DNA of 64,000 bases from Streptomyces sp. P3 (GTDB taxonomy: Bacteria; Actinomycetota; Actinomycetes; Streptomycetales; Streptomycetaceae), in contig NZ_CP028369.1 of the NCBI RefSeq assembly GCF_003032475.1, forward strand, positions 5,642,001-5,706,000. Reading direction: 5' to 3'. Below the pieces are notes generated by a model. That model worked only from the letters and a program-made list of their open reading frames with translations, ran no database searches and had not been told where the DNA came from. The position numbers and the translations under genes are program-made. Below are positions 1 to 64,000 of this stretch, piece by piece (position 1 is the first letter of the stretch; each line of letters opens with the position of its first letter).

Positions 1-472
1 GGCGATGGGCTTCGACGGCGGCAAGATGCTCACCCGGGTCGCCCTCGGCGACGCGGCGACACCCTCGGCCCTGGAGAACACCGCCCGGGCGGTCGACGAG
101 CTCAACGACCGCGGCCTGATCGCGATGGTCGAGCCGTTCCTGTCCGAGTGGCGGGACGGGAGGATCCGCAACGACCTGTCCACGGACGCGGTCGTCAAGT
201 CCATCACGATCGCCTCGGGTCTGGGCCGCCGCACCGCCTACACCTGGCTGAAGCTGCCGGTGGTCGAGAACATGGAGCGGGTCCTGGTTTCCTCCACGCT
301 CCCCGCGCTGCTGCTGGGCGGCGAGGTCAAGGACGCCGACGCCGCGTTCGCCTCCTGGGGGAGGGCCCTGAAGCAGCCCACCGCTCAAGGGCTGGTCGTC
401 GGACGGTCCCTGCTGTACCCGTCGAGCGGGGACGTGGCCGGTGCCGTCGACAAGGCGGTGAGCCTGCTGTGA
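1..472 (+). CDS. Cgl0159-like TIM-barrel protein, 3' part
   Basis: This is the 3' end of a gene that begins before the window; about 156 residues are visible up to the TGA at 470-472. The sequence resembles the (beta/alpha)8 aldolase-like proteins named after Cgl0159 of Corynebacterium glutamicum, which sit inside inositol operons. Visible blocks include MVEPFLSEW, a strand-end element seen in class I aldolase-type barrels, and LPALLLGGEV near the barrel C-terminus. Its stop overlaps the GTG of iolB (GTGA), so the two are translationally coupled. The role in inositol breakdown is inferred from position; the substrate is not known from sequence. The missing N-terminus lies upstream of base 1. 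Confidence 0.8.
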   Translation, partial: AMGFDGGKMLTRVALGDAATPSALENTARAVDELNDRGLIAMVEPFLSEWRDGRIRNDLSTDAVVKSITIASGLGRRTAYTWLKLPVVENMERVLVSSTLPALLLGGEVKDADAAFASWGRALKQPTAQGLVVGRSLLYPSSGDVAGAVDKAVSLL

Positions 473-1344
473 TCTCCACGAACCAGTACCACCTGCCGAG
501 GGGCAGTGCCGCCCACGGCCCCTACGACGTGCAGGTCACGCCGGAATCGGCGGGCTGGGCACACTCCGGCCTCAGCATCCTGACCCTGGGGCCGGGCGAG
601 GCGCACACCCTGTCCACCGGAGAGTCCGAGTTCCTGGTGCTGCCGCTGACGGGCTCGTGCACCGTCACCACGGACGGCGGTGTCTTCGCACTCGAAGGCC
701 GCACAGGCGTGTTCGCCTCGGTCACCGACTTCGCGTACCTCCCCCGTGCGTCGGAGGCCACCCTCAGCAGTGCGTTCGGCGGGACGTACGCGCTGCCCAG
801 CGCCCGTACCGAGCGCGGGGGCCTCCCTGCCCGGTACGGGCGCAAGGAGGACGTCCCCGTCGAACTGCGGGGTGCGGGAGCCTGCTCCCGGCAGGTCAAC
901 AACTACTGCCTGCCGGGTGCCTTCGACGCCGAGCAATTGCTCGTGTGCGAGGTGCTGACCCCGGGCGGCAACTGGTCGTCCTATCCTCCGCACAAGCACG
1001 ACGAGGCCCGGCCGGGCGAGGAGTCGGAGCTGGAGGAGATCTACTACTTAGAGGTCTCCGGCGGCGAGAACGGCTTCGGCTACCAGCGCGTCTACGGCAC
1101 CCCCGAGCGCCCCATCGACGTGCTGGCGGAGATCCGCTCCGGCGACACCGTGCTGGTCCCGCACGGGTGGCACGGCCCGTCCGTCGCGGCTCCCGGCTAC
1201 GACCTCTACTACCTCAACGTCATGGCCGGTCCCGGGCAGGACCGCGCCTGGCTGATCTGTGACGACCCCGCGCACGGCTGGGTGCGTTCGACGTGGGACG
1301 CCCAGGACATCGACGACCGGCTGCCCTTCGGAGAGAACCGATGA
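469..1344 (+). CDS. iolB: 5-deoxy-glucuronate isomerase IolB
   Basis: A 291-residue cupin-fold enzyme that converts 5-deoxy-D-glucuronate to 2-deoxy-5-keto-D-gluconate, after the IolD ring-opening step. The GTG at 469 is preferred because it overlaps the preceding stop (GTGA) and gives the usual family length (about 270-300). The C-terminal half carries the metal-binding cupin signature PPHKHDE (His175, His177), followed by an acidic ELEEIYY segment (Glu190 region) and, further on, VPHGWHGPS. Its stop overlaps the ATG of iolD (ATGA at 1341-1344). Cytoplasmic; assignment is secure from motifs and operon position. Confidence 0.95.
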   Translation: MISTNQYHLPRGSAAHGPYDVQVTPESAGWAHSGLSILTLGPGEAHTLSTGESEFLVLPLTGSCTVTTDGGVFALEGRTGVFASVTDFAYLPRASEATLSSAFGGTYALPSARTERGGLPARYGRKEDVPVELRGAGACSRQVNNYCLPGAFDAEQLLVCEVLTPGGNWSSYPPHKHDEARPGEESELEEIYYLEVSGGENGFGYQRVYGTPERPIDVLAEIRSGDTVLVPHGWHGPSVAAPGYDLYYLNVMAGPGQDRAWLICDDPAHGWVRSTWDAQDIDDRLPFGENR

Positions 1345-3218
1345 ACACCGTCCGCCTCACCACCGCGCAGGCCCTGGTGCGCTTCCTGGCCAACCAGTAC
1401 AGCGAGCGCGACGGCCAGGAACACCGTCTGATCCCCGGCGTGTGGGGCATCTTCGGACACGGCAACGTGGCCGGCCTCGGGCAGGCACTGCTCCAGGCCG
1501 CCACCACCGGCGAGGCCGACCTGCCGTACTACCTGGCCCGCAACGAGCAGGGCATGGTGCACGCCTCCGTCGCCTACGCCAAGATGCGCGACCGGCTCGC
1601 CGCGTTCGCCTGCACCGCCTCGACCGGCCCCGGCTCCACCAACATGATCACTGGCGCCGCGCTGGCGACGACCAACCGGCTGCCGGTGCTCCTCCTCCCC
1701 TCGGACATGTTCGCCACCCGCGCCGCCGACCCGGTCCTCCAGCAGCTGGAGGACACCCGCGGAGGGGACGTCACCGTCAACGACGCCTTCCGCGCCGTGT
1801 CGAAGTACTTCGACCGCGTCTCCCGTCCCGAGCAGCTGATCCCGGCCGCGCTGGCCGCGATGCGGGTGCTGACCGACCCGGTCGAGACCGGCGCCGTCAC
1901 CCTCGCGCTGCCGCAGGACGTGCAGGCCGAGGCCCACGACTGGCCGGTGGACTTCTTCCGGCGGCGGGTGTGGCACGTGGGCCGCCCGGTGCCGGAGCCG
2001 GCCGCCGTCGCACGCGCGGCCCGGCTGCTGCGGGGCGCGCGGAAGCCGCTGATCGTGGCGGGCGGCGGCGCCGTCTATTCCGGTGCGGAGACCGCGCTGC
2101 GGGCGTTCGCCGAGTCCACCGGCATCCCCGTCGCCGACACCCACGCCGGCAAGGGCGCGGTGCCGTGGGACCACCCCTGCGCGGTCGGCGGCATCGGCTC
2201 GACCGGCTCCTACGCGGCCGACGAACTGGCGAGGGAGGCGGACGTGGTGCTGGGCATCGGCACCCGCTACTCCGACTTCACCACCGCCAGCCACACCGTC
2301 TTCGGCAACCCGGACGTCGCCTTCGTCAACCTCAACGTCGCCCGCCTGGACGCCGTCAAGCACTCCGCCGAGCCGCTGGTGGCCGACGCCCGCCTGGGCG
2401 TCCAGGCCCTCGCCGAGGCCCTGGACGGCTGGGAGGCGGACCCGTCGTACCGGGTGAGGACCCGCGAACTCATCGCCCGCACAAGGGAGATCGAGGAGCG
2501 GTGCTTCACCGCCGGCCACGGTCCGCTGCCGGCCCAGACCGAGATCCTCGGCGCCCTCAACGACGTCCTGGACGACCGCGCGGTGGTCATCAACGCGGCC
2601 GGTTCGATGCCGGGCGACCTGCAGCAGCTGTGGCGGGCCCGGGACCCGAAGGCCTACCACGTGGAGTACGCCTACTCCTGCATGGGCTACGAGGTCGCCG
2701 CCGGCGTCGGCGTGAAGATGGCCGACCCGTCCCGCGAGGTCGTCGTGCTCGTGGGCGACGGCTCGTACCTGATGATGGCCCAGGAGATCGCCACCATGGT
2801 CTCCGAGGGACTGAAGGTCGTCGTCGTCCTCGTCCAGAACCATGGCTTCGCCTCCATCGGCGCCCTGTCGGAGTCACTGGGTTCGCAGCGCTTCGGCACC
2901 AAGTACCGCTATCGAGACGGCGATTCGGGCCTCCTGGACGGCGACGTCCTGCCGGTCGACCTCGCCGCCAACGCCGCCAGCCTCGGCGCGGAGGTGCTGC
3001 ACGCCACCACCGTCGACGAGTTCCGCTCGGCGATGGAGAAGGCGAAGTCCGCCACCCGCACCACCGTCGTCCACGTCGAGACCGACCTGTACGGCCCCAA
3101 CCCGCCCGGCCACGGCTGGTGGGACGTGCCCGTGAGCGAGGTCTCCGCCCTGGAGTCCACCCGGGCCGCCTATGCCACGTACGCCGCCCACAAGCACCAC
3201 CAGCGCCACTACCTCTAA
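1341..3218 (+). CDS. iolD: 3D-trihydroxycyclohexane-1,2-dione hydrolase IolD
   Basis: A 625-residue thiamine-diphosphate enzyme that hydrolyses the ring of 3D-(3,5/4)-trihydroxycyclohexane-1,2-dione to 5-deoxyglucuronate. It has the acetolactate-synthase-like three-domain layout. The N-terminal PYR domain contains LARNEQGMVHA with the catalytic-type Glu. The middle domain contains ARKPLIVAGGGAVYSGA. The C-terminal PP domain has the GDG motif (residues 472-474) and QNHGF about 25 residues later. The ATG at 1341 overlaps the iolB stop and gives the normal length. A longer in-frame start at 1293 lies inside iolB and is rejected. Confidence 0.96.
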   Translation: MNTVRLTTAQALVRFLANQYSERDGQEHRLIPGVWGIFGHGNVAGLGQALLQAATTGEADLPYYLARNEQGMVHASVAYAKMRDRLAAFACTASTGPGSTNMITGAALATTNRLPVLLLPSDMFATRAADPVLQQLEDTRGGDVTVNDAFRAVSKYFDRVSRPEQLIPAALAAMRVLTDPVETGAVTLALPQDVQAEAHDWPVDFFRRRVWHVGRPVPEPAAVARAARLLRGARKPLIVAGGGAVYSGAETALRAFAESTGIPVADTHAGKGAVPWDHPCAVGGIGSTGSYAADELAREADVVLGIGTRYSDFTTASHTVFGNPDVAFVNLNVARLDAVKHSAEPLVADARLGVQALAEALDGWEADPSYRVRTRELIARTREIEERCFTAGHGPLPAQTEILGALNDVLDDRAVVINAAGSMPGDLQQLWRARDPKAYHVEYAYSCMGYEVAAGVGVKMADPSREVVVLVGDGSYLMMAQEIATMVSEGLKVVVVLVQNHGFASIGALSESLGSQRFGTKYRYRDGDSGLLDGDVLPVDLAANAASLGAEVLHATTVDEFRSAMEKAKSATRTTVVHVETDLYGPNPPGHGWWDVPVSEVSALESTRAAYATYAAHKHHQRHYL

Positions 3219-3231
3219 GGACACCGCTGTC

Positions 3232-4728
3232 GTGAACACCATTCCCCACTGGATCAACGGCTCCCCGACCGAGGGCTCCGCCACCGTCACCCAGCCGGTG
3301 TACAACCCGGCCACCGGCGCCGAGCGGGCGCGTGTCGTCCTGGGCGGCGGCGCGGACGTGGACGCCGCAGTGCAGGCCGCCTCCGCTGCCTTCGAGACCT
3401 GGTCGGAGTCCTCCCTCACCACGCGCACACAGGTGATGTTCGCCTTCCGCCAGCTGCTCGTGGAGCACGAGGAGGAACTGGGCCGGATCATCTCCGCCGA
3501 GCACGGCAAGACCGTCGACGACGCCCGCGGCGAGATCACCCGCGGCCGTGAGGTCGTCGAGTTCGCCTGCGGGCTCGGCGACGTCCTCAAGGGCGACTTC
3601 TCCGACCAGGTCTCCCGCGGCGTGGACGTGCACAGCTTCCGCCAGCCGCTGGGCGTCGTCGCCGGCATCACGCCGTTCAACTTCCCCGCGATGGTTCCGC
3701 TCTGGATGCACCCCATCGCGATCGCCACCGGCAACACCTTCGTCCTCAAGCCGTCCGAGCGCGACCCGTCCGCCGCCAACTTCGTCGCCGAGCTGTACAG
3801 GAAGGCGGGCCTGCCCGACGGCGTCTTCAACGTCGTCCACGGCGGCAAGGACGCGGTCGACGCCCTCCTCGCCCACCCCGACGTCGAGGCCGTCTCCTTC
3901 GTCGGCTCCACCCCCGTCGCCCGGTACGTCCACGAGCGGGCCACCGCCACCGGCAAGCGGGTCCAGGCGCTGGGCGGCGCGAAGAACCACGCCGTCGTCC
4001 TGCCCGACGCCGACCTGGAGTTCGCCGCCAACCACATCACCGCCGGCGCCTACGGGTCCGCGGGCGAACGCTGCATGGCCCTCTCCGTCGCCGTCGCGGT
4101 CGGCGAGGCGGCCGACGCTCTGGTGGAGGTGCTGGAACGCAAGGCCCGCGAGGTCAAGGTCGGTCCCGGCGACGTCCCCGGCACGGAGATGGGCCCGCTG
4201 GTCACCAGGGTCGCCCAGGAGCGGGTGGAGAACGCCGTCGGCGCCGCCGCCGCGCAGGGCGCCGCCGTCGTCGTCGACGGCCGCGGTCTGAAGGTCGCCG
4301 GCCACGAGGACGGCTTCTTCACCGGCCCGTCCCTGCTCGACCACGTCACCACCGAGATGGAGGCGTACCGGCAGGAGCTGTTCGGCCCGGTACTGGCGGT
4401 CGTCCGCGTCGACACCCTCGACCAGGCCATCGACGTCATCAACGCCAACCCCTACGGCAACGGCACCGCCGTCTTCACCGCCTCCGGTGAGGCCGCGCGC
4501 CGGTTCCAGCGATCCGTCAAGGTCGGGATGATCGGCGTCAACGTCCCCGTGCCGGTGCCGATGTCGTACTACTCCTTCGGCGGCTGGAAGGACTCCCTCA
4601 TCGGCGACTCGCCGATCCACGGCCCCGAGGGCATCCGCTTCTACACCCGCCCCAAGGTCGTCACCTCTCGCTGGCCCCGGCAGAACCACCACGTCGCCGC
4701 CGGATTCACCTTCCCCACTTCCGACTGA
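3232..4728 (+). CDS. mmsA: Methylmalonate/malonate-semialdehyde dehydrogenase (CoA-acylating)
   Basis: A 498-residue NAD-dependent aldehyde dehydrogenase that turns malonate semialdehyde from inositol, or methylmalonate semialdehyde from valine, into acetyl-CoA or propionyl-CoA with loss of CO2. Family features are TPFNFPAMVPLW in the NAD-binding domain, LGGAKNHAVV (the MMSDH variant of the catalytic Glu region, with Asn) and the nucleophile Cys281 in GERCMA. The GTG at 3232 follows an AAGGA site at about 3216 and matches the family N-terminus IPHWINGSP. It is the iolA equivalent, 13 bp after iolD. It could also serve valine catabolism. Confidence 0.95.
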   Translation: MNTIPHWINGSPTEGSATVTQPVYNPATGAERARVVLGGGADVDAAVQAASAAFETWSESSLTTRTQVMFAFRQLLVEHEEELGRIISAEHGKTVDDARGEITRGREVVEFACGLGDVLKGDFSDQVSRGVDVHSFRQPLGVVAGITPFNFPAMVPLWMHPIAIATGNTFVLKPSERDPSAANFVAELYRKAGLPDGVFNVVHGGKDAVDALLAHPDVEAVSFVGSTPVARYVHERATATGKRVQALGGAKNHAVVLPDADLEFAANHITAGAYGSAGERCMALSVAVAVGEAADALVEVLERKAREVKVGPGDVPGTEMGPLVTRVAQERVENAVGAAAAQGAAVVVDGRGLKVAGHEDGFFTGPSLLDHVTTEMEAYRQELFGPVLAVVRVDTLDQAIDVINANPYGNGTAVFTASGEAARRFQRSVKVGMIGVNVPVPVPMSYYSFGGWKDSLIGDSPIHGPEGIRFYTRPKVVTSRWPRQNHHVAAGFTFPTSD

Positions 4729-4760
4729 CACCCTCGTCCCGTCTCCCCTAAGGACACGCC

Positions 4761-5711
4761 ATGGCAACGGCGCCATCCCCCCTCCGCACCGTCGCGGGCA
4801 ACCTCTGCCTGGGCTCCGCCCCCGACTCCTGGGGCGTCTGGTTCCCCGAGGACGAGCACCAGGTGCCGTACACCCGGTTCCTCGACGAACTCGCGCAGGC
4901 CGGCTACCAGTGGCTGGAGCTGGGCCCGTACGGCTACCTCCCGACCGACCCGCAGCGCCTGAAGGAGGAACTCGACGCGCGCGGCCTGAAGGTCTCCGGC
5001 GGCACCGCGTTCGGCGCGCTGCACCGGCCGGAGGCGTGGGACGAGATGCTCGCCCACGTCCGGCAGGTCGCCGAGCTGACCGCGGCGGCCGGCGCGCACC
5101 ACCTGGTCCTCATCCCGCCCATGTACCGGGACGAGAAGACCGGTGACTTCACCGAGTCGCCCGAGCTGACCGCGGCGCAGTGGGAGGGCTTCGGCAGGGC
5201 CGCGGACCGGCTCGGCCGGCTGCTGCTCGACGAGTACGACATCCGTCTGGTCGTCCACCCGCACGCGGACAGCCACATCCAGACCCAGCCGGAGATCGAG
5301 CGGCTGCTCAACGAGTCCGACTCCCGCTGGACCAACCTGTGCCTGGACACCGGGCACGTGGCCTACGGCGGCGGCGACAACCTCGACCTGATCCGCCGCT
5401 TCGGCGAGCGCGTCGGCTACGTCCACATCAAGCAGATGGACCCCGAGATCCTCGCCCAAGTGGCGCAGGAGAAGCTGTCGTTCGGGGAGGCCGTCAAGCG
5501 CGGGGTGTGCGTGTCGCCGCCCGCCGGGGTGCCCAGGCCCGCCGATGTGGTGACCGAACTGGCCAAGCTGGACGCCGAGTTGTTCGTCATCGTCGAGCAG
5601 GACCTGTACCCGTGCGCGCCCGAGGTGCCGCTGCCCATCGCGGTGAACACCCGTGAGCACCTGGCCGGCTGTGGTCTGGCCGGGACCCGGCGCCCCGGCG
5701 CCCGCCGGTAG
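4761..5711 (+). CDS. iolE: Inosose dehydratase-like TIM barrel IolE
   Basis: A 316-residue xylose-isomerase-like barrel, assigned as the enzyme that dehydrates 2-keto-myo-inositol to the diketone used by IolD. Motifs typical of the IolE branch are CLGSAPDSWGVWFPED at the N-terminus (part of the active site), VVHPHADSHIQT, CLDTGHVAYGGGD and YVHIKQMDP, which supply the metal-binding His/Asp/Glu set. The ATG follows TAAGGACACGCC, a good ribosome site. It is preceded by mmsA and followed by a possible small ORF and iolG. The family call is firm; the exact substrate is inferred from the operon. Confidence 0.88.
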   Translation: MATAPSPLRTVAGNLCLGSAPDSWGVWFPEDEHQVPYTRFLDELAQAGYQWLELGPYGYLPTDPQRLKEELDARGLKVSGGTAFGALHRPEAWDEMLAHVRQVAELTAAAGAHHLVLIPPMYRDEKTGDFTESPELTAAQWEGFGRAADRLGRLLLDEYDIRLVVHPHADSHIQTQPEIERLLNESDSRWTNLCLDTGHVAYGGGDNLDLIRRFGERVGYVHIKQMDPEILAQVAQEKLSFGEAVKRGVCVSPPAGVPRPADVVTELAKLDAELFVIVEQDLYPCAPEVPLPIAVNTREHLAGCGLAGTRRPGARR

Positions 5712-5720
5712 GAGGCAGCC

Positions 5721-5840
5721 ATGGATGTCAGGGACGGCACCCCCGCGCCCACGGCTCACCTTCGTCAGGCTCTACGTCCCCGGGACGAAGGGCCGCTCCC
5801 TGGAAACCCCGAAGCCGAACTCCGGGCGTGCCTCTCCTAG
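5721..5840 (+). CDS. Possible 39-residue ORF in iol operon
   Basis: Between iolE and iolG lies an ATG-started reading frame of 39 codons ending in TAG. A strong AGGAGG stands directly in front (5710-5715, five bases before ATG). It begins right after the iolE stop and ends 22 bp before iolG. The peptide is hydrophilic (start MDVRDGTPAP, end ELRACLS) with no domain I recognise. It could be a real small protein, a translational spacer that couples iolE to iolG, or the stub of a deleted gene. The ribosome site is the main argument for translation; codon bias alone does not decide. Confidence 0.35.
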   Translation: MDVRDGTPAPTAHLRQALRPRDEGPLPGNPEAELRACLS

Positions 5841-5862
5841 TTCTCCCCTGAAGGAATGACCA

Positions 5863-6879
5863 ATGACTGTACGCATAGGGGTCATCGGCGCCGGCTGGAT
5901 CGGCCACGAGCACATCCGCCGCCTCACCCACACCGTCACCGGCGCCCGCGTCACCGCCGTCACCGACATCGACGTCGCCCGCGCCGAGGAGGCGGCCACG
6001 CCGGTCGGCGCGCGGGTCCTGCCCGACGGCGCCGCGGTGATCGCGGCGGACGACGTGGACGCCGTTCTCGTGACGTCGTGGGGGCCCACGCACGCCGAGC
6101 ACGTCCTGAACGCGATCGCCGCCGGCAAGCCGGTCTTCTGCGAGAAGCCGCTTGCCACCACCTCCGAGGACTGCCTGAAGATCATCGAGGCGGAGACGGC
6201 GCACGGGCGCCGCCTGGTCCAGGTCGGCTTCATGCGCCGCTACGACGCCGGCTACCGCCAGATGAAGCAGGTCATCGACTCCGGCCGCATCGGCGAACCG
6301 CTGATCGTGCACTGCGCGCACCGCAATCCGACGGTTCCGGAGTCGTACACCTCCGCGATGGCCGCCCTGGACACGGCGGTGCACGAGGTGGACGTGCTGC
6401 GCTGGCTGCTGGACGACGAGATCGTCTCCACGCAGGTGGTGACCCCGCGTCCCACCAGCAAGCGGTTCGCGCACCTCAAGGACCCGCAGATCATGCTCTT
6501 CGAGACGTCCAAGGGCGTCCGCATCGATCTTGAGGTCTTCGTCAACTGCCGGTACGGCTACGACATCCAGTGCGAGGCCGTCGGTGAGGAGGGCCTGGTT
6601 AGGCTGCCCGACCCGGCCGCGGTGGGGGTGCGCACGGCGGCCCGGCACAGCACGGAGGTGCTGACGGACTGGGTGGGCCGTTTCGCGGACGCCTTCGACA
6701 CCGAGTTCCGCGAGTGGATCGCGGGCGTCGCCGCCGGCGCGGAGCCCACCGGCCCGTCAGCGTGGGACGGCTACGCCGCCACCGTCATCACCGCCTCGAC
6801 CGTCGAGGCCCTGGAGACGGGCCGCGTCGTCGCCACCGACCTCAAGCCCCGCCCGACCCTCTACGGAGGCACCGCATGA
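5863..6879 (+). CDS. iolG: Inositol 2-dehydrogenase IolG (Gfo/Idh/MocA)
   Basis: A 338-residue NAD-dependent dehydrogenase that oxidises myo-inositol (or scyllo-inositol) to inosose, the first pathway step. It starts with the Rossmann motif GVIGAGWIG. It has the family CEKPL loop with catalytic-type Lys95, then [10 protein letters not shown] and the [10 protein letters not shown] segment with His174 and Asp177, the usual proton-transfer pair. AAGGA at 5849-5853 precedes the ATG. Its stop overlaps the next ATG (ATGA). The isomer preference cannot be read from sequence. Confidence 0.93.
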
Positions 6880-7742
6880 AGATCGCCCTCGACCCGTACA
6901 TGTTCCGCGCGCTGCCGATCGACGAGATGGTGCGAACGGTCGCCGAACTCGGCTACGAGTACATCGAGTTGTCGCCGCGCGACGACTTCATGCCGTTCTT
7001 CCTGCATCCGCGGGCGGACCACGGGCGCATCGCCGAGCTGAAGGCCGCCCTGCGTAGGCACGGCGTCCAGCTGGCTTCCGTGCTGCCCCTGTACAAGTGG
7101 TCCTCGCCGGACGAGACGGAACGGCAGGCCGCGGTCCGCTACTGGAAGCGGATGATCGAGATCACCGCCGACCTCGAATGCCCGCTGATGAACTCGGAGT
7201 TCAACGGCCGCCCCGAGCGTGCCGCCGAGAGCGAGGCGGCGTTCTGGCGCTCCCTGGAGGAGTTGCTCCCCGTCTTCGAGCGGCAGGGCATCGCTCTGAA
7301 CCTGGAGGCGCACCCGGACGACTTCTGCGAGGAGAACGCCCCCGCCGTCGACCTGGTCCGCGCGATCGACAAGCCCTGGGTCAACTACCTGTACTGCGCC
7401 CCGCACGCCTTCCACCTCTCCGGGGCGGATCCGACGGCGGACATCGCGGCGATGATGCGGTACGCGGGCGACAAGCTCCAGCACGTCCACATCGCCGACT
7501 CCTTCAACCACAAGGGCTCCAGCGGGCTCCGCTACATCCTCAACCCGCCCGGCACGACCGCCCGCATCCACCAGCACCTGGACATCGGCCAGGGCGAAGT
7601 CGACTGGGACGCCTTCTTCGGCACCCTGCGCGAGCTGGACTTCGACGGTGTCGCCACGGCCTGCGTCTTCGCCTGGGAGGAACGCGCCAAGGAGTCCTCG
7701 GCGTTCATGCTCGACCGCATCACCAAGGAGCTCGCCTCGTAG
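6876..7742 (+). CDS. iolH: Sugar phosphate isomerase/epimerase-like protein IolH
   Basis: A 288-residue xylose-isomerase-like TIM barrel, last gene of the inositol operon. It carries [25 protein letters not shown] and [12 protein letters not shown], the ordered Glu/Asp/His metal-ligand segments of the fold, and ends in a [13 protein letters not shown] block. C. glutamicum has an IolH of this family right after iolG, and the same order holds here. ATG is taken at 6876 because it overlaps the iolG stop. The reaction (isomerase, epimerase or dehydratase) is uncertain. The operon appears to end at the hairpin just downstream. Confidence 0.8.
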
Positions 7743-7761
7743 CGGGCAGTTCATGGACGCA

Positions 7762-7789
7762 GCCCCGTGGGATGTCACGCCCGCGGGGC
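7762..7789 (+). terminator. Hairpin after inositol operon
   Basis: An inverted repeat 20 bp after the iolH stop: GCCCCGTGGG pairs with CCCGCGGGGC around an 8-base loop, a 10-bp stem with one G-U wobble. No run of T follows, as is usual in Streptomyces. It plausibly ends the iol transcript. Confidence 0.6.
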
Positions 7790-8135
7790 CGCCGTCGCCA
7801 GCGGTTCGACGAGCGCGGAGTTGTTCGTCGTTCGGTACGAGACACGCACCTATACGGGGGAGGAGCTGCAGTCACCGACGGAGCGCCGCTGCGGCTACCG
7901 GCACCCGGGCGCGTATGGCGGGTTGATGCAGTTGCGTGGCGGTAAGTCATCACACCTCTTGAGGCGGACCCGGATGTCGCCGGGCGCACAGGTGTGGTGT
8001 GCGAAGGGCCGGATCGGCTCTCCAGGCCCGAGTTGGAGCCTCTGCGCTTGTGGCGCATGCACTGGTGGGAGGCGATGGCATCGCCGCCTTGCGGGTGTCG
8101 GTGGCCGTGATCGCACGGGAATAGCGCGGCAGGCA

Positions 8136-8163
8136 TTGACGACTGCGATGGGATGTCTATCAT
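8136..8163 (+). promoter_or_regulatory. Sigma-70-like promoter candidate
   Basis: TTGACG at 8136-8141 and TATCAT at 8158-8163 are separated by 16 bases, close to the HrdB consensus. Transcription would start near 8170 and run into the esterase remnant and perhaps the intact esterase at 8891. Seen by pattern only. Confidence 0.4.
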
Positions 8164-8380
8164 CCAGAGAGTCGAATTGACGACCTGGGCTCGGAATATC
8201 GAACGTGCGGTAAGAGTCCGGGGCACCCACCGCTCCGGCTCTCGCGCGGCAACGCAAGCGACGGCTCCCCCACCGCACCCGTACGGTCCGTACCGGTAAG
8301 GCCCTTGCTTCCCCGCCGGCGAGCACGACCGGTGTCTCCTGACGTGCTGGCAAGGCCGTTGACCAGCCTTGGAGTTCGGC

Positions 8381-8833
8381 ATGTCTCCAGTCTCCGCACG
8401 CAGACGCCCGTTCGTGCCGCGCACCCCCTTCCGCGCGGGCACGAGCTGCGTCATCACCTGGGTGTACGACCAGTCACGGCAACCACTCCAGTCCGGGGGA
8501 CAGCTGAGCGGCTGCGGCGGCGGCTCCCAGCCCCTCGCCTACCTCGGCATCCACGGTATCCGCGACAAGGTTCTGGGCGTCTCCGGCGGACGCGGCCTGC
8601 GCGACCGGTTCGTCCGCAACAACGGCTGCGCCGCCCAGAACCCGCCCGATCCCGCACAGGGCAGCCGGACCCACGGCATCACCACCTACGCCGGATGCTC
8701 CGCCGGACATCCCGTGGAGTGGGCCGCGTTCGACGAGGGCCACATCGCCGCACCACAGGACGGCGCCGGCGGCGACAGCGGCTCCAGGACCTGGGCGCCG
8801 GCCGAAGTCTGGAAGTTCTTCACACAGTTCTGA
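8381..8833 (+). pseudogene. C-terminal remnant of CE1 esterase
   Basis: About 150 codons matching the C-terminal half of secreted CE1 esterases of the feruloyl/acetylxylan esterase and PHB-depolymerase group. Visible parts are YLGIHGIRDKVLGVSGGR (region of the acid residue), a disulfide-type pair of Cys around NNGC and YAGC, WAAFDEGH with the catalytic His, and the usual end WKFFTQF. The N-terminal half with the GxSxG nucleophile is missing. In its place is a short unrelated stretch from ATG 8381. It cannot be a working hydrolase. It lies 57 bp before an intact CE1 gene on the same strand. Confidence 0.75.
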
Positions 8834-8890
8834 GGCACCTCATCCCCTCGTACCGGGTGAGACAGACCCCACCATCCAAGGAGCTCGTTC

Positions 8891-9850
8891 ATGTCCCTCC
8901 AGTCACGGTTACGCCACGTTCAGCGCGCGCTGCTGGCGACCGGTGCGGCCGCCGCGCTCAGCGTCGGCGTGCTCACCGGCACCGCACCGGCAGCGGCCGC
9001 CGCGGCGACGCCGGCAGCGGCCACACTGACCGAAGTCACCGGCTTCGGCTACAACCCGTCCAACCTGAGGATGTACGAGTACGTGCCGCAGAACGCCGGT
9101 GCCCACCCGGCGATCCTGGTCGCCAACCACTACTGCGGCGGATCCGGACCGGCCATGTACTCGGGCAGCGAGTTCGCCTCGCTGGCCAACCAGCACGGGT
9201 TCATCGTCGTCTACCCGTCGGTCACCCGCAGCAGCAAGTGCTTCGACGTGTCGTCACCGCGCGCGCTGACCCACAACGGCAGCAGTGACCCGGCGGGCAT
9301 CGTGTCGATGGTGCGGTGGGAGCAGCAGCACCGGGGCGCGGACCCGAACCGCGTCTACGCCACCGGCTTCTCCTCCGGAGCGATGATGACGAACGTCCTG
9401 CTCGGGGACTACCCCGACGTGTTCAAGGCCGGCGCGGCATTCTCCGGCGTGCCGTTCGGCTGCTTCGCCACCACGAACGGCTCGGAGTGGAACAGCGACT
9501 GCTCCGGCGGGAGGATCACCAAGACGCCCCAGCAGTGGGGCAACCTCGTACGCACCGCCTATCCCGGTTACGCCGGAACCCGCCCGCGCATGCAGGTGTG
9601 GCACGGCACACAGGACACCACACTGAGTTACGTCGACTTCGGTGAAGAGATCAAACAGTGGACCAACGTTCTCGGCGTGAACCAGACGCCCGTCCTCACC
9701 GATCACCCCAAGCCGGCCTGGACCCGTACCCGGTACGGCGTCACCGGCACCACCGCCCCCGTCGAAGCGATCAGCGTCCAGGGAGTCGGCCACAACCTGC
9801 CGCAGAGCGGCATGCAACCGCTGGCCCTGCAGTTCATGGGCCTGACCTGA
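8891..9850 (+). CDS. Secreted CE1 esterase / PHB depolymerase-like
   Basis: A 319-residue exported alpha/beta hydrolase. A signal peptide covers about residues 1-38: Arg-containing start, an Ala/Leu/Gly-rich core, and an Ala-rich end suited to cleavage near TAPAAAAAA. The catalytic triad can be placed at Ser161 in GFSSG, Asp242 in WHGTQDTT and His301 in GVGHNL. The family acts on short ester bonds such as acetylxylan, feruloyl or polyhydroxyalkanoate esters; which one is not clear here. AAGGAG stands 8 bases before the ATG. The C-terminus stops after the catalytic domain with no carbohydrate-binding module. Confidence 0.85.
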   Translation: MSLQSRLRHVQRALLATGAAAALSVGVLTGTAPAAAAAATPAAATLTEVTGFGYNPSNLRMYEYVPQNAGAHPAILVANHYCGGSGPAMYSGSEFASLANQHGFIVVYPSVTRSSKCFDVSSPRALTHNGSSDPAGIVSMVRWEQQHRGADPNRVYATGFSSGAMMTNVLLGDYPDVFKAGAAFSGVPFGCFATTNGSEWNSDCSGGRITKTPQQWGNLVRTAYPGYAGTRPRMQVWHGTQDTTLSYVDFGEEIKQWTNVLGVNQTPVLTDHPKPAWTRTRYGVTGTTAPVEAISVQGVGHNLPQSGMQPLALQFMGLT

Positions 9851-10136
9851 CCTGACCTGGCCTGTACGGCACCGCGCGGCGCGGGCGCGAGCAGTCCTGA
9901 CTGACCGACGAGTGCGTGGCGGGCGGAAGTTGGCTCCCGACCCGCCACGGACCAAGCACGCAGCAGCACGGTGACCTGGTTGCACCCAGTCCTCGGCGCG
10001 TGCTTCAACGACGGGAACCGCCCCGCCGGCTCGCCAGAAGCTGCTACCGCTCGGATGCGGGCGAAGACGTTGACCACCACGCCGATGTAGAGAATGACGA
10101 GGATCGTGGGAGGCGGGTGCCTCACTGCCCCCGGCG

Positions 10137-10778
10137 GTGCGGGCGAGCGTCCAGCGATTCCAAGCCGGCGAGGACGGCGACAGCTCGGCCCTGTTCGCCA
10201 AGGCGGACGCGGCGGGCGATCCGGAGTACGCGGCAGCGCTGAGGCTGTTCGTCGCCGAGGAGCAGAACCACGCGAGGCTCCTCGCTCTGCTGCTCCGGGC
10301 GGGCGGGGCGACGACGCAGGCCGGACACTGGAGCGACACGGCCTTCGCGCGACTGCGTCGCGTGCCGGGGTTGCAGACGGAGCTGCTGCTCCTGATGGTC
10401 GCGGAGGTGGTGGCCTTGCGCTACTACCGGGCGCTGCGTGACGGGACTGACGATCCGCTGACGTCGGAGGTCGCGGGCCGCATCCTGGCAGACGAGGAGA
10501 GGCATGTCCCGTTCCACTGCGCGCGGCTGCGCGTGTCCGTCGTGGAGCTGCCGCGCGCAGCCCGGCGACCCCTGCTGGCGGGCTGGCGGGTGATGCTCCT
10601 CGGCGCGGTTGTGGTCGTAGCCGCCGACCACGGGCGGGCACTGCGCAGGCTCGGGGTCGGGCGAGGACGTTTCGTGGTGGACGTGCTGAGGTCGGGCGGT
10701 CCGGTGGTTGCGGCGATCCTCGGGACCGTTGGAACGGGAGGATCAACCGCTGCGGGGGAAGCTGGTCAGACTGACTGA
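10137..10778 (+). CDS. Ferritin-like di-iron domain protein
   Basis: About 213 residues from GTG 10137, forming a four-helix ferritin-like fold. Metal-ligand patterns are visible in LRLFVAEEQNHARLLA (E..H), MVAEVVALRYYRAL and ILADEERHVPFH (E..H). A hydrophobic stretch (about residues 146-160) and a basic, Gly-rich tail follow. The reading frame is open back to a stop at 10095-10097, and the residues before GTG (SLPPAV) look like continued coding sequence. The true start is therefore uncertain and the gene may be slightly shortened at its 5' end. I saw no clear ribosome site. Function unknown; related proteins resemble rubrerythrins or di-iron oxidases. Confidence 0.6.
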   Translation: MRASVQRFQAGEDGDSSALFAKADAAGDPEYAAALRLFVAEEQNHARLLALLLRAGGATTQAGHWSDTAFARLRRVPGLQTELLLLMVAEVVALRYYRALRDGTDDPLTSEVAGRILADEERHVPFHCARLRVSVVELPRAARRPLLAGWRVMLLGAVVVVAADHGRALRRLGVGRGRFVVDVLRSGGPVVAAILGTVGTGGSTAAGEAGQTD

Positions 10779-10953
10779 CCGCGACTGGCTGCGGAAAATA
10801 CCCGACGGCCAGTTCACCACCCGCCTATGAGCGGTGACGCAGCCGCCTGATTGGCTCTGCTTCACGAGGACGGGCTCTGACAGCGCCCGTGCTGGGGTGA
10901 GGCTGCCGGGGGTGCTCGGTGACCGGAGCTTTCAGGCGTCTAAGGTCGCGTCC

Positions 10954-11375
10954 ATGACGAGGACCACGCCCGCGCGCCCTCTCGATGTCGAGGCACTCCT
11001 CCCAAAACTGGCCGCCTTTCGGGGCACGACAACTCGGCTCCATCCACGGCCTGAGCCAACGTCAGCATGTGGAACCGGACGGGCAGACCAGACCTTTCAG
11101 CCAGTTCCGTGGGCGGTCCTATGCTGTGGCCGACGGACGAGCTGTGGCCGGTATGCGGCGAGGCACACGGCCGTGGGCGTGGTCGACGTCCGGCTGACAT
11201 CCGTCGCTATCGGCAGGTTCTGGCTTCCGCATGGGCCGGCGAGGGGGCTCCCGGCCCGACGGATGAGGAACGGAAGCTCCTGGGCGAGCTGCACCGGGAG
11301 CACCGGATCCCCAGGGCATCCGAGACCGACCCGCTGCCGATGATCGGCCTCCCTGCCGTCAACGGCGCACTCTAA
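10954..11375 (+). pseudogene. Frameshifted DUF1963-type protein fragment
   Basis: The ATG at 10954 starts a frame reading LDVEALLPKLAAFRGTTTRL. The apparent continuation (GGPMLWPTDELWPVCGE, then ADIRRYRQVLASAW and DEERKLLGELHREHRIP) is in another frame from about 11080 onward. Together they resemble the N-terminal part of YwqG/DUF1963 proteins of Streptomyces, with a frameshift and the C-terminal half missing. The stop is at 11373-11375. The family assignment is from memory of the GGPxLWP motif and is only fairly sure; that the gene is broken is clearer. Confidence 0.55.
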
Positions 11376-11714
11376 ACATCGTGATCATCTACCGAGGCTG
11401 GAAGACATCACCGCCTTCGACGCCCGGCCGCACGTCCTCTGACCAGCGGTCATACTTCATAGCTCACAGCCTCCGGCTCCTGCGCCGGGCGCCGTCGGGC
11501 TTCCTTCCACGGGTACCCGTGTCGGCAGGAGCATCAGCTCAGCGGTGGGAGTCCGGGGGAAGTCGGTGCGGACCAACTCCCCCGTCGCGACCGGCGGTGA
11601 TCCTCTCACCGCGGGCCCCTCGCGGGGCGGGGCGGGCTCGATCAAAAACGGACCGGCGCGTCTTTCCCCTGTACGCGGGCGTACGACGGGGACGTCTGTG
11701 TCAAGTCCACACAC
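11376..11714. other. No recognisable gene
   Basis: About 340 bases between the DUF1963-type fragment and the SDR fragment. A leftward frame here encodes a Pro/Gly-rich sequence that matches nothing I know. I see no terminator, repeat or operator. Confidence 0.4.
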
Positions 11715-11863
11715 GCTGAGCAAGCGTGCCGCCGGTGGCGTCGAGGGAGGCTCCGGTGATCCACCGCGCCCGGTTGGTAGGCCAGGAAAACCACCACGTC
11801 GGCGACCTCCTCCGGCTCGCCCAGGCGCTTGAATGCCGACAGCTGCGACATCGGCTCGCGCAC
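11715..11863 (-). pseudogene. C-terminal fragment of SDR oxidoreductase
   Basis: On the minus strand the frame reads SAFKRLGEPEEVADVVVFLA, the standard C-terminal block of classical short-chain dehydrogenases. After a frameshift the next frame reads RWITGASLDATGGT, the expected end. Only about 50 codons remain; the nucleotide-binding and catalytic parts are gone. It is distinct from the intact SDR just to the right, which is of a different subgroup. Confidence 0.7.
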
Positions 11864-12006
11864 CTCAGGCGGGTCGGGGGAAAGGTGCGCGACCTGCTCG
11901 GGGGCGGCCCCGAGGGAATGCTTTCGGGGCCGCCCGCCGGGCCAGGTGTTGATGACGAAGTGCGCGTAGATACCGGGGGGCCAGGAGGACGGGTGGCTGA
12001 TGGGTG

Positions 12007-12681
12007 TCAGAGACTGAAGACGAGTTCTGCCTGGTCGCGCTTGGTGGTGTGCAGCTCCCAGTAGACCGGGGAGATCTCCTCGGGCTGGGCGGTCGGGAAT
12101 CCGGGGATCGCCGGCGTGCCGATCGACACGTTGACGGCGACGTGCGCCGCCTGGACACCGGTGCCGTCCAGCTCCTTGTGCAGGTTGATCACCCAGTTGC
12201 GCAGCGCCGCGGCGGCGGCGTTGACGTTGGCGACCTGCGGCACGGGGTCGACGGAGCCGGCGCCGGTGGTGAACAGCAGGGTGCCCGCACCGGCCTCCCG
12301 CATGGCGGGCAGCACCGCACGGGTGGCGTCGATCGCTCCGTAGAGCTGGAACTCCATCTCGTGCTGCACGTCGGCGGGCTCGGTGGCGCCGGGGGTGGTC
12401 ATGACGGTCTGCAGGCCGCCGACCGGGGAGTACTCCAGGACGTCGATGCCGCCGAAGTGCGTAGCTGCGTCCTTGAGTGCCTGGGTGAGGGCGGGGCGGT
12501 CGAGGACGTCGGCGGGGAAGGCGGCAGCGGTGATCCCCTCGGCGGCCAGCTCGCCGACAAGGACTTCAAGCTTGGCCCGGTTGCGGGCGATCAGTGCGAC
12601 GTCGTAGCCGTAACTGCCGTAGGTGCGGGCGATGGCGAGACCGAGCTGAGGGCCGGCACCGACGATGGCGATGGTGGGCAT
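12007..12681 (-). CDS. Atypical SDR oxidoreductase
   Basis: A 224-residue Rossmann-fold protein starting at the ATG 12681 with AAAGG in front. The longer frame to 12729 would run through an operator and is rejected. It begins IAIVGAGPQLGLAIARTYG, an SDR-like dinucleotide motif. Residues that should form the catalytic YxxxK are replaced: the segment after TTGAGS reads VANVNAAAAALRNW. It may bind a nucleotide without classical SDR catalysis. It is divergent from a TetR gene, with three like palindromes in the shared 127-bp gap, so it is probably that repressor's main target. Confidence 0.85.
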   Translation of the reverse strand: MPTIAIVGAGPQLGLAIARTYGSYGYDVALIARNRAKLEVLVGELAAEGITAAAFPADVLDRPALTQALKDAATHFGGIDVLEYSPVGGLQTVMTTPGATEPADVQHEMEFQLYGAIDATRAVLPAMREAGAGTLLFTTGAGSVDPVPQVANVNAAAAALRNWVINLHKELDGTGVQAAHVAVNVSIGTPAIPGFPTAQPEEISPVYWELHTTKRDQAELVFSL

Positions 12682-12707
12682 GAGAGAACCTTTCACTGAA
12701 GGGGCGT

Positions 12708-12723
12708 CGGATAGGGCTATCCG
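12708..12723. promoter_or_regulatory. TetR-type operator, site 1
   Basis: CGGATAGGGCTATCCG: perfect 7-bp arms around a 2-bp centre. It lies 27-42 bases upstream of the SDR start codon. It is the best of three related 16-bp boxes in the SDR/TetR gap and probably the consensus operator. Confidence 0.8.
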
Positions 12724-12732
12724 TTTCATTTC

Positions 12733-12748
12733 CGGAAAGCCCTATCCG
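12733..12748. promoter_or_regulatory. TetR-type operator, site 2
   Basis: CGGAAAGCCCTATCCG, a 16-bp variant of site 1 with one intact CTATCCG arm and one arm changed at a single position. Start-to-start distance to site 1 is 25 bp. Confidence 0.65.
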
Positions 12749-12774
12749 GTTCGCTGCCACCGTAACACGGGAAT

Positions 12775-12790
12775 CGGATAAGGCACTCCG
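12775..12790. promoter_or_regulatory. TetR-type operator, site 3
   Basis: CGGATAAGGCACTCCG, a weaker copy, 42 bp from site 2. It sits just before the TAGTCT element (12797-12802) proposed as the -10 box of the tetR gene, so binding would block that promoter (autoregulation). Confidence 0.6.
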
Positions 12791-12808
12791 GTTTGTTAGT
12801 CTGACGTC

Positions 12809-13522
12809 ATGAGCCCCCGAGACCCGCACACCGAAGCCAGCGTCGGCGCGACTGATTTCGCAGGTCAGCCCAGGCGCAGCGACGCGGAGCGCAACCGGGG
12901 GCGGATCATCGCCGCCGCGCGCACGGTCTTCGGGCGCGACGGGCTGAACGCGTCGATGGCCTCAGTCGCACGGGAGACCGGGGTCGGGATCGCCACCCTC
13001 TTCCGCCACTTCCCCCGCAAGGAGGACCTGCTCGCCGCGGTCTTCGCCGACCGTATGAAGGCATACGCGCAGGCCACCGACGCAGCCCTGGCCGATCCGA
13101 ACCCGTGGCACGGCTTCACCGGCTACATCGAGACCGTCTGCGCGATGCAGGCCGCCGACCGCGGCTTTGCCGACATCCTGACCATGAACTTCCCGGGCGT
13201 TCCGGAGCTGGAGAGATACCACGCTCAGGCGTACGAGGGCTTCCTCGAACTCATCGGCCGCGCCAAAAACAGCGGGCAACTGCGCGAGGACTTCACCAGC
13301 CGCGATCTCGTGCTGCTGCTGATGGCCAACGCCGGAGTCCTCAGCGCCACTGCCGATGCCGCCCCGGACGCCTGGCGCCGCCCGGTCGCCTGGATGATCC
13401 AGTCCTTCCAGGCTCCGACCCGCGGCCCGCTGCCGGACCCGCCGGAAGACGCTGCGCTGTACGAGGCCATGCGCCGCGCCAGCCAGAGCGCCATCGCCCC
13501 CGAGACGGGAAAGCCACGCTGA
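12809..13522 (+). CDS. TetR-family repressor
   Basis: A 237-residue TetR regulator. The N-terminal HTH (about residues 28-75) reads IIAAARTVFGRDGLNASMASVARETGVGIATLFRHFPRK when taken in parts: helix 1, then the recognition segment ending in LFRHF. The C-terminal ligand domain is of the common SDR-associated type. The ATG at 12809 has no Shine-Dalgarno; a TAGTCT box ends 6 bases before it, so the mRNA may be leaderless. It is divergent from the SDR gene and most likely represses both through the three 16-bp palindromes between them. The inducer is unknown. Confidence 0.9.
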   Translation: MSPRDPHTEASVGATDFAGQPRRSDAERNRGRIIAAARTVFGRDGLNASMASVARETGVGIATLFRHFPRKEDLLAAVFADRMKAYAQATDAALADPNPWHGFTGYIETVCAMQAADRGFADILTMNFPGVPELERYHAQAYEGFLELIGRAKNSGQLREDFTSRDLVLLLMANAGVLSATADAAPDAWRRPVAWMIQSFQAPTRGPLPDPPEDAALYEAMRRASQSAIAPETGKPR

Positions 13523-13598
13523 ACCAGCGACCGGTGGGACAGGGCGACCGCGATGAGGCCGTACATCGGAGTGATCTTGTCGGTGGTCGGATCCGACC

Positions 13599-13814
13599 TT
13601 GGAGATCATCAAGCGCACCGACGACATGACAGGGTTCGTGGTGCTGCCGAGGCGGTGGGTGGCAGAGCGCACGTTTGCATGGCCGATGAACTCCCGCCGT
13701 CCGGCCCGTGATTACGAGACCCTGCCCGCCGCCGGCGAGGCGATGATCCAGTGGTCGATGGTCACGCGGATGAGCCGGCGTCTGGCACGGCCACGGGCCG
13801 CCGGCCGGCGCTGA
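13599..13814 (+). pseudogene. IS5-family transposase C-terminal remnant
   Basis: About 70 codons reading [18 protein letters not shown] then VAERTFAW, the C-terminal block of IS5-group transposases. The Glu of the DDE triad lies in [10 protein letters not shown]. The D-containing parts, the terminal repeats and any second end were not found, so this is a relic. A perfect 14-bp palindrome (GGTCGGATCCGACC, 13585-13598) abuts its left edge; I cannot tell whether it belongs to the element. Confidence 0.75.
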
Positions 13815-14211
13815 ATGCCCCCGACGCCTCCAGAAGGAGCCACCCGCGCTCCGCCAGGCGCCTGGCTTTCGGCCGCAGAAACCGCAGGCCAGCCCGGACG
13901 CCACGAGCCCGCGAAGACCGTGAAACGAGCCGAAACCCTCACCGAACATATCCGCCTGAAACAGCGGCGAGGTTAAAGATCAAGCTGAGTCCGCATGACA
14001 CCAGATCCGTACGCCATGTCACCAGCAACGCGTGGGGCGTTGCTGTTGCCACCATCGGCTATCTGAGTTGCACGGCGGCCGGCACCCCAGTGTTGACCTG
14101 TCCGGCTGGCCGCTCGCCAAGGATCGCCGTCCAGCAGGCTTCGTGCACGCGCCCGCCGCACGCGGTGCCGGCCGCCGGAGGCCGGGTCTCGAATCGTCTC
14201 CCCAAGCACAC
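13815..14211. other. Gene-free stretch between IS relic and AKR
   Basis: About 400 bases without a convincing gene. A short rightward frame ending at about 13975 (AETLTEHIRLKQRRG, then stop) looks protein-like but is not identifiable. The stretch also holds the hairpin at 14023-14045 and leads into the MerR-type promoter. Confidence 0.4.
14023..14045. terminator. Stem-loop, possible terminator
   Basis: CAGCAACGC and GCGTTGCTG form a perfect 9-bp stem around the loop GTGGG. It could insulate the following AKR promoter from upstream transcription. There is no T-run. Confidence 0.45.
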
Positions 14212-14242
14212 TTGACCTGGAGCGCGCTCCAGATCCGAGGAT
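14212..14242 (+). promoter_or_regulatory. MerR (AdhR/NmlR)-type promoter
   Basis: TTGACC (14212-14217) serves as -35. The perfect palindrome CTGGAGCGCGCTCCAG (14217-14232) fills the spacer. A GAGGAT element at 14237-14242 fits a -10 with a 19-base spacer. Long spacers with a dyad between -35 and -10 are the hallmark of MerR-activated promoters, and the CTxGAG...CTCxAG form resembles NmlR/AdhR sites. Transcription would begin next to the ATG at 14250. Confidence 0.75.
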
Positions 14243-14249
14243 GGGGGGC

Positions 14250-15194
14250 ATGGATATCGACATCACTGACCGCCAGATCGTCCTCGGGACGATGGACTTC
14301 GGCACCCGCGTCGGCCCGGACGAAGCTTTCGCGATCCTCGATTCCTTCGTCGGCGAAGGCGGTGTCTGGCTCGACACCGCGAACTGCTACTCCTTCTGGG
14401 TCGATTCGAGTGGCGTCGGCGGTGCCAGCGAGCGCGTCATCGGCGCGTGGCTCCGAGCCCGCCCCGGCGCGCGCGACGCGGTGCGGATCGCGACGAAGGT
14501 CCGGCAGAATCCGCTCGTCCCGCACTCCTGGCCACAGAGCGCCGAAGGACTTTCCGCCCCCGCCGTACGAATGGGTGTCGAGGAGAGCCTGGGGCGTCTC
14601 GGAGTCGATCACGTCGATCTCCTCTGGGCTCACGCCGAGGACCGCACCGTGCCGCTGGAGGAGACCGTCGGTGCGTTCGGCGAACTGGTCACGAAGGGAA
14701 CGGCTCTGCGGGTCGGGGCGGCGAATCACGCTGCCTGGCGCGTCGAGCGCGCCCGGTCGCTCGCCCGGCAGCAGGGCGTGGAACCGTGGACGGCCCTGCA
14801 ACTGCGCCACTCACTCGTTCAGCCGCGCCCACTCACCCCCCTCGCGGAGGACGGCCATCGCCTGCTCGCCGACGAGGATCTGGACTTCGCGCAGTCGGAG
14901 GGGCTCACCATGTGGTCGTACAGCTCGCTGATGTGGGGTTCCTACGTGCGCGCAGACAAGCCGCTTCCGCAGACTTATGATCATCCCGGTACCACCCGGG
15001 TGCTCTCGGTCCTGGACGACGTGGCCGGCGAGCTGGCGGCCACGAGGAACCAAGTCGTCCTCGCATGGCTGATGCGCCGGGGGATCGACCCCATCGTCGG
15101 CGTGAGCGGGGTGGAGCAGATCGAAGAGGCACTCGCGGCACGCCGTGTGCGGCTCGGCGACGAGCACCTGGCCCGCTTCGCCGAAGCGCGGTAG
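14250..15194 (+). CDS. Aldo-keto reductase
   Basis: A 314-residue NADPH-type aldo-keto reductase. The tetrad is visible: Asp42 and Tyr47 in LDTANCYSFW, Lys83 in IATKVR, His128 in LLWAHAED. The C-terminal half has LAWLMRRGIDPIVGVSGVEQIEEAL, the cofactor-binding part (quoted in two pieces: LAWLMRRGIDPIVGV and SGVEQIEEAL). ATG 14250 is preferred over ATG 14241 because the latter overlaps the probable -10 box. The message may be leaderless. A MerR gene follows 22 bp downstream. Likely role: reduction of toxic aldehydes or dicarbonyls sensed by that MerR protein; substrate inferred only. Confidence 0.9.
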   Translation: MDIDITDRQIVLGTMDFGTRVGPDEAFAILDSFVGEGGVWLDTANCYSFWVDSSGVGGASERVIGAWLRARPGARDAVRIATKVRQNPLVPHSWPQSAEGLSAPAVRMGVEESLGRLGVDHVDLLWAHAEDRTVPLEETVGAFGELVTKGTALRVGAANHAAWRVERARSLARQQGVEPWTALQLRHSLVQPRPLTPLAEDGHRLLADEDLDFAQSEGLTMWSYSSLMWGSYVRADKPLPQTYDHPGTTRVLSVLDDVAGELAATRNQVVLAWLMRRGIDPIVGVSGVEQIEEALAARRVRLGDEHLARFAEAR

Positions 15195-15216
15195 CAGCGA
15201 TCAGACAAGGAGCCCC

Positions 15217-15567
15217 GTGGTCACCCTCCTCACTCCGGCAGCGGCGGCCGATCGTACCGGTGTCTCCCTCGACACACTGCGCTACTACGAGCGCGAAGGG
15301 CTGATCGGACCGATCCGGCGTTCCCCCGGCGGGCGCAGGGAGTACACCGAGGACGACGTCTTCTGGATCGGCATGGTCACGTGCTTTCGTGACGCCGGCC
15401 TCGGCATCGCGGACCTGCGGGAATTCGTCGCCATCCTGCGCGCCGAGCATTCCGCGCAGGACCGGGTCGCCTTCCTCCGCGAGCATCGTGCCACCCTGGA
15501 GCAGCGAGTGGTGGCGCTGTCCCGGGCCATGAAAGTCCTGGACGACAAGATCGCCTACTACAGTTGA
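15217..15567 (+). CDS. MerR regulator, AdhR/NmlR-type
   Basis: A 116-residue MerR-family activator from GTG 15217, with AAGGAG ahead of it. The winged HTH spans about residues 6-75 (GVSLDTLRYYEREGLIGP, GGRREYTEDDV), followed by a dimerisation coiled coil. The segment WIGMVTCFRDAGL places Cys56 where the AdhR/NmlR subgroup has its conserved electrophile-sensing Cys. There is no C-terminal effector domain and no metal-binding Cys cluster. It lies directly after the AKR, whose promoter carries a MerR-type dyad, so the two form a self-contained aldehyde-response unit (inference). Confidence 0.9.
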   Translation: MVTLLTPAAAADRTGVSLDTLRYYEREGLIGPIRRSPGGRREYTEDDVFWIGMVTCFRDAGLGIADLREFVAILRAEHSAQDRVAFLREHRATLEQRVVALSRAMKVLDDKIAYYS

Positions 15568-16104
15568 GTGCGGAGGGCCCCGCACTCAACTCGCGCTCTG
15601 ACCACCACACATCGCCCACCATCTCGAACCCCTCGCCGTCTGAAGCCGGTAGTGGCACAACGTCCGCGCGCAGCTACTGGAGCGACTCACCGACGTCCCC
15701 ACTCCGGCCGGGCCGATCCCCGACAGATCGGCATCCCCGCTCAGGCCACCCTGCTGCCGGTCATTGAGATCAACCGGAAGCCGACAGGGCAGTAGCGCTT
15801 ATCTGCCCAGCCGGTGCCGGGGCCTTGGGTCAAGGCCCCTCTTGGAGCTCCTGGCAAAGGCGCTGGACGCGCCCCCGGAAGTCGAAGTCGAAGGCGGCGA
15901 TGAAGCAGGAGCCGCGTAAGCAGCGGCGGCGACTCCAGGACGCCGGGAAGCGCCGCCTCGCCGCCGCGCCGGCCCGCTCCTGGCAGAACCGGATCGGCGA
16001 CGCGGTGGCGCGCCGCGTTGTCCGCGCCCTGTCCCGGGTGCGGCGCTCCACCGCCTGGCTGTGAGGTGCCCGGGCTCGGTTGTGAACCAGGTCCACCTCG
16101 GCAG
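15568..16104. other. Mostly gene-free stretch with one small basic ORF
   Basis: More than 500 bases between merR and the MMPL control region. Apart from the small frame at 15900-16064 I see no gene, hairpin or repeat. Open frames on the minus strand are Arg/Pro/Ser-rich shadows typical of GC-rich DNA. Confidence 0.4.
15900..16064 (+). CDS. Possible small basic protein
   Basis: A 54-codon frame starting MKQEPRKQRRRLQDAG and ending RRSTAWL, very rich in Arg and Lys. GAAGG lies 9 bases before ATG. It matches no family I know. It may be a real small nucleic-acid-binding protein or a chance frame in GC-rich sequence; the absence of Pro/Gly-rich bias is mildly in its favour. Confidence 0.25.
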   Translation: MKQEPRKQRRRLQDAGKRRLAAAPARSWQNRIGDAVARRVVRALSRVRRSTAWL

Positions 16105-16175
16105 GTGTAGTGGGCTACACCCCCGGTTCGGGAGGGCGCTCCCTCGTGGCGTCACGCTGCCGACGGAATCGTGGA
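16105..16175 (+). promoter_or_regulatory. Twin-palindrome control region A (MMPL)
   Basis: GTGTAGTGGGCTACAC (16105-16120, 6-bp arms) is followed by GGGAGGGCGCTCCC (16130-16143, 5-bp arms) and by GGAATCGTGGA (16165-16175). All three elements recur with exactly the same spacing at 18700-18770, upstream of the next unit, while the bases between them differ. This points to two operators and a transcription-start element kept by selection. The binding protein is unknown; the neighbouring NarL-type regulator is a candidate. Confidence 0.7.
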
Positions 16176-16289
16176 GGGCGGCAGAAGGACCCCTCCCAGC
16201 TCCCCTTTGAACAGGGGCGTACATCCCACAGAGGCGGTTCTTCGACTTTTCGCCGTTCCTGAACCGCTGATGTGGAGGCGTATCCCGCC

Positions 16290-18524
16290 ATGGCAACTGT
16301 TCTCTATCACCTGGGTCGCGCGGCCTTTCGGTGGCGCTGGTTCGTGACCTTGTTGTGGGTGGCGGTGCTGGGCGCCGTCGGTTTCGCCGCGTCGAAGGCG
16401 CCCGCCGCCGCGGACGAGGGCTTCACCATGCCCGGCATCGAGTCGCAGAAAGCGTTCGACCTGCTGGAGCAGCGCTTCCCCGGCTCGGCAGCCGACGCGG
16501 CGAGCGCCCGGATCGTGTTCGTGGCACCGAGCGGTGAGAAGGTCACCGCCACCGAGAACAGAAGGGCCGTCCAACACCTCGTCGACGAGGCCGCCGAAGG
16601 CTCCCAGGTCGCCGGCGCCGTCGACCCCTTCCAGGCGAAGGCGGTGAGCAGGGACGGTACGACGGCGTACGCGACCGTCAGCTTCAAAACCGGCGCCGCC
16701 GATCTGACCGACGGGAGCAAGGAGCACCTGGAGCGCGTCATCGACGGGGCCCGGGACGCGGGCCTGACCGTCGAGGTCGGCGGCGACGCGCTGGCCGCCC
16801 AGCCCTCTGCGGGCGGCGCGGCCGAGGTGATCGGCATCGCGGTGGCCGCCCTCGTCCTGCTGATCACTTTCGGGTCGATGGCCGCCGCCGGGCTGCCGCT
16901 GCTGACCGCGATCCTCGGTGTCGGCCTCAGCATGGCCGGGATCACGGCCGTGTCGGAGGCGTTCGGCCTGTCCGAGAGCACCGGCACGCTGGCCACCATG
17001 CTCGGTCTGGCCTGCGGCATCGACTACGCCCTGTTCGTCGTCTCCCGGTATCGGGAGGAGCGCGCGAAGGGGCGCACGCCGAGGGAGGCAGCAGGTCTCG
17101 CCGTCGCTACGGCCGGTGCAGCGGTCGTCTTCGCCGGTCTCACGGTCGTCATCGCACTGGCCGGGCTGTCCGTCGTAGGCATTCCGCTGCTCACCAGGAT
17201 GGGACTCGCCGCCGCTGCCGCGGTCCTGGTGGCGGTGCTGGTGTGTCTGACGCTGGTCCCGGCCGTCCTCGGCTTCTGGCCGAACGCCGTTCTCGCGCGC
17301 GGCGCCCGCCGCAACTCCCGGCGCTACCGCAGGAAGCAGCGCAAGGAGGACAACGGCGGATCTCGCTGGGCGCGCATCGTCGTACGCCACCCGCTGCCCG
17401 TCCTGCTGCTCGGCGTCGTGGGGCTGGGTGCCGTTGCCGCACCCGTCCTTGACCTCCAGCTCGGCATGCCCGGCGACGAGGCCAAGCCCACCTCCACCAC
17501 CGAGCGCCGCGCGTACGACGCTCTGGCCGAGGGCTTCGGTCCCGGCTTCAACGGGCCCTTGACGATCGTTGTGGACGCCCAGGGCTCCGCGGACCCGAAG
17601 GCGGCTGTGGCAACGATCGCGAAGGATGTTCAGGCCACGGACGGGGTCGTCTCCGTCTCGCCGGCCCGCTTCAACTCCGCGGGTGATACCGCGGTGTTCT
17701 CCGCCGTCCCGTCCACCGCTCCCACGGACGAGAAGACCAAGGATCTCGTCACCGCCATCCGTGACGAACGCCCCGGCATCGAGTCCAACGCCGGCGCCTC
17801 CTTCGAGGTCACCGGAAAGACCGCGCTGGACATCGACGTCGCCGAAAAGGTGCAGGCCTCCCTGATGCCCTATCTGGCGGTCGTGGTGGGACTCGCCATC
17901 GTCCTGCTGCTGGTCGTGTTCAGGTCCCTGCTGGTGCCGGTGAAGGCCGCGTTCGGGTTCCTGCTGTCCGTCCTCGCGGCGCTGGGTTCGGTGGTGCTGG
18001 TATTCCAGCAGGGTCACGGCGCCGACCTGCTGGGCGTGGAGTCCACCGGGCCGATCATGAGCATGATGCCGATCTTCCTGGTGGGCATCGTCTTCGGTCT
18101 CGCCATGGACTACGAGGTGTTCCTGGTCTCGCGGGTGCGCGAGTCCCACGTTCACGGGGACGCGGCCAGGACGGCGATCGTCTCCGGGTTCAAGCACAGC
18201 GCCCGGGTGGTCGGGGCCGCCGCGCTGATCATGATGGCGGTCTTCTCCGGCTTCGTCGGGGCCGGCGAGTCGATGATCAAGATGATCGGGTTCGGGCTGG
18301 CCATCGCGGTCCTGTTCGACGCCTTCGTCGTCCGCATGGCGATCGTCCCCGCCGTCCTGTCCCTCCTCGGTGACAAAGCCTGGTACCTGCCCCGCTGGCT
18401 GGACCGGCTGCTGCCCGACGTCGACGTCGAGGGCGAGAAGCTCAGCCGCAAGGTTCCCGCACCGACGGGTTCCGCCGCCGACCCCGACGAGCGGCCGCTG
18501 GCAGAGCCCGTCCCCATCCGCTAG
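16290..18524 (+). CDS. MMPL-family RND exporter
   Basis: A 744-residue inner-membrane transporter of the MmpL/ActII-3 type, thought to export lipids or hydrophobic compounds using the proton gradient. Layout: TM1 near residues 15-35, an extracytoplasmic loop, five TMs around 180-350, a second TM and loop, then five TMs up to about 710. Both repeats carry the conserved proton-relay Asp: GLACGIDYALFVVSR (Asp245) and GLAMDYEVFLVSR (Asp607). ATG 16290 has GGAGG at 16274-16278; a GTG at 16272 is too close to that site. Expression likely depends on twin-palindrome region A. The cargo is unknown. Confidence 0.92.
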   Translation: MATVLYHLGRAAFRWRWFVTLLWVAVLGAVGFAASKAPAAADEGFTMPGIESQKAFDLLEQRFPGSAADAASARIVFVAPSGEKVTATENRRAVQHLVDEAAEGSQVAGAVDPFQAKAVSRDGTTAYATVSFKTGAADLTDGSKEHLERVIDGARDAGLTVEVGGDALAAQPSAGGAAEVIGIAVAALVLLITFGSMAAAGLPLLTAILGVGLSMAGITAVSEAFGLSESTGTLATMLGLACGIDYALFVVSRYREERAKGRTPREAAGLAVATAGAAVVFAGLTVVIALAGLSVVGIPLLTRMGLAAAAAVLVAVLVCLTLVPAVLGFWPNAVLARGARRNSRRYRRKQRKEDNGGSRWARIVVRHPLPVLLLGVVGLGAVAAPVLDLQLGMPGDEAKPTSTTERRAYDALAEGFGPGFNGPLTIVVDAQGSADPKAAVATIAKDVQATDGVVSVSPARFNSAGDTAVFSAVPSTAPTDEKTKDLVTAIRDERPGIESNAGASFEVTGKTALDIDVAEKVQASLMPYLAVVVGLAIVLLLVVFRSLLVPVKAAFGFLLSVLAALGSVVLVFQQGHGADLLGVESTGPIMSMMPIFLVGIVFGLAMDYEVFLVSRVRESHVHGDAARTAIVSGFKHSARVVGAAALIMMAVFSGFVGAGESMIKMIGFGLAIAVLFDAFVVRMAIVPAVLSLLGDKAWYLPRWLDRLLPDVDVEGEKLSRKVPAPTGSAADPDERPLAEPVPIR

Positions 18525-18634
18525 CCGCAACCGCGCGGCCGCCTCTGAGGGCGGTCGCCCTCGACCGGGGCCGCCGAAGCGGCGGCAGCCCCGACGCGCC
18601 GCGCCCGTGGGGACAGGGGCGGCGCGATCCAGGG

Positions 18635-18673
18635 CCCGGCGGCCGGAGCTTTACCCCAGCTCCGGCCGCCGGG
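18635..18673 (+). terminator. Strong hairpin after MMPL gene
   Basis: CCCGGCGGCCGGAGCT and AGCTCCGGCCGCCGGG form a perfect 16-bp stem with the 7-base loop TTACCCC, 110 bp after the MMPL stop. It should end that transcript and separate it from the following unit, which has its own control region. Confidence 0.8.
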
Positions 18674-18699
18674 ACCGCGGACTTGGCCGGGGGCACGGG

Positions 18700-18770
18700 G
18701 TGTAGCCCGCTACACCCCCACCTCGGGAGGGCGCTCCCTCGTCCCGGCCGCTGGCCCAAGGAATCGTGGA
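18700..18770 (+). promoter_or_regulatory. Twin-palindrome control region B
   Basis: GTGTAGCCCGCTACAC (18700-18715), GGGAGGGCGCTCCC (18725-18738) and GGAATCGTGGA (18760-18770) repeat region A with identical offsets of 25 and 60 bases. A further half-site, CGCTACACCCCC, occurs near 18825. It stands upstream of the decayed permease and the secreted esterase. Confidence 0.7.
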
Positions 18771-18852
18771 CGACACAGCAAGACGCTCCGCAAGCCCCGC
18801 TGAGCAGGCCGGACTTCACGGGCCGCTACACCCCCCGACTGGAGCCCCCGCG

Positions 18853-19140
18853 ATGAACATCACGGTCGCCGTGGTATTGGCGCTCGCCTCCATCGCCGCC
18901 TACGCCGCCGCGGCCGCGACGCAGCACCGCGTCGCCTCCACCGACGGGCATGGGGCTGCGACGCCTGTTGGCCGGCCCCGCCTGGTGGGCGTCGAACGCC
19001 GCCAATGCCACGGGCGCGGCGCTGCACGTCGCCGCCCTCAAGTACGGCCCGCTCACCCTTGTCCAGTGCCTCGGCGCGCTGACCATCACAGCCGCCGTCC
19101 CGCTCGCCGCCCGCGGCGCCGGACGCCGCGTCAGCCGCGG
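18853..19140 (+). pseudogene. Decayed DMT/EamA-type permease
   Basis: From ATG 18853 one frame reads MNITVAVVLALASIAAYAAA then TQHRVAST, a membrane N-terminus with the QHR motif of small DMT-family permeases. Homology then passes into another frame near 18945 (LLAGPAWWASNAANATG, ALKYGPLTLVQCLGAL, then TAAVPLAARGAGRRV) and ends in Arg-rich noise. A frameshift plus loss of the last two thirds makes this non-functional. It still sits behind an intact control region, so the region may now serve the esterase. Confidence 0.7.
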
Positions 19141-19267
19141 CGGACGGCGCCCGAGCCCACGTCACTCATGGCCCCGCCCACACCGCTCCGGCCCCGCGGT
19201 CCCCGGCAAGCGGCCGCCTTACATACCCGGGCCTCGCGGGAGCGACCCAACCGGAAAGCAGGACCCT

Positions 19268-20200
19268 TTGAAGACGACCCATCTCCGGACCGTACTGGTA
19301 GGCGTCCTCGTCACCTGCGGCACACTGGCCACCGTGGTCGGCGTCGCCCACAGCGAGCACGACCAGGCCCAGGCCGCCCCCGCTGCCAAAGGCCCGTACG
19401 TCGCCCTCGGCGACTCCTACACAGCCGGCCCGAAGATCCCCGGCCAGACCGGCGCCCCGGCCGGCTGCGACCGCTCCGACCGCAACTACCCGTCACAGGT
19501 GGCCTCCCGGCTCGGCGTGGCAGACACCGACTTCCGTGATGTCAGCTGCAGCGGCGCCCCCATCGCCGACCTCACCCAGCCACAGACCACAGATCAGGGC
19601 ACCAACGCGCCCCAACTCTCGGCGCTTTCACCGAAGACCCGGCTGGTCACCCTCGGCATCGGCGGCAACGACATCGGTTTCGGCTCGATGATCAAGCGGT
19701 GCGGCACGATGGGGCTGGCGTACCAGGCCCTCGGCAGCGGCAAGTACATCCCCGAGGACACCCTTTGCAGGGGGCACTACGTCCACCGTCGCACCGACGA
19801 GCTGGAGCGGATGATCGACGCCGCAGGCGAACGGCTGGCCGGCGCGCTGACGGAGATCAACCGCCGCGCGCCCCAGGCCCGGGTCTACGTCGTCGGCTAT
19901 CCGGCGATCCTGCCCGCAGACGGCGCCGACTGCGGCGGCGAACTGCCCCTCGCGCCCGGCGACATGAGCTACCTGCGGGAAAAGGAGCAGCAGCTCAACA
20001 GCGAGCTGCGGGAGCGGGCTCGGGCATCCGGAGCGGTGTACGTCGACACGTACCGTCCGTCCGAGGGGCGCGACGCCTGCTCGGACGCGGCCACCCGCTG
20101 GATCGAACCCCTTGTCCCCAGCAGCCCGGCCGCGGCCGTCCACCCCAACGAGCGAGGCGAACGCGGTATGGCGGACGCCGTGCTGGACGCACTCAGGTGA
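19268..20200 (+). CDS. Secreted SGNH-family esterase/lipase
   Basis: A 310-residue exported hydrolase. The frame extends upstream into the dead permease, so the TTG at 19268 (AGCAGGA before it) is chosen because it starts a typical signal peptide: KTTHLR, a hydrophobic core VLVGVLVTCGTLATVVGV, and cleavage near QAQAA. SGNH blocks: GDS (Ser50), the later Gly, GIGGNDIGF (Asn) and His292 in AAVHPNERG. Several paired Cys suggest disulfides, as in the Streptomyces lipase/phospholipase group. The likely job is hydrolysis of lipid or short esters outside the cell. It converges on the response regulator, 19 bp away. Confidence 0.9.
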   Translation: MKTTHLRTVLVGVLVTCGTLATVVGVAHSEHDQAQAAPAAKGPYVALGDSYTAGPKIPGQTGAPAGCDRSDRNYPSQVASRLGVADTDFRDVSCSGAPIADLTQPQTTDQGTNAPQLSALSPKTRLVTLGIGGNDIGFGSMIKRCGTMGLAYQALGSGKYIPEDTLCRGHYVHRRTDELERMIDAAGERLAGALTEINRRAPQARVYVVGYPAILPADGADCGGELPLAPGDMSYLREKEQQLNSELRERARASGAVYVDTYRPSEGRDACSDAATRWIEPLVPSSPAAAVHPNERGERGMADAVLDALR

Positions 20201-20219
20201 GATGTCCTCGGATGAGCGG

Positions 20220-20879
20220 TCAGGTTCCTTTCCTGTAAGGGTCGTTGAGGTAGGCCAGCACGGCGAGGACCCGGCGGTGCCCGCTGTCGCTGGGCGGCAG
20301 GTGCAGCTTGAGGAAGACGTTGCCGATGTGCTTGCTGACCGACCGCTCGGTAATGACCAGCGTGCTGGCGATGGTGGCGTTTGCGTGCCCTTCGGCCATC
20401 AGCTTCAGCACCTCGCGCTCGCGCGGGGTGAGGGAGTCCAGCGGTGAGTCCCGGCGGCGCGTCAGCAACTCGGTCACCACCTCCGGATCCAGCGCCGTAC
20501 CGCCGGAGGCGACCCGCTCCAGGGCCTCCAGGAACTCGTCGACCCGGCCCACCCGGTCCTTGAGCAGGTAACCGACGCCGCTTGCCCCGTCGGCCAGCAA
20601 CTCGGCGGCGTACGACTCCTCGACGTACTGGGACAGGACCAGCACCGGCAGCCCCGGGATCTGCTGCCGGGCGTCCAGAGCCGCCCGCAGGCCTTCGTCG
20701 CGGAAGCAGGGCGGCATCCGTACGTCCAGCACGGCCGCGTCCGGGCGGTGATGCAGCAGCGCGGGCATGATCTCCGGCCCGCTGCCGGCCACGGCCACGA
20801 CCTCGTGCCCGGCCGAGGTCAGCAGCAGCACGAGCCCTTCCCTGAGCAAGGCGTTGTCCTCGGCGATCACCACACGCAC
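20220..20879 (-). CDS. NarL/LuxR-type response regulator
   Basis: A 219-residue regulator. The receiver domain begins VRVVIAEDNALLREGL, has the phosphoacceptor Asp52 in AAVLDVRMPP and Lys in GYLLKDRVG. A GerE-type HTH follows (SLTPREREVLKLMAEGHANA). GTG 20879 gives a typical start and has AAAGGA 10 bases upstream; longer starts run back into the kinase gene. It lies downstream of the sensor kinase on the same strand, so the pair is co-transcribed. A conserved GTG/GCC context around the start is duplicated at the kinase end (18-bp direct repeat). Confidence 0.93.
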   Translation of the reverse strand: MRVVIAEDNALLREGLVLLLTSAGHEVVAVAGSGPEIMPALLHHRPDAAVLDVRMPPCFRDEGLRAALDARQQIPGLPVLVLSQYVEESYAAELLADGASGVGYLLKDRVGRVDEFLEALERVASGGTALDPEVVTELLTRRRDSPLDSLTPREREVLKLMAEGHANATIASTLVITERSVSKHIGNVFLKLHLPPSDSGHRRVLAVLAYLNDPYRKGT

Positions 20880-20943
20880 GGCAGGCCCGTCCTTTTCCAC
20901 GTCGGTCTCGTCCCCGCCGGCTCGGTCACCACACGCACGGCAG
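20867..20943. repeat. 18-bp direct repeat at kinase/regulator junction
   Basis: TCACCACACGCACGGCAG occurs at 20867-20884 and again at 20926-20943, 59 bp apart. One copy lies over the regulator start, the other over the kinase stop. It could allow slippage or deletion, or be the trace of a small duplication. Confidence 0.6.
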
Positions 20944-22080
20944 CTCCACGGCAATCATCGTCGGTCCCCCCTTGGGACTGGTCACGGTCACCTCACCGTC
21001 CATAGCGGCGACGCGCCGCCGGACGCCGAGCAGTCCGGTGCCGCTGTTCTCGTCGGCTCCGCCCAGGCCCTCGTCCCGGATGACGGCCCGCAATCCGCGG
21101 GGGACGCGCTCCAGCTGAACGGTCGCGCGCCGCGAACCGCTGTGCTTGGCGGCGTTCGTCAGCGCCTCGGCCACCGCAAAATACGCCGCCGCCTCCACCG
21201 CCGCCGGAGCCCGCGGCCCCTCCTCCAGCCCGCCGTCCACCCGCACGGTCACCTCCAGCCCACTGCCGGCCGCCAGCGCCCGTACGGCGCCGACGAGACC
21301 GCGGTCGGTGAGGATCGGCGGGTGAATGCCGCGTACTACCTGCCGCAGCTCGGTCAGCGCCTCCTCGGCCTGCTCCTGGGCGTCGTCGAGGAGTTTGCGG
21401 GCCGCCTCGGGATCGTGGCCATAGGCGCGTTTCGCGAGCCCGATCCGCATGGACAGGGCGACCAAGCGGGCCTGTGCCCCGTCGTGCAGGTCCCGCTCGA
21501 TGCGGCGCAGCTCGGCGCCGTGTGCGGCGATCGCGTCCGCCCGGGTGGCGGCCAGCTCCTCGACCCGCGCGGCCAGCAGCGCCCGGGGCGAGGGCTTGAG
21601 CAGGGCCTGCGACCAGCGGGCCTCCAGGTCGGCGAGGCGGGTGATCAAAGGCAGGACGACCGCCCCGCGACGCCCGAGCCCGCACCACACCCCGTCCACG
21701 ACCAGGCCCAGCGGCCACAGCGGCAGCGCCACGCACAGCAGGGCGCCATAGACGTATGAGGCAGCCATCCAGCGCAGGTCGAGGAAGGTGCCCGGGTCAT
21801 GGACGGCGATGCGCAGGCGCTCGCGCAGGGTGCCGGTGATCGGCCGGTAAGCCTCCGGGATGTGCCGGCCCGTCCAGGCGGCCGTCAGAGCGCGTTTCGC
21901 GCCGGCGATCCGGCGGATCAGCAGCACCGTCTCGGGCAGCATCCACGCCCCGACCACGACAACCGTGCCGACGGCCGTGATCAGCAGCACGGTGATGAAC
22001 AGGTACAGGCCGAAGGCCAGCGCTGCGGCCACGAGCAGATGGAGCGTGGCCCGCGCTGCCTGCCGGATCGTTCTGCCCAT
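20926..22080 (-). CDS. NarL-partner sensor histidine kinase
   Basis: A 384-residue membrane kinase. Two TM hairpin regions lie at about residues 12-46 and 105-132 with hardly any extracytoplasmic domain. The HisKA_3 dimerisation domain carries the phospho-His199 in IERDLHDGAQARL. The ATPase domain has EALTNAAKHSG (N box) and GTGLLGVRRRV. ATG 22080 directly precedes TM1; earlier in-frame starts add only Arg/Pro/Ser-rich sequence. Its short extracellular loops suggest sensing within or near the membrane, which fits a cluster with an exporter and an esterase. The signal is unknown. Confidence 0.92.
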   Translation of the reverse strand: MGRTIRQAARATLHLLVAAALAFGLYLFITVLLITAVGTVVVVGAWMLPETVLLIRRIAGAKRALTAAWTGRHIPEAYRPITGTLRERLRIAVHDPGTFLDLRWMAASYVYGALLCVALPLWPLGLVVDGVWCGLGRRGAVVLPLITRLADLEARWSQALLKPSPRALLAARVEELAATRADAIAAHGAELRRIERDLHDGAQARLVALSMRIGLAKRAYGHDPEAARKLLDDAQEQAEEALTELRQVVRGIHPPILTDRGLVGAVRALAAGSGLEVTVRVDGGLEEGPRAPAAVEAAAYFAVAEALTNAAKHSGSRRATVQLERVPRGLRAVIRDEGLGGADENSGTGLLGVRRRVAAMDGEVTVTSPKGGPTMIAVELPCVW

Positions 22081-22151
22081 GGCGGCAAGGCTACGGCCTG
22101 GGGGAACGGATGTGATCGTTCGTGGGCGTGCGGGCCTCTGACGTACCGGGT

Positions 22152-22580
22152 TCATGGCGCCGTGTACTCCTTCACCGAGGGCTCTTCGAGGGGGAGCGGG
22201 CACAACGGCAGTTCCGCGACGACTTCGAATCCGCCCCGGGGCCGATGGCCCGCGCGCAGACGGCCCCCGGCCGCGTGGGCGCGTTCGTGCATGCCGATGA
22301 GCCCGTGGCCACTGTGGGGGAAGGCCCGGTCGGCCGGCGCAGTGCTTGCACTGTTGGTGCGGTGATGGACAGCAGATCGTGGCCGTGGGTGAGCCGTACC
22401 TCGGCCGTGCCGGTCGTGGCGTGCTTGGTGACGTCGGTGAGTGCCTCCTGCACGATCCGCGAGTGCCTCCTGCACGATCCGGTAGGCCGTGAGGTCCGTC
22501 CCGGCGGGAAGAGGCCGTGGTTCTCCCTCGCCGGTGAGGGAGACAGTGAGCCCGACACTGGCTCCGCGGAAATCGTGGAA
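22152..22580 (-). pseudogene. Dead second histidine kinase, C-terminal part
   Basis: Pieces of a NarL-type kinase ATPase domain appear in two frames on the minus strand: TDLTAYRIVQEAL, then (other frame) VQEALTDVTKHATTGTAEVR and HGHDLLSI, then back in the first frame to HGLIGMHERAHAAGG and GGFEVVAELPL. The first shift is caused by a 22-bp tandem duplication at 22439-22482. The G1 region is lost and everything N-terminal of about 22580 is missing. It is a relic of a second two-component system beside the live one. Confidence 0.8.
22439..22482. repeat. 22-bp tandem duplication in kinase relic
   Basis: A 22-bp unit beginning GAGTGCCTCCTGCACGATCC is present twice in direct succession (22439-22460, 22461-22482; last base differs). 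Because 22 is not a multiple of three it shifts the reading frame of the former kinase. Confidence 0.85.
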
Positions 22581-22666
22581 CTGTCCCTCGTCTCCCGGGA
22601 CGGCACGCACGAGCCGCTGGTGGAGGAGTTCCTGCGGCACGCGGCGACGGACCGGCAGGAGACTGA

Positions 22667-23503
22667 CTAGGCACGTCCCCGTGACTCACCGGCCCGGGCC
22701 AGGACACCCCGTGCGCGTTCGAGCACCGGCCGGTCGACCATCTGCCCGTCGACCGTCGTGACCGGGTCACCGGCGTTGAGAACGCCGCGCGCCCAGCGCA
22801 GTTCGCCGGCGGTGGGAGCGAACCCGTCGGCGGCGGGCCGGACCTGCGCCGGATGGACGCAGAACTTACCGGTGAACCCCAGGCGCCGGGCGTGCGCGAC
22901 GTCGGCGTCGAGCGCGTCGGGATCCCGTACGGCGGTGGTGACGCCGTCGAGGGGCGGGTGGGCGCCTGCCGCGGCAGAGGCGAGGACCAGTCGGGAGCGG
23001 GCGTGGGTGAGGGCGAGGTGGTCGTCGTGGGCGACGCCGAGCTCGGCGGCCAGGTCGACGTTGCCGAAGGCGGCGCGCACGACGCCGCCCACGGCGCACA
23101 CGTCGTGGGCCCGTTCGATGCCGAGGGCGGTCTCGACCAGCGGGATCAGCGGACAGCGTCCGGCTGTGCGGGCTGAGATCTCCGCGAGGACGTACGGGTC
23201 CTCGGCCTTGGGGATGATGATCGGGCAGCCGTGGTCGGCTGCTGGTGCCAGGTCCGCCTCGAACCACGGGGTGCCGGGCGGATTGACGCGTACGACGGCT
23301 GTGTTGCCGAGGCCGAGCCAGTTGTCGGCGTTGTCGCGGGCGCGGTCCTTGTCGTCGGCGGCGACGGCGTCTTCGAGGTCGATGATGACGAAGTCGCTGC
23401 CCGAGGCGGCGGCCTTGTCGAAGCGGTCGGGCCGGTGGCCGGGGACGAAGAGCAGGGTTCGTGCGGCGGCGATGCGGTCGGTGTCCGGGTGGCTAGAGGT
23501 CAT
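22667..23503 (-). CDS. CitE-like CoA-ester lyase (HpcH/HpaI family)
   Basis: A 278-residue TIM-barrel lyase of the citrate-lyase-beta/malyl-CoA lyase type, which cleaves or forms C-C bonds in 3-hydroxyacyl-CoA esters. Signatures are TLLFVPGHRPDRFDKA, DFVIIDLEDAVA (metal-binding acids), VRVNPPGTPW (Arg contacting the carboxylate), ETALGIERA with the metal-ligand Glu, and GKFCVHPAQV. ATG 23503 overlaps the stop of the upstream dehydratase gene (ATGA). Possible substrates are malyl-, citramalyl- or beta-methylmalyl-CoA. The pairing with a mesaconyl-CoA-hydratase-like protein favours the C5 options (inference). Confidence 0.88.
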   Translation of the reverse strand: MTSSHPDTDRIAAARTLLFVPGHRPDRFDKAAASGSDFVIIDLEDAVAADDKDRARDNADNWLGLGNTAVVRVNPPGTPWFEADLAPAADHGCPIIIPKAEDPYVLAEISARTAGRCPLIPLVETALGIERAHDVCAVGGVVRAAFGNVDLAAELGVAHDDHLALTHARSRLVLASAAAGAHPPLDGVTTAVRDPDALDADVAHARRLGFTGKFCVHPAQVRPAADGFAPTAGELRWARGVLNAGDPVTTVDGQMVDRPVLERARGVLARAGESRGRA

Positions 23504-24363
23504 GCGAAGGTCACCTCGGCGGTGGCGTGCCGTGCCTCGCGGTGGGTGGCGATGTGCAGCTGGGCGTGGTCGTCGGTGGGTGTGCCGTGGGCGAGGAGGT
23601 GCTCGCCCACGAACGCCGGGCGGTGCAGCCGGTAGGACAGCGAGCGCACCTGCCGCTCCGGGGCGTTCCCGCGGACCAGTTCCAGCATGAGCAGGGCCAG
23701 CAGCGGGCCGTGGACGACGAGGCCGGGGTAGCCCTCCGTATCGCGGCAGTACGGGCTGTCGTAGTGGATGCGGTGGGCGTTCGCGGTGAGCGCGCTGAAC
23801 CGGAAGAGCAGGGTCTCGGTCGGGTGCAGGCGCAGCTGCCACGGTCCCTCGGGCTCCGGTTCGGTGGATGCGTCGAGTGCGGCCGGGTGGCTTGGAGTGG
23901 CGCCGTCGCCCGATCGGTAGACGATGTCCTGCTCTTCCACCAGACACAGGCGGCCGTCCTGCCGGAACTCCTGGCGTTCGGTGACGAACAGCAGCTCGCC
24001 GCTGCGGCCCTGCTTGGGGGTGATGGCGGCCAGGCTGACGGTGCGTTCGGCCGGTTGATTGAGGCGCAGGGGTTCGGTGATCTCGCAGCGTCCGCCGGCG
24101 AACATGCGCCTGCGGTCGGGGATGGGCGGCAGGAAGCGGGCGTCGCGCAGGTGGCCGTCGGGGCCGAGGGCCTGCTGGGGTGCCCAGTGCAAGAAGTAGA
24201 GCCACTGCCACAGCGGCGGCAGCCGGTCGCCGGACTCGGCCGCGGGGGCAGGGAGGTCCAGCAGTGCCGACAGCGCCGCCGCCGGAGCGGGCGGCAGGGC
24301 GTCCTCGTCGGTGACCGGTTCGGGACGCCATGACTCCACGTGGGAGGCGAGGGAGGTGGGCAT
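23500..24363 (-). CDS. FAS1-like/MaoC-type dehydratase (mesaconyl-CoA hydratase-like)
   Basis: A 287-residue double-hotdog hydratase. The N-terminal hotdog contains FLPPIPDRRRMFAGG. The C-terminal one contains the catalytic block IHYDSPYCRDTEGYPGLV followed by VHGPL. This architecture is that of mesaconyl-C4-CoA hydratase and HTD2-like enzymes, which add water to enoyl-CoA esters. GAGGAA precedes ATG 24363. It overlaps citE by 4 bp, so hydration followed by lyase cleavage is a likely pair of consecutive steps. The transporter stub ends only 23 bp upstream. Confidence 0.82.
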   Translation of the reverse strand: MPTSLASHVESWRPEPVTDEDALPPAPAAALSALLDLPAPAAESGDRLPPLWQWLYFLHWAPQQALGPDGHLRDARFLPPIPDRRRMFAGGRCEITEPLRLNQPAERTVSLAAITPKQGRSGELLFVTERQEFRQDGRLCLVEEQDIVYRSGDGATPSHPAALDASTEPEPEGPWQLRLHPTETLLFRFSALTANAHRIHYDSPYCRDTEGYPGLVVHGPLLALLMLELVRGNAPERQVRSLSYRLHRPAFVGEHLLAHGTPTDDHAQLHIATHREARHATAEVTFA

Positions 24364-24386
24364 GGGCTTGTTCCTCGTAGACGGAG

Positions 24387-24540
24387 TCAGGTCAGCGGGG
24401 TGGTGGCCTGCGTGGCGGTGGCCTGTGGGGCGGGCGTCGGGTTTTCCAGCAGGGATGTGCGGGACGATTCGCGTACGACGAGCGTGGCCAGGAAGGTCAG
24501 GCCGATGCACGCGGTGACGTACCAGAAGAAGACGGTCTCG
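24387..24540 (-). pseudogene. C-terminal stub of MFS metabolite symporter
   Basis: About 50 codons reading ETVFFWYVTACIGLTFLATL then VVRESSRTSLLE, the last TM and tail of MHS-type MFS carriers. They are joined directly to an aldehyde dehydrogenase N-terminus at about 24540. The rest of the carrier has been deleted. The former carrier presumably imported the substrate of this pathway. Confidence 0.75.
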
Positions 24541-24818
24541 TGGCCGCCGCTTCGGTCTCGGCGAGCCGGCGGGCGTTCGCGGCGATGGTGTCGCCGAGCC
24601 ACCGCAGCAGAGCGCCCCGCGCACTGGCGGTCAGCTCGGCCCAGGGGCCCGGTGTGCAGGGCGCGGTGGGCGGCTCGCACCGCGTCGTCCACGTCCTGCT
24701 CAGTGCCCTGGGCGATCTCGGCCCAGGGCGCGCCCAGGTAGGGGATGTCGGTGGGGAACCACTCACCGCCGGTTGCCTTGCGGCTCTCCCCGTCGATGAA
24801 CATCTCGTAGCGCTGCAT
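24540..24818 (-). pseudogene. N-terminal stub of aldehyde dehydrogenase
   Basis: ATG 24818 begins MQRYEMFIDGESRKATGGEW and continues GAPWAEIAQGTEQDVDDAVR, a normal ALDH N-terminus. A one-base shift near a run of C (about 24648) moves the match to the next frame (GPWAELTASARGALLRWLGD, then TIAANARRLAETEAAAT). The sequence then stops where DNGK should follow and enters the MFS stub. Nothing of the catalytic Cys/Glu domain remains. Confidence 0.8.
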
Positions 24819-24834
24819 TCGGAAATCCCGCCCG

Positions 24835-25434
24835 CTAGAAGGTGCCGAGGCCGAGGGAGGCGCGGAAGGTGTTCTTGTTGGCGACGCCGTCGCGGGACGG
24901 CAGGGCGCGCGGGGGCTCGGTGGTGTCGATGAGTACCTGGGCGTACGTGGTCGCTGTGCGCGCCGTGATGCGCGTGGCGAGGCCTTCGACCTGGGCGAGG
25001 TCGGTGATCCGTTCGGCGTCGCGGATGCCGAAACCCTGGGCGACCGCGATGAGATCGGTGCCCAGACCGGTGTGGCTGGGCTGCATACCGGTCTCGCCGA
25101 AGTGGGCGTTGTCGAGGACGACGATCGTGAGGTTGGGCGGGAGTTGGGCTCCGACGGTGGCCAAGGTGCCGATGCCCATGAGGTGTTCGCCGTCGCCGGT
25201 GATCGCGACGACCGGATGGTCCGGCTGGGCGAGGGCGAGGCCCAGGGCGAGGGGTGCGGCGGCGCCCATCGCGCCCCAGAGGTAGAAGTTGCCAGGGCGG
25301 TCGCCGGCGGCGAACACGTCGTAGCTGGGAGAGCCGAGGCCGGTGACGACGAGCGCGTCCTCCGGGAGCCGGGAGACCAGGTCGGCGACGAAACGGCGGC
25401 GGTCGAGGCGGGCCGGGGTGTCGACGGCGGTCAT
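24835..25434 (-). CDS. TPP-dependent decarboxylase, PP subunit (ComE-like)
   Basis: A 199-residue thiamine-diphosphate-binding subunit like the beta chain of sulfopyruvate or phosphonopyruvate decarboxylase. The cofactor motif is GDG at residues 80-82 with Asn109 in VVLDNAHFGETG, the standard distance. ATG 25434 overlaps the stop of the alpha gene (TGATG). Together they should decarboxylate a 2-oxo acid to an aldehyde. The former aldehyde dehydrogenase gene came next, which fits aldehyde oxidation. The actual 2-oxo acid is unknown. Confidence 0.85.
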   Translation of the reverse strand: MTAVDTPARLDRRRFVADLVSRLPEDALVVTGLGSPSYDVFAAGDRPGNFYLWGAMGAAAPLALGLALAQPDHPVVAITGDGEHLMGIGTLATVGAQLPPNLTIVVLDNAHFGETGMQPSHTGLGTDLIAVAQGFGIRDAERITDLAQVEGLATRITARTATTYAQVLIDTTEPPRALPSRDGVANKNTFRASLGLGTF

Positions 25435-25982
25435 CAGTTGCGCTCCCACTTCTTGCGGCCGATCAGCTTCTGTCCGAGAAGCACGGCGACGCGCTCGCCG
25501 GCCTCGAACACCGAGTCCAGGGCGGCCTCGACGGTCTCCTCGACGTCCTCGGGCTCATCGGCCCGGAGCACGGTGATGCCCATGAGTTCCAGGGCCTGCC
25601 GGGTGGTGCGGCCCATGGGGCTCTGCCAGGGGTTGAACTCGGCGTACTCGCCCCGCATCGTCACCAGCGTCAGGAAGGGGAACCGGCACATCTCGAGCAG
25701 GGAGAACATGTTGACGCAGTTGCCGACCCCGCTGCTCTGCATCAGCAGAGCCGCGCGCTGACCACCCAGCCAGGCACCGGCGACCACACCGACGCCCTCC
25801 TCCTCGGTGGTCAGCACCACGTCGTGGATCGCGGGGTCGCGTTGCGCCTCGACGATGGTGTGGGAGTGGCCGGCGTCGGGGACGTAGGCGATCTGCTGAA
25901 TGCCGCGCTTCTTCAGCGTGGCGAAGACGTCCTCCTGCCAGGAGGGTGGTGCGGGAGCGGGTGTCTCGTTCATGCCGCTCAT
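25434..25982 (-). CDS. TPP-dependent decarboxylase, PYR subunit (ComD-like)
   Basis: A 182-residue partner chain (PYR domain) with YVPDAGHSHTIVEA, a TTEEEGVGVVAGAWLGG block containing the Glu that activates the thiazolium, and LMQSSGVGNCVNM. This is the split-subunit arrangement of sulfopyruvate/phosphonopyruvate decarboxylases. ATG 25982 is used; ATG 25973 is also possible and would shorten it by three residues. A perfect hairpin lies 53 bp upstream. First intact gene after lysR on this strand. Confidence 0.83.
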   Translation of the reverse strand: MSGMNETPAPAPPSWQEDVFATLKKRGIQQIAYVPDAGHSHTIVEAQRDPAIHDVVLTTEEEGVGVVAGAWLGGQRAALLMQSSGVGNCVNMFSLLEMCRFPFLTLVTMRGEYAEFNPWQSPMGRTTRQALELMGITVLRADEPEDVEETVEAALDSVFEAGERVAVLLGQKLIGRKKWERN

Positions 25983-26034
25983 CGTGGGACCTGATGGGTA
26001 TGTCTGAACAATAGAAAGCCGTGATGCCTGTATG

Positions 26035-26057
26035 AGCCGCTCGCATAGCGAGCGGCT
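26035..26057 (-). terminator. Perfect short hairpin between lysR and decarboxylase
   Basis: AGCCGCTCGC and GCGAGCGGCT form a perfect 10-bp stem around ATA. It lies between the lysR/hydrolase-stub region and the decarboxylase genes, so it may end the lysR message or attenuate read-through. Confidence 0.6.
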
Positions 26058-26079
26058 GTGGCCGTGCGACTGCGCGCCG

Positions 26080-26187
26080 CTACGGCCCTTGGGTGAGGAA
26101 CGCCGAGACGAGGGCGCCGGCCTCGGAGCGGCAGTCCTCGAAGTACGCATGCCGGGCGCCCGGGAAAACGAGCTGAGCCGGCGCGTG
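26080..26187 (-). pseudogene. C-terminal stub of alpha/beta hydrolase
   Basis: The last 35 codons read PAQLVFPGARHAYFED then RSEAGALVSAFL, the typical C-terminus of an enol-lactonase-like alpha/beta hydrolase with its catalytic His. Nothing upstream of it survives; lysR ends two bases before the match begins. It is another deletion remnant of the island. Confidence 0.6.
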
Positions 26188-26189
26188 AG

Positions 26190-27137
26190 TCACGTGTTCT
26201 CGGTGTCGGACCCGTGGACCTGGGCGGAAGGCCATCTGCCCTGCCGAACGGCTGAGTTGACCTGTCGGACCAGCTCGCGCGCGACGACCTCCACGGCAGG
26301 CGGCGTGCGCCCGTGCCTCGGTGTGCCGAGGACGATCGAGCGCCACACGTCGGGTTCGCTCAGCGGGGCGGCGCTCAGCGCGCCCCGCGCCACGTCCTCG
26401 GCGATGCCCACGCCGGGTAGGACAGTCCATCCGTGCCCTGCCTGGACGAGCTGTTTCTGTACGCGCATGGAGTTGGTCTGGACGACGACGTCCATGGCGG
26501 CTCCGGCGCGCACCGCCGCCGCGTCGATCAGGCGGCGCAGGGCGTGGCCCGAGGCGGGCATGACGAGAGGGTGCCGGGCCGCTTCCGTGAACGGCACGGG
26601 GTGGTCGGGGCGGAGGCCGGCGGAGGCCGGAGCGACGGCACACAGGTGCTCCCGCACCAGTGGGTGGGCGTTGAGGGAGGGGGTGCTGTCGAGGTTGTAG
26701 AGCAGGGTCAGGTCGAGGTCGCCGGCGTCGAGCCACTGCTGCAGATGGCCGGAGTAGGCGGTCATCAGGCGAAGCTCGACGCCGGGGTGGTCGCGGGCGA
26801 CAGCGGTCACCAGCGGCTCGGCCAGCAGATCGCTCGTGCTCTCCAGCAGCCCGACGGTGACGATGCCCGTCACCGCACCCGGGCTCGGCCGCACCTCGGC
26901 GCGCGCCCGCTCCAGTTCGTTCAGGGCGCGCCGGGCGCGGTCGACCATGATCGCTCCGGCGTCGGTGGGCCGCATGCCCTGCCCGGTCCGCTCGAAGAGG
27001 TCGATGCCGAGTTCCTGCTCAAGGGTGCGGATCTGCCGGGTGACCGCGGGCTGCACGAGGTGCAGCAGCTCCGCGGCGCGCGTGACGCTGCCCACCTCGG
27101 CGACCGTGACGATCGCCTTGAGCTGCTTGATGTCCAA
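26190..27137 (-). CDS. LysR-family regulator
   Basis: A 315-residue LysR regulator from TTG 27137, with GGAAGG just upstream. The HTH reads LKAIVTVAEVGSVTRAAELL then QPAVTRQIRTLE. The effector domain follows (VTVGLLESTSDLLAEPLV). It is divergent from the CaiB gene across 174 bp and lies head-on to the decarboxylase set, so it probably controls both arms of the catabolic island in response to a pathway acid. I could not settle on a T-N11-A box in the gap. Confidence 0.9.
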   Translation of the reverse strand: MDIKQLKAIVTVAEVGSVTRAAELLHLVQPAVTRQIRTLEQELGIDLFERTGQGMRPTDAGAIMVDRARRALNELERARAEVRPSPGAVTGIVTVGLLESTSDLLAEPLVTAVARDHPGVELRLMTAYSGHLQQWLDAGDLDLTLLYNLDSTPSLNAHPLVREHLCAVAPASAGLRPDHPVPFTEAARHPLVMPASGHALRRLIDAAAVRAGAAMDVVVQTNSMRVQKQLVQAGHGWTVLPGVGIAEDVARGALSAAPLSEPDVWRSIVLGTPRHGRTPPAVEVVARELVRQVNSAVRQGRWPSAQVHGSDTENT

Positions 27138-27311
27138 GAGGCCTTCCTTCCGCGGACGCACCGCACCTCCCAGGGCGCGTGAGCCATTCGCGCCGCGCAT
27201 GGGGGCATTACATCTTGCTATTTCCTCTACCGCGTCATGAGCATTGATGATGGTACTCCCGGAGGGGACCCGGGATCCGCACCCTTCTCGCCCTCTTCTG
27301 GAGGCCGCCTC

Positions 27312-28511
27312 ATGACCGAGCACCCCGAGAAACCGCCGCTGGCCGGCATCACCGTCGTCAGCATCGAGCAGGCGGTGGCCGCTCCCTTCGCCACCCGCCA
27401 GCTGGCCGATCTCGGCGCCCGGGTCATCAAGGTGGAGCGGCACGGCGGGGGCGACTTCGCCCGCCGGTACGACACCACGGTGCACGGCGAGTCCAGCTAC
27501 TTCGTGTGGCTCAACCGGTCGAAGGAATCCGTCACGCTCGACCTGAAGTCGGACGCGGGCCGCAGGATCCTGGACCAGCTGCTCGCCGGAGCCGACGTGT
27601 TCGTGCAGAACCTGGCGCCGGGCGCGGCCGCGAGGACGGGCCTGGGCGCCGAAGCCCTCGCCGAGCGCTTCCCCTCCCTGATCCCCTGCTCCGTCTCCGG
27701 CTACGGAACCAGCGGCCCCTGGGCCGACCGCAAGGCGTACGACCTCCTGATCCAGTGCCAGACCGGCCTGGTCTCGCTGACCGGCAACGAGCACGGGGCG
27801 GCTCGCGTCGGGATATCGATCGCAGACATCGCCGCAGGCATGTACGCCTACTCCGGCATCCTCACCGCCCTTTTCACCCGGGCGACCACGGGCGCCGTAC
27901 GGGCCGTGGAGGTGTCGCTGTTCGAGGCCCTGGCCGAGTGGCTGAGCCAGCCCGCCTACTACACCCGCTTCGGTGGCACCCAGCCCCCGCGCGTCGGCAC
28001 CCAGCACGCCACCATCGCCCCCTACGGTGCCTACACCTGCGCGGACGGCAAGGACGTGCTGTTCTCCATCCAGAACGAGCGCGAATGGGCGGCCCTGTGC
28101 GAGCGGTTCCTGGGCCAGCCGGGGCTTGCCACGGACCCGCGGTTCGCCACCGGCTCGGCCCGCGTCGGCCACCGCACGGAGCTGAACGCGATCGTGGCCG
28201 AGCGGTTCGGCGAGCTGAACAGCGAAGACGTGACCAAACTGCTGGACGAGGCCGGCATCGCCAACTCGGGCGTGAACGACGTCGAGGAGTTCCTGGCCCA
28301 CCCGGTGCTCAGCGAACGAGGCCGATGGCGCGACGTACGGATCCCCGGGGAAGCCGTGGTGCCCACGCTGCTGCCGCCGGTCGACCTGGCGGGAACCGCC
28401 CCGCGCATGGGGCCGGTGCCCGCAGCCGGGGAGCACACCGGGACCATCCTGGCCGAACTGGGATACGGCAGCACCGACATCGACCGCCTCAGGGCCGACA
28501 GCGTCATCTGA
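27312..28511 (+). CDS. CaiB/BaiF-type CoA-transferase
   Basis: A 399-residue family III CoA-transferase that moves CoA between carboxylic acids. Landmarks: GITVVSIEQAVAAPFATRQL, LGARVIKVERHGGGDFAR, SGYGTSGPW and the covalent-intermediate Asp172 in VGISIADIAAGMYAY. ATG 27312 has GGAGG upstream; an upstream in-frame ATG at 27237 adds a low-complexity leader. It likely activates the acid that the following acyl-CoA dehydrogenase oxidises, using succinyl-CoA or a similar donor. Relatives act on mesaconate, itaconate, citramalate and methylsuccinate. Confidence 0.88.
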   Translation: MTEHPEKPPLAGITVVSIEQAVAAPFATRQLADLGARVIKVERHGGGDFARRYDTTVHGESSYFVWLNRSKESVTLDLKSDAGRRILDQLLAGADVFVQNLAPGAAARTGLGAEALAERFPSLIPCSVSGYGTSGPWADRKAYDLLIQCQTGLVSLTGNEHGAARVGISIADIAAGMYAYSGILTALFTRATTGAVRAVEVSLFEALAEWLSQPAYYTRFGGTQPPRVGTQHATIAPYGAYTCADGKDVLFSIQNEREWAALCERFLGQPGLATDPRFATGSARVGHRTELNAIVAERFGELNSEDVTKLLDEAGIANSGVNDVEEFLAHPVLSERGRWRDVRIPGEAVVPTLLPPVDLAGTAPRMGPVPAAGEHTGTILAELGYGSTDIDRLRADSVI

Positions 28512-28550
28512 ACCGCATCCGGACACATCCGGAACACAAGGAGTTCCCGC

Positions 28551-29717
28551 ATGAGCACCCTCGACATCCTCGCCGAGGACGAGCAGTTCATCGTCCGCAC
28601 GGTGCGCGACTTCGTCGACAAGGAGGTGAAGCCCGTCGTCCAGGAACTGGAACACACCAACACCTACCCCGAAGCCCTGATCGAGCAGATGAAGACGCTC
28701 GGCATCTTCGGCCTCGCAGTCCCCGAGGAGTACGGCGGCACCCCGGTCTCCACCCCTTGCTACGTCCTGATCACCGAGGAACTCGCCCGCGGCTGGATGA
28801 GCCTGGCCGGCGCGATGGGAGGCCACACGGTCGTCGTCAAACTGCTGCTGCGGTTCGGCACGGAGGAACAGAAGCGCCACTACCTGCCGAGGATGGCCAC
28901 CGGCCGGATCCGCGCCACCATGGCCCTCACCGAGCCCGGCGGCGGCTCCGACCTCCAGGCGATGCGCACCGTCGCCCGCAAGGACGCCGACGGCTATCTG
29001 GTGAACGGCGCGAAGACGTGGATCACCAATTCCCGCCGCTCCGGCCTGATCGCCCTGCTGTGCAAGACCGACCCCGACGCCACGCCCGCACACCAGGGTA
29101 TCTCGATCCTCCTCGTCGAGCACGGGCCGGGCCTGACCGTCTCCCGTGACCTGCCCAAGCTCGGCTACAAGGGCGTGGAGAGCTGCGAGTTGGCCTTCGA
29201 GGACTATCGAGCGCCCGCGAATGCAGTCCTCGGTGGTGCGGAGGGCAAGGGCTTCGCGCAGATGATGAAGGGGTTGGAGACCGGCCGCCTCCAGGTCGCC
29301 GCCCGCGCGCTCGGCGTCGGCCGGGCGGCCTTCGAGGACGCGCTCGCATACGCGCAGGAGCGGGAGTCGTTCGGCAAGCCGATCTGGAAGCACCAGGCCA
29401 TCGGCAACTACCTCGCCGACATGGCGACGTCACTCACCGCCGCCCGCCAGCTCACCCTGTACGCCGCCCGCGAGGCAGACGCGGGCCGCCGCGTGGACAT
29501 GGAGGCCGGAATGGCCAAACTCCTCGCCTCCGAGACGGCCATGCAGATCGCGCTCAACGCCGTCCGCATCCACGGCGGTTACGGCTACTCCACCGAGTTC
29601 GACGTCGAGCGCTACTTCCGGGACGCCCCGCTGATGATCGTCGGCGAGGGCACCAACGAGATCCAGCGCAACGTCATCGCAAGCCAGCTGGTCAAGCGCG
29701 GAGGTCTGGACGCTTGA
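28551..29717 (+). CDS. Acyl-CoA dehydrogenase
   Basis: A 388-residue FAD flavoprotein that introduces an alpha,beta double bond into an acyl-CoA. It shows ATMALTEPGGGSDLQAMRT and WITNSRRSGL in the FAD/substrate region, and YRDAPL-type sequence YFRDAPLMIVGEGTNEIQRN near the C-terminus, with the Glu in GEGTNE. AAGGAG precedes ATG 28551, 39 bp after caiB. Its stop overlaps the TTG of a truncated etfB (TTGA), so electrons were once passed to a dedicated flavoprotein. The present electron acceptor must be encoded elsewhere. Confidence 0.92.
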   Translation: MSTLDILAEDEQFIVRTVRDFVDKEVKPVVQELEHTNTYPEALIEQMKTLGIFGLAVPEEYGGTPVSTPCYVLITEELARGWMSLAGAMGGHTVVVKLLLRFGTEEQKRHYLPRMATGRIRATMALTEPGGGSDLQAMRTVARKDADGYLVNGAKTWITNSRRSGLIALLCKTDPDATPAHQGISILLVEHGPGLTVSRDLPKLGYKGVESCELAFEDYRAPANAVLGGAEGKGFAQMMKGLETGRLQVAARALGVGRAAFEDALAYAQERESFGKPIWKHQAIGNYLADMATSLTAARQLTLYAAREADAGRRVDMEAGMAKLLASETAMQIALNAVRIHGGYGYSTEFDVERYFRDAPLMIVGEGTNEIQRNVIASQLVKRGGLDA

Positions 29718-29770
29718 GGATCGTTGTCACTGTGAAGTACGTGCCCGACGCCGCTGGCGACCATCACTGG
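29714..29770 (+). pseudogene. 5' stub of etfB
   Basis: TTG 29714, overlapping the acyl-CoA dehydrogenase stop, starts RIVVTVKYVPDAAGDHHW, the usual N-terminus of an electron-transfer flavoprotein beta subunit. The match ends after about 18 codons and unrelated sequence follows. This shows a deletion that removed the rest of etfB and probably etfA. Confidence 0.7.
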
Positions 29771-30182
29771 TTGCGGCACGATGCCCTGGACCTGCCCCGT
29801 CTCCAGACCGCACTCGCGACTCATCCCCCTCATCGGATGCGTGGAACTCACCGGGCCGAGCAGAGAGTTCACGCCCGCGCCGGCCTACTGCGTGCAGGCC
29901 TCCTCGTGGTTCGAGACGATCGAGGGCGAGGGGCCGGAAAACCCCCGGTGGATCCGGTCGCACGAGCTCGACCGTGACGGCAGCGGCTACTCCACCAAAC
30001 TGTGGTTTGACCGTCGCAGCGACACCGTCCGCTTTTGGGCGCTCAATCCGTACGGCTAGGCGCGTTGATGGTGATCAATGAGTGGGTTCGCGTGAGGGAG
30101 TACCCGCCGCCGATCGCCGTGACTGCCGGCAAGACGGAGGTGCGGCCGGGTCTTGTGCGTCAAGACCCGGCGTCGGGTCGGA
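29771..30182. other. Fragment of an unrecognised ORF and spacer
   Basis: After the etfB stub an open frame ends at 30059 with FETIEGEGPENPRWIRSH then LDRDGSGYSTKLWFDRR and VRFWALNPYG. It looks like genuine protein sequence, probably the C-terminus of some gene brought next to etfB by deletion, but I do not recognise it. No start with a ribosome site was found. The last 120 bases hold nothing clear. Confidence 0.4.
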
Positions 30183-31148
30183 TCAGCGCACCCTGCCACG
30201 TGGTTTCAGCGGCCCGGGCGGCAGCTCCGGCGCGGGCAGCGGAGCGCCGTCGTAGCCCGTCACCTCACCGAAACGGGTGCCCTTCATCCAGTCCTCGCGT
30301 GCCTGCTCGATCTCGGCGTGGCTGCGGCCGACGAAGTTCCACCACATGACCAGCTCCTCCTCGAACGGTTCGCCGCCGAGGAGCATCAGACCGGCGTCGG
30401 ACTCCGCGCGCAGCGGCAGTTCGGTGCGGCCGCAGCCGAGGTAGAGCAGCGAACCGGGGAGCAGCGGGACGCCGTCCACGTGGACCTCGCCGGACATCGA
30501 CAGCACGCCGTACTCGAAGTCGGGCTGGAGCGGCAGCCGCACGTCCGCGCCGTGGGCCAGCGTGAGGTCGGCGCCCACGATGGGTGTGTACGCCGTGCCG
30601 GGCGAGACGGCCCCGTCCAGGTCGCCGAGGAGCACGGTGGCGCGGAGGCCGGGGGCAGCGGCGACGGGCAGGTCGGGGTGGTGCTCGAAGTGCGGGTCGG
30701 TGTGCCGGTGCGCGTCGGGCAGCGCCACCCACAGCTGGGCGCCGTGCAGAAACCGGGCGTGTGAGCGCGGGCTCTCCTCGGAGTGGCTGATGGCGCGCCC
30801 CGAGGTCATCAGTCCGAGTTCGCGGGGCCGGACCGTCTGGAGGCTGCCGGTGGAGTCGCGGTGCAGCACCTCGCCCTCGTGCAGCCAGCTGACGGTCTGC
30901 AGACCCATGTGCGGGTGCGGCGGGACCTGCATGCCGGGCTCGTCGGCGATGTCGTCCGGGCCGTAGTGGTCGACGAAGGCCCAGGCGCCGATCATGCGCC
31001 GGCCCAGGTTCGGCAGCAGCCGTCGTACCTCCGTCGATCCGCCGAGCTTCACGTGGCGGGGGCTCAGCAGCTCACGGACGGGCTCGGCGACGACGAAGCC
31101 GCGGCCGCCGCACACGCTCGGCACGGGCGATCGGTCAAGGTTGCTCAT
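30183..31148 (-). CDS. Pirin family protein
   Basis: A 321-residue bicupin. The N-terminal cupin has the metal-binding pattern in VPPHPHMGLQTVSWLHEGEV (HPH, then Gln/Glu positions) and LMTSGRAISHSEES with the third His. The C-terminal cupin is less conserved. Pirins have been linked to transcriptional co-regulation and quercetinase activity; which applies here is open. ATG 31148 lacks a ribosome site but has TAGGTT seven bases upstream, suggesting a leaderless message. It is convergent with the catabolic island. Confidence 0.9.
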   Translation of the reverse strand: MSNLDRSPVPSVCGGRGFVVAEPVRELLSPRHVKLGGSTEVRRLLPNLGRRMIGAWAFVDHYGPDDIADEPGMQVPPHPHMGLQTVSWLHEGEVLHRDSTGSLQTVRPRELGLMTSGRAISHSEESPRSHARFLHGAQLWVALPDAHRHTDPHFEHHPDLPVAAAPGLRATVLLGDLDGAVSPGTAYTPIVGADLTLAHGADVRLPLQPDFEYGVLSMSGEVHVDGVPLLPGSLLYLGCGRTELPLRAESDAGLMLLGGEPFEEELVMWWNFVGRSHAEIEQAREDWMKGTRFGEVTGYDGAPLPAPELPPGPLKPRGRVR

Positions 31149-31233
31149 GCGGCCCAACCTAGCGGTCGGGTGCGCGGGCGCGCAGCGGGGAAAGGGGACC
31201 GCCCGCCGCGGCGCCCTGGCGACTGTGGGCGGC

Positions 31234-31728
31234 TCAGTCGCCGAGGACGGCGGCGAGCTCGGTGGTGGCCCGCGCCATGTCGGCGTCGGGGGCCGGCTCC
31301 CGCAGCAGTTGACGCAGGACGTCGCGCTGGGCGTGGACGGCATGGCGGGCCTCGCGTTCCCACCCCACGTAGTCGTCGGGGTGGTGGTGCAGCTTGGGAT
31401 ACGCGGCGGCGGTGGTCTCCCACTGGTGGGCGTCGGCGATGCTCTTGAGCAGGCGCAGTATCTCCGCGCGGCAGGTGACCTGGGGGAGTCGGACGAGTTC
31501 CCAGAGGAAGGGCACCGTGGCCGCCGTCGCCTGGTCGACGACGAATCCGAACTGGCAGATGCGTCGCCGCAGTTGGCCGAGTGCCGGGCCGGCGCTGTCG
31601 GCGTCGCCCCGGGCCATCGTGGTGAGCAGGGAGGGGATGGCCGCGGCGGAACCGGTGGAGTCCTTGATGTCGGGCCACGGCACGTGTCCCAGGCCTGCGA
31701 GCGGGGTCGTTCTCTTCGTGGCAGTCAT
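31234..31728 (-). CDS. Conserved hypothetical, helical repeat-like
   Basis: A 164-residue soluble protein, predicted to be almost all helical, with patterns such as AAAIPSLLTTMARGD, ATVPFLWELVRLPQV and CRAEILRLLKSIADA spaced like HEAT-type repeats. ATG 31728 is chosen because the conserved-looking part begins there; an upstream extension would overlap the anti-sigma-like gene. I do not recognise a named family. It lies 29 bp after the ATP-binding protein gene on the same strand, so it may be co-transcribed with the WhiJ-like set. Confidence 0.6.
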   Translation of the reverse strand: MTATKRTTPLAGLGHVPWPDIKDSTGSAAAIPSLLTTMARGDADSAGPALGQLRRRICQFGFVVDQATAATVPFLWELVRLPQVTCRAEILRLLKSIADAHQWETTAAAYPKLHHHPDDYVGWEREARHAVHAQRDVLRQLLREPAPDADMARATTELAAVLGD

Positions 31729-31757
31729 GTCAGAAGTCAGGGGTCGGGCGTCGGGGA

Positions 31758-32219
31758 TCAGGAAGAGGGGCGCGTCGGCAGCATGGCCCAGACGGTCTTG
31801 CCCAGGGGGAAGCGGCGGGTCCATCCCCAGTGCTCCGAGAGGGCTTCGACGATGTGCAGTCCGCGTCCGTGTTCGAGGAGGTCGTCCGTGAACCGCGGGC
31901 AGACGGGCGGGCGGTCGCTCGGATCGGTGACGGCGCACACCAGGTGCGAGCGCCGAAGGGTGAGCCTGAGCAGTACGGGGAACCGGTCCGTCCCGCTGTG
32001 GGGGAGCGCGTGCAGGACCGCGTTGGCGGCCAGTTCGGTGACGACGGTGATCGCGTCGTCGCCGCAGTGGCCGAGGGACCAGCAGTCCAGGGTGCGGTGG
32101 GTGAAGTCGCGTGCCCGGGCGAATCCCTCCTCGCTGCCCGCGAGGTGCAGGGCGGCGGTTCTGGGCGAGTCGCGGACGGAGACGGACTCATGACTTCGGG
32201 ACTGCGCAGGTGATGACAC
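31758..32219 (-). CDS. ATP-binding anti-sigma-factor-like protein (RsbW type)
   Basis: A 153-residue GHKL ATPase of the SpoIIAB/RsbW-like group very common in Streptomyces. N-box: VVTELAANAVLHALPHSG. The ATP-lid region runs VTDPSDRPPV to GRGLHIVEALSEHWGW. GTG 32219 has AGGGAG nearby. It is divergent from a DUF397 gene that is followed by an HTH/DUF5753 gene, the same three families that surround whiJ in S. coelicolor. It may sequester a partner protein in development control (inference). Confidence 0.88.
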   Translation of the reverse strand: MSSPAQSRSHESVSVRDSPRTAALHLAGSEEGFARARDFTHRTLDCWSLGHCGDDAITVVTELAANAVLHALPHSGTDRFPVLLRLTLRRSHLVCAVTDPSDRPPVCPRFTDDLLEHGRGLHIVEALSEHWGWTRRFPLGKTVWAMLPTRPSS

Positions 32220-32348
32220 GGTGCATCTCCCTGAGGTGACGTCAGAACGGGGCGCCGGAAGAGCGGTTGACGACAGGGCTATTATCCACGCTGACGATGT
32301 CCTCGTGCAATTTCACGGGAAATTGCGCGCACAAGTGAGGAGAGTGCG

Positions 32349-32579
32349 ATGCCGTCGGTGCCGAACGGAGTGCGGGCGAGCTCGCTGGGCGTGCGCTGGG
32401 TCAAGAGCAGCCACAGCAACGCCGAGGGCAACTGTGTCGAGGTCGCGGCCCTCGACGGGGGAGGAGTCGCGCTGCGCAACTCCCGTGATCCCGACGGGCC
32501 CGCGCTGGTGTACACGCCGGCGGAGGTGGCCGCGTTCGTCGCCGGGGCCAAGGGCGGGGAGTTCGACCATCTGACGTGA
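32349..32579 (+). CDS. DUF397 small protein
   Basis: A 76-residue DUF397 protein with the family blocks WVKSSHSNAEGNCVEVA and VALRNSRDPDGPALVYTPAE, then AFVAGAKGGEFD. GAGGAG precedes the ATG. DUF397 proteins are found next to WhiJ-type HTH regulators and are thought to antagonise or modulate them. Here the regulator follows 206 bp downstream on the same strand. Confidence 0.92.
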   Translation: MPSVPNGVRASSLGVRWVKSSHSNAEGNCVEVAALDGGGVALRNSRDPDGPALVYTPAEVAAFVAGAKGGEFDHLT

Positions 32580-32785
32580 GGGCCGCGTGGAGGCCGGACG
32601 CGGGGCCGGGGCGTGACGGGCCCGGGCGGATCCGGGCGGGACGCGGCGGCCGCAGACGGGGCGTGCGGAGTCGGCCGGGGTGTCCGAGGAACGCCGAAGC
32701 GGCCCAATTCCCCTGCAGCGTGCGGCCAAAGGGCTTCGGATGCGATACTTTCGGTCTGTCGTCTGCCGGTCCACGGGGAGTCAGG

Positions 32786-33700
32786 ATGTCTGCCGAGTCG
32801 CCTCGCGTCTCACGCCTCGAACCGTATCTGAACCGGGCCGAACCCGCCCCGACCTTGCTGAAAATGCTGGTCGGTGTACAGCTGTCGGGCATCCGGGAGG
32901 ACGCCGGCCTCTCCCAGGAACAGGCCGCCCGCTCCCTCGGGTTCAGCCCGGCGAAGCTGTCGCGCATCGAGGCCGGCAAGGGGCGCAGGCCGCCCGCCGA
33001 GACGGACGTCCGCGCACTACTGTCGTTGTACGAGGCCGACGACCACGAGGCCTCCATGCTGTTGAGGCTGCTGCGGCAGGCGGGGGAGCCGGGGTGGTGG
33101 CAGCGCTACGACAAGCGGTTGATGCCCGAGTGGTTCGACCGGTTGGTGGGGCTGCAGGAGGCCGCCACGGCGATCCGCACCTTCGAGATCCAGTACGTGC
33201 CGGGTCTGTTCCAGACGCCCGCCTACGCACGCGCCGTCGTGGAGCGGGGGCTGCCGTCGGCGACGTCCCGGGAGGTGGAACGCCGGGTCGAGCTGCGGAC
33301 CCGCCGCACCGAACTGCTGCGGCGGCCGGACGCCCCGCAGGTGTGGGCGATCCTCGACGAGTCGGTGCTGCTGCGGGTGCTGGGCAGCCGCGAGGTGATG
33401 CGGGAGCAGCTCGCCCACCTGGTGGAGCTGGCCGCTCTGCCCCATGTCACCGTCCAGGTGGTGCCGCTCGACGTCACCCACGCCTCGGCGCCCGCCATAC
33501 CCGTCACCTATCTGCGCTTCGCCGGCGTCGATCTGCCCGATGTCGTCTATCTGGAGCAGATCAGGAGCGCCACCTTCCTCGAGGACCGGGACGAGACGGA
33601 GGAGTACCGGGTCGCCCTGGACCGGCTGGCCGACGAGGCGCTGAACCCGCGTGACTCCGTCGCACTGCTGGAGGCGACCGCACGGGAGCGCTACCCCTGA
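32786..33700 (+). CDS. WhiJ-like HTH regulator with DUF5753
   Basis: A 304-residue regulator. A Cro/CI-type HTH at about residues 28-85 (LSQEQAARSLGFSPAKLSR then IEAGKGRRPP) is followed by a DUF5753 domain (YVPGLFQTPAYARAVVERGL, then VLRVLGSREVMREQL and VVPLDVTHASAPAIPV). GGGGAG lies upstream of ATG 32786. With the DUF397 and ATPase genes next door it forms the WhiJ-type trio, of which Streptomyces has many paralogous copies. Probable role: development or antibiotic timing; the specific target is unknown. Confidence 0.92.
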   Translation: MSAESPRVSRLEPYLNRAEPAPTLLKMLVGVQLSGIREDAGLSQEQAARSLGFSPAKLSRIEAGKGRRPPAETDVRALLSLYEADDHEASMLLRLLRQAGEPGWWQRYDKRLMPEWFDRLVGLQEAATAIRTFEIQYVPGLFQTPAYARAVVERGLPSATSREVERRVELRTRRTELLRRPDAPQVWAILDESVLLRVLGSREVMREQLAHLVELAALPHVTVQVVPLDVTHASAPAIPVTYLRFAGVDLPDVVYLEQIRSATFLEDRDETEEYRVALDRLADEALNPRDSVALLEATARERYP

Positions 33701-33741
33701 CCCGCGGCGGTCCGCCCGGCGGCCGTCGCGTCCCCGGCGTG

Positions 33742-34560
33742 TCAGCCCAGTCGGCCGACTCCGCCGAACTCGATCCACTCCTGGGTGAGCTGGCGGGGCG
33801 CCACGTCGGTGTCCGGTCGCCAGGCCGAGACCTCGACCAGTCCGGGGTGGAGGATCTCCATGCCTTCGAACAGTGCGGCCACGTCCTTCTCCTGGCGCAC
33901 CCGGCCCCAGTGGCCCTGGGTGGCCTTGTCCATGAAGTCGGTGACGAAGGCCCTTACCTCGGCGTCCTCGCTGACCAGCTGGCACATCACCAGGCAGCTG
34001 CCGGGCGCGAGGCGTTCGCGGACCCCGCGCACCACCGCCTGCGGCCCGTCGCTCTCGCTGTCGGGGATGCAGTGGAAGACCGAGTTGTACAGCACGGCGA
34101 CCGGCTGTGAGAAGTCGATCAGCCGCCGGGTGTCCTCGTGGTCGAGGACGGCCTGCGTGTCGCGCAGGTCGGCGTGGATGACGGTGGTCCGCTCGTCCTG
34201 CTCCAGCAGGGCCCGCCCGTGCACGAGGACCATGGGGTCGTTGTCGACGTAGACGACATGCGTACGCGGGTCGACGCGCTGGGCTACCTGGTGCACGTTG
34301 TCCTGCGTGGGCAGGCCGGAGCCGTGGTCGAGGAACTGCCGGATCCCGTGCTCCTGCGCCAGGGTCCGCACGACGCGCTGCAGGAAACGCCGGTTGTTCA
34401 GCGCGAGGACGCGCGTGCTCGGGACGACCTTGTCGAGTTCCTCGCAGGCGGCGCGGTCGGCCGCGTAGTTGTCCTTGCCGCCCAGGTAGTGGTCGTACAT
34501 GCGTGCGGCAGTCGGGATCGTCTCGTCGATCTTCGTGGACAACTGCCTGCCTGGCTGCAT
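33742..34560 (-). CDS. SAM-dependent methyltransferase (SAV2177/DUF574 family)
   Basis: A 272-residue member of the actinobacterial methyltransferase family with the N-terminal signature ARMYDHYLGGKDNYAADR. The AdoMet-binding region includes FLDHGSGLPTQDNVHQVA and VVYVDNDPMVLVHGRALL, then DLRDT. GGGGGAAGAG precedes ATG 34560. Members are very abundant in Streptomyces and their substrates are mostly unknown. It is convergent with the WhiJ-like gene; no further functional clue in the context. Confidence 0.88.
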   Translation of the reverse strand: MQPGRQLSTKIDETIPTAARMYDHYLGGKDNYAADRAACEELDKVVPSTRVLALNNRRFLQRVVRTLAQEHGIRQFLDHGSGLPTQDNVHQVAQRVDPRTHVVYVDNDPMVLVHGRALLEQDERTTVIHADLRDTQAVLDHEDTRRLIDFSQPVAVLYNSVFHCIPDSESDGPQAVVRGVRERLAPGSCLVMCQLVSEDAEVRAFVTDFMDKATQGHWGRVRQEKDVAALFEGMEILHPGLVEVSAWRPDTDVAPRQLTQEWIEFGGVGRLG

Positions 34561-34700
34561 CTCTTCCCCCGGGATCCCCGCTGTGCCACGGCCTGACGCG
34601 GCGGGCAACACATCCTAGGGAGAAGCCGGTTGGCGGCACCACCCCCTTGATGAACGGTTGTCCTGAAGGGGGCCGTCCGCTCTCGACGGGTTCAGCTGTC

Positions 34701-34744
34701 CTGGACTTATGGTCCAAGGTCTGGACTCGTGGTCTAATCGAGAC
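34701..34744 (+). promoter_or_regulatory. Tandem repeat operator/promoter of the YheO-type regulator
   Basis: Two direct 20-bp units, CTGGACTTATGGTCCAAGGT (34701-34720) and CTGGACTCGTGGTCTAATCG (34721-34740), abut the start codon. They contain inverted arms GTCCA/TGGAC (34712-34726) and GTCT/AGAC (34732-34744). TAATCG may double as a -10 box. This looks like an autoregulatory site. Confidence 0.5.
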
Positions 34745-35476
34745 ATGGAACCTCAGGGCCCGCAGACGCAGCGGGCACAGGAGCAGGAACGGGAGCGGGA
34801 CGTGATCCTGCGCGCCCTCGTCCCCGTCGTCGACGGCATCGCGGCCACCTTCGGCCCGGTGTGCGAGGTGGTGCTGCACGACTACCGGCGGCCGGAGAGG
34901 TCCGTCGTCGCCGTCGCCGGAGCGGTGACCGGACGGACGGTCGGCGGCGCGATGAGCGAGATCGGCATGCGGGTCCTCGCCCGCGGGGACGCCGCCGACG
35001 ACGAGCTGAACTACGTCACCCGCACCGGCGCCGGAAAGCTGGTGAAGTCGTCCACGATGGTGCTGCGCGACTCCACGGACGCGGTCTTCGGAGCCCTCTG
35101 CGTCAACGTGGACGTCACCGAGGTGGACCGGGCGCGCACGGTGCTGGCCGCTCTCGCGGGGACGGCGACCGGGCCGTCCGACCCGCCGGCGACCACGTTC
35201 GGCGACGACATCGACTCCGTCGTGGACGCCCTCCTCGACGCCCATCTGCTGCGTCAGGACCAGACCTGGGCCGGCCTCGACCGGCCGCGGCGGCTGGCCC
35301 TCTTCCGCAGCCTGGACGAGCGCGGTGTGTTCGCCGTGCGTCGCGCGATCGAACAGACCGCCGCCCGCCTCGGCATCTCGCGCGCCTCCGCCTACACCTA
35401 CCTCTCGCAGGCCAGAGCCACCCCGGCGACCGGGGCGGACGACGCCGACGACACCTCTGAAGGAGCACGTTCGTGA
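34745..35476 (+). CDS. YheO/DauR-type transcriptional regulator
   Basis: A 243-residue regulator with an N-terminal PAS-like YheO domain (VVDGIAATFGPVCEVVLHDY, NYVTRTGAGKLVKSSTMVL) and a C-terminal HTH (AVRRAIEQTAARLGISRASA then YTYLSQAR). ATG 34745 is chosen; an in-frame ATG at 34709 lies inside the tandem operator repeats. It overlaps the next gene (GTGA), so it should control the ammonia-lyase. DauR in Pseudomonas, same family, controls D-arginine catabolism, so an amino-acid signal is plausible. Confidence 0.85.
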   Translation: MEPQGPQTQRAQEQERERDVILRALVPVVDGIAATFGPVCEVVLHDYRRPERSVVAVAGAVTGRTVGGAMSEIGMRVLARGDAADDELNYVTRTGAGKLVKSSTMVLRDSTDAVFGALCVNVDVTEVDRARTVLAALAGTATGPSDPPATTFGDDIDSVVDALLDAHLLRQDQTWAGLDRPRRLALFRSLDERGVFAVRRAIEQTAARLGISRASAYTYLSQARATPATGADDADDTSEGARS

Positions 35477-36456
35477 CGACCACGCCCCTGCCGATCACCC
35501 TCGACGACGTCCGCGACGCGGCCGCCCGGCTCAAGGGCGTCGCGCACCGCACCCCCGTGCTGCGCTCCCGGACCCTCGACCGGATCGTGGGCGCCGAGGT
35601 CCTGCTGAAGTGCGAGAACTTCCAGCGCGTCGGCGCCTTCAAGTTCCGCGGCGCCTACAACGCGGCCTCCCGGCTCACCCCCGAACAGCTCGCCCGGGGC
35701 ATCGTCGCGTACTCCTCCGGCAACCACGCCCAGGCCGTCGCCCTGGCCGCCCGGGAACTGGGCACGACCGCGGTGATCGTCATGCCGGAGGACGCGCCGC
35801 GCTCCAAGCGGGCGGCGGCAGAGGGCTACGGGGCCGAGATCGTCACCTACGACCGTTACACCGGCGACCGCGTCGCGATCGCCGAGGCGCTGGCCGCCGA
35901 CCGGGGCCTGGCGTTGATCCCGCCCTACGAGCACCCGCACGTGATGGCGGGCCAGGGTACCGCCGCCCTCGAACTCCTGGAGGAGGCAGGTGAGTTGGAC
36001 GCCCTGCTGGTGCCGGTCGGGGGCGGCGGGCTGATCGCAGGCAGCGCGACCGCGGTCAAGGGGCTGCGGCCCGGCATCCGAGTGGTCGGCGTCGAGCCCG
36101 AGGCCGGCGACGACACCAAGCAGTCCCTCGAGGCGGGCCGCCGGGTCGAGATCCCGGTGCCGCGCACCATCGCCGACGGGCAGGCCGTGCACACGCCGGG
36201 GGAGCTGACCTTCTCGGTGAACCGGCGGCTCGTCGACTCGATCGCGCTGGTCACGGACGACGAGATCCGTGCCGCCATGCGGTTCGCCTTCGAACGCCTG
36301 AAGATCGTCGTGGAGCCCAGCGGCGCCACACCGATCGCCGCGCTCCTCGCCGGACGGCTCGGCGACCTCCCCCGGCGCGTCGGCGTGATCGTCTCCGGCG
36401 GCAACGTCGACGCCGGCCGCTTCGCCGAGCTCTTCGGCGAAGCGGCCTGCGTCTGA
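35473..36456 (+). CDS. PLP-dependent threonine/3-hydroxyaspartate ammonia-lyase
   Basis: A 327-residue fold-type II PLP enzyme. The Schiff-base Lys lies in VGAFKFRGAYNA. SSGNHAQAVA forms the substrate carboxylate loop, and VPVGGGGLIAG binds the cofactor phosphate. It ends without the regulatory ACT domain of biosynthetic threonine deaminases. This resembles serine racemase and threo-3-hydroxyaspartate ammonia-lyases, so a degradative role is likely. GTG 35473 overlaps the upstream regulator's stop. Threonine, serine or 3-hydroxyaspartate are all possible substrates. Confidence 0.88.
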   Translation: MTTTPLPITLDDVRDAAARLKGVAHRTPVLRSRTLDRIVGAEVLLKCENFQRVGAFKFRGAYNAASRLTPEQLARGIVAYSSGNHAQAVALAARELGTTAVIVMPEDAPRSKRAAAEGYGAEIVTYDRYTGDRVAIAEALAADRGLALIPPYEHPHVMAGQGTAALELLEEAGELDALLVPVGGGGLIAGSATAVKGLRPGIRVVGVEPEAGDDTKQSLEAGRRVEIPVPRTIADGQAVHTPGELTFSVNRRLVDSIALVTDDEIRAAMRFAFERLKIVVEPSGATPIAALLAGRLGDLPRRVGVIVSGGNVDAGRFAELFGEAACV

Positions 36457-36596
36457 GGCGGCCGTCCCGTATGGCGGCCCCCTGTGGACAGGCGGACCAT
36501 GGAGTTGTAGGGGCGCGGCTCCCACCGGTGGCGTCCAGTTCCGCCGGGGAGACCGCTCCAGGCCGTGCTCAAGCGCGGCCGGAAGGGAGGAGCGTC

Positions 36597-36962
36597 ATGA
36601 TGGAAGTGAAGACGCTCGACAAGCCGGACGAGCGTCGCGATTTCCCCCGCGGCCACATCGAGGCCGTCCACATGACCGGGCTCGACTTCGCCAAGGCGAC
36701 CTTCGAACCGGGCTGGCGCTGGACCGAGTCGCTGGCGGGGGTCGTGGGCACGGACACCTGCATGATCCACCACAACGGCTATGTGGTCTCCGGGCGCATG
36801 CACATCGCCATGGACGAGGGCGGCGAGAGCGAACTCGGCCCCGGCGACGTGTTCGTGGTCCCGCCCGGCCACGACGCCTGGGTCGTGGGCGACGAACAGT
36901 GCGTCGTGTACGACTTCGCCGGAGCGATGGCGACGGATTACGCGAAGGCCAAGGAGGCCTGA
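36597..36962 (+). CDS. Cupin-domain protein
   Basis: A 121-residue single-domain cupin. The barrel shows FEPGWRWTESLAGVVGTDTC, HHNGYVVSGRMHIAMDEGG and GDVFVVPPGHDAWVVGDEQC. The first His of the usual HxH motif is not obvious, so metal binding is uncertain. GGGAGG precedes ATG 36597. It stands alone between the ammonia-lyase and the VWA gene; the stretch 36457-36596 shows no gene. Function unknown. Confidence 0.8.
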   Translation: MMEVKTLDKPDERRDFPRGHIEAVHMTGLDFAKATFEPGWRWTESLAGVVGTDTCMIHHNGYVVSGRMHIAMDEGGESELGPGDVFVVPPGHDAWVVGDEQCVVYDFAGAMATDYAKAKEA

Positions 36963-36998
36963 GCGCCGCCCGGTCCGACCCGGTCCACCCCGCCCGGT

Positions 36999-38351
36999 CT
37001 AGACGGGAAGCAGCCGGCCGATGAGCGCGCCGAGTTGGAGGGCGTTGCGGCATTCGTGCATCGCGACCACCTCGGCGTACTCGGGTGCGGCCGAGTCGCC
37101 CGTGCCCCACAGGGACCGGGGCTCCGGGTTCAGCCAGTACAGACGGCGGGCCTGCCCGGCGATCCGGCCCAGCGCGGCCAGGTTCGGATCGGCCATGTTC
37201 GTCCGGGCGTCGCCGAGCACGAAGACCGTGGAACGGGGACCGACCGCGGCGCCGTACCGCTCCGCGAACTCGCCCAGGGCCATGCCGTAGTCGCTGCTGC
37301 CGTGATAGCCCGTCAGCCGCGCCTCGTCCCGGATGCGGGCGCCGAGGCCTCCGGGATCGGCCGCGCCGTGTTCGAGCAGACCGGTCACCTCGTCGATCCG
37401 GTTGACGAAGGCGAACACCCGCACCCTGCCGAACTGGTCGTGCAGCGCCTGCACCAGCAGCATCGTGAAGTCGGAGAACCCGGACACCGAGCCCGACACG
37501 TCGCACAGCAGCACCAGTTCGGGGCGGACCGGACGCCTGCGGCGCAGCACGGGCCGCAACGGCACGCCGCCCGTGGAGAGCGAGGCGCGCAGCGTGCGCC
37601 GCAGATCGATGGAACCCCGGGCGGCCCGGCGGCGGCGCGCCGCCATCCGGGTGGCCAGCTTGCGCGCCAACGGCTGTACCGTGCGCCGTAGTTCGGCCAG
37701 CCGGTCCTGGCCCGCGTACAGGAAGTCGACCCGGTCGGCGGTCGGGGCCACCGCCCGGCGGGCGATCTCGTCCCGCCCGCGCCGCTCCGCCACCCGGCGG
37801 CGCGCCTCCCCGGCCACCAGAGCGCGGAACGCCTCGATGCGCCGCCGGATCTCGTCCTCCAGCAGCCGGTCGGCGAAGCCGGAACCGCCGTCCCGCGCAC
37901 GCATGTCGTCCCGCACCCGTGCCAGCAGCGTCTGCGGGCGCAGCCGTTCGAGCGTCTGGTGCGACGACCAGCCGTCCGCACCCGGCGAACTGCCGTACCC
38001 GCCCAGCCCGTCGACCGCCTCGATCGCCAGCCGGCCCAGCATCGCTTCGTCGCCCTCGGCGAGTGCGGCGGCCAGCCGCTCGCGCAGGTCGTCCCGGTCG
38101 CCCGGCTCACCCCCGGGCGCGCCCACACCGCGCGGGAAGTACAGGTCGAAGACCGTGTCGAACACCCGGCGCTGGTCCGCCGAGTGCAGCAGTGTCGCGG
38201 CCAGCCCTTCGCGCAGCAGCGCCCGGTCGGCGAATCCGAGCGCCGTGGCGGCCTCGGCGGCGTCCACGGTCTCGCCCGTGCCGACGCGGACGCCGTGGGC
38301 GCGCAGCGCGGCGACGAAGCCGGCCAGCCGGTCGGCGACCGGGGCGCTCAC
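36999..38351 (-). CDS. VWA-domain protein (CoxE-like)
   Basis: A 450-residue protein with a helical N-terminal region and a C-terminal von Willebrand A domain. The metal-site motif is visible in LVLLCDVSGSVSGFS, with later FVNRIDEVT and VFVLGDARTNMADPN. It is of the CoxE/YehP type that works with MoxR ATPases in assembling or activating enzymes. GTG 38351 overlaps the stop of the ATPase gene (GTGA), confirming the pair. No metalloenzyme structural genes lie nearby, so the client is unknown. Confidence 0.9.
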   Translation of the reverse strand: MSAPVADRLAGFVAALRAHGVRVGTGETVDAAEAATALGFADRALLREGLAATLLHSADQRRVFDTVFDLYFPRGVGAPGGEPGDRDDLRERLAAALAEGDEAMLGRLAIEAVDGLGGYGSSPGADGWSSHQTLERLRPQTLLARVRDDMRARDGGSGFADRLLEDEIRRRIEAFRALVAGEARRRVAERRGRDEIARRAVAPTADRVDFLYAGQDRLAELRRTVQPLARKLATRMAARRRRAARGSIDLRRTLRASLSTGGVPLRPVLRRRRPVRPELVLLCDVSGSVSGFSDFTMLLVQALHDQFGRVRVFAFVNRIDEVTGLLEHGAADPGGLGARIRDEARLTGYHGSSDYGMALGEFAERYGAAVGPRSTVFVLGDARTNMADPNLAALGRIAGQARRLYWLNPEPRSLWGTGDSAAPEYAEVVAMHECRNALQLGALIGRLLPV

Positions 38352-39205
38352 ACGGCGTCCAGGTCGAGCTTCGCACCGGCCTTGAGGAGATCGTCCTGGT
38401 GCTTGAGGATCACGCCCAGACTGTCCCGGACGACGTTCTCGTCCAGGGTGTCGGCGCCGAGCGCGAGGAGGGTGCGCGCCCAGTCGATCGTCTCCGCCAC
38501 GGACGGCGCCTTGCGCAGGTCCATCGCGCGCAGCGCGCCCACCACCCGGACCACGGACTCGGCCAGCGCCGCGTCGATGCCGGGCACCTTCAGCCGGACG
38601 ATCCGCCGCTCCAGCTCCTCCTCCGGGAACCCGATGTGCAGGAAGAGGCACCGGCGGCGCAGCGCCTCCGACAGCTCGCGGCTGGCGTTGGAGGTGAGGA
38701 CCACGAAGGGGCGGCGGGTCGCGGTGATCGTGCCCAGTTCGGGAACGGTGACCTGGAAGTCGCTGAGCACCTCGAGAAGCAGTCCCTCCACCTCGACGTC
38801 GGCCTTGTCGGTCTCGTCGATCAGCAGGACGGTCGGCTCGTCGCCGCGGATGGCGGTCAGCAGCGGGCGGGGGAGCAGGAACTCCTCGCTGAAGATGTCG
38901 GTGCGGGCCTCGTCCCAGGTCTCGTCCCGCCCGGCGGTGATGCGCAGCAGCTGCTTGGCGTGGTTCCACTCGTACAGCGCGCGGGACTCGTCGACGCCCT
39001 CGTAGCACTGCAGCCGTACCAGCCGGGCGCCCGCCACCTGTGCCACGGCCTTGGCCAGTTCGGTCTTGCCGACCCCGGCCGGCCCCTCCACCAGCAGTGG
39101 CTTGCCGAGCCGGTCGGCGAGGAAGACGGTCGTGGCGACGGCGGGGGAGGCCAGGTAACCGCTCTCGGCGAGCCGGGCGCGGACATCGTCGACGGACGTG
39201 AACAA
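38348..39205 (-). CDS. MoxR-type AAA+ ATPase
   Basis: A 285-residue AAA+ chaperone-like ATPase. Walker A: LLVEGPAGVGKTELAKA. Walker B: TVLLIDETDKAD. Sensor 1: FVVLTSNASRELSEALRRRC. TTG 39205 is used because GGAGG lies 7 bases upstream and residues after it (FTSVDDVRARL) match the family N-terminus; the frame stays open upstream without sense. It probably remodels a partner together with the VWA protein encoded by the overlapping gene. Confidence 0.9.
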   Translation of the reverse strand: MFTSVDDVRARLAESGYLASPAVATTVFLADRLGKPLLVEGPAGVGKTELAKAVAQVAGARLVRLQCYEGVDESRALYEWNHAKQLLRITAGRDETWDEARTDIFSEEFLLPRPLLTAIRGDEPTVLLIDETDKADVEVEGLLLEVLSDFQVTVPELGTITATRRPFVVLTSNASRELSEALRRRCLFLHIGFPEEELERRIVRLKVPGIDAALAESVVRVVGALRAMDLRKAPSVAETIDWARTLLALGADTLDENVVRDSLGVILKHQDDLLKAGAKLDLDAV

Positions 39206-39257
39206 CGGGGGCCTCCGGCGGTCGGCGTGGACTGGGAGCGAGATCCGCCAACTATCT

Positions 39258-39265
39258 AAGCGCTT
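39258..39265 (-). promoter_or_regulatory. Short palindrome upstream of moxR
   Basis: AAGCGCTT within ATCTAAGCGCTTGTTC, about 55 bp before the moxR-type gene. This 8-bp perfect core is like sites of some actinobacterial TetR regulators. The rest of the 39206-39415 gap is pyrimidine-rich and shows nothing else. Confidence 0.3.
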
Positions 39266-39415
39266 GTTCACCCATTTTGTCATCAGCCTTCGGCCGCCCT
39301 CCCCTCTCGCCCTCTCGCCCTCCCGCAGCGCCCCTCCACCCTCGCCCTTGCGGCAGGGGCGCGGCCCACCTCGCCGCCGAGGGCGTTGTCGGTGGCGGGC
39401 GGTACGTTGCGGGGC

Positions 39416-39994
39416 ATGGGTGTGTACCTGGTGAGTGTGGACGCGCGGGACTGGTTCGGGCAGGAGGAGGGCGGCCACGGCGAAACGGCCTCGGCGCTGA
39501 ACGAGGAGTTGCGGCGGCGCGGACTGCCGCCGTACCTGCCGGCGGAATCCGCCACGCGGGCGCGGCACTGGTTCGAGGAGAAGGCGAGCCCGTCCATGGC
39601 CGGGTTCGCCGCGCTGTGCCGGGCGCACCTCACCCCGGCCGAGCAGGAGACGCTCCTCGGCTGGACCGTCCTGGTGCCGGTCTCCCTCGACCGGGCCGTG
39701 GAGCTGCCGATCGGCAGCGCCTACGTCGACGAGACACTCGTCGCCGGAGCGCCGCAGGTCCTCGCCCTCGCCGAGCGGCTGGCCCAGCCTCTCGGCCTGC
39801 CCCTGGACGCGATACCGGAGACCGGCGGCAATCTGGAGATGACGCACTGGTTCCTCGAGGGCGAGGCGAGTGCGGCAGCCGCGGCGCGGCCGGGTCCGTG
39901 GGCCGACGACCCGGAGGCGGCGTTCTACGTGGCATTGTACCTGCGCGCCGCCCGGTACGCCCTGCGGCACGGCTGCCCGATGACCTGGTCCTGA
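39416..39994 (+). CDS. Conserved hypothetical protein
   Basis: A 192-residue soluble protein starting GVYLVSVDARDWFGQEEGG. It contains RAVELPIGSAYVDETLVAGA and ETGGNLEMTHWFLEGEA. Codon use is clearly coding, but I do not recognise a family. ATG 39416 is preferred; TACGTT lies seven bases upstream with no ribosome site, so the message may be leaderless. Divergent from the MoxR/VWA pair. Confidence 0.65.
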   Translation: MGVYLVSVDARDWFGQEEGGHGETASALNEELRRRGLPPYLPAESATRARHWFEEKASPSMAGFAALCRAHLTPAEQETLLGWTVLVPVSLDRAVELPIGSAYVDETLVAGAPQVLALAERLAQPLGLPLDAIPETGGNLEMTHWFLEGEASAAAAARPGPWADDPEAAFYVALYLRAARYALRHGCPMTWS

Positions 39995-40103
39995 CCCACG
40001 GCCGTGGGCGTACCGGGCGGCGCGCACGACGCAGGACCGCGCCGCGCTCGTCACGAGGCGCCGGAGCCCGTGTGATCCGCCCGGTCCTGGGAACCCGGCC
40101 GAC

Positions 40104-41657
40104 ATGGACGATCATGCGCACCTCGACCATGCGCACCTCCAGGGGTCGTACTGGCTGGACACCGCGCCCCCCGGTGACCCGCTGCCCCCGCCCGAAGGGC
40201 CGCTCACCGTGGACGTCGCGGTCATCGGCGCGGGCATCGCCGGACTGAGCACCGCCTGGGAGCTGGCCCGTCGGGGACGCTCCGTCGCCGTGCTGGAGGC
40301 CGACCGGATCGCGGCCGGGGTCACCGGGCACACGACGGCCAAGGTCAGCGCCCTGCACACCCTCGTCTACGACCGGCTGCGCCGCACCCGGGGCCCGGAG
40401 GCGGCCGCCCTGTACGCCCGCTCGCAGGCGGAGGCAGTCCGGCACGTCGCCGAGACCGCGGACGCGCTCGGCGTCGACTGCGACTGGGAGGAGACCGCGG
40501 CCTACACCTACGCCGAGGACGCCTCCCGCACCGACGCGCTGAAGGCGGAGGCGGAGGCCGCGCGGGAGGCCGGCCTCCCCGCCTCGTACGTGACCGACAC
40601 GGACCTGCCGTTCCCCGTCGCCGGCGCGGTCCGGGTCACCGGGCAGGCGCAGTTCCACCCCCGCAAGTACCTCCTCGCCCTCGCCGACGACATCCGGCGG
40701 CTCGGCGGCGCGATCCACGAGCAGACCCGGGTCACCGGCCTCACCGAGGGCGACCCCTGCACGCTCACCACCCGGTCGCCGGCGTCCGGGACCGAGGTGG
40801 GCGCCCGGTCCGTCGTCGTCGCCACCCACTACCCGGTCTTCGACCGGGCGCTGCTCTTCAGCCGGCTCTCCCCGCGCCGCGAACTGGTGGTGGCCGCGCC
40901 GCTCGACGCCATCGGCGCCCCGCTCGGCATGTACATCACCCAGGAGCAGAACACCCGCTCGGTGCGCACGGCGCCGATGGACGACGGCAGACGGCTGCTC
41001 ATCGTGACGGGCGAGCACTTCACCCCCGGCTCCGGCGGCGACGTCGAAGAACGCTTCGCCCGCCTGTGCGCCTGGGCGGCGGACCGCTTCGGCGACCTCA
41101 CCTTCACCCACCGCTGGGCCACCCAGGACAACGACTCCACCGACTCGGTCCCGCTGGTCGGACCACTGCACCCCGGCAGCCGCCACGCCTACGTGGCGAC
41201 CGGCTTCGGCGGCTGGGGGATGAGCGGCGGCGTCATGGCCGGACGGCTGCTGGCCGAGCAGATCACCGGCGGGACGAGCCCCTGGGACGACCTGTACGAC
41301 CCCCGCCGCCTCGCCTCCGTGGTCCGCGAGGGCGCCACCTTCCTCAGACAGCAGGCCGACGTGGCCCGGCACTTCGTCGGCGACCGGCTGCCCTCGCTCG
41401 CCGGGCCGTCGGTCGAGACCCTCGCGCCGGGCGACGGCGCGGTGGTCCGCGTCGGCGGCGAGCGCTGCGCCGTCCACCGGGACGAGGACGGACAGCTCCA
41501 CGCCCTGTCCGCGCGCTGCACCCATCTGGGCTGCCTCGTGGCCTTCAACCGCGCCGAAGGGGCCTGGGAGTGCCCCTGCCACGGCTCGCGGTTCGACGTT
41601 CGGGGCGCGGTCGTGCAGGGCCCCGCGGTCGACCCGCTGGAGCCCCGCGACCTCTGA
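40104..41657 (+). CDS. FAD-dependent oxidoreductase with C-terminal Rieske domain
   Basis: A 517-residue fusion. The N-terminal DAO-type flavoprotein has VAVIGAGIAGLSTAWELARR and a VAVLEADRIAAGVTGHTTAK block. The last ~75 residues form a Rieske [2Fe-2S] domain with the ligand pairs CTHLGC and CPCHGSRF. The flavin may pass electrons from an amine or similar donor to the cluster. This domain order is known in gram-positive bacteria, but the substrate is undefined. ATG 40104 is followed by a His-rich leader (HAHLDHAHL). It is convergent with lutC, 33 bp away. Confidence 0.88.
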   Translation: MDDHAHLDHAHLQGSYWLDTAPPGDPLPPPEGPLTVDVAVIGAGIAGLSTAWELARRGRSVAVLEADRIAAGVTGHTTAKVSALHTLVYDRLRRTRGPEAAALYARSQAEAVRHVAETADALGVDCDWEETAAYTYAEDASRTDALKAEAEAAREAGLPASYVTDTDLPFPVAGAVRVTGQAQFHPRKYLLALADDIRRLGGAIHEQTRVTGLTEGDPCTLTTRSPASGTEVGARSVVVATHYPVFDRALLFSRLSPRRELVVAAPLDAIGAPLGMYITQEQNTRSVRTAPMDDGRRLLIVTGEHFTPGSGGDVEERFARLCAWAADRFGDLTFTHRWATQDNDSTDSVPLVGPLHPGSRHAYVATGFGGWGMSGGVMAGRLLAEQITGGTSPWDDLYDPRRLASVVREGATFLRQQADVARHFVGDRLPSLAGPSVETLAPGDGAVVRVGGERCAVHRDEDGQLHALSARCTHLGCLVAFNRAEGAWECPCHGSRFDVRGAVVQGPAVDPLEPRDL

Positions 41658-41690
41658 ACGACGCCGGCCCGCCCGCCTGCCCGGCCCGCC

Positions 41691-42392
41691 TCAGCCGACC
41701 AGGACGACCTCCAGCGTGCGCGGGCCGTGCACCCCCTCCACCCGGTCCAGCTCGATGTCACTGGTCGCCGACGGACCGGAGATCCATGTCAACGGGCGGG
41801 CCGGGTCGAGCCGTTCGAGGGCCTGCGGCACGGAGGACACGACCTGCCCGGCCACCCGGACCACGCACACATGGTGGTCGGGGACCAGGGTGATGCGGCG
41901 TCGGCCCTGATCGGGCCCGCCGTCCAGAACGATCGTCCCGGTCTCCGCGATCGCCACCGCGCACGCTGTGACCACGCTGTCCACGCCGTCCAGTTCGTGC
42001 GCGGTGCTCCCGGCCCGGTCCTCGACCCGCTCGGCGTCCGTGGCGGACAGCCAGGCGGGGTCCAGGCCCGCCGGGGCGAGGACCGACCGCGTCCCGTGGC
42101 CGGCGAGCAACCGGCCGATCAGGGAAGGGAGTTCGTCCTCCGTGCAGCGGTGCACGAGTGCCCGGTAGTCGGCCAGGTTCTCCGCCAGCAGCTCCGCCGT
42201 CTGTGCGGCGCTGCGCTCGCCGTGCTCGCGCAGGTACTCCCGGGCGACGGCCTCCCCGTACCCGGCGACCTGCCCGGGCCCGGAGGACTCCTCCGGCCTC
42301 TTCGATCCATTCGGCCCGTCCGGAGATTCGTCGCGCGGCACGTCGGCCAGCGCGCGCCGGACCCGGCCCAGGATCTGGTCCCTGCTGCTCAC
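41691..42392 (-). CDS. lutC: Lactate utilisation protein LutC
   Basis: A 233-residue member of the LutC/YkgG family, one of three parts of the iron-sulfur L-lactate dehydrogenase complex. It shows VSSRDQILGRVRRALADVP at the start, AIAETGTIVLDGGPDQGRR and LTWISGPSATSDIELDRVEG near the end, the conserved C-terminal block. GTG 42392 overlaps the lutB stop (GTGA). It acts with LutA and LutB to oxidise lactate to pyruvate. Confidence 0.93.
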   Translation of the reverse strand: MSSRDQILGRVRRALADVPRDESPDGPNGSKRPEESSGPGQVAGYGEAVAREYLREHGERSAAQTAELLAENLADYRALVHRCTEDELPSLIGRLLAGHGTRSVLAPAGLDPAWLSATDAERVEDRAGSTAHELDGVDSVVTACAVAIAETGTIVLDGGPDQGRRRITLVPDHHVCVVRVAGQVVSSVPQALERLDPARPLTWISGPSATSDIELDRVEGVHGPRTLEVVLVG

Positions 42393-43876
42393 TTCGCCCT
42401 CCCCTCGCCGGCGTCGCCGCCGTTGGTCCGCTGCCACCAGTCGCGGAACGGTTCCGCGGGCACGGGCGGAAGATCCCGGCTGCCGCTCCACGCCCGGCCC
42501 GGACCGGGGAGGGTGCGCGGGTGCAGCCGACGCGTGCGCGACGCCAGTCGCTGACCGGCACGCAGTGCGCCGGGGCGGGCGAACGCCCAGCGGGCCGCCC
42601 GCATCGCCGCGCGCTCGGCGGCATGGCCCTTGGCCGGCTTGAGCACCGTCCGGTTGCCCTCCAGGGTCACCGGCCCGCCCTGCACGACCCGTTCGCGCAG
42701 GTGCACGAGCACCTCCGGGATGTCGATGGCGACCGGGCAGACCTCGTAGCAGGCCCCGCACAGCGAGGAGGCGTACGGCAGTGAGGCGTCGATCTCGCTG
42801 CCCGTGCCCCGCAGTTGCGGGCTGAGGATCGCGCCGATCGGACCCGGGTAGACCGAGCCGTAGGCGTGGCCGCCGGCCCGCTCGTACACCGGGCACACGT
42901 TCAGACAGGCCGAGCAGCGGATGCAGCGCAGGGCCTGCCGGCCCACCTCGTCGGCGAGGGTGTCGGTGCGGCCGTTGTCCAGCAGCACCAGATGGAAGGT
43001 CCGTGGACCGTCGCCGTCCGTGGTGCCCGTCCACGTCGAGGTGTACGGGTTCATGCGCTCGGCCGTCGAGGAGCGGGGCAGCGTCTGGAGGAAGACCTCC
43101 AGGTCACGCCAGGTCGGCACGATCTTCTCGATGCCGACGACGGAGATCAGCGTCTCGGGGAGGGTGAGGCACATCCGGCCGTTGCCCTCCGACTCCACGA
43201 CCACCAGGGTGCCGGTCTCGGCGACCATGAAGTTCGCGCCGGAGACGCCGACCCGGGCACGCAGGAACTTCTCCCGCAGATGCAGCCGGGCCGCCTCGGC
43301 CAGCTCGGCGGGTGTGTCGGTGAGGCCCTTCGGGGCGGGGCGCCCCCACTCGCTCATCCGGGCGGCGAAGATGTCCCGGATCTCGCCCCGGTTGCGGTGG
43401 ATGGCCGGGACCAGGATGTGCGAGGGGCGGTCGTTGCCCAACTGCACGATCAGTTCGGCCAGATCGGTCTCGTAGGCCCGGATGCCCTCGGCCTCCAGCG
43501 CCTCGTTGAGCCCGATCTCCTGCGTCGCCATGGACTTGACCTTGACGACCTCCGACTCGCCGGTCTCCTTGACCAGCCGGGTGACGATCCGGTTGGCCTC
43601 GTCGGCGTCGGCCGCCCAGTGGACCGTGCCGCCGGCCGCGGTGACCGACTCCTCCAACTGCACCAGATAGCGGTCGAGATGCCGCAGCGTGTGGTCCTTG
43701 ATCTGCTTGCCGGCCTCGCGCAGCGCGGCCCAGTCGGACACCTCGGCGACCGCCGTCGCGCGCTTGGCGCGGATGGTGTGCGTGGCGTGCCGCAGATTGG
43801 CGCGCAGGGTCGTGTCGCCGACCGCCTCCCGGGCGGCCTTCGGAAACGCCGGCATCCCGACGAACGTCCCGCTCAC
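42389..43876 (-). CDS. lutB: Lactate utilisation iron-sulfur protein LutB
   Basis: A 495-residue iron-sulfur protein of the LutABC complex. The C-terminal ferredoxin-like part carries CIRCSACLNVCPVYE and, about 50 residues on, CGACYEVCPVAI, the Cys ligands of two [4Fe-4S] clusters. The N-terminal LUD domain contains VKVKSMATQEIGLNEALE and FMVAETGTLVVVESEGN. GTG 43876 overlaps the lutA stop and adds eight residues before MPAFPKAA; that internal ATG is an alternative start. Confidence 0.94.
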   Translation of the reverse strand: MSGTFVGMPAFPKAAREAVGDTTLRANLRHATHTIRAKRATAVAEVSDWAALREAGKQIKDHTLRHLDRYLVQLEESVTAAGGTVHWAADADEANRIVTRLVKETGESEVVKVKSMATQEIGLNEALEAEGIRAYETDLAELIVQLGNDRPSHILVPAIHRNRGEIRDIFAARMSEWGRPAPKGLTDTPAELAEAARLHLREKFLRARVGVSGANFMVAETGTLVVVESEGNGRMCLTLPETLISVVGIEKIVPTWRDLEVFLQTLPRSSTAERMNPYTSTWTGTTDGDGPRTFHLVLLDNGRTDTLADEVGRQALRCIRCSACLNVCPVYERAGGHAYGSVYPGPIGAILSPQLRGTGSEIDASLPYASSLCGACYEVCPVAIDIPEVLVHLRERVVQGGPVTLEGNRTVLKPAKGHAAERAAMRAARWAFARPGALRAGQRLASRTRRLHPRTLPGPGRAWSGSRDLPPVPAEPFRDWWQRTNGGDAGEGRAK

Positions 43877-44628
43877 AGCGCCGGCTCCGTTTCCGTGCTC
43901 GCCAGGATCTCCGCGATGTGCACCGGTCGCATCCCGGTCCGCAGCCGGGTCATGGTTCCGCCGATGTGCATCAGACAGGAGTTGTCGGCCGCGCACAGCA
44001 CCTCCGCGCCCGTCGACTCGGCGTTGCGCACCTTGTCGGCGCCCATCGCCGCCGAGACGTCGGAGTTCTTCAGCGCGAACGTGCCGCCGAAGCCGCAGCA
44101 CTCGTCGGCGCCCGGCAGTTCCACGAGCTCCAGCCCCTTGACCGCCCGGAGCAGCTGCCGGGGCCGGTCCCCGAGCCCCAGCCCGCGCAAACCATGACAG
44201 GTCGGGTGATAGGTCACCGTGTGCGGGTAGTACGCGCCGACGTCCGTCACACCGAGCGCGTCCACCAGGAACTCGGTGAGCTCGTACGTCTTCGGGACCA
44301 CCGGGGCGAGGGTCGCGGCGAGCGTGTCCCCGCGCCCCTCCGCCCGGGCCCGCTCGCCCATCCGCGGATACAGCTCCCGCACCATCGCCCCGCACGATCC
44401 CGACGGCGTCACGATCGCCTCGTACTCGCCGAAGACATCGGAGAAATGCCGGGCGAGCGGCTCGGCCTCATGGCGGTAGCCGGTGTTGTAGTGGGCCTGG
44501 CCGCAGCAGGTCTGAGTCATCGGGAAATCGACCTCGACGCCCAACCTGGTCAGCAGTTTCACCACGGCGCGGCCGGTGTCCGGATAGAGCGTGTCGTTGA
44601 CACAGGTCAGGAACAGGGCGACGCGCAT
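43873..44628 (-). CDS. lutA: Lactate utilisation protein LutA
   Basis: A 251-residue (Fe-S)-cluster-binding subunit with two CCG-type domains: TQTCCGQAHYNTGY and ECCGFGGTFALKN, preceded by PSGSCGAMV and YHPTCHG. GAGGAG lies before ATG 44628. It follows rhaB by 74 bp on the same strand. Placement after the rhamnose genes suggests it oxidises the L-lactate made from lactaldehyde during rhamnose breakdown. Confidence 0.94.
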   Translation of the reverse strand: MRVALFLTCVNDTLYPDTGRAVVKLLTRLGVEVDFPMTQTCCGQAHYNTGYRHEAEPLARHFSDVFGEYEAIVTPSGSCGAMVRELYPRMGERARAEGRGDTLAATLAPVVPKTYELTEFLVDALGVTDVGAYYPHTVTYHPTCHGLRGLGLGDRPRQLLRAVKGLELVELPGADECCGFGGTFALKNSDVSAAMGADKVRNAESTGAEVLCAADNSCLMHIGGTMTRLRTGMRPVHIAEILASTETEPAL

Positions 44629-44702
44629 CGCGGCTCCTCGGGGATCGGTCATCGGATGAATGAAGAGTAGCCCGCCACGGAGCTCCGAGGGGAGACCCCG
44701 TC

Positions 44703-46148
44703 TCACCGTGTGGTGAGACGGGCCTGCGCCTCCCGCCACGAACCGGTGTCGCCGCGCGGCTCGTAGCGCGTCAGCGGCTGGGTCCGGGCGAGCAGCCGGC
44801 GCATCTCGGCGCGGTCGCCGACCAGCCCGTGCGCCCGGGCCTGGACGAGCACGTTGCCGAGCGCGGCAGCCTCCGTCGGGCCGACCACCACGGGCAGTCC
44901 GCAGGCGTCGGCGGTGAGCTGGCACAGCAGCGTGTTGCGGGTGCCGCCGCCGACGATGTGGACGACGTCGACGGCATGGCCGGCCAGCCGCTGGGCGTCC
45001 TCCACCGCCCTTCGGTGCGCCAGCGCCAGGGAGTCGAGGATGCAGCGGGTGATCTCGCCGGGCGTTCCAGGGACCGGCTGTCCGGAGGCGCGGCAGGCCT
45101 CGGCGATCCGCTCGGGCATCTGCCCGGGCGCCAGGAAGACGGCGTCCCCCGCGTCCACGACCGAGCGCAGCGCGGGCGCGGCCGCCGCGTCCCGCAGCAG
45201 GTCCGCCAGGTCGGGCTGGTCCCAGGCGCGCATGCACTCCTGGAGCAGCCACAGTCCCATGATGTTGCGGAGATAGCGGACCGTGCCGTCCAGCCCCAGC
45301 TCGTTGGTGAAGTTGGCGGCGCGGCTCTCCTCGGTGAGTACGGGCGCCGTCAGCTCCAGGCCGGCCAGCGACCAGGTGCCGGTGCAGATGTAGGCGAACC
45401 GCTCGCCCGTCGCGGGGACGGCCGCCACGGCGGAGGCGGTGTCGTGCGAGCCGACGGTGGTCACCGGGACCGGGCCGGTCAGGCCCGTCTCCTGCAGCAC
45501 CTGCGGCCGCAGCAGCCCGGCCGGGTCGCCGGGCCGCCGCAGTGGCGGGAAAAGCTCCAGGTCGATGCCCAGGCGTGCGGCGACTTCGTACGACCAGTCA
45601 CCGGTGCGGGGGTCGATCAGCTGCGTCGTCGAGGCGTTCGTCAGCTCCGTGCCCTGCTCGCCTGTCAGCCAGTACGTCAGCAGGTCGGGGATGAGCAGCA
45701 GCCGCCGCGCCTGCGCCAGCTGGGCCGTGGAGGCGGCGGCCGTCAGTTGGTAGAGGGTGTTGAACGGCGCGTACTGCAGACCGGTCGCCGCGTACAGCTC
45801 GGCCGCCGGCACGCTCGCCCACACCTTCTCGGCGACGCCCTCGGTGCGTGCGTCCCGATAGTGCACCGGGTTGCCGAGCAGGGTTCCGTCGGCGTCCAGC
45901 AGGCCGTAGTCCACGGCCCAGCTGTCGATGCCGACGGAGTCGACCCCGCCCGCCGCGCGGAGCCCGTCCAGTACTCCCGCGTACAGGGACAGCACGTCCC
46001 AGCGCAGCCCCTCGGGGAGGCGGACCGGGCGGTTGGCGAAGCGGTGCGCCTCGGTCAGCTCCAGCGTGTCGGGGCCGACGCGGCCGACCATGACGCGCCC
46101 GCTGGACGCGCCGAGGTCGACGGCGGCGTACGACTTCACGGCCGTCAC
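44703..46148 (-). CDS. rhaB: Rhamnulokinase RhaB
   Basis: A 481-residue FGGY-family kinase that phosphorylates L-rhamnulose. It begins YAAVDLGASSGRVMVGR (phosphate-binding 1), has DSWAVDYGLLDADG with the catalytic-type Asp, TVGSHDTASAVAAVP, and VVHIVGGGTRNTLLCQ near the end. GTG 46148 overlaps the stop of the aldolase/dehydrogenase gene. Cytoplasmic, third step of rhamnose catabolism in this operon. Confidence 0.95.
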   Translation of the reverse strand: MTAVKSYAAVDLGASSGRVMVGRVGPDTLELTEAHRFANRPVRLPEGLRWDVLSLYAGVLDGLRAAGGVDSVGIDSWAVDYGLLDADGTLLGNPVHYRDARTEGVAEKVWASVPAAELYAATGLQYAPFNTLYQLTAAASTAQLAQARRLLLIPDLLTYWLTGEQGTELTNASTTQLIDPRTGDWSYEVAARLGIDLELFPPLRRPGDPAGLLRPQVLQETGLTGPVPVTTVGSHDTASAVAAVPATGERFAYICTGTWSLAGLELTAPVLTEESRAANFTNELGLDGTVRYLRNIMGLWLLQECMRAWDQPDLADLLRDAAAAPALRSVVDAGDAVFLAPGQMPERIAEACRASGQPVPGTPGEITRCILDSLALAHRRAVEDAQRLAGHAVDVVHIVGGGTRNTLLCQLTADACGLPVVVGPTEAAALGNVLVQARAHGLVGDRAEMRRLLARTQPLTRYEPRGDTGSWREAQARLTTR

Positions 46149-48184
46149 CGGAGGAACGCGGCCGCCACACCCGCGTCGACGGGGACGTGGAGTCCGGTGG
46201 TGTGGGTGAGCTCGCCGCCGGTCAGCGCGAACACGGCGTTCGCCACGTGCTCGGGCAGCACCTCGCGCTTGAGGATGGTCCGCTGCGCGTAGAACTCGCC
46301 CAGCTTCTCCTCCTCGATGCCGTAGGTGGCGGCCCGCTGGGCGCCCCAGCCGCCGGCGAAGATGCCCGAGCCGCGCACCACGCCGTCGGGGTTGACCCCG
46401 TTGACGCGGATGCCGTGCTCACCCAGTTCGGCCGCGAGCAGCCGCACCTGGTGGGCCTGGTCGGCCTTGGTGGCGGAGTAGGCGATGTTGTTGGGCCCGG
46501 CGAAGACGGCGTTCTTCGAGGCGATGTAGACGATGTCGCCGCCGAGGCGCTGCGCGATCATCACCCGGGCCGCCTCGCGAGAGACGAGGAAGGACCCGCG
46601 GGCCATGATGTCGTGCTGGAGGTCCCAGTCCTTCGCCGATGTCTCCAGCAGCGGCTTGGAGATCGAGATGCCGGCGTTGTTGACGACCAGATCGACCCCG
46701 CCGAAGGCGAGCGCGGCCGCCTCGAAGGCGGCGGCGATCTGCTCCTCGGACGTCACGTCGACGGTGACCGCGACGGCCCTGTCGGGACCGCCGAGCTCCT
46801 CGGCCACGGCGGCGGCGTTCTCGCCGTTCAGGTCGGCCACGACCACGCAGGCGCCCTCGCCGGCCAGCCGGTGCGCGATCGCCTTGCCGATCCCGCTGCC
46901 GCCCCCCGTCACCAGGGCGACCCGGGTGGCGAGCGGCTTGGGCTCAGGCATCCGCTGGAGCTTGGCCTCCTCGAGCGCCCAGTACTCGATGCGGAACTTC
47001 TCCGACTCCTCGATCGGCGCGTACGAGGACACCGCCTCGGCGCCCCGCATCACGTTGATCGCGTTGACGTAGAACTCGCCGGCCACCCGGGCGGTCTGCT
47101 TGTCCTTGCCGAAGGAGAACATGCCCACGCCCGGCACCAGCACGATCGCCGGGTCGGCGCCGCGCATCGCGGGGGAGCCGGGCTCGGCGTGCCGCTCGTA
47201 GTAGGCGGCGTACTCCTCGCGGTAGGCGGTGTGCAGTTCCCCGAGCCGGGCCACGGCCTCCTCCAGGGGAGCGCCGGGCGGCAGGTCCAGGACCAGCGGC
47301 CGCACCTTGGTGCGCAGGAAGTGGTCGGGGCAGGAGGTGCCGAGCGCGGCGAGCCGCGGGTGCTCGGCCCGCGCGGCGAAGTCGAGGACGACGTCCGAGT
47401 CGTCGAAGTGCCCGACCTGCGGCCGGTCCTGGGAGGCGATCGCCCGCACGTACGGGGCGAGCGCGGCCGCCCGCCCGCGGCGCTCGTCCTCGGGCAGCGG
47501 GCCGTAGCCCTCGAGGACGGGACCGAAGGGCTCGGCCTTCCCCCTGTCCGCGAGGAAAGCCTCGGCGGTGCGGATGATGTGCAGCGAGTTGCGCTCGCAC
47601 TCCTCGGCGCTGTCGCCCCAGGCGGTGATGCCGTGACCGCCGAGGATCACGCCGATCGCCTGCGGGTTGGCCGCCTTGATCGCGGCGATGTCCAGGCCGA
47701 GCTGGAACCCGGGCCGCCGCCACGGCACCCAGGCGACCGCGTCGCCGAAGCACTCGGCGGTCAGCTTCTCCCCGTCGGCGGCGCAGGCGAGCGCGATGCC
47801 GGAGTCCGGGTGCAGGTGATCGACGTGCGGGGCGTCGACGAGCCCGTGCATCGCGGTGTCGATGGACGGAGCCGCCCCACCCTTGCCGTGCAGGCAGTAG
47901 TCGAACGCCGCGACCATCTCGTCCTCGCGCTCGACCCCCGGATAGACGTCCCGCAGCGCCCGCAGCCGGTCCAGCCGCAGCACGGCCAGTCCGGCCCCGG
48001 TGAGCGTGCCGAGGTCGCCGCCCGACCCCTTCACCCACATCAGCTCGACGTCCCCGCCGGTGACGGGGTCGGTGTCGGAGCCCTTGGCCGACGTGTTGCC
48101 GCCGGCGTAGTTGGTGTTGCGGGGATCGGCGCCGAGCCGGTTCGACCGGGCGAGGAGAGCGGCGGCTTCGGGGTGGGTGGTCAT
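46145..48184 (-). CDS. Bifunctional rhamnulose-1-P aldolase / lactaldehyde dehydrogenase
   Basis: A 679-residue fusion. The N-terminal class II aldolase part (about 1-400) has the metal-binding region around APHVDHLHPDSGIALA and GVILGGHGITAWG. The C-terminal SDR part has VALVTGGGSGIGKAIAHRL and the YSATK catalytic motif. It would cleave rhamnulose-1-phosphate to DHAP and L-lactaldehyde, then oxidise the aldehyde to L-lactate. ATG 48184 begins the conserved aldolase N-terminus. The 137-bp gap to rhaI holds no gene. Confidence 0.94.
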   Translation of the reverse strand: MTTHPEAAALLARSNRLGADPRNTNYAGGNTSAKGSDTDPVTGGDVELMWVKGSGGDLGTLTGAGLAVLRLDRLRALRDVYPGVEREDEMVAAFDYCLHGKGGAAPSIDTAMHGLVDAPHVDHLHPDSGIALACAADGEKLTAECFGDAVAWVPWRRPGFQLGLDIAAIKAANPQAIGVILGGHGITAWGDSAEECERNSLHIIRTAEAFLADRGKAEPFGPVLEGYGPLPEDERRGRAAALAPYVRAIASQDRPQVGHFDDSDVVLDFAARAEHPRLAALGTSCPDHFLRTKVRPLVLDLPPGAPLEEAVARLGELHTAYREEYAAYYERHAEPGSPAMRGADPAIVLVPGVGMFSFGKDKQTARVAGEFYVNAINVMRGAEAVSSYAPIEESEKFRIEYWALEEAKLQRMPEPKPLATRVALVTGGGSGIGKAIAHRLAGEGACVVVADLNGENAAAVAEELGGPDRAVAVTVDVTSEEQIAAAFEAAALAFGGVDLVVNNAGISISKPLLETSAKDWDLQHDIMARGSFLVSREAARVMIAQRLGGDIVYIASKNAVFAGPNNIAYSATKADQAHQVRLLAAELGEHGIRVNGVNPDGVVRGSGIFAGGWGAQRAATYGIEEEKLGEFYAQRTILKREVLPEHVANAVFALTGGELTHTTGLHVPVDAGVAAAFLR

Positions 48185-48321
48185 GCGGATTCCTTACTTC
48201 TCGAACGCGGGTGACGAAGTGCCCCGAGGGGCGCGGGGTGGTATCGGCGTGCGGCTCCGCCGCGCGGACGCGACCGGCCACGAGGGCCCGCGGTCCGCGG
48301 TGAACAGGTGACGGCGCAGGC

Positions 48322-49500
48322 TCACGCGCCCCAACCGGCCTGCTCGCCTCCGACCCGCTCTGCGACGATCTTCTGCGCCCACCCGGACGCCCGGTAGGCG
48401 GCGACGGGGTCCGGGTTCAGCCCCATCTCCTCGCGCACCTCGGCCAGCAGCGGTCGCACGTCCGTGTTGTACGCGTCCATCAGCACCGCGTTGGCCTCCA
48501 GCACGTCGCCGCAGGCCTGGGCGGCGGCCAGGGCCGAGGCGTCGACGAGCAGCGCCTTGGCCGTCGCCTCCTGGACGTTCATCACGGAGCGGATGATCGC
48601 CGGGATCTTCGCCTCGATGTTGTGGCACTGGTCGAGCATGAACGCCACGTCGGAGGTGAACCCGCCCCCGCGCACCACCTCGTACATGATCCGGAACAGC
48701 TGGAAGGGGTCAGCCGCGCCCACCATCAGGTCGTCGTCGGCGTAGAAGCGGGAGTTGAAGTCGAACCCGCCGAGCTTCCCCTCGCGCAGCAGTGTGGCGA
48801 CGATGAACTCGATGTTGGTGCCGGGCGCGTGGTGCCCGGTGTCGACCACGACCTGCGCCCTGGGGCCGAGCTTCAGGCAGTGCGCGTACGCCGTGCCCCA
48901 GTCCGGGACGTCCGTCGCGTAGAACGCCGGCTCGAAGAACTTGTACTCCAGCAGCATCCGCTGCCCCTCGCCCAGCCGCTCGTACACCTCGGCGAGGCCC
49001 TCCGCGAGCCGGTCCTGGCGCGCGCGGAGGTCGTCCTGGCCGGGATAGTTCGTCCCGTCCGCGAACCAGAGCTTCAGATCGGTGGAGCCCGTCGCGTCCA
49101 TGATGTCGACGCACTCGAGCAGGTGGTCGACCGCCTTGCGGCGCACCGCCGCCTCCGGGTGGCAGATGCTGCCGAGCTTGTAGGCGTCGTCCTGGAAGGT
49201 GTTGGAGTTGATCGCCCCCAGCCGCACGCCCCGGTCCTCGGCGTGCTTGGCGAGCGCGGAGTAGTCCTCCACCTTGTCCCACGGGATGTGCAGCGCCACG
49301 GTCGGGGCCGCCCCGGTGACCGCGTGCACCTGTGCCGCGTCGTCCAGCTTCTCCTGCGGGGTGCGCGGAACCCCCTGCTGGGCGAACACCTTGAAACGGG
49401 TCCCCGAGTTCCCGTACGCCCATGACGGCGTCTCGACGGCCTGGGTCTTCAGCGCGGCCTTCACGGCGACGAGGTCGGTCACTTCGGGCTCCTGTGACAT
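48322..49500 (-). CDS. rhaI: L-rhamnose isomerase
   Basis: A 392-residue TIM-barrel isomerase of the RhaI type found in Gram-positives and pseudomonads, turning L-rhamnose into L-rhamnulose. Landmarks: [18 protein letters not shown] at the N-terminus, [29 protein letters not shown] (metal Glu), [15 protein letters not shown] and [12 protein letters not shown] (metal Asp). It is the first gene of the leftward operon; LacI-type palindromes begin 23 bp upstream. Confidence 0.95.
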
Positions 49501-49522
49501 CAGTCCGAGATCGACTCTCGGA

Positions 49523-49534
49523 TGAAACGATTCA
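49523..49534. promoter_or_regulatory. LacI-type operator near rhaI
   Basis: TGAAACGATTCA, a near-perfect dyad (TGAA...TTCA with a CG step in the centre) 23 bases upstream of the rhaI start. It matches the site at 49689 on the other side of the divergent region. The local LacI regulator is the likely binder. Confidence 0.65.
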
Positions 49535-49619
49535 GTACGGGAAGCTATGAGCCCGCCGAACGGGTGTCAACCCCCCGGGCCTGGCGTGTTCACCGTGACC
49601 CATGCGTGACCTTCGTGTA

Positions 49620-49634
49620 TCGAAAACTTTTCGA
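49620..49634. promoter_or_regulatory. Perfect palindrome in the rha divergent region
   Basis: TCGAAAACTTTTCGA: perfect 7-bp arms around a single C, midway between the rhaI and transporter promoters. It may be a further LacI-family site or a site for another regulator such as a global carbon control protein. Confidence 0.6.
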
Positions 49635-49688
49635 CACGTACCCATTGACGTGACATGCCCGGGATGCCTAACGTCCCGGCCATCCAGT

Positions 49689-49700
49689 TGAAACCTTTCA
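49689..49700. promoter_or_regulatory. LacI-type operator near transporter genes
   Basis: TGAAACCTTTCA, 5-bp arms around CC, 57 bases upstream of the ABC transporter ATPase start. It is similar to the box at 49523-49534. Confidence 0.65.
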
Positions 49701-49756
49701 CGACGCCGTGGCGGCCCCCAGTGGCCCGGCCCGCGGCCGTCGTCGAGGAGCCACCC

Positions 49757-51274
49757 ATGACCCACCCGTCCGACACGGGACCGCCCCCGGTACTGGCACT
49801 GAGGGACGTCACCAAGTCCTTCGGCGCCGTACGCGCCCTGCGGGGCGTCTCCCTGGAGCTGTTCCCCGGCGAGGTACACGCCCTCGCCGGCGAGAACGGC
49901 GCGGGCAAGTCGACCTTGATCAAGACCCTTGCGGGGGTGCACCGACCGGACGCCGGTCGGGTGCTGCTCGACGGCGAGTCCGTCGTCTTCCACGGTCCCG
50001 GCGACGCCCGCGACGCCGGAATCGCGGTGATCTACCAGGAGCCCACGCTCTTCCCCGACCTGTCGATCGCCGAGAACATCTTCATGGGCCGCCAGCCCCG
50101 GCGGGCCCTCGGCCGCATCGACCACAAGGCCACCCATGCCGCCACCGCCGCCCTGATGCAGCGCCTCGGCGTCGACCTCGACCCCGAGCGCCCGGCGCGC
50201 GGACTGTCCATCGCCGACCAGCAGATCGTCGAGATCGCCAAGGCGCTCTCCTTCGACGCCCGCGTCCTGATCATGGACGAGCCCACCGCCGCCCTCACCG
50301 GCAGCGAGGTCGCCCGTCTCTTCGGCGTGGTGCGCACCCTGCGCGAACAGGGCGCCGCCGTGCTGTTCATCTCGCACCGGCTCGAGGAGATCTTCGAGAT
50401 CTGCCAGCGGGTGACCACCCTGCGCGACGGGGCGTGGGTCGCCAGCGAGCCGATCGAGGGCATGGCCGAGGACGACCTGGTCCGCCGGATGGTCGGCCGC
50501 GATCTCGCCGAGCTCTACCCCAAGCAGGACGTCACACCGGGCGAGGTCGCTCTCAGCGTCCGCCGGCTGACCCGCGAGGGCGTCTTCACCGACGTGTCCT
50601 TCGAGGTCCGCCGCGGCGAGATCGTCGGCCTCGCCGGACTGGTCGGGGCCGGCCGCACCGAGGTCGCCCGAGCCGTCTTCGGCATCGACCGATGGGACGC
50701 CGGCGAGGTCTCGGTGGACGGTCGCCCCCTCACCAACGGAGCCCCCTCCACCGCGATGTCCGCGGGCCTCGCCCTGGTCCCCGAGGACCGGCGCGCCCAA
50801 GGCCTGGTGATGGACATGTCCATCGAGCGCAACATCGGTCTCACCGGGCTGCGCGCCACCGTGAAGGCCGGACTGATGGACCGCGGCGCCGAACGCAGCC
50901 GCTCCCTCGACTGGGCGGTCAAGCTCCAGGTGAAGTACGCCCGGATCGCCGACAGCGTCAACACCCTCTCCGGCGGCAACCAGCAGAAGGTCGTGCTCGC
51001 CAAGTGGCTGGCCACCGGCCCCAAGGTGCTGATCGTCGACGAGCCGACGCGTGGCATCGACGTCGGCACCAAGGCCGAGGTCCACCGGCTGCTGAGCGAG
51101 CTGGCCGCCGACGGGGTCGCCGTTCTGATGATCTCCTCCGACCTGCCCGAGATCCTCGGCATGGCCGACCGCGTGCTGGTGATGCACGAGGGCCGGCTCA
51201 CCGCCGAGATCGCCCGCACCGACGCCACCGAGGAAACCGTGATGGCCGCAGCCACCGGGAGGGCCGCCGCATGA
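49757..51274 (+). CDS. Rhamnose ABC importer ATPase
   Basis: A 505-residue tandem ATPase of the RbsA/RhaT sugar type. The first half has Walker [10 protein letters not shown], the ABC signature [15 protein letters not shown] (diverged) and Walker [12 protein letters not shown]. The second half has the usual degenerate Walker A (GLVGAGRTE), [15 protein letters not shown] and [17 protein letters not shown] 49757 has GAGGAG in front; an upstream ATG at 49655 lies in the operator region. It powers uptake with the two permeases and binding protein that follow. Confidence 0.92.
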
Positions 51275-52338
51275 CGGTGACCACATCCCACGAGGCCCCC
51301 GTCGCCGGGACGCCGAAATCCAGCGGCACCCGGCTCGTCGACCGCGTCTTCAAGATGCGCGAACTCGCCATCCTGGCCGTCTTCCTGGTGATGATCGCCG
51401 TCACCCAGGCCGGCAACAGCGAGTTCCTCTCCGAGCAGGGCATCAAGGACCTGCTGCTGAACGCGACCATCCTGGTGCTGGTCGCCACCGGCCAGTCCCT
51501 GGTCGTCATCACCCGCAACGTCGACCTCTCGGTCGGCTCCACCCTCGGCATCAGCGCCTTCGCCGCCGGCACCTATCTGCAGGGCGGCGGCAACCCGGTG
51601 GTCGCGATCGTCCTGGCGATGCTGCTGGGCGTCGGCTTCGGGCTGCTCAACGGCCTGCTGGTCAGCCTGGGCCAGGTGCCCGCCCTGGTCGTCACCCTCG
51701 GCACGCTCTACATCATCCGCGGCATCGACTCCATCTGGGTCGGCTCCCGCCAGATCACCGCGGCCGACCTGCCGGACTCCTTCGTCGACTTCGGCTCCGG
51801 CGGCCTCTCGGCGGTGCCGTGGCTGGCACTCATCGCGGTCGCCGTCCTGATCGCGACCGCCTACTACCTCAAGCAGTTCGGCAGCGGACGCGAGCTGTAC
51901 GCGCTCGGTTCCAACCCCGAAGCCGCCCGGCTCGCCGGCATCCCGGTGCGCAAGCGGATCCTCGCCGCCTACACGTTCTGCGGCGGTCTCGCCGGTCTCG
52001 CCGGCGCCATGTACCTGGCCCGGTTCGGCAACGTCGACTCGGGGACCGGCACCGGCTACGAACTCACCGTCGTCAGCGCGGTCGTGGTCGGCGGCATCGC
52101 CTTCACCGGCGGCTCCGGCAGCGTCTACGGCGCCGCCCTCGGCGCCCTGCTCCTCACCTCCATCAACAGCGTCCTGCCCGCCCTCGGCGTCAGCTCGGTC
52201 TGGGTGCTCGCCATCAACGGCGTGCTGCTCCTGCTGGCCATCGCCGTCGACCGGATCGTGGCGCTGCGGGTGGCGTCCGCCCTGAAGAAGAAGTCGGCCT
52301 CCGTGCCGGCCGTAGAGAAGGGAGAGGCCCGTGCCTGA
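51271..52338 (+). CDS. Rhamnose ABC permease 1
   Basis: A 355-residue inner-membrane permease of the RbsC/BPD_transp_2 family. It has about eight to ten TM helices and family segments [51 protein letters not shown] (contact loop for the ATPase) and [22 protein letters not shown] overlaps the ATPase stop (ATGA). Confidence 0.92.
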
Positions 52339-53323
52339 GTCCCTGGCCCGCGCGATCCGCTGGGACACCGTCGTGGGCGCCCTCCTGATCGTCCTGCTGC
52401 TGTTCTCCTTCTCCTTCGTCGACGGCTTCGGCAACGCGCTGAACCTGTCCTTCCTGATCGGCAACACCCTGCCGATCGCCCTCATCGCCCTGCCGATGAC
52501 CCTGCTGGTGGTCTCCGGCGAGATCGACCTCTCGGTCGCCTCCACGGCCGGCCTGTCCGGCGCGGTCATGGGCGCCCTGTGGAACCAGGGTCTGACCATC
52601 GAGGCGATCATCCCGATCTGCCTGCTGCTGGGCGTGGTGTGCGGACTGATCAACGGTCTGCTCGTGACGCGGCTGGGCCTGCCCTCCCTCGCCGTCACCA
52701 TCGGCACCCTCGCCGCCTACCGGGGCATCGCACAGATCGTGCTCGGCTCCGACGCGGTGACCGACTTCCCCACCCAGTACCTGGACTTCGCGGCCGGAAG
52801 GTTCGGGGACAGTTTCCTCCCACAGGCCTTCCTGCCCTTCGTGGTGCTGCTCGCGATCGCGGTGGTCGTCCTGCACGCCACCCCGTTCGGGCGCTCGCTC
52901 TTCGCGACCGGCGCCAGCGAGGAGGCCGCCCGGTTCGCCGGCATCCGCGTCAAGCGCCAGAAGCTCGTCCTGTTCACGGTGACCGGCCTGATGGCCTCCC
53001 TCACCGGGATCTTCTGGGCCCTGCACTACGCCAGCGCCCGCTACGACAACGCGACCGGTCTCGAACTCTCCGTCGTCGCCGCGGTGCTGCTCGGCGGCAT
53101 CGACTTCGACGGTGGCAAGGGCACGTTGGGCGGTGCGATCGCGGGAGTGTTCCTCCTCGGCGCACTGCAGAACGTGATGAGCCTCCTCAACGTCTCCGCC
53201 CAGTCGCAGATCGTCGTCACGGGCGTCCTGCTCGTCGTCTCCGTGCTGGGCCCCCGGGTCGCACGCCAGATCTCCGTCGCGAGGGCGGGCCGTAGAGCCG
53301 CTGCCTCGACCCCGACGGCCTGA
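52331..53323 (+). CDS. Rhamnose ABC permease 2
   Basis: A 330-residue second permease of the same family, starting with GTG 52331 inside the end of permease 1 (8-bp overlap). Family blocks: LVVSGEIDLSVASTAGLS, LPSLAVTIGTLAAYRGIA, FATGASEEAARFAGIRVK and LLGGIDFDGGKGTLGGAI. The two permeases are expected to form the heterodimeric channel. Confidence 0.92.
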   Translation: MPESLARAIRWDTVVGALLIVLLLFSFSFVDGFGNALNLSFLIGNTLPIALIALPMTLLVVSGEIDLSVASTAGLSGAVMGALWNQGLTIEAIIPICLLLGVVCGLINGLLVTRLGLPSLAVTIGTLAAYRGIAQIVLGSDAVTDFPTQYLDFAAGRFGDSFLPQAFLPFVVLLAIAVVVLHATPFGRSLFATGASEEAARFAGIRVKRQKLVLFTVTGLMASLTGIFWALHYASARYDNATGLELSVVAAVLLGGIDFDGGKGTLGGAIAGVFLLGALQNVMSLLNVSAQSQIVVTGVLLVVSVLGPRVARQISVARAGRRAAASTPTA

Positions 53324-53362
53324 GAATCACCCCCGCCCTCCTCACTAAGGACTCACACCACC

Positions 53363-54448
53363 ATGCGCAAGTCATCCCTCCGCCGTGCCTGTGCGGCCCT
53401 CGCCGCAGTCTCCTCCCTCGCCCTCGCCGCCACCGCCTGCGGCGGCACCACCAAGGAGGACGTGAAGAAGGAGAGCACCGGCGCGGCTGCCGCCGCCACC
53501 GGCAAGGCCGACCCGAACGCGGCCACCAAGAAGGGCCTGACCGTCGGCTTCCTGCCCAAGCAGGTCAACAACCCCTACTTCACCTCCTCCGACAAGGGCG
53601 GCGAGGCGGCCCTGAAGGAGCTGGGCTCCAACTACAAGGAGGTCGGCCCCTCCAGCGCGACCGACACCTCCAGCCAGGTCTCCTACGTCAACACCCTGAC
53701 CCAGCAGCAGGTCGACGCGATGGCCGTGTCCGCGCAGGACCCGGGCGCCCTGTGCACCGCGCTCAAGCAGGCCATGAGCAACAAGATCAAGGTCGTCACC
53801 TACGACTCCGACACCAACCCCGAGTGCCGCAACGCCTTCGTCTCGCAGGCGTCCGCCGAGGACCTCGGCCGCACCGAGGTGCAGCTGCTCGCCGAGCAGA
53901 TCGGCTACAAGGGCGAGATCGCGATTCTGTCGGCCGCGCAGACCGCGACGAACCAGAACACCTGGATCGACTTCATGAAGGACGAGCTGAAGGACCCCAA
54001 GTACAAGGACATCAAGCTCGTCAAGGTGGCGTACGGCAACGACGACGCCCAGCAGTCCTTCCAGCAGACCCAGGGCCTGCTGCAGCAGTACCCGAACCTG
54101 AAGGGGATCATCTCCCCGACCACCGTCGGCATCAAGGCGGCCGCACAGTACCTGTCGGGCTCCAAGTATAAGGGCAAGGTCAAGCTGACCGGCCTGGGCA
54201 CCCCGAACGACATGCGCACCTACGTCAAGAACGGCACCGTCGACGCCTTCGAGCTGTGGGACCCCTCGAAGCTCGGCGCACTGGCCGCCCAGACCGCGGT
54301 GGCGCTGGTCTCGGGCCAGATCACCGGCGCCGAGGGTGAGACCTTCAAGGCCGGCGGCGCGCAGTACACCATCGGCAAGAACGGCGTGATCAACCTCGGC
54401 AAGCCGACCGTGTTCAACGCCAAGAACATCGACCAGTTCAACTTCTAG
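53363..54448 (+). CDS. rhaS: Rhamnose-binding lipoprotein RhaS
   Basis: A 361-residue periplasmic-binding-protein-type lipoprotein. The signal peptide (RKSSLRRACAALAAVSSLAL) ends in the lipobox LAATAC with the lipidated Cys at about residue 26. The mature part has VGFLPKQVNNPYFTSSDKGG, typical of the rhamnose/AI-2-like group, and GIISPTTVGIKAAAQYL. TAAGGA precedes ATG 53363. It should capture L-rhamnose at the cell surface for the importer. Confidence 0.92.
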   Translation: MRKSSLRRACAALAAVSSLALAATACGGTTKEDVKKESTGAAAAATGKADPNAATKKGLTVGFLPKQVNNPYFTSSDKGGEAALKELGSNYKEVGPSSATDTSSQVSYVNTLTQQQVDAMAVSAQDPGALCTALKQAMSNKIKVVTYDSDTNPECRNAFVSQASAEDLGRTEVQLLAEQIGYKGEIAILSAAQTATNQNTWIDFMKDELKDPKYKDIKLVKVAYGNDDAQQSFQQTQGLLQQYPNLKGIISPTTVGIKAAAQYLSGSKYKGKVKLTGLGTPNDMRTYVKNGTVDAFELWDPSKLGALAAQTAVALVSGQITGAEGETFKAGGAQYTIGKNGVINLGKPTVFNAKNIDQFNF

Positions 54449-54465
54449 GTCTGGAGCGGTACTTC

Positions 54466-54786
54466 ATGCAGCGCGTCTGTTTCCTGCTCAAGGTCCGACA
54501 GGACCGCCTCGCCGAGTACCGCGAACGCCACGCGGCCGTGTGGCCGGAGATGCTCGAAGCTCTCTCGGCCACCGGCTGGCACAACTACTCGCTCTTCCTG
54601 AGAGACGACGGCCTGCTCGTCGGCTACCTGGAGACCGAGGACTTCGCCGCCGCCCTGGCCGGCATGGAGGCCGCCGACGTCAACGCCCGCTGGCAGGCGG
54701 AGATGGCCCCGTTCTTCGAGTCCCTGGACGGCGCCCGGCCCGACGAGGCCATGAAACCCCTCACCGAGGTCTTCCACCTCGCCTGA
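54466..54786 (+). CDS. rhaM: L-rhamnose mutarotase RhaM
   Basis: A 106-residue dimeric alpha-beta protein that interconverts anomers of L-rhamnose. Family features: RVCFLLKVRQDRLAEYRERH with the catalytic His, TGWHNYSLFLRDDGLLVGY and a C-terminal MAPFFESLDG block. It lies 17 bp after rhaS, with TCTGGAG before the ATG. Position within the import arm fits supply of the anomer used by the isomerase. Confidence 0.95.
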   Translation: MQRVCFLLKVRQDRLAEYRERHAAVWPEMLEALSATGWHNYSLFLRDDGLLVGYLETEDFAAALAGMEAADVNARWQAEMAPFFESLDGARPDEAMKPLTEVFHLA

Positions 54787-54867
54787 GACCCGCCCCGAAC
54801 TGCCGACACCCCCCACACCCGACCGCCGCCCTCTTCCCCTGCTCTCGCACGACAACGGAGTCCCGAG

Positions 54868-56292
54868 ATGAGACGACGCACCCTGCTGGCCGCCACCCTC
54901 CTCAGTGCCGCAGCCTCCCCGGTGCTGGCCGCCGGCACCGCACGCGCCGCCGACCCCGGCCCCTCGGTCACGAGGAGGACGACCACGCTCCTCGACGCCC
55001 AGGCCGTGTTCTTCGTGTCCTACGACGGCCTGGTCAACAACAACTCGTTCCAGAAGAACGGCCTGCTGACCTACAAGGGCTACCAGTACGCCACCTGGTA
55101 CACCTCCACCCGGAACGCGGTCGTCGCCCGCCGGGTCCTGGGGGGAACCGCCTGGTCCACGGTGACGCTGGCGCACCAGCTCAAGTCCAGCGACTCGCAC
55201 AACGTCATCTCCATGGGCGTCTCGAAGGCCGACGGCCGGCTCCACCTCAACATGGACTCCCACAGCGACGGCTTCTTCTACGTCAAGTCGGTCGCCGGAC
55301 TCCTCGACAACCCGGCGACCACGTCCTGGACGTCATCCGTGTTCGGCGCCGTCCAGACCACCCTCGACGGACTCGCGCTCACCTCCCAGTTCACCTACCC
55401 GCAGTTCGTCTCCACCCCCGAGGGCAGACTCCAGCTCAGCTACCGGGTCGCCATATCCGGCAACGGCCGCAACGCCCTCGCCGAGTACGACGGTTCGAGG
55501 TGGCAGAACCTCGGCGAGTGGTCCAGCTCCACCGGCACCTACACCAGCGAGCACGGCTCCAGCACGGCCCGCAACATGTACCTGCACGGCATCGACTACG
55601 ACGTCAACGGCCGGCTGCACTCCTTCTTCACCTGGCGCGAGCAGAACGGCGCCGTGATGTGCTCCGGCGGCGGCATCACCAACCACGACACCGGCTACGT
55701 CTACTCCGACGACCGCGGCCGGACCTGGCGCAACAACGCGGGCGCGGTCGTCGGCGTCACCGGCGGCTCCGACAAGGTGGCGGTGACCGACGGCGGACTC
55801 GTCGTGGACCCGCTCAACCCCGACCACTCGCTGATGAACCAGGAGAGCCAGGCCACCGACTCCGCGGGCCGGCCGCACGCGATCATCAGCTACGTCCCCG
55901 GCCGCTTCGGCCAGTGCACCACCGACTACGTCCGCGACCGCACCGCCAACGGCCGCGCCTTCCACCTGCGCAAGAACAGCGCCGGCGGCTGGCAGAAGAC
56001 GGAGATCCCGGTCGTCCTCGGCTCCAGCCAGCGCACCAAGCTCGTCCTGGACAAGTACGACAACGCGTACGCGATCTTCCCGTTCGGCAGGATCGCCGGC
56101 GCCTCGAAGGCCTCCGGCCACACCGACTGGAAGATCCTCTTCGACGGCAGCGGCCTCAACGCCTTCGGTGAGGTCGTCATCGACGAGATGCGGGTCAAGG
56201 CGGACAACACGCTGTCGTTCATGTACCAGGAGAAGTCGAGCGGGACGACCCCGTCGGCGCTCCGCGTCATCGACTTCGCGCTGCCCGCATGA
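54868..56292 (+). CDS. Secreted BNR_4-type beta-propeller, possible rhamnose-releasing lyase
   Basis: A 474-residue exported protein. The signal peptide has twin Arg-like residues (MRRRTLLAATLLSAAASP) and likely cleaves after TARA. The rest resembles BNR_4 seven-bladed propellers, with repeated blade motifs such as DSHNVISMGVSKADGRLHL, NMDSHSDGFFYVKS, LAEYDGSRWQNLGEW and YVYSDDRGRTWRNNAG. Such propellers include polysaccharide lyases acting at rhamnose-glucuronate bonds as well as sialidase-like proteins. Its place between rhaM and the LacI gene suggests it frees rhamnose outside the cell. The activity is inferred, not shown. Confidence 0.78.
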   Translation: MRRRTLLAATLLSAAASPVLAAGTARAADPGPSVTRRTTTLLDAQAVFFVSYDGLVNNNSFQKNGLLTYKGYQYATWYTSTRNAVVARRVLGGTAWSTVTLAHQLKSSDSHNVISMGVSKADGRLHLNMDSHSDGFFYVKSVAGLLDNPATTSWTSSVFGAVQTTLDGLALTSQFTYPQFVSTPEGRLQLSYRVAISGNGRNALAEYDGSRWQNLGEWSSSTGTYTSEHGSSTARNMYLHGIDYDVNGRLHSFFTWREQNGAVMCSGGGITNHDTGYVYSDDRGRTWRNNAGAVVGVTGGSDKVAVTDGGLVVDPLNPDHSLMNQESQATDSAGRPHAIISYVPGRFGQCTTDYVRDRTANGRAFHLRKNSAGGWQKTEIPVVLGSSQRTKLVLDKYDNAYAIFPFGRIAGASKASGHTDWKILFDGSGLNAFGEVVIDEMRVKADNTLSFMYQEKSSGTTPSALRVIDFALPA

Positions 56293-56383
56293 CCGGCGCA
56301 CCGGCTCGGCCGGAAGCATGGCGGCATGACGGTAATGTGAAGGCCGTCCCGCCGTGCCCCGTTCACCTGGAGGTTCACGCCTG

Positions 56384-57415
56384 ATGGCCCAGTCGGTGGG
56401 TATCAAGGACGTCGCCCGTGCCGCCGGAGTCTCCGTCGGTACGGTGTCCAACGTCATCAACCGCCCGGACACCGTCGCCACGGAGACCCGGGCCCGGGTG
56501 CTCTCGGCGATAGACCGTCTCGGATACGTCCGCAGCGAGTCGGCCCGCCAGCTGCGCGCCGGACGCAGCCGGATCATGGGGCTGCTCGTCCTCGACATGG
56601 GCAACCCGTTCTTCGTGGACGTCGCCCGGGGCGCCGAGCGCGCCGCCCGGGACGCCGGGCTCGGCGTCATGGTCTGCAACAGCGCCGAGAGCGCGGGCGA
56701 GGAGGCCGAGTACCTGTCGCTCTTCGCCGAGCAGCGGGTGCGCGGCGTGCTGCTCACCCCGGCGGACGCGACCGGCCGCAACATCGAGTCCTTCCGCCGG
56801 CACGGCATCCCCTTCGTCCTCGTCGACCGGGTCTCCGAAGGCACCGCCGAGTGCTCGGTGTCGGTGGACGACGTGGCGGGCGGGGCGCTGGCCGTGCGGC
56901 ACCTGATCGACGCGGGTCACCGCTCCATCGCCTACGTCAGCGGCCCGCCCGGCTTCACCCAGGTCCGCGACCGCCGTACCGGTGCGCTGGCCGCGCTCGC
57001 CGAGGCGGGCCTCGGCCCCGAGCGGCTGCGCGAACTGCCCACCGAGCGGCTCGACGTCGCCGCCGGCCGGGACGCGGGCGCCCGTCTGCTGGGCCTCGCC
57101 GACCGCCCGACCGCCGTGTTCTGTGCCAACGACCTGCTCGCGCTCGGCGTGCTGCAGGCCATGTACGCGGCCGGCGTGGGCGTCCCCGACGACCTCGCCA
57201 TCGTCGGCTACGACGACATCGAGTTCGCGGCCGCGGCGGCGGTCCCCCTCACCTCCGTCCGGCAGCCCGCCGTCACCATGGGCGCCCTGGCCGCCGAGAT
57301 GCTGCTGGAGGAGACGGAGGAGGAGCACGAGAACGGGACGCGGGCACACGAACACCGTCGCGTGGTGCTCCAGCCGGAACTGGTGGTCCGCCGGTCGAGC
57401 CTGTCGGCGCGCTGA
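56384..57415 (+). CDS. LacI-family regulator of the rhamnose regulon
   Basis: A 343-residue repressor. The HTH at residues 5-50 reads GIKDVARAAGVSVGTVSNVI, followed by the hinge and a sugar-binding core (GLLVLDMGNPFFVDVARGAE, VRHLIDAGHRSIAYVSGPP, DDLAIVGYDDIEFAAAAAVP). GGAGG precedes ATG 56384. It is the last gene of the rightward arm, and LacI-type dyads stand between the two arms, so it probably represses both until rhamnose (or rhamnulose) binds. No such dyad was seen in front of its own start. Confidence 0.9.
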   Translation: MAQSVGIKDVARAAGVSVGTVSNVINRPDTVATETRARVLSAIDRLGYVRSESARQLRAGRSRIMGLLVLDMGNPFFVDVARGAERAARDAGLGVMVCNSAESAGEEAEYLSLFAEQRVRGVLLTPADATGRNIESFRRHGIPFVLVDRVSEGTAECSVSVDDVAGGALAVRHLIDAGHRSIAYVSGPPGFTQVRDRRTGALAALAEAGLGPERLRELPTERLDVAAGRDAGARLLGLADRPTAVFCANDLLALGVLQAMYAAGVGVPDDLAIVGYDDIEFAAAAAVPLTSVRQPAVTMGALAAEMLLEETEEEHENGTRAHEHRRVVLQPELVVRRSSLSAR

Positions 57416-57650
57416 GCGTCCGTCCGACCGCCGCGGCCGACGGTGACGCCCTCCCCGGCGCAGCGACCCTCCGGGCCCCGCCCTCCGTGTGCCCGGCTGC
57501 GCCGTGACCGTCGGGCGGGCTCCGGTGTCGGTGTCCTTGCCGAGCGGCGCCGTTCAGGAGCCGGAGGGTGATCACCGGACCCCGGTCGCCGACCGCAGAT
57601 GTGCTGAACTGGGACGCGGCCCGTACATCGAGCGTCCCGGGAGACCCCTG

Positions 57651-58952
57651 TTGTCCCTCAGCTACCGCCAGCCCGGCGTCGTACTCACCGACCGCCGCTT
57701 CACCGTGCCCCTCGACCACGCAGACCCGGCCGGGGAGACGATCTCGCTGTACGCCCGCGAGGTCGTCGCGAGCGACAAGGCCGGCCAGGACCTGCCATGG
57801 CTCCTCTACCTCCAGGGCGGACCCGGATTCGGCGCCCACCGCTTCGTCGGCCGGCCGGCCTGGCTCGGCCGTGCGCTGGAGGACTACCGCGTCCTCCTCC
57901 TCGACCAGCGCGGGACCGGCCACTCCACCCCGGCCAACCGCCAGACGCTCCCGCTGCGCGGCGGACCGGCCGAACAGGCCGACTACCTCGCGCGCTTCCG
58001 CGCCGACTCCATCGTCCGGGACTGCGAGCTGATCCGCCGCGAGGTCACCGGCGGCGCCCCGTGGACCGTGCTCGGCCAGAGCTTCGGAGGCTTCTGCACG
58101 GTCACCTACCTCTCCACCGCACCGGAGGGCCTGGCCGCCGCCCTGATCACCGGCGGTCTGCCCGCCCTGGACGGTCACGCCGACGACGTCTACCGCGCCG
58201 CGTACCCGCGCATGGAGCGCAAGGCCGCGGCGCACTACGCCCGATACCCGCAGGACGCCGAACGGGCGCGCCGCGTCGCCGACCACCTCCTGCACCACGA
58301 GGTGACCCTCCCGAGCGGCTACCGCCTCACCGCCGAGGCCTTCCAGACCGTCGGCATCCTCCTCGGCGGCGGCGAGGGCAGTCACCGTCTGCACCACCTC
58401 CTCGAGGAGGCCTTCGTGCCCACCCCGCAGGGCCCCGCGCTCTCCGACGCCTTCCAGGAGGAGACGCAGGTCCGGCTCTCCTTCGCCGGGCACCCGCTCT
58501 ACGCCCTCCTGCACGAGGCGATCTACGGACAGGACGCCCGTCCCACCGCATGGTCCGCCGAGCGGGTGCGCGCCGAGTTCCCGCAGTTCGACGCCGCCAG
58601 GACGCTCACCGGCGACGGCCCGCTGCTGTTCACCGGCGAGACGATCCACCCCTGGATGTTCGACGCCGACCCCGCGCTGCGCCCGCTGCGCGAGACCGCC
58701 GAACTCCTGGCCGCCCGCACCGACTGGACGCCCCTGTACGACCCGGCCCGCCTGGCCGCCAACGAGGTTCCGGTCGCGGCCGCGATCTACCACGACGACC
58801 TGTACGTCGACACCGCCCACTCCCTGCGCACCGCGCGGGCGATCCGGGGGCTGCGCACCTGGGTCACCGACGAGTTCGAGCACGACGGCGTCCGGGCCGG
58901 CGGCCCGCGCGTCCTGGACCGGCTGCTCGCCCTGGTCCGTGACGAAGCGTGA
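57651..58952 (+). CDS. Alpha/beta hydrolase, proline-iminopeptidase-like
   Basis: A 433-residue hydrolase similar to peptidase family S33 prolyl aminopeptidases. Oxyanion region LLYLQGGPGFGA, DQRGTGHSTPAN, nucleophile Ser in VLGQSFGGFCTV, and the C-terminal acid/His region ending in YHDDLYVDT. The TTG at 57651 is chosen because conserved sequence (LSLSYRQPGVVLTDRRF) starts there and GGAGA precedes it; the frame upstream to 57489 is Arg/Pro-rich. Cytoplasmic. It likely removes N-terminal Pro or similar residues from peptides. Confidence 0.85.
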   Translation: MSLSYRQPGVVLTDRRFTVPLDHADPAGETISLYAREVVASDKAGQDLPWLLYLQGGPGFGAHRFVGRPAWLGRALEDYRVLLLDQRGTGHSTPANRQTLPLRGGPAEQADYLARFRADSIVRDCELIRREVTGGAPWTVLGQSFGGFCTVTYLSTAPEGLAAALITGGLPALDGHADDVYRAAYPRMERKAAAHYARYPQDAERARRVADHLLHHEVTLPSGYRLTAEAFQTVGILLGGGEGSHRLHHLLEEAFVPTPQGPALSDAFQEETQVRLSFAGHPLYALLHEAIYGQDARPTAWSAERVRAEFPQFDAARTLTGDGPLLFTGETIHPWMFDADPALRPLRETAELLAARTDWTPLYDPARLAANEVPVAAAIYHDDLYVDTAHSLRTARAIRGLRTWVTDEFEHDGVRAGGPRVLDRLLALVRDEA

Positions 58953-58980
58953 TGTCGGTGTCACGCACTAGTCTGCGGAC

Positions 58981-59724
58981 ATGACCGAGCCGGCGATCCC
59001 TCAGCTCCAGCCCATGCCCGAGGACTGGCGGCGCGCCCTGGCCGTGGTGGCCCATCCGGACGACCTCGAGTACGGGTGCTCGGCGGCGATCGCCGCCTGG
59101 ACCGACGCCGGCCGTGAGGTCGCCTATGTGCTGGCGACCCGCGGCGAGGCCGGCATCGACACCCTCGCGCCCGCCGAGTGCGGCCCGCTGCGCGAGCGGG
59201 AGCAGCGGGCGAGCGCGGCCGTGGTGGGCGTCTCGACGGTCGAGTTCCTCGACCACCGGGACGGCGTCGTCGAGTACGGGCCCGCCCTGCGCCGGGACAT
59301 CGCCGCCGCGATCCGCCGGCACCGCCCGGAGCTCGTGATCACCCTCAACCACCGGGACACCTGGGGCGGCGTCGCCTGGAACACCCCCGACCACGTCGCC
59401 GTCGGCCGCGCCACCCTCGACGCGGCCGGGGACGCCGGCAACCGCTGGATCTTCCCGGAACTCGTCGAGCGGGGCCTCCAGCCCTGGAACGGAGTGCGCT
59501 GGGTCGCCGTGGCGGGTTCCGCGACGCCCACCCACGCGGTCGACGCCTCGGCGGGGCTGGAGCGCGCCGTCGGCTCGCTGCTCGAGCACCGTGCCTACAT
59601 CGAGGCGTTGACCGACGAGGAGCCCGAGAGGTACGCCCGGGGGTTTCTGACCGGGGTGGCGAACTCGGTGGGGGAGCGGTTCGGCGGCAGGCCGGCCGTG
59701 GCGTTCGAACTGTTCGGCCGGTAG
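58981..59724 (+). CDS. PIG-L family deacetylase
   Basis: A 247-residue zinc deacetylase of the LmbE/PIG-L family. The metal motif is AVVAHPDDLEYG (His25, Asp27/28), and NTPDHVAVGRATLDA has the later His. Relatives act on N-acetylglucosaminyl compounds such as mycothiol precursors and antibiotic sugars; the substrate here is unknown. The ATG has TAGTCT six bases before it and no ribosome site, suggesting a leaderless message. It starts 28 bp after the hydrolase gene. Confidence 0.9.
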   Translation: MTEPAIPQLQPMPEDWRRALAVVAHPDDLEYGCSAAIAAWTDAGREVAYVLATRGEAGIDTLAPAECGPLREREQRASAAVVGVSTVEFLDHRDGVVEYGPALRRDIAAAIRRHRPELVITLNHRDTWGGVAWNTPDHVAVGRATLDAAGDAGNRWIFPELVERGLQPWNGVRWVAVAGSATPTHAVDASAGLERAVGSLLEHRAYIEALTDEEPERYARGFLTGVANSVGERFGGRPAVAFELFGR

Positions 59725-59908
59725 CGGGACGTGTCCTTCGGCCGTGCCGGTCGGTGGCCCGGTGGCCCGGTGGGCCGGAACAACGGGTGCACGGAGCATG
59801 GCCGCAGGATGCTCCTATGGCTGTCAAGTCGATGACGTCAGTCAGTAGGCGAGTCAGGCTCATCAGCAGAACCACCAGTCACATCCTCACTGTCAGTAGG
59901 GTGGACGG

Positions 59909-60739
59909 ATGCACGATGAGACTGTGGACCCGGCGGCGCTGCGCGGCGACTGCGCGAACTGCTTCGGCCTGTGCTGTGTGGTCCTGCCCTTCGCCCGCTC
60001 CGCCGACTTCGCGATCGACAAGCCGGCCGGCACACCCTGCCCGAACCTGGGCGAGGACCACCGCTGCGGCATCCACGCGCGGCTGCGCCGGACGGGCTTC
60101 ACCGGCTGCACGGTCTACGACTGCTTCGGCGCCGGGCAGAAGGTCTCGCAGGTCACCTTCGGCGGCCGGGACCGCAATGCCGCTCCGCCGGCCGAGGCCC
60201 GCCGGATGAGCGAGGTGTTCCCGGTCGTGCGGCAGCTCCACGAACTCCTGTGGTACCTCGCCGAGTCGCTCCGCCTGCCCGCGGCCCGCCCGGTCCACGC
60301 GGACCTGCGCCGGGCGCTGGCGAAAACCGAGGAACTGACCCTGCTGCCCCCGGGAGAGCTGGTCGCGCTCGACGTCCCGGCGCACCGGCAGGACGTCAAC
60401 GTGCTGCTGCTGAGGACCAGCGAGCTGGTCCGGGCCGGCGTCGGCGGACGGCGCAAGGAGCGCCGGGGCGCCGACCTGATGGGCGCCCGCCTCAGGGGTG
60501 CCGACCTGCACGGTGCGAACCTGCGCGGCGCCTGCCTCATCGCGGCCGACCTCGCCGGCGCCGACCTGCGCCGGGCGGACATGATCGGCGCCGACCTGCG
60601 CGACGCCGATCTGACGGACGCCGACCTCACCGGCGCGTTCTTCCTCACCCAGCCGCAGCTGAACGCGGCCAGGGGGAGCGCGGGCACCCGGGTGCCGACG
60701 TCACTCGCCCGTCCGGTGCACTGGACAACGCCCCTCTGA
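59909..60739 (+). CDS. Cys-rich N-terminus plus pentapeptide-repeat protein
   Basis: A 276-residue two-part protein. Residues 14-75 hold a Cys pattern CANCFGLCC, PCPNLGEDHRCGIH, CTVYDC, suggesting a metal-binding domain somewhat like YkgJ-type zinc/iron-chelating proteins. A helical linker follows. Residues ~185-245 form pentapeptide repeats of the A(D/N)LxG type (GADLMGARLRGADLHGANLR as example). Pentapeptide coils can mimic DNA or mediate protein contact. ATG 59909 has TAGGGT six bases before it. Its 3' end overlaps the convergent P450 gene by 39 bp. Confidence 0.85.
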   Translation: MHDETVDPAALRGDCANCFGLCCVVLPFARSADFAIDKPAGTPCPNLGEDHRCGIHARLRRTGFTGCTVYDCFGAGQKVSQVTFGGRDRNAAPPAEARRMSEVFPVVRQLHELLWYLAESLRLPAARPVHADLRRALAKTEELTLLPPGELVALDVPAHRQDVNVLLLRTSELVRAGVGGRRKERRGADLMGARLRGADLHGANLRGACLIAADLAGADLRRADMIGADLRDADLTDADLTGAFFLTQPQLNAARGSAGTRVPTSLARPVHWTTPL

Positions 60740-62338
60740 CGAGGACTCACGACCGCGACCGGAGCCGCCCCCCTCGCCCGGCCCGCCGCGCCCGGTCTGC
60801 CCGTCGGCTTCGCGCCCCTCGTCCACCCACCCGTCCGGCGGGGCGTCCGGCCCCCCGGACGGCGTCGGCGCACGCCGCTCCAGATGCAGCCGCAGCCCCT
60901 CCGGCATCAGTGTCAGCCGTTCCGCGACCCGCAGTCGGTACGCCGGGTCCGGCCGCAGCTCGTAGCGACGCAGCAGCAGCCCGAGCACCAGCGTGGCCTC
61001 GTGCAGCGCGAACTGGCGGCCGATGCAGGCCCGTGTGCCCGTCCCGAACGGCTTGAAGGTGTGCGGGGCGCGAGCGCGGACGGCCCGGGCGTCGAAGCGG
61101 TCCGGGTCGAACCGTTCGGCGTGGGGACCCCACACCGAGGGATCCCGGTGCAGCATTCCCGTCAGCACCAGCGCCCAGCCGCCCCGCCGCACCGGATGCT
61201 CCCCGCCCAGCACGGTGTCCTCCCGTGCCTCGCGCGCGAACGCGGGCGCCGTCGGCCACAGCCGCAGCGCCTCGTCGAGGACCCGGCGGACATAGCGCAA
61301 CTTCGCCACCTGCTCGTACGCGGGCACGGCCGTGTCGCCCCACACCCGGTCCACCTCGGCGCGGGCGCGGGCCGCGACGCGGGGATCGCGGGAGAGGTAG
61401 TGCAGGGCGAAGGAGAGCGCGCCCGAGGTCGTCTCGTGTCCGGCGACCAGGAAGGTGATGACCTGCCGCCGGACGTTCTCGTCCGACAGACGCTCGCCCG
61501 TGTCGGGGTGGGTGGTGTCGAGCATCCGGTCGAGCAGGTCGCCGTCCTTGCCGCCCTGCGCGCGGCGGTCCCGCACCAGGGCGTCGACGGTGCGGTCGAG
61601 GTAGGCGATGTCGGCCCGGTTGCGGCGTGCGGCCCGCCACAGCAGCGCGGGGGACGGCGCGGTGTTGAGGCGCTGCGCGTAACTGAGGGTGCCGACCATC
61701 GCGGTGACGAACGGGTGCGGCCGGTCGCGCTCGAAGGAACCGAAGTCGTGGCCGAACCCGGTGCGCGCGATCGTCTCCAGGGTCAGCTTGGTCATGTCAC
61801 CGGGCACGTCCACCGCCCGGCCAGCGGCCAGCTCCCGGTCCCAGTGAGCGGTGAGCCGTTCGGCCACGTCCAGCATCATCGGGTGGTAGGCCGCCATGGC
61901 CTCCCGGCTGAACCCCGGGGCGAGGACGTCGTGCGCCAGCTGCCAGTTGGGCTCGTGGTTGTACGCCGTGAACAGGGCGTCGCCGACGACGGGCCGCAGG
62001 TTGGCGATGCCCAGCCCCACGTGCTTGGCGAAGCGCTGCTCGTCGGACATGTCGGCGGCCAGGCCGGCGCCCCACACGAACACGAACTCCCGGTTGAACG
62101 CCTTGCGCCGGAAGATCGGCCCGAGCTGACCGGCGTAGCGCAGGGAGTCCTGCATGGGAGTGCGCCGGCTCGCGCCCAGGACGTCGCCCAGTAGGGGGAG
62201 CCGGTGCGCCGGGTGCGGAATGCGGTGCAGTTCGGGCCACCCGAGCTCCGCGCCGCGGAACCCTTTCGGCAGCGCGTCGGGCGCGGCCGTCCCCGTTCCC
62301 CTCGCGGCCGTCTTCCCCGTCGTCCCCGTCTCCGCCAT
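60701..62338 (-). CDS. CYP102B-like cytochrome P450
   Basis: A 545-residue P450 of the CYP102 type without a fused reductase. I-helix: FLVAGHETTSGALSFAL. K-helix ExxR in LDEALRLWP. Heme loop FKPFGTGTRACIGR with Cys438. A Gly/Glu/Arg-rich tail of about 45 residues follows the catalytic domain and probably is disordered. CYP102B enzymes hydroxylate fatty acids; electrons must come from separate partners. ATG 62338 lies 108 bp from a divergent tetR gene, which likely controls it. A related gene, CYP102B1, sits near rhamnose genes in S. coelicolor (memory). Confidence 0.92.
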   Translation of the reverse strand: MAETGTTGKTAARGTGTAAPDALPKGFRGAELGWPELHRIPHPAHRLPLLGDVLGASRRTPMQDSLRYAGQLGPIFRRKAFNREFVFVWGAGLAADMSDEQRFAKHVGLGIANLRPVVGDALFTAYNHEPNWQLAHDVLAPGFSREAMAAYHPMMLDVAERLTAHWDRELAAGRAVDVPGDMTKLTLETIARTGFGHDFGSFERDRPHPFVTAMVGTLSYAQRLNTAPSPALLWRAARRNRADIAYLDRTVDALVRDRRAQGGKDGDLLDRMLDTTHPDTGERLSDENVRRQVITFLVAGHETTSGALSFALHYLSRDPRVAARARAEVDRVWGDTAVPAYEQVAKLRYVRRVLDEALRLWPTAPAFAREAREDTVLGGEHPVRRGGWALVLTGMLHRDPSVWGPHAERFDPDRFDARAVRARAPHTFKPFGTGTRACIGRQFALHEATLVLGLLLRRYELRPDPAYRLRVAERLTLMPEGLRLHLERRAPTPSGGPDAPPDGWVDEGREADGQTGRGGPGEGGGSGRGRESSSEGRCPVHRTGE

Positions 62339-62367
62339 GACGCGATCTCCCTTGATGCACCGGCAGG

Positions 62368-62392
62368 TTGAGCATGTTGTACGTGGGTTCAA
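62368..62392. promoter_or_regulatory. Possible operator between P450 and TetR genes
   Basis: A 25-bp interval with outer arms TTGAGC and GGTTCAA (TTGA...TCAA) and an interior TTGTAC. The dyad is imperfect. As the only inverted element in the 107-bp gap it is a candidate TetR site. Confidence 0.4.
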
Positions 62393-62445
62393 TAGCACGC
62401 CCAGTCTGGTCCCGCCGTCGAGCGGGCGTCAAGTAAGGTGCGAGG

Positions 62446-63060
62446 ATGGCCGCGAACCAGGGCGAGCGCACCCGGCGCCGACTCAGCACCGGGGAGCGCA
62501 GGGAACAACTGCTGTCGGTGGGCGCGCGGCTGTTCTCGGAGAGCCCCTACGACGAGGTGTGGATCGAGCAGGTGGCCGAGATCGCGGGTGTCTCCCGCGG
62601 GCTGCTGTACCACTACTTCCCCACCAAGCGGGACTTCTTCGCGGCGGTCGTCGAGCGCGAGAGCGAGCGGATGCTGCGCATGACGGCGGCCGTCCCCGGC
62701 GTCCCGGTCCGCGAGCAACTGGCCACCGGGCTCGACGCCTACCTGGAGTACGTGGAGACCCACGCGCACGGCTACCGCGCCTTCCATCGTGCGGACGCCG
62801 CAGGTGACCGAGGCGTGCGCACGGTCTACCGGCGGGCGCTGGCGGCGCAGGAGCGCCAGATCCTGGCCGCCCTCGGCGTCGACCCCGAGTTCGGCCCGGT
62901 GTTCGAGCAACGCCCCGAGGTTCGGCTGGCGGTGCGCGGCTGGCTGGCGTTCACCACGGCGGTGTGCCTGGAGTGGCTGCGCGGCGCGGACCTGTCGCGG
63001 GAGCAGGTCAGGGATCTGTGCGCACGGGCGCTGCTGGGGGTCATCGCACCTGCGGCGTGA
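62446..63060 (+). CDS. TetR-family regulator
   Basis: A 204-residue TetR regulator. The HTH reads REQLLSVGARLFSESPYDEV then AEIAGVSRGLLYHYFPTKRD. A C-terminal ligand domain follows. The ATG at 62446 has TAAGGT six bases upstream. It is divergent from the CYP102B-like gene, so it probably represses that gene and perhaps itself; a fatty-acid-like inducer would fit the P450's usual substrates (inference). Confidence 0.9.
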   Translation: MAANQGERTRRRLSTGERREQLLSVGARLFSESPYDEVWIEQVAEIAGVSRGLLYHYFPTKRDFFAAVVERESERMLRMTAAVPGVPVREQLATGLDAYLEYVETHAHGYRAFHRADAAGDRGVRTVYRRALAAQERQILAALGVDPEFGPVFEQRPEVRLAVRGWLAFTTAVCLEWLRGADLSREQVRDLCARALLGVIAPAA

Positions 63061-63120
63061 TCTGCCCCCTGACGGCGAAGGGCGCGGCCGCGGCGGTTGG
63101 CGCACGAGCGGATCTCCGCT

Positions 63121-63140
63121 AGGTTAGGCAAGCCTTACCT
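63121..63140 (+). promoter_or_regulatory. Iron box (DmdR/IdeR-type)
   Basis: AGGTTAGGCAAGCCTTACCT, a near-perfect 20-bp dyad closely matching actinobacterial iron boxes (TTAGGTTAGGC type), ends 14 bp before the DUF2470 start codon and just ahead of its GGAGG. Binding of an Fe(II)-loaded DtxR-type repressor would block the promoter and ribosome site when iron is plentiful. Confidence 0.85.
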
Positions 63141-63154
63141 TAGGAGGTTCCAGT

Positions 63155-63883
63155 ATGGGTGACGACCAGAGTTGGGCGGCCGTGCCTGCCGCCGCCGAGC
63201 GCGCCCGCTCGGTGCTCGCGGCCTCGTGGTCCTGCGTGGTGACCGCGGACGGCGGGCGCGAGGAGTTCGTCGGCGCGCACACCGTCGACGACGGCGGCCG
63301 GGTGACCCTGCGGGTGCCCGAGGACGGCGCCCTGCGCACGGCCGCGATCTGCGCGCCCCGCGGCGAGCCGGCCGCGGTGCTGGAGTTCGCCGACGTCGCA
63401 CCCGTCCCGGTGCGCGGCCGAATCCGTGCCCGGCTCTGGCTGGCCGGCTGGTTCGCCCCCGAGGAGAGCGGCCTCGCCTTCCACGCCACGCGCGTCGTGC
63501 TGAAGGAGGGCACCGACGCGGTGGTCGTCGACCTCGCCGAGTTCGCCGCCGCCACGCCCGATCCGCTCGCCACCGCCGAGGCGCACCTGCTCACCCATCT
63601 CGCCGACGCCCATCCCGACGCCGTGGAGCGGCTGACCCGGCTCGTCCGGTCCGACAGCCTGCACGGCGCCGTCCGGGTCCGGCCGCTCGCCGTCGACCGG
63701 CACGGACTGACGCTGCGCATCGAACGCGCCCGCGCCCACGGCGACGTACGCCTGCCCTTCCACGCGCCGGCCGACGACGTCTCCCAGCTCACCGAGCGCA
63801 TGCACGTGCTGCTCACCCGGGCGGCCGCCGCGTCCTGCCCCCGCGCCGCCCTACAGCGGCAGCGCGCAGACGGCGACGGCTGA
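63155..63883 (+). CDS. DUF2470-containing, iron-regulated protein
   Basis: A 242-residue protein. The N-terminal part (residues 5-150) resembles the split-barrel flavin/heme fold of PNPOx-like proteins. The C-terminal part (about 155-232) is DUF2470: HLLTHLADAHPDAVERLTRL, VRPLAVDRHGLTLRIER and FHAPADDVSQLTERMHVLL. DUF2470 forms the tail of HugZ-type heme-utilisation proteins. With an iron box in front, a role in heme or iron handling is likely. GGAGG precedes the ATG. Confidence 0.85.
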   Translation: MGDDQSWAAVPAAAERARSVLAASWSCVVTADGGREEFVGAHTVDDGGRVTLRVPEDGALRTAAICAPRGEPAAVLEFADVAPVPVRGRIRARLWLAGWFAPEESGLAFHATRVVLKEGTDAVVVDLAEFAAATPDPLATAEAHLLTHLADAHPDAVERLTRLVRSDSLHGAVRVRPLAVDRHGLTLRIERARAHGDVRLPFHAPADDVSQLTERMHVLLTRAAAASCPRAALQRQRADGDG

Positions 63884-64000
63884 CGCGAACGGCTCGCCGG
63901 CGAGCCGCAGTTCACCTTTCGCGTCCACCCGGAAGACGCTGACCGTGCCGGACCGCTGGTTGGCGGCGAACAGCAGGCCGCCGTCCGGCGAGAGGGCGAT
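63851..64000 (-). CDS. Lactonase (6-phosphogluconolactonase-like), 3' end
   Basis: The last 49 codons of a leftward gene that begins beyond the window: IALSPDGGLLFAANQRSGTV then SVFRVDAKGELRLAGEP, ending AVAVCALPL and TAG at 63851-63853. This is the final blade of a seven-bladed lactonase propeller. Its end overlaps the DUF2470 gene's end by 33 bp in convergent orientation. Confidence 0.8.
   Translation of the reverse strand: MALSPDGGLLFAANQRSGTVSVFRVDAKGELRLAGEPFASAVAVCALPL

Follow-up and report, generated by a model that had tools for sequence, protein, structure and literature searches.

Conserved two-palindrome elements upstream of membrane-protein genes are linked to a NarL-type two-component system in Streptomyces

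Two copies of a composite DNA element, each with two palindromes and a downstream start element, are present in the window, the 64,000-nucleotide stretch of Streptomyces sp. P3 (NZ_CP028369.1, positions 5,642,001 to 5,706,000) that was analysed here. Judged from sequence comparison, each copy would be an activator-dependent promoter of a Streptomyces NarL-type regulon, which is directed at the cell envelope and is autoregulated in some species; we assign this reading a probability of roughly 0.7. No description of the element or its regulon was found in the open literature, with most subscription journals outside the coverage, and the set of co-regulated cell-envelope genes thus appears to be undescribed so far.

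The first palindrome, GTGTAG-N4-CTACAC, begins at 16105 and again at 18700, and in both copies it is followed by GGGAGGGCGCTCCC at offset +25 (16130 and 18725) and by GGAATCGTGGA at offset +60 (16165 and 18760). The identical offsets of +0, +25 and +60 that the earlier note had reported are exact. Alignment of the two copies yielded a common block that is larger than first noted and consists of GGTGTAG...CTACACCCCC, TCGGGAGGGCGCTCCCTCGT, and A-GGAATCGTGGA. Identity is mostly limited to the elements and their immediate borders, and the spacers have diverged, in agreement with the same note. The parts of the two copies are as follows.

16104 to 16121, no strand: palindrome 1 of copy 1, GGTGTAGTGGGCTACACC; predicted centre at -66.5; outer G and C in 73/73 sites
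16130 to 16143, no strand: palindrome 2 of copy 1, GGGAGGGCGCTCCC; predicted centre at -42.5; abuts the -35 position
16144 to 16149, plus strand: -35 position of copy 1, TCGTGG; poor TTGACA match; 17-bp spacer to the -10 hexamer
16165 to 16175, plus strand: putative start element of copy 1, GGAATCGTGGA; from conservation and from the register by comparison
16167 to 16172, plus strand: putative -10 hexamer of copy 1, AATCGT; predicted transcription start at about 16179
18699 to 18716, no strand: palindrome 1 of copy 2, GGTGTAGCCCGCTACACC; from pattern match and conservation
18725 to 18738, no strand: palindrome 2 of copy 2, GGGAGGGCGCTCCC; from pattern match and conservation
18739 to 18744, plus strand: -35 position of copy 2, TCGTCC; from conservation in relatives
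18760 to 18770, plus strand: putative start element of copy 2, GGAATCGTGGA; from conservation and from the register by comparison
18762 to 18767, plus strand: putative -10 hexamer of copy 2, AATCGT; predicted start at about 18774

The count of palindrome 1 alone is unremarkable in the window (two matches with up to two mismatches against 0.95 expected, and at least two in 21 of 100 shuffles); it is the joint spacing that stands out. Within the 9,851,971-bp genome, exact palindrome 1 matches occur at these two places only, and a search of the whole 9.85 Mb with the joint 39-mer at up to three mismatches likewise returned only the two window copies. The further copies that had been expected from a genome scan are therefore absent from this genome but present across the genus. 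The GTDB-species contig collection was scanned with the exact pattern, so that its counts refer to exact sites only, and it gave 71 further sites in 69 loci, 68 of them titled Streptomyces and one titled “Actinobacteria bacterium OK074.” With up to two mismatches the joint pattern is present in 74 of 392 genus genomes (123 sites), whereas the reversed pattern gave 0 matches in the same 392 genomes. A family sample of 61 genomes, 51 of them from other genera, contained three genomes with a match, one of which lies outside the genus; the 2-mismatch site from another genus of the family is locus L119. In a position weight matrix (PWM) trained on 72 distinct sites, both window copies among them, these copies scored +89 and +83, compared to -9.7 for the next-best window position and at most -9.1 for five shuffled windows.

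Since the pattern itself was used to retrieve the 69 loci, the invariance of the specified bases is given by construction and only the unspecified bases count as evidence. Across 73 sites (the 71 plus the two window copies), G at -1 and C at +16 occur in 73/73 each, and TCGT at +39 to +42 is kept in 71, 72, 72, and 65 sites. Further downstream, C+59 is found in 67, G+60 in 66, G+61 in 67, A+63 in 68, G+66 in 64, T+67 in 68, and C+74 in 62 of the 73 sites. This conservation speaks for the proposal that the elements are kept by selection; as judged from the compared sequences, the element is under selection and common to many Streptomyces.

The genes around and behind the two copies are listed below.

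16290 to 18524, plus strand: MMPL-family exporter, 744 aa (PF03176, E 1.5e-99), predicted target of copy 1
18853 to 19260, plus strand: DMT/permease-like remnant, frame disrupted early, most of the middle deleted
19268 to 20200, plus strand: secreted SGNH/GDSL esterase, 310 aa, TTG start (PF13472, E 3.4e-25; signal-peptide-like N-terminus)
20220 to 20954, minus strand: NarL-type response regulator, proposed binder; ORF as listed (PF00072 and PF00196)
20926 to 22080, minus strand: sensor histidine kinase, 384 aa (PF13796 membrane sensor, HisKA_3, and HATPase)

The nearest solved structures of the exporter are those of MmpL3 (E 1e-58), and its score of 223.5 against the MmpL3 model is far below the cut-off of 1400. 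The earlier note had placed copy 2 directly before the esterase gene, which is not the case: the DMT-like gene starts at 18853 and the esterase gene at 19268, so that the first gene of copy 2 is a broken DMT-like permease, followed by the esterase. Copy 2 now probably drives transcription through the dead gene into the esterase gene, which leads by another route to the pairing of exporter and esterase that the earlier note had proposed. The counterpart of the permease in locus L015 has 315 aa and a PF05653 match below its cut-off; the NCBIfam DMT_1 match of the DMT/permease-like gene is also below its cut-off. The esterase carries the motifs GDS (48), GGND (132), and HPN (292), and its nearest structure is PDB 1esc (E 1.3e-19), the S. 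scabies esterase. The response regulator combines a receiver domain (PF00072, E 2.9e-14) with a GerE/LuxR HTH domain (PF00196, E 1.2e-14), and its nearest solved structures are DevR and VraR, whereby DesR ranks lower. The kinase (HisKA_3 PF07730, E 1.8e-16; HATPase PF02518, E 1.6e-07) has a catalytic core closest to DesK (E 1e-13). Its ORF is open upstream to 22770 with a likely start at 22080, and the kinase and regulator ORFs as listed overlap at 20926-20954. By hydropathy the kinase has three hydrophobic stretches, the first of which (residues 8-56) could hold two helices, and a sizeable extracytoplasmic domain is absent, as the earlier note had suggested. Upstream of the kinase gene, the region 22100-22480 appears by eye to be a C-terminal remnant of another histidine kinase, close to which a 20-bp GGATCGTGCAGGAGGCACTC stretch is repeated. 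A TetR gene is located at 12809-13522, and the stretch between it and the MMPL gene (13560-13815) looks like what is presumably an insertion-sequence transposase remnant.

In order to describe the genes behind the relative sites, the first downstream ORF was called by a simple GC3 rule for 65 of the 71 sites (6 remained without a call), and the first genes were grouped by BLAST, mostly judged by eye. These comprise 39 small membrane proteins, 16 MMPL exporters, 2 DMT-like permeases (L015 and L063), 2 kinases, and 6 others, namely 2 alcohol dehydrogenases and 4 singletons. The twin sites before the alcohol-dehydrogenase genes, in L014 (assigned by Pfam) and L051, are outside the membrane theme. 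The small membrane proteins of 54-165 aa form one BLAST-linked group, for which Pfam gave no match in four in-frame members and a hit far below the cut-off in a fifth. The family has 378 homologs at E<=0.001, and among the 120 homologs listed the names are uninformative, one of them including “integral membrane protein.” No gene of this family was found in the P3 genome itself, where the search lacked a positive control. At sites from species of the potato-scab group (L013, L022, L032, and L037), the first gene likewise encodes a small membrane protein. With regard to the proposed tie between exporter and esterase, the order site, MMPL, SGNH esterase occurs in a row in L020, L028, L052, and L056; in L016 a small-protein gene follows the site, then MMPL and SGNH esterase; L015 and L046 have a DMT-like gene between MMPL and esterase, like the window. 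The tie therefore recurs in other species, but copy 2 in the window primarily serves the permease gene. The commonest first gene elsewhere encodes the unnamed small membrane protein.

Of the 69 site loci, 20 contain an ortholog of the window kinase or regulator (at least 60% identity; L051 has a partial regulator match only), compared to about 0.06 expected. Among the 66 genomes with both site and regulator, 31 have the two at most 10 kb apart on the same contig (0.28 expected), and 30 at most 5 kb apart. The remaining 35 show no such proximity, and since 16 of these have at most 10 contigs, broken assemblies alone do not explain the missing linkage. Of the 52 genomes with a close regulator (at least 380 bits), 49 carry a site, versus 25 of the 340 others. 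At E<=1e-88, 8 of 74 site genomes are without the regulator, and 47 of 113 regulator genomes are without a site at up to two mismatches. Because many of the species are closely related, Fisher values for this co-occurrence overstate independence and the physical linkage is the stronger test. A twin site was found with a softened PWM in 9 of 30 regulator loci (about 1.5 kb on each side), so that autoregulation is not general; a PWM scan of the window detected no twin site at the window's own kinase promoter. An (S or H)-K-H-I-G stretch, presumably within the recognition helix, recurs in nearly all of the regulator orthologs that were read; it is different in the two nearest paralogs of the P3 genome (L104 and L105), which have no twin site nearby. 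Overall, the local NarL-type system is tied to the elements by linkage and co-occurrence, as the earlier note had supposed, and the neighbouring two-component system most likely controls the sites on the basis of these comparisons.

Further insight came from L106-L118, the regulator regions of 12 of the 47 siteless genomes and of G019, a genome with a 2-mismatch site elsewhere. Clear diverged twin sites (PWM 44 to 85) are located upstream of the kinase gene in L106, L107, L110, L111, L112, and L113, compared to -9.5 for the highest of 15 shuffled controls. The twin site of L117 scores lower (PWM 31), L109, L114, and L116 have weak sites only (PWM 8 to 16), and in L108, L115, and L118 the regulator is present and the PWM recognised no site. 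In five of the six clear cases (L106, L107, L110, L112, and L113) a divergent small-protein gene lies beyond the site.

The two palindromes are unlike in sequence, and palindrome 1 may therefore belong to another factor. In that case palindrome 2, at the -35, would be the site of the NarL-type regulator, whereas palindrome 1 would be that of an unlinked regulator, for instance of the TetR or GntR type, and the promoter would integrate two signals. We regard this as possible but rather doubtful. It is in line with the difference between the palindromes outside their AG-N4-CT core and with changes in some loci: L082 and L089 have a decayed palindrome 1 beside a largely preserved palindrome 2 and -10, and palindrome 2 is shifted in L106, L107, L110, and L111, where palindrome 1 is largely the same. 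Also, a TetR gene with 71% identity to that of the window adjoins the twin site in L006. However, the spacing is fixed, the AG-N4-CT core is common to both palindromes, and, among the window regulators searched, the TetR recurs in this 1 of 69 loci and the MerR in 0 of 69, compared to 20 of 69 for the two-component pair. The paired positions of palindrome 1 in 91 sites show 2 matched, 1 unmatched, and 18 one-armed changes; both arms are changed alike in L112 and L114, but with one-armed against matched changes at 18 to 2, two-arm symmetry was dropped as support for palindrome 1.

The promoter register was deduced from six copies that precede a kinase gene (L003, L039, L045, L066, L080, and L084). 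These carry TAGNNT, the canonical -10 consensus, as TAGCGT, TAGGGT, or TAGCCT, at +62 in five copies and at +63 in L084; the same -10 is present at +62 in L054 and L117, though their sites do not face the kinase gene. The aligned first residue of the kinase is at +74 in L003, L039, and L080 and at +75 in L045, L066, and L084, which, as expected, fits a leaderless transcript in these six loci. The hexamer at +62/+63 together with the kinase start at +74/+75 marks the element as a predicted promoter, and the comparison supports the suggestion of a probable start element in that GGAATCGTGGA would contain the -10. If the start is set at +74, the centres are -42.5 for palindrome 2 and -66.5 for palindrome 1. 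TCGTGG, the hexamer expected as the -35 (+39 to +44), is a poor match, and the -10 of most copies is the non-canonical RATCGT. By this comparison, the layout is that of a class-II activator, with the operator centre near -42 beside a weak -35.

Palindrome 2 abuts the -35, which is a position that repressors also use, and the palindromes might instead be paired operators at which the regulator or some other factor acts as a repressor until a signal relieves it. This is unlikely, since the poor -35 and the RATCGT hexamer fit an activator-dependent promoter, and class-II activators usually bind with their centre near -42.5. A transcribed RNA element (attenuator or riboswitch) of two hairpins is very improbable: the inverted repeats could fold and both hairpins appear in the MFE structures, but folding is not clearly better than in shuffles (z 0.25 and -1.34), no Rfam family matches (best E 0.2, far below gathering), and in the six kinase-facing loci the canonical -10 lies downstream of both palindromes with the kinase start at +74/+75. 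The structured RNA reading is thus disfavoured by the Rfam and folding results. A recent segmental duplication without regulatory meaning, which the short distance of 2.6 kb between the copies in this genome could suggest, is refuted by conservation, as the elements are identical while the bases between them have diverged and the same elements stand before different genes in 69 other loci.

For the activator-dependent promoter, we propose that the neighbouring kinase, with its membrane helices as the sole sensor, would phosphorylate the response regulator. A regulator dimer on palindrome 2 would then act as a class-II activator next to the poor -35, and a second dimer or a partner would occupy palindrome 1, whereby RNA polymerase would start about 12 bp past the first base of the RATCGT hexamer. 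That the regulator is the binder and acts as an activator is suggested by linkage and layout, and one protein may bind both palindromes. The outputs would be the MMPL exporter (in some species together with the SGNH esterase), the DMT-like permease, and small two-helix membrane proteins, in some species also the kinase operon itself; membrane or envelope upkeep would be a role consistent with these genes. Going further, we tentatively suggest an undescribed membrane or envelope response: a single NarL-type regulator might recognise both palindromes, dissimilar apart from their AG-N4-CT core, as a fixed two-dimer unit. The main output of this response might be the small protein with two membrane helices (about 60 aa), whose gene is often oriented divergently to that of the kinase and which may exert feedback on the kinase, and the exporter, esterase, and permease units might have been added by promoter copying. 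The two-component system hereby gains a precise predicted DNA code and a predicted target list in dozens of species, and the small-membrane-protein family, in which five in-frame members gave no Pfam family above its cut-off, gains a likely regulator and context, as do the MMPL exporters.

Several known systems resemble parts of this arrangement. MacRS is also a Streptomyces NarL-type two-component system, which responds to membrane-active compounds; the MacR motif TGAGTAC-N2-GTACTCA matches neither palindrome. Membership in MadRS, as modelled in NCBIfam, was rejected (MadR 100.4 versus a cut-off of 300, MadS 41.6 versus 500). DasR binds dre sites, the listed ones being 16-mers such as agtggtgtagaccacc, some of which contain ggtgtag (PMC4398421) and thereby resemble one arm of palindrome 1. 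In contrast to the 16-bp dre element with its GGT..ACC arms and no long spacer, palindrome 1 is 18 bp long and its arms GGTGTAG and CTACACC stand 4 bp apart, and a dre element was rejected due to the wrong spacing. In two papers, the literature matches to site-like sequence turned out to be DasR sites and a sequencing primer.

The system shares with the envelope-stress systems LiaFSR/VraSR a NarL-type regulator, a short-sensor HisKA_3 kinase, and predicted envelope targets, and VraR is among the closest solved structures to its regulator. Membership in the LiaS family was rejected (Strep_LiaS model, 37.6 bits versus a cut-off of 450), and no LiaF-like protein was detected among the eight window ORFs scanned with Pfam. 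DesR, once phosphorylated, occupies a pair of neighbouring sites upstream of des. In DesK/DesR of Bacillus subtilis, the membrane domain is the kinase sensor and the regulator activates its target promoter (PMC3996569). The window system differs in that the membrane region of its kinase is unlike that of DesK and its regulator is nearer to DevR and VraR. A desaturase was not recognised in the set of 65 called first genes (BLAST groups, mostly judged by eye). It is similar to DesK/DesR in that the predicted kinase sensor consists, by hydropathy, of membrane helices without an extracytoplasmic domain, and DesK has the nearest solved kinase core.
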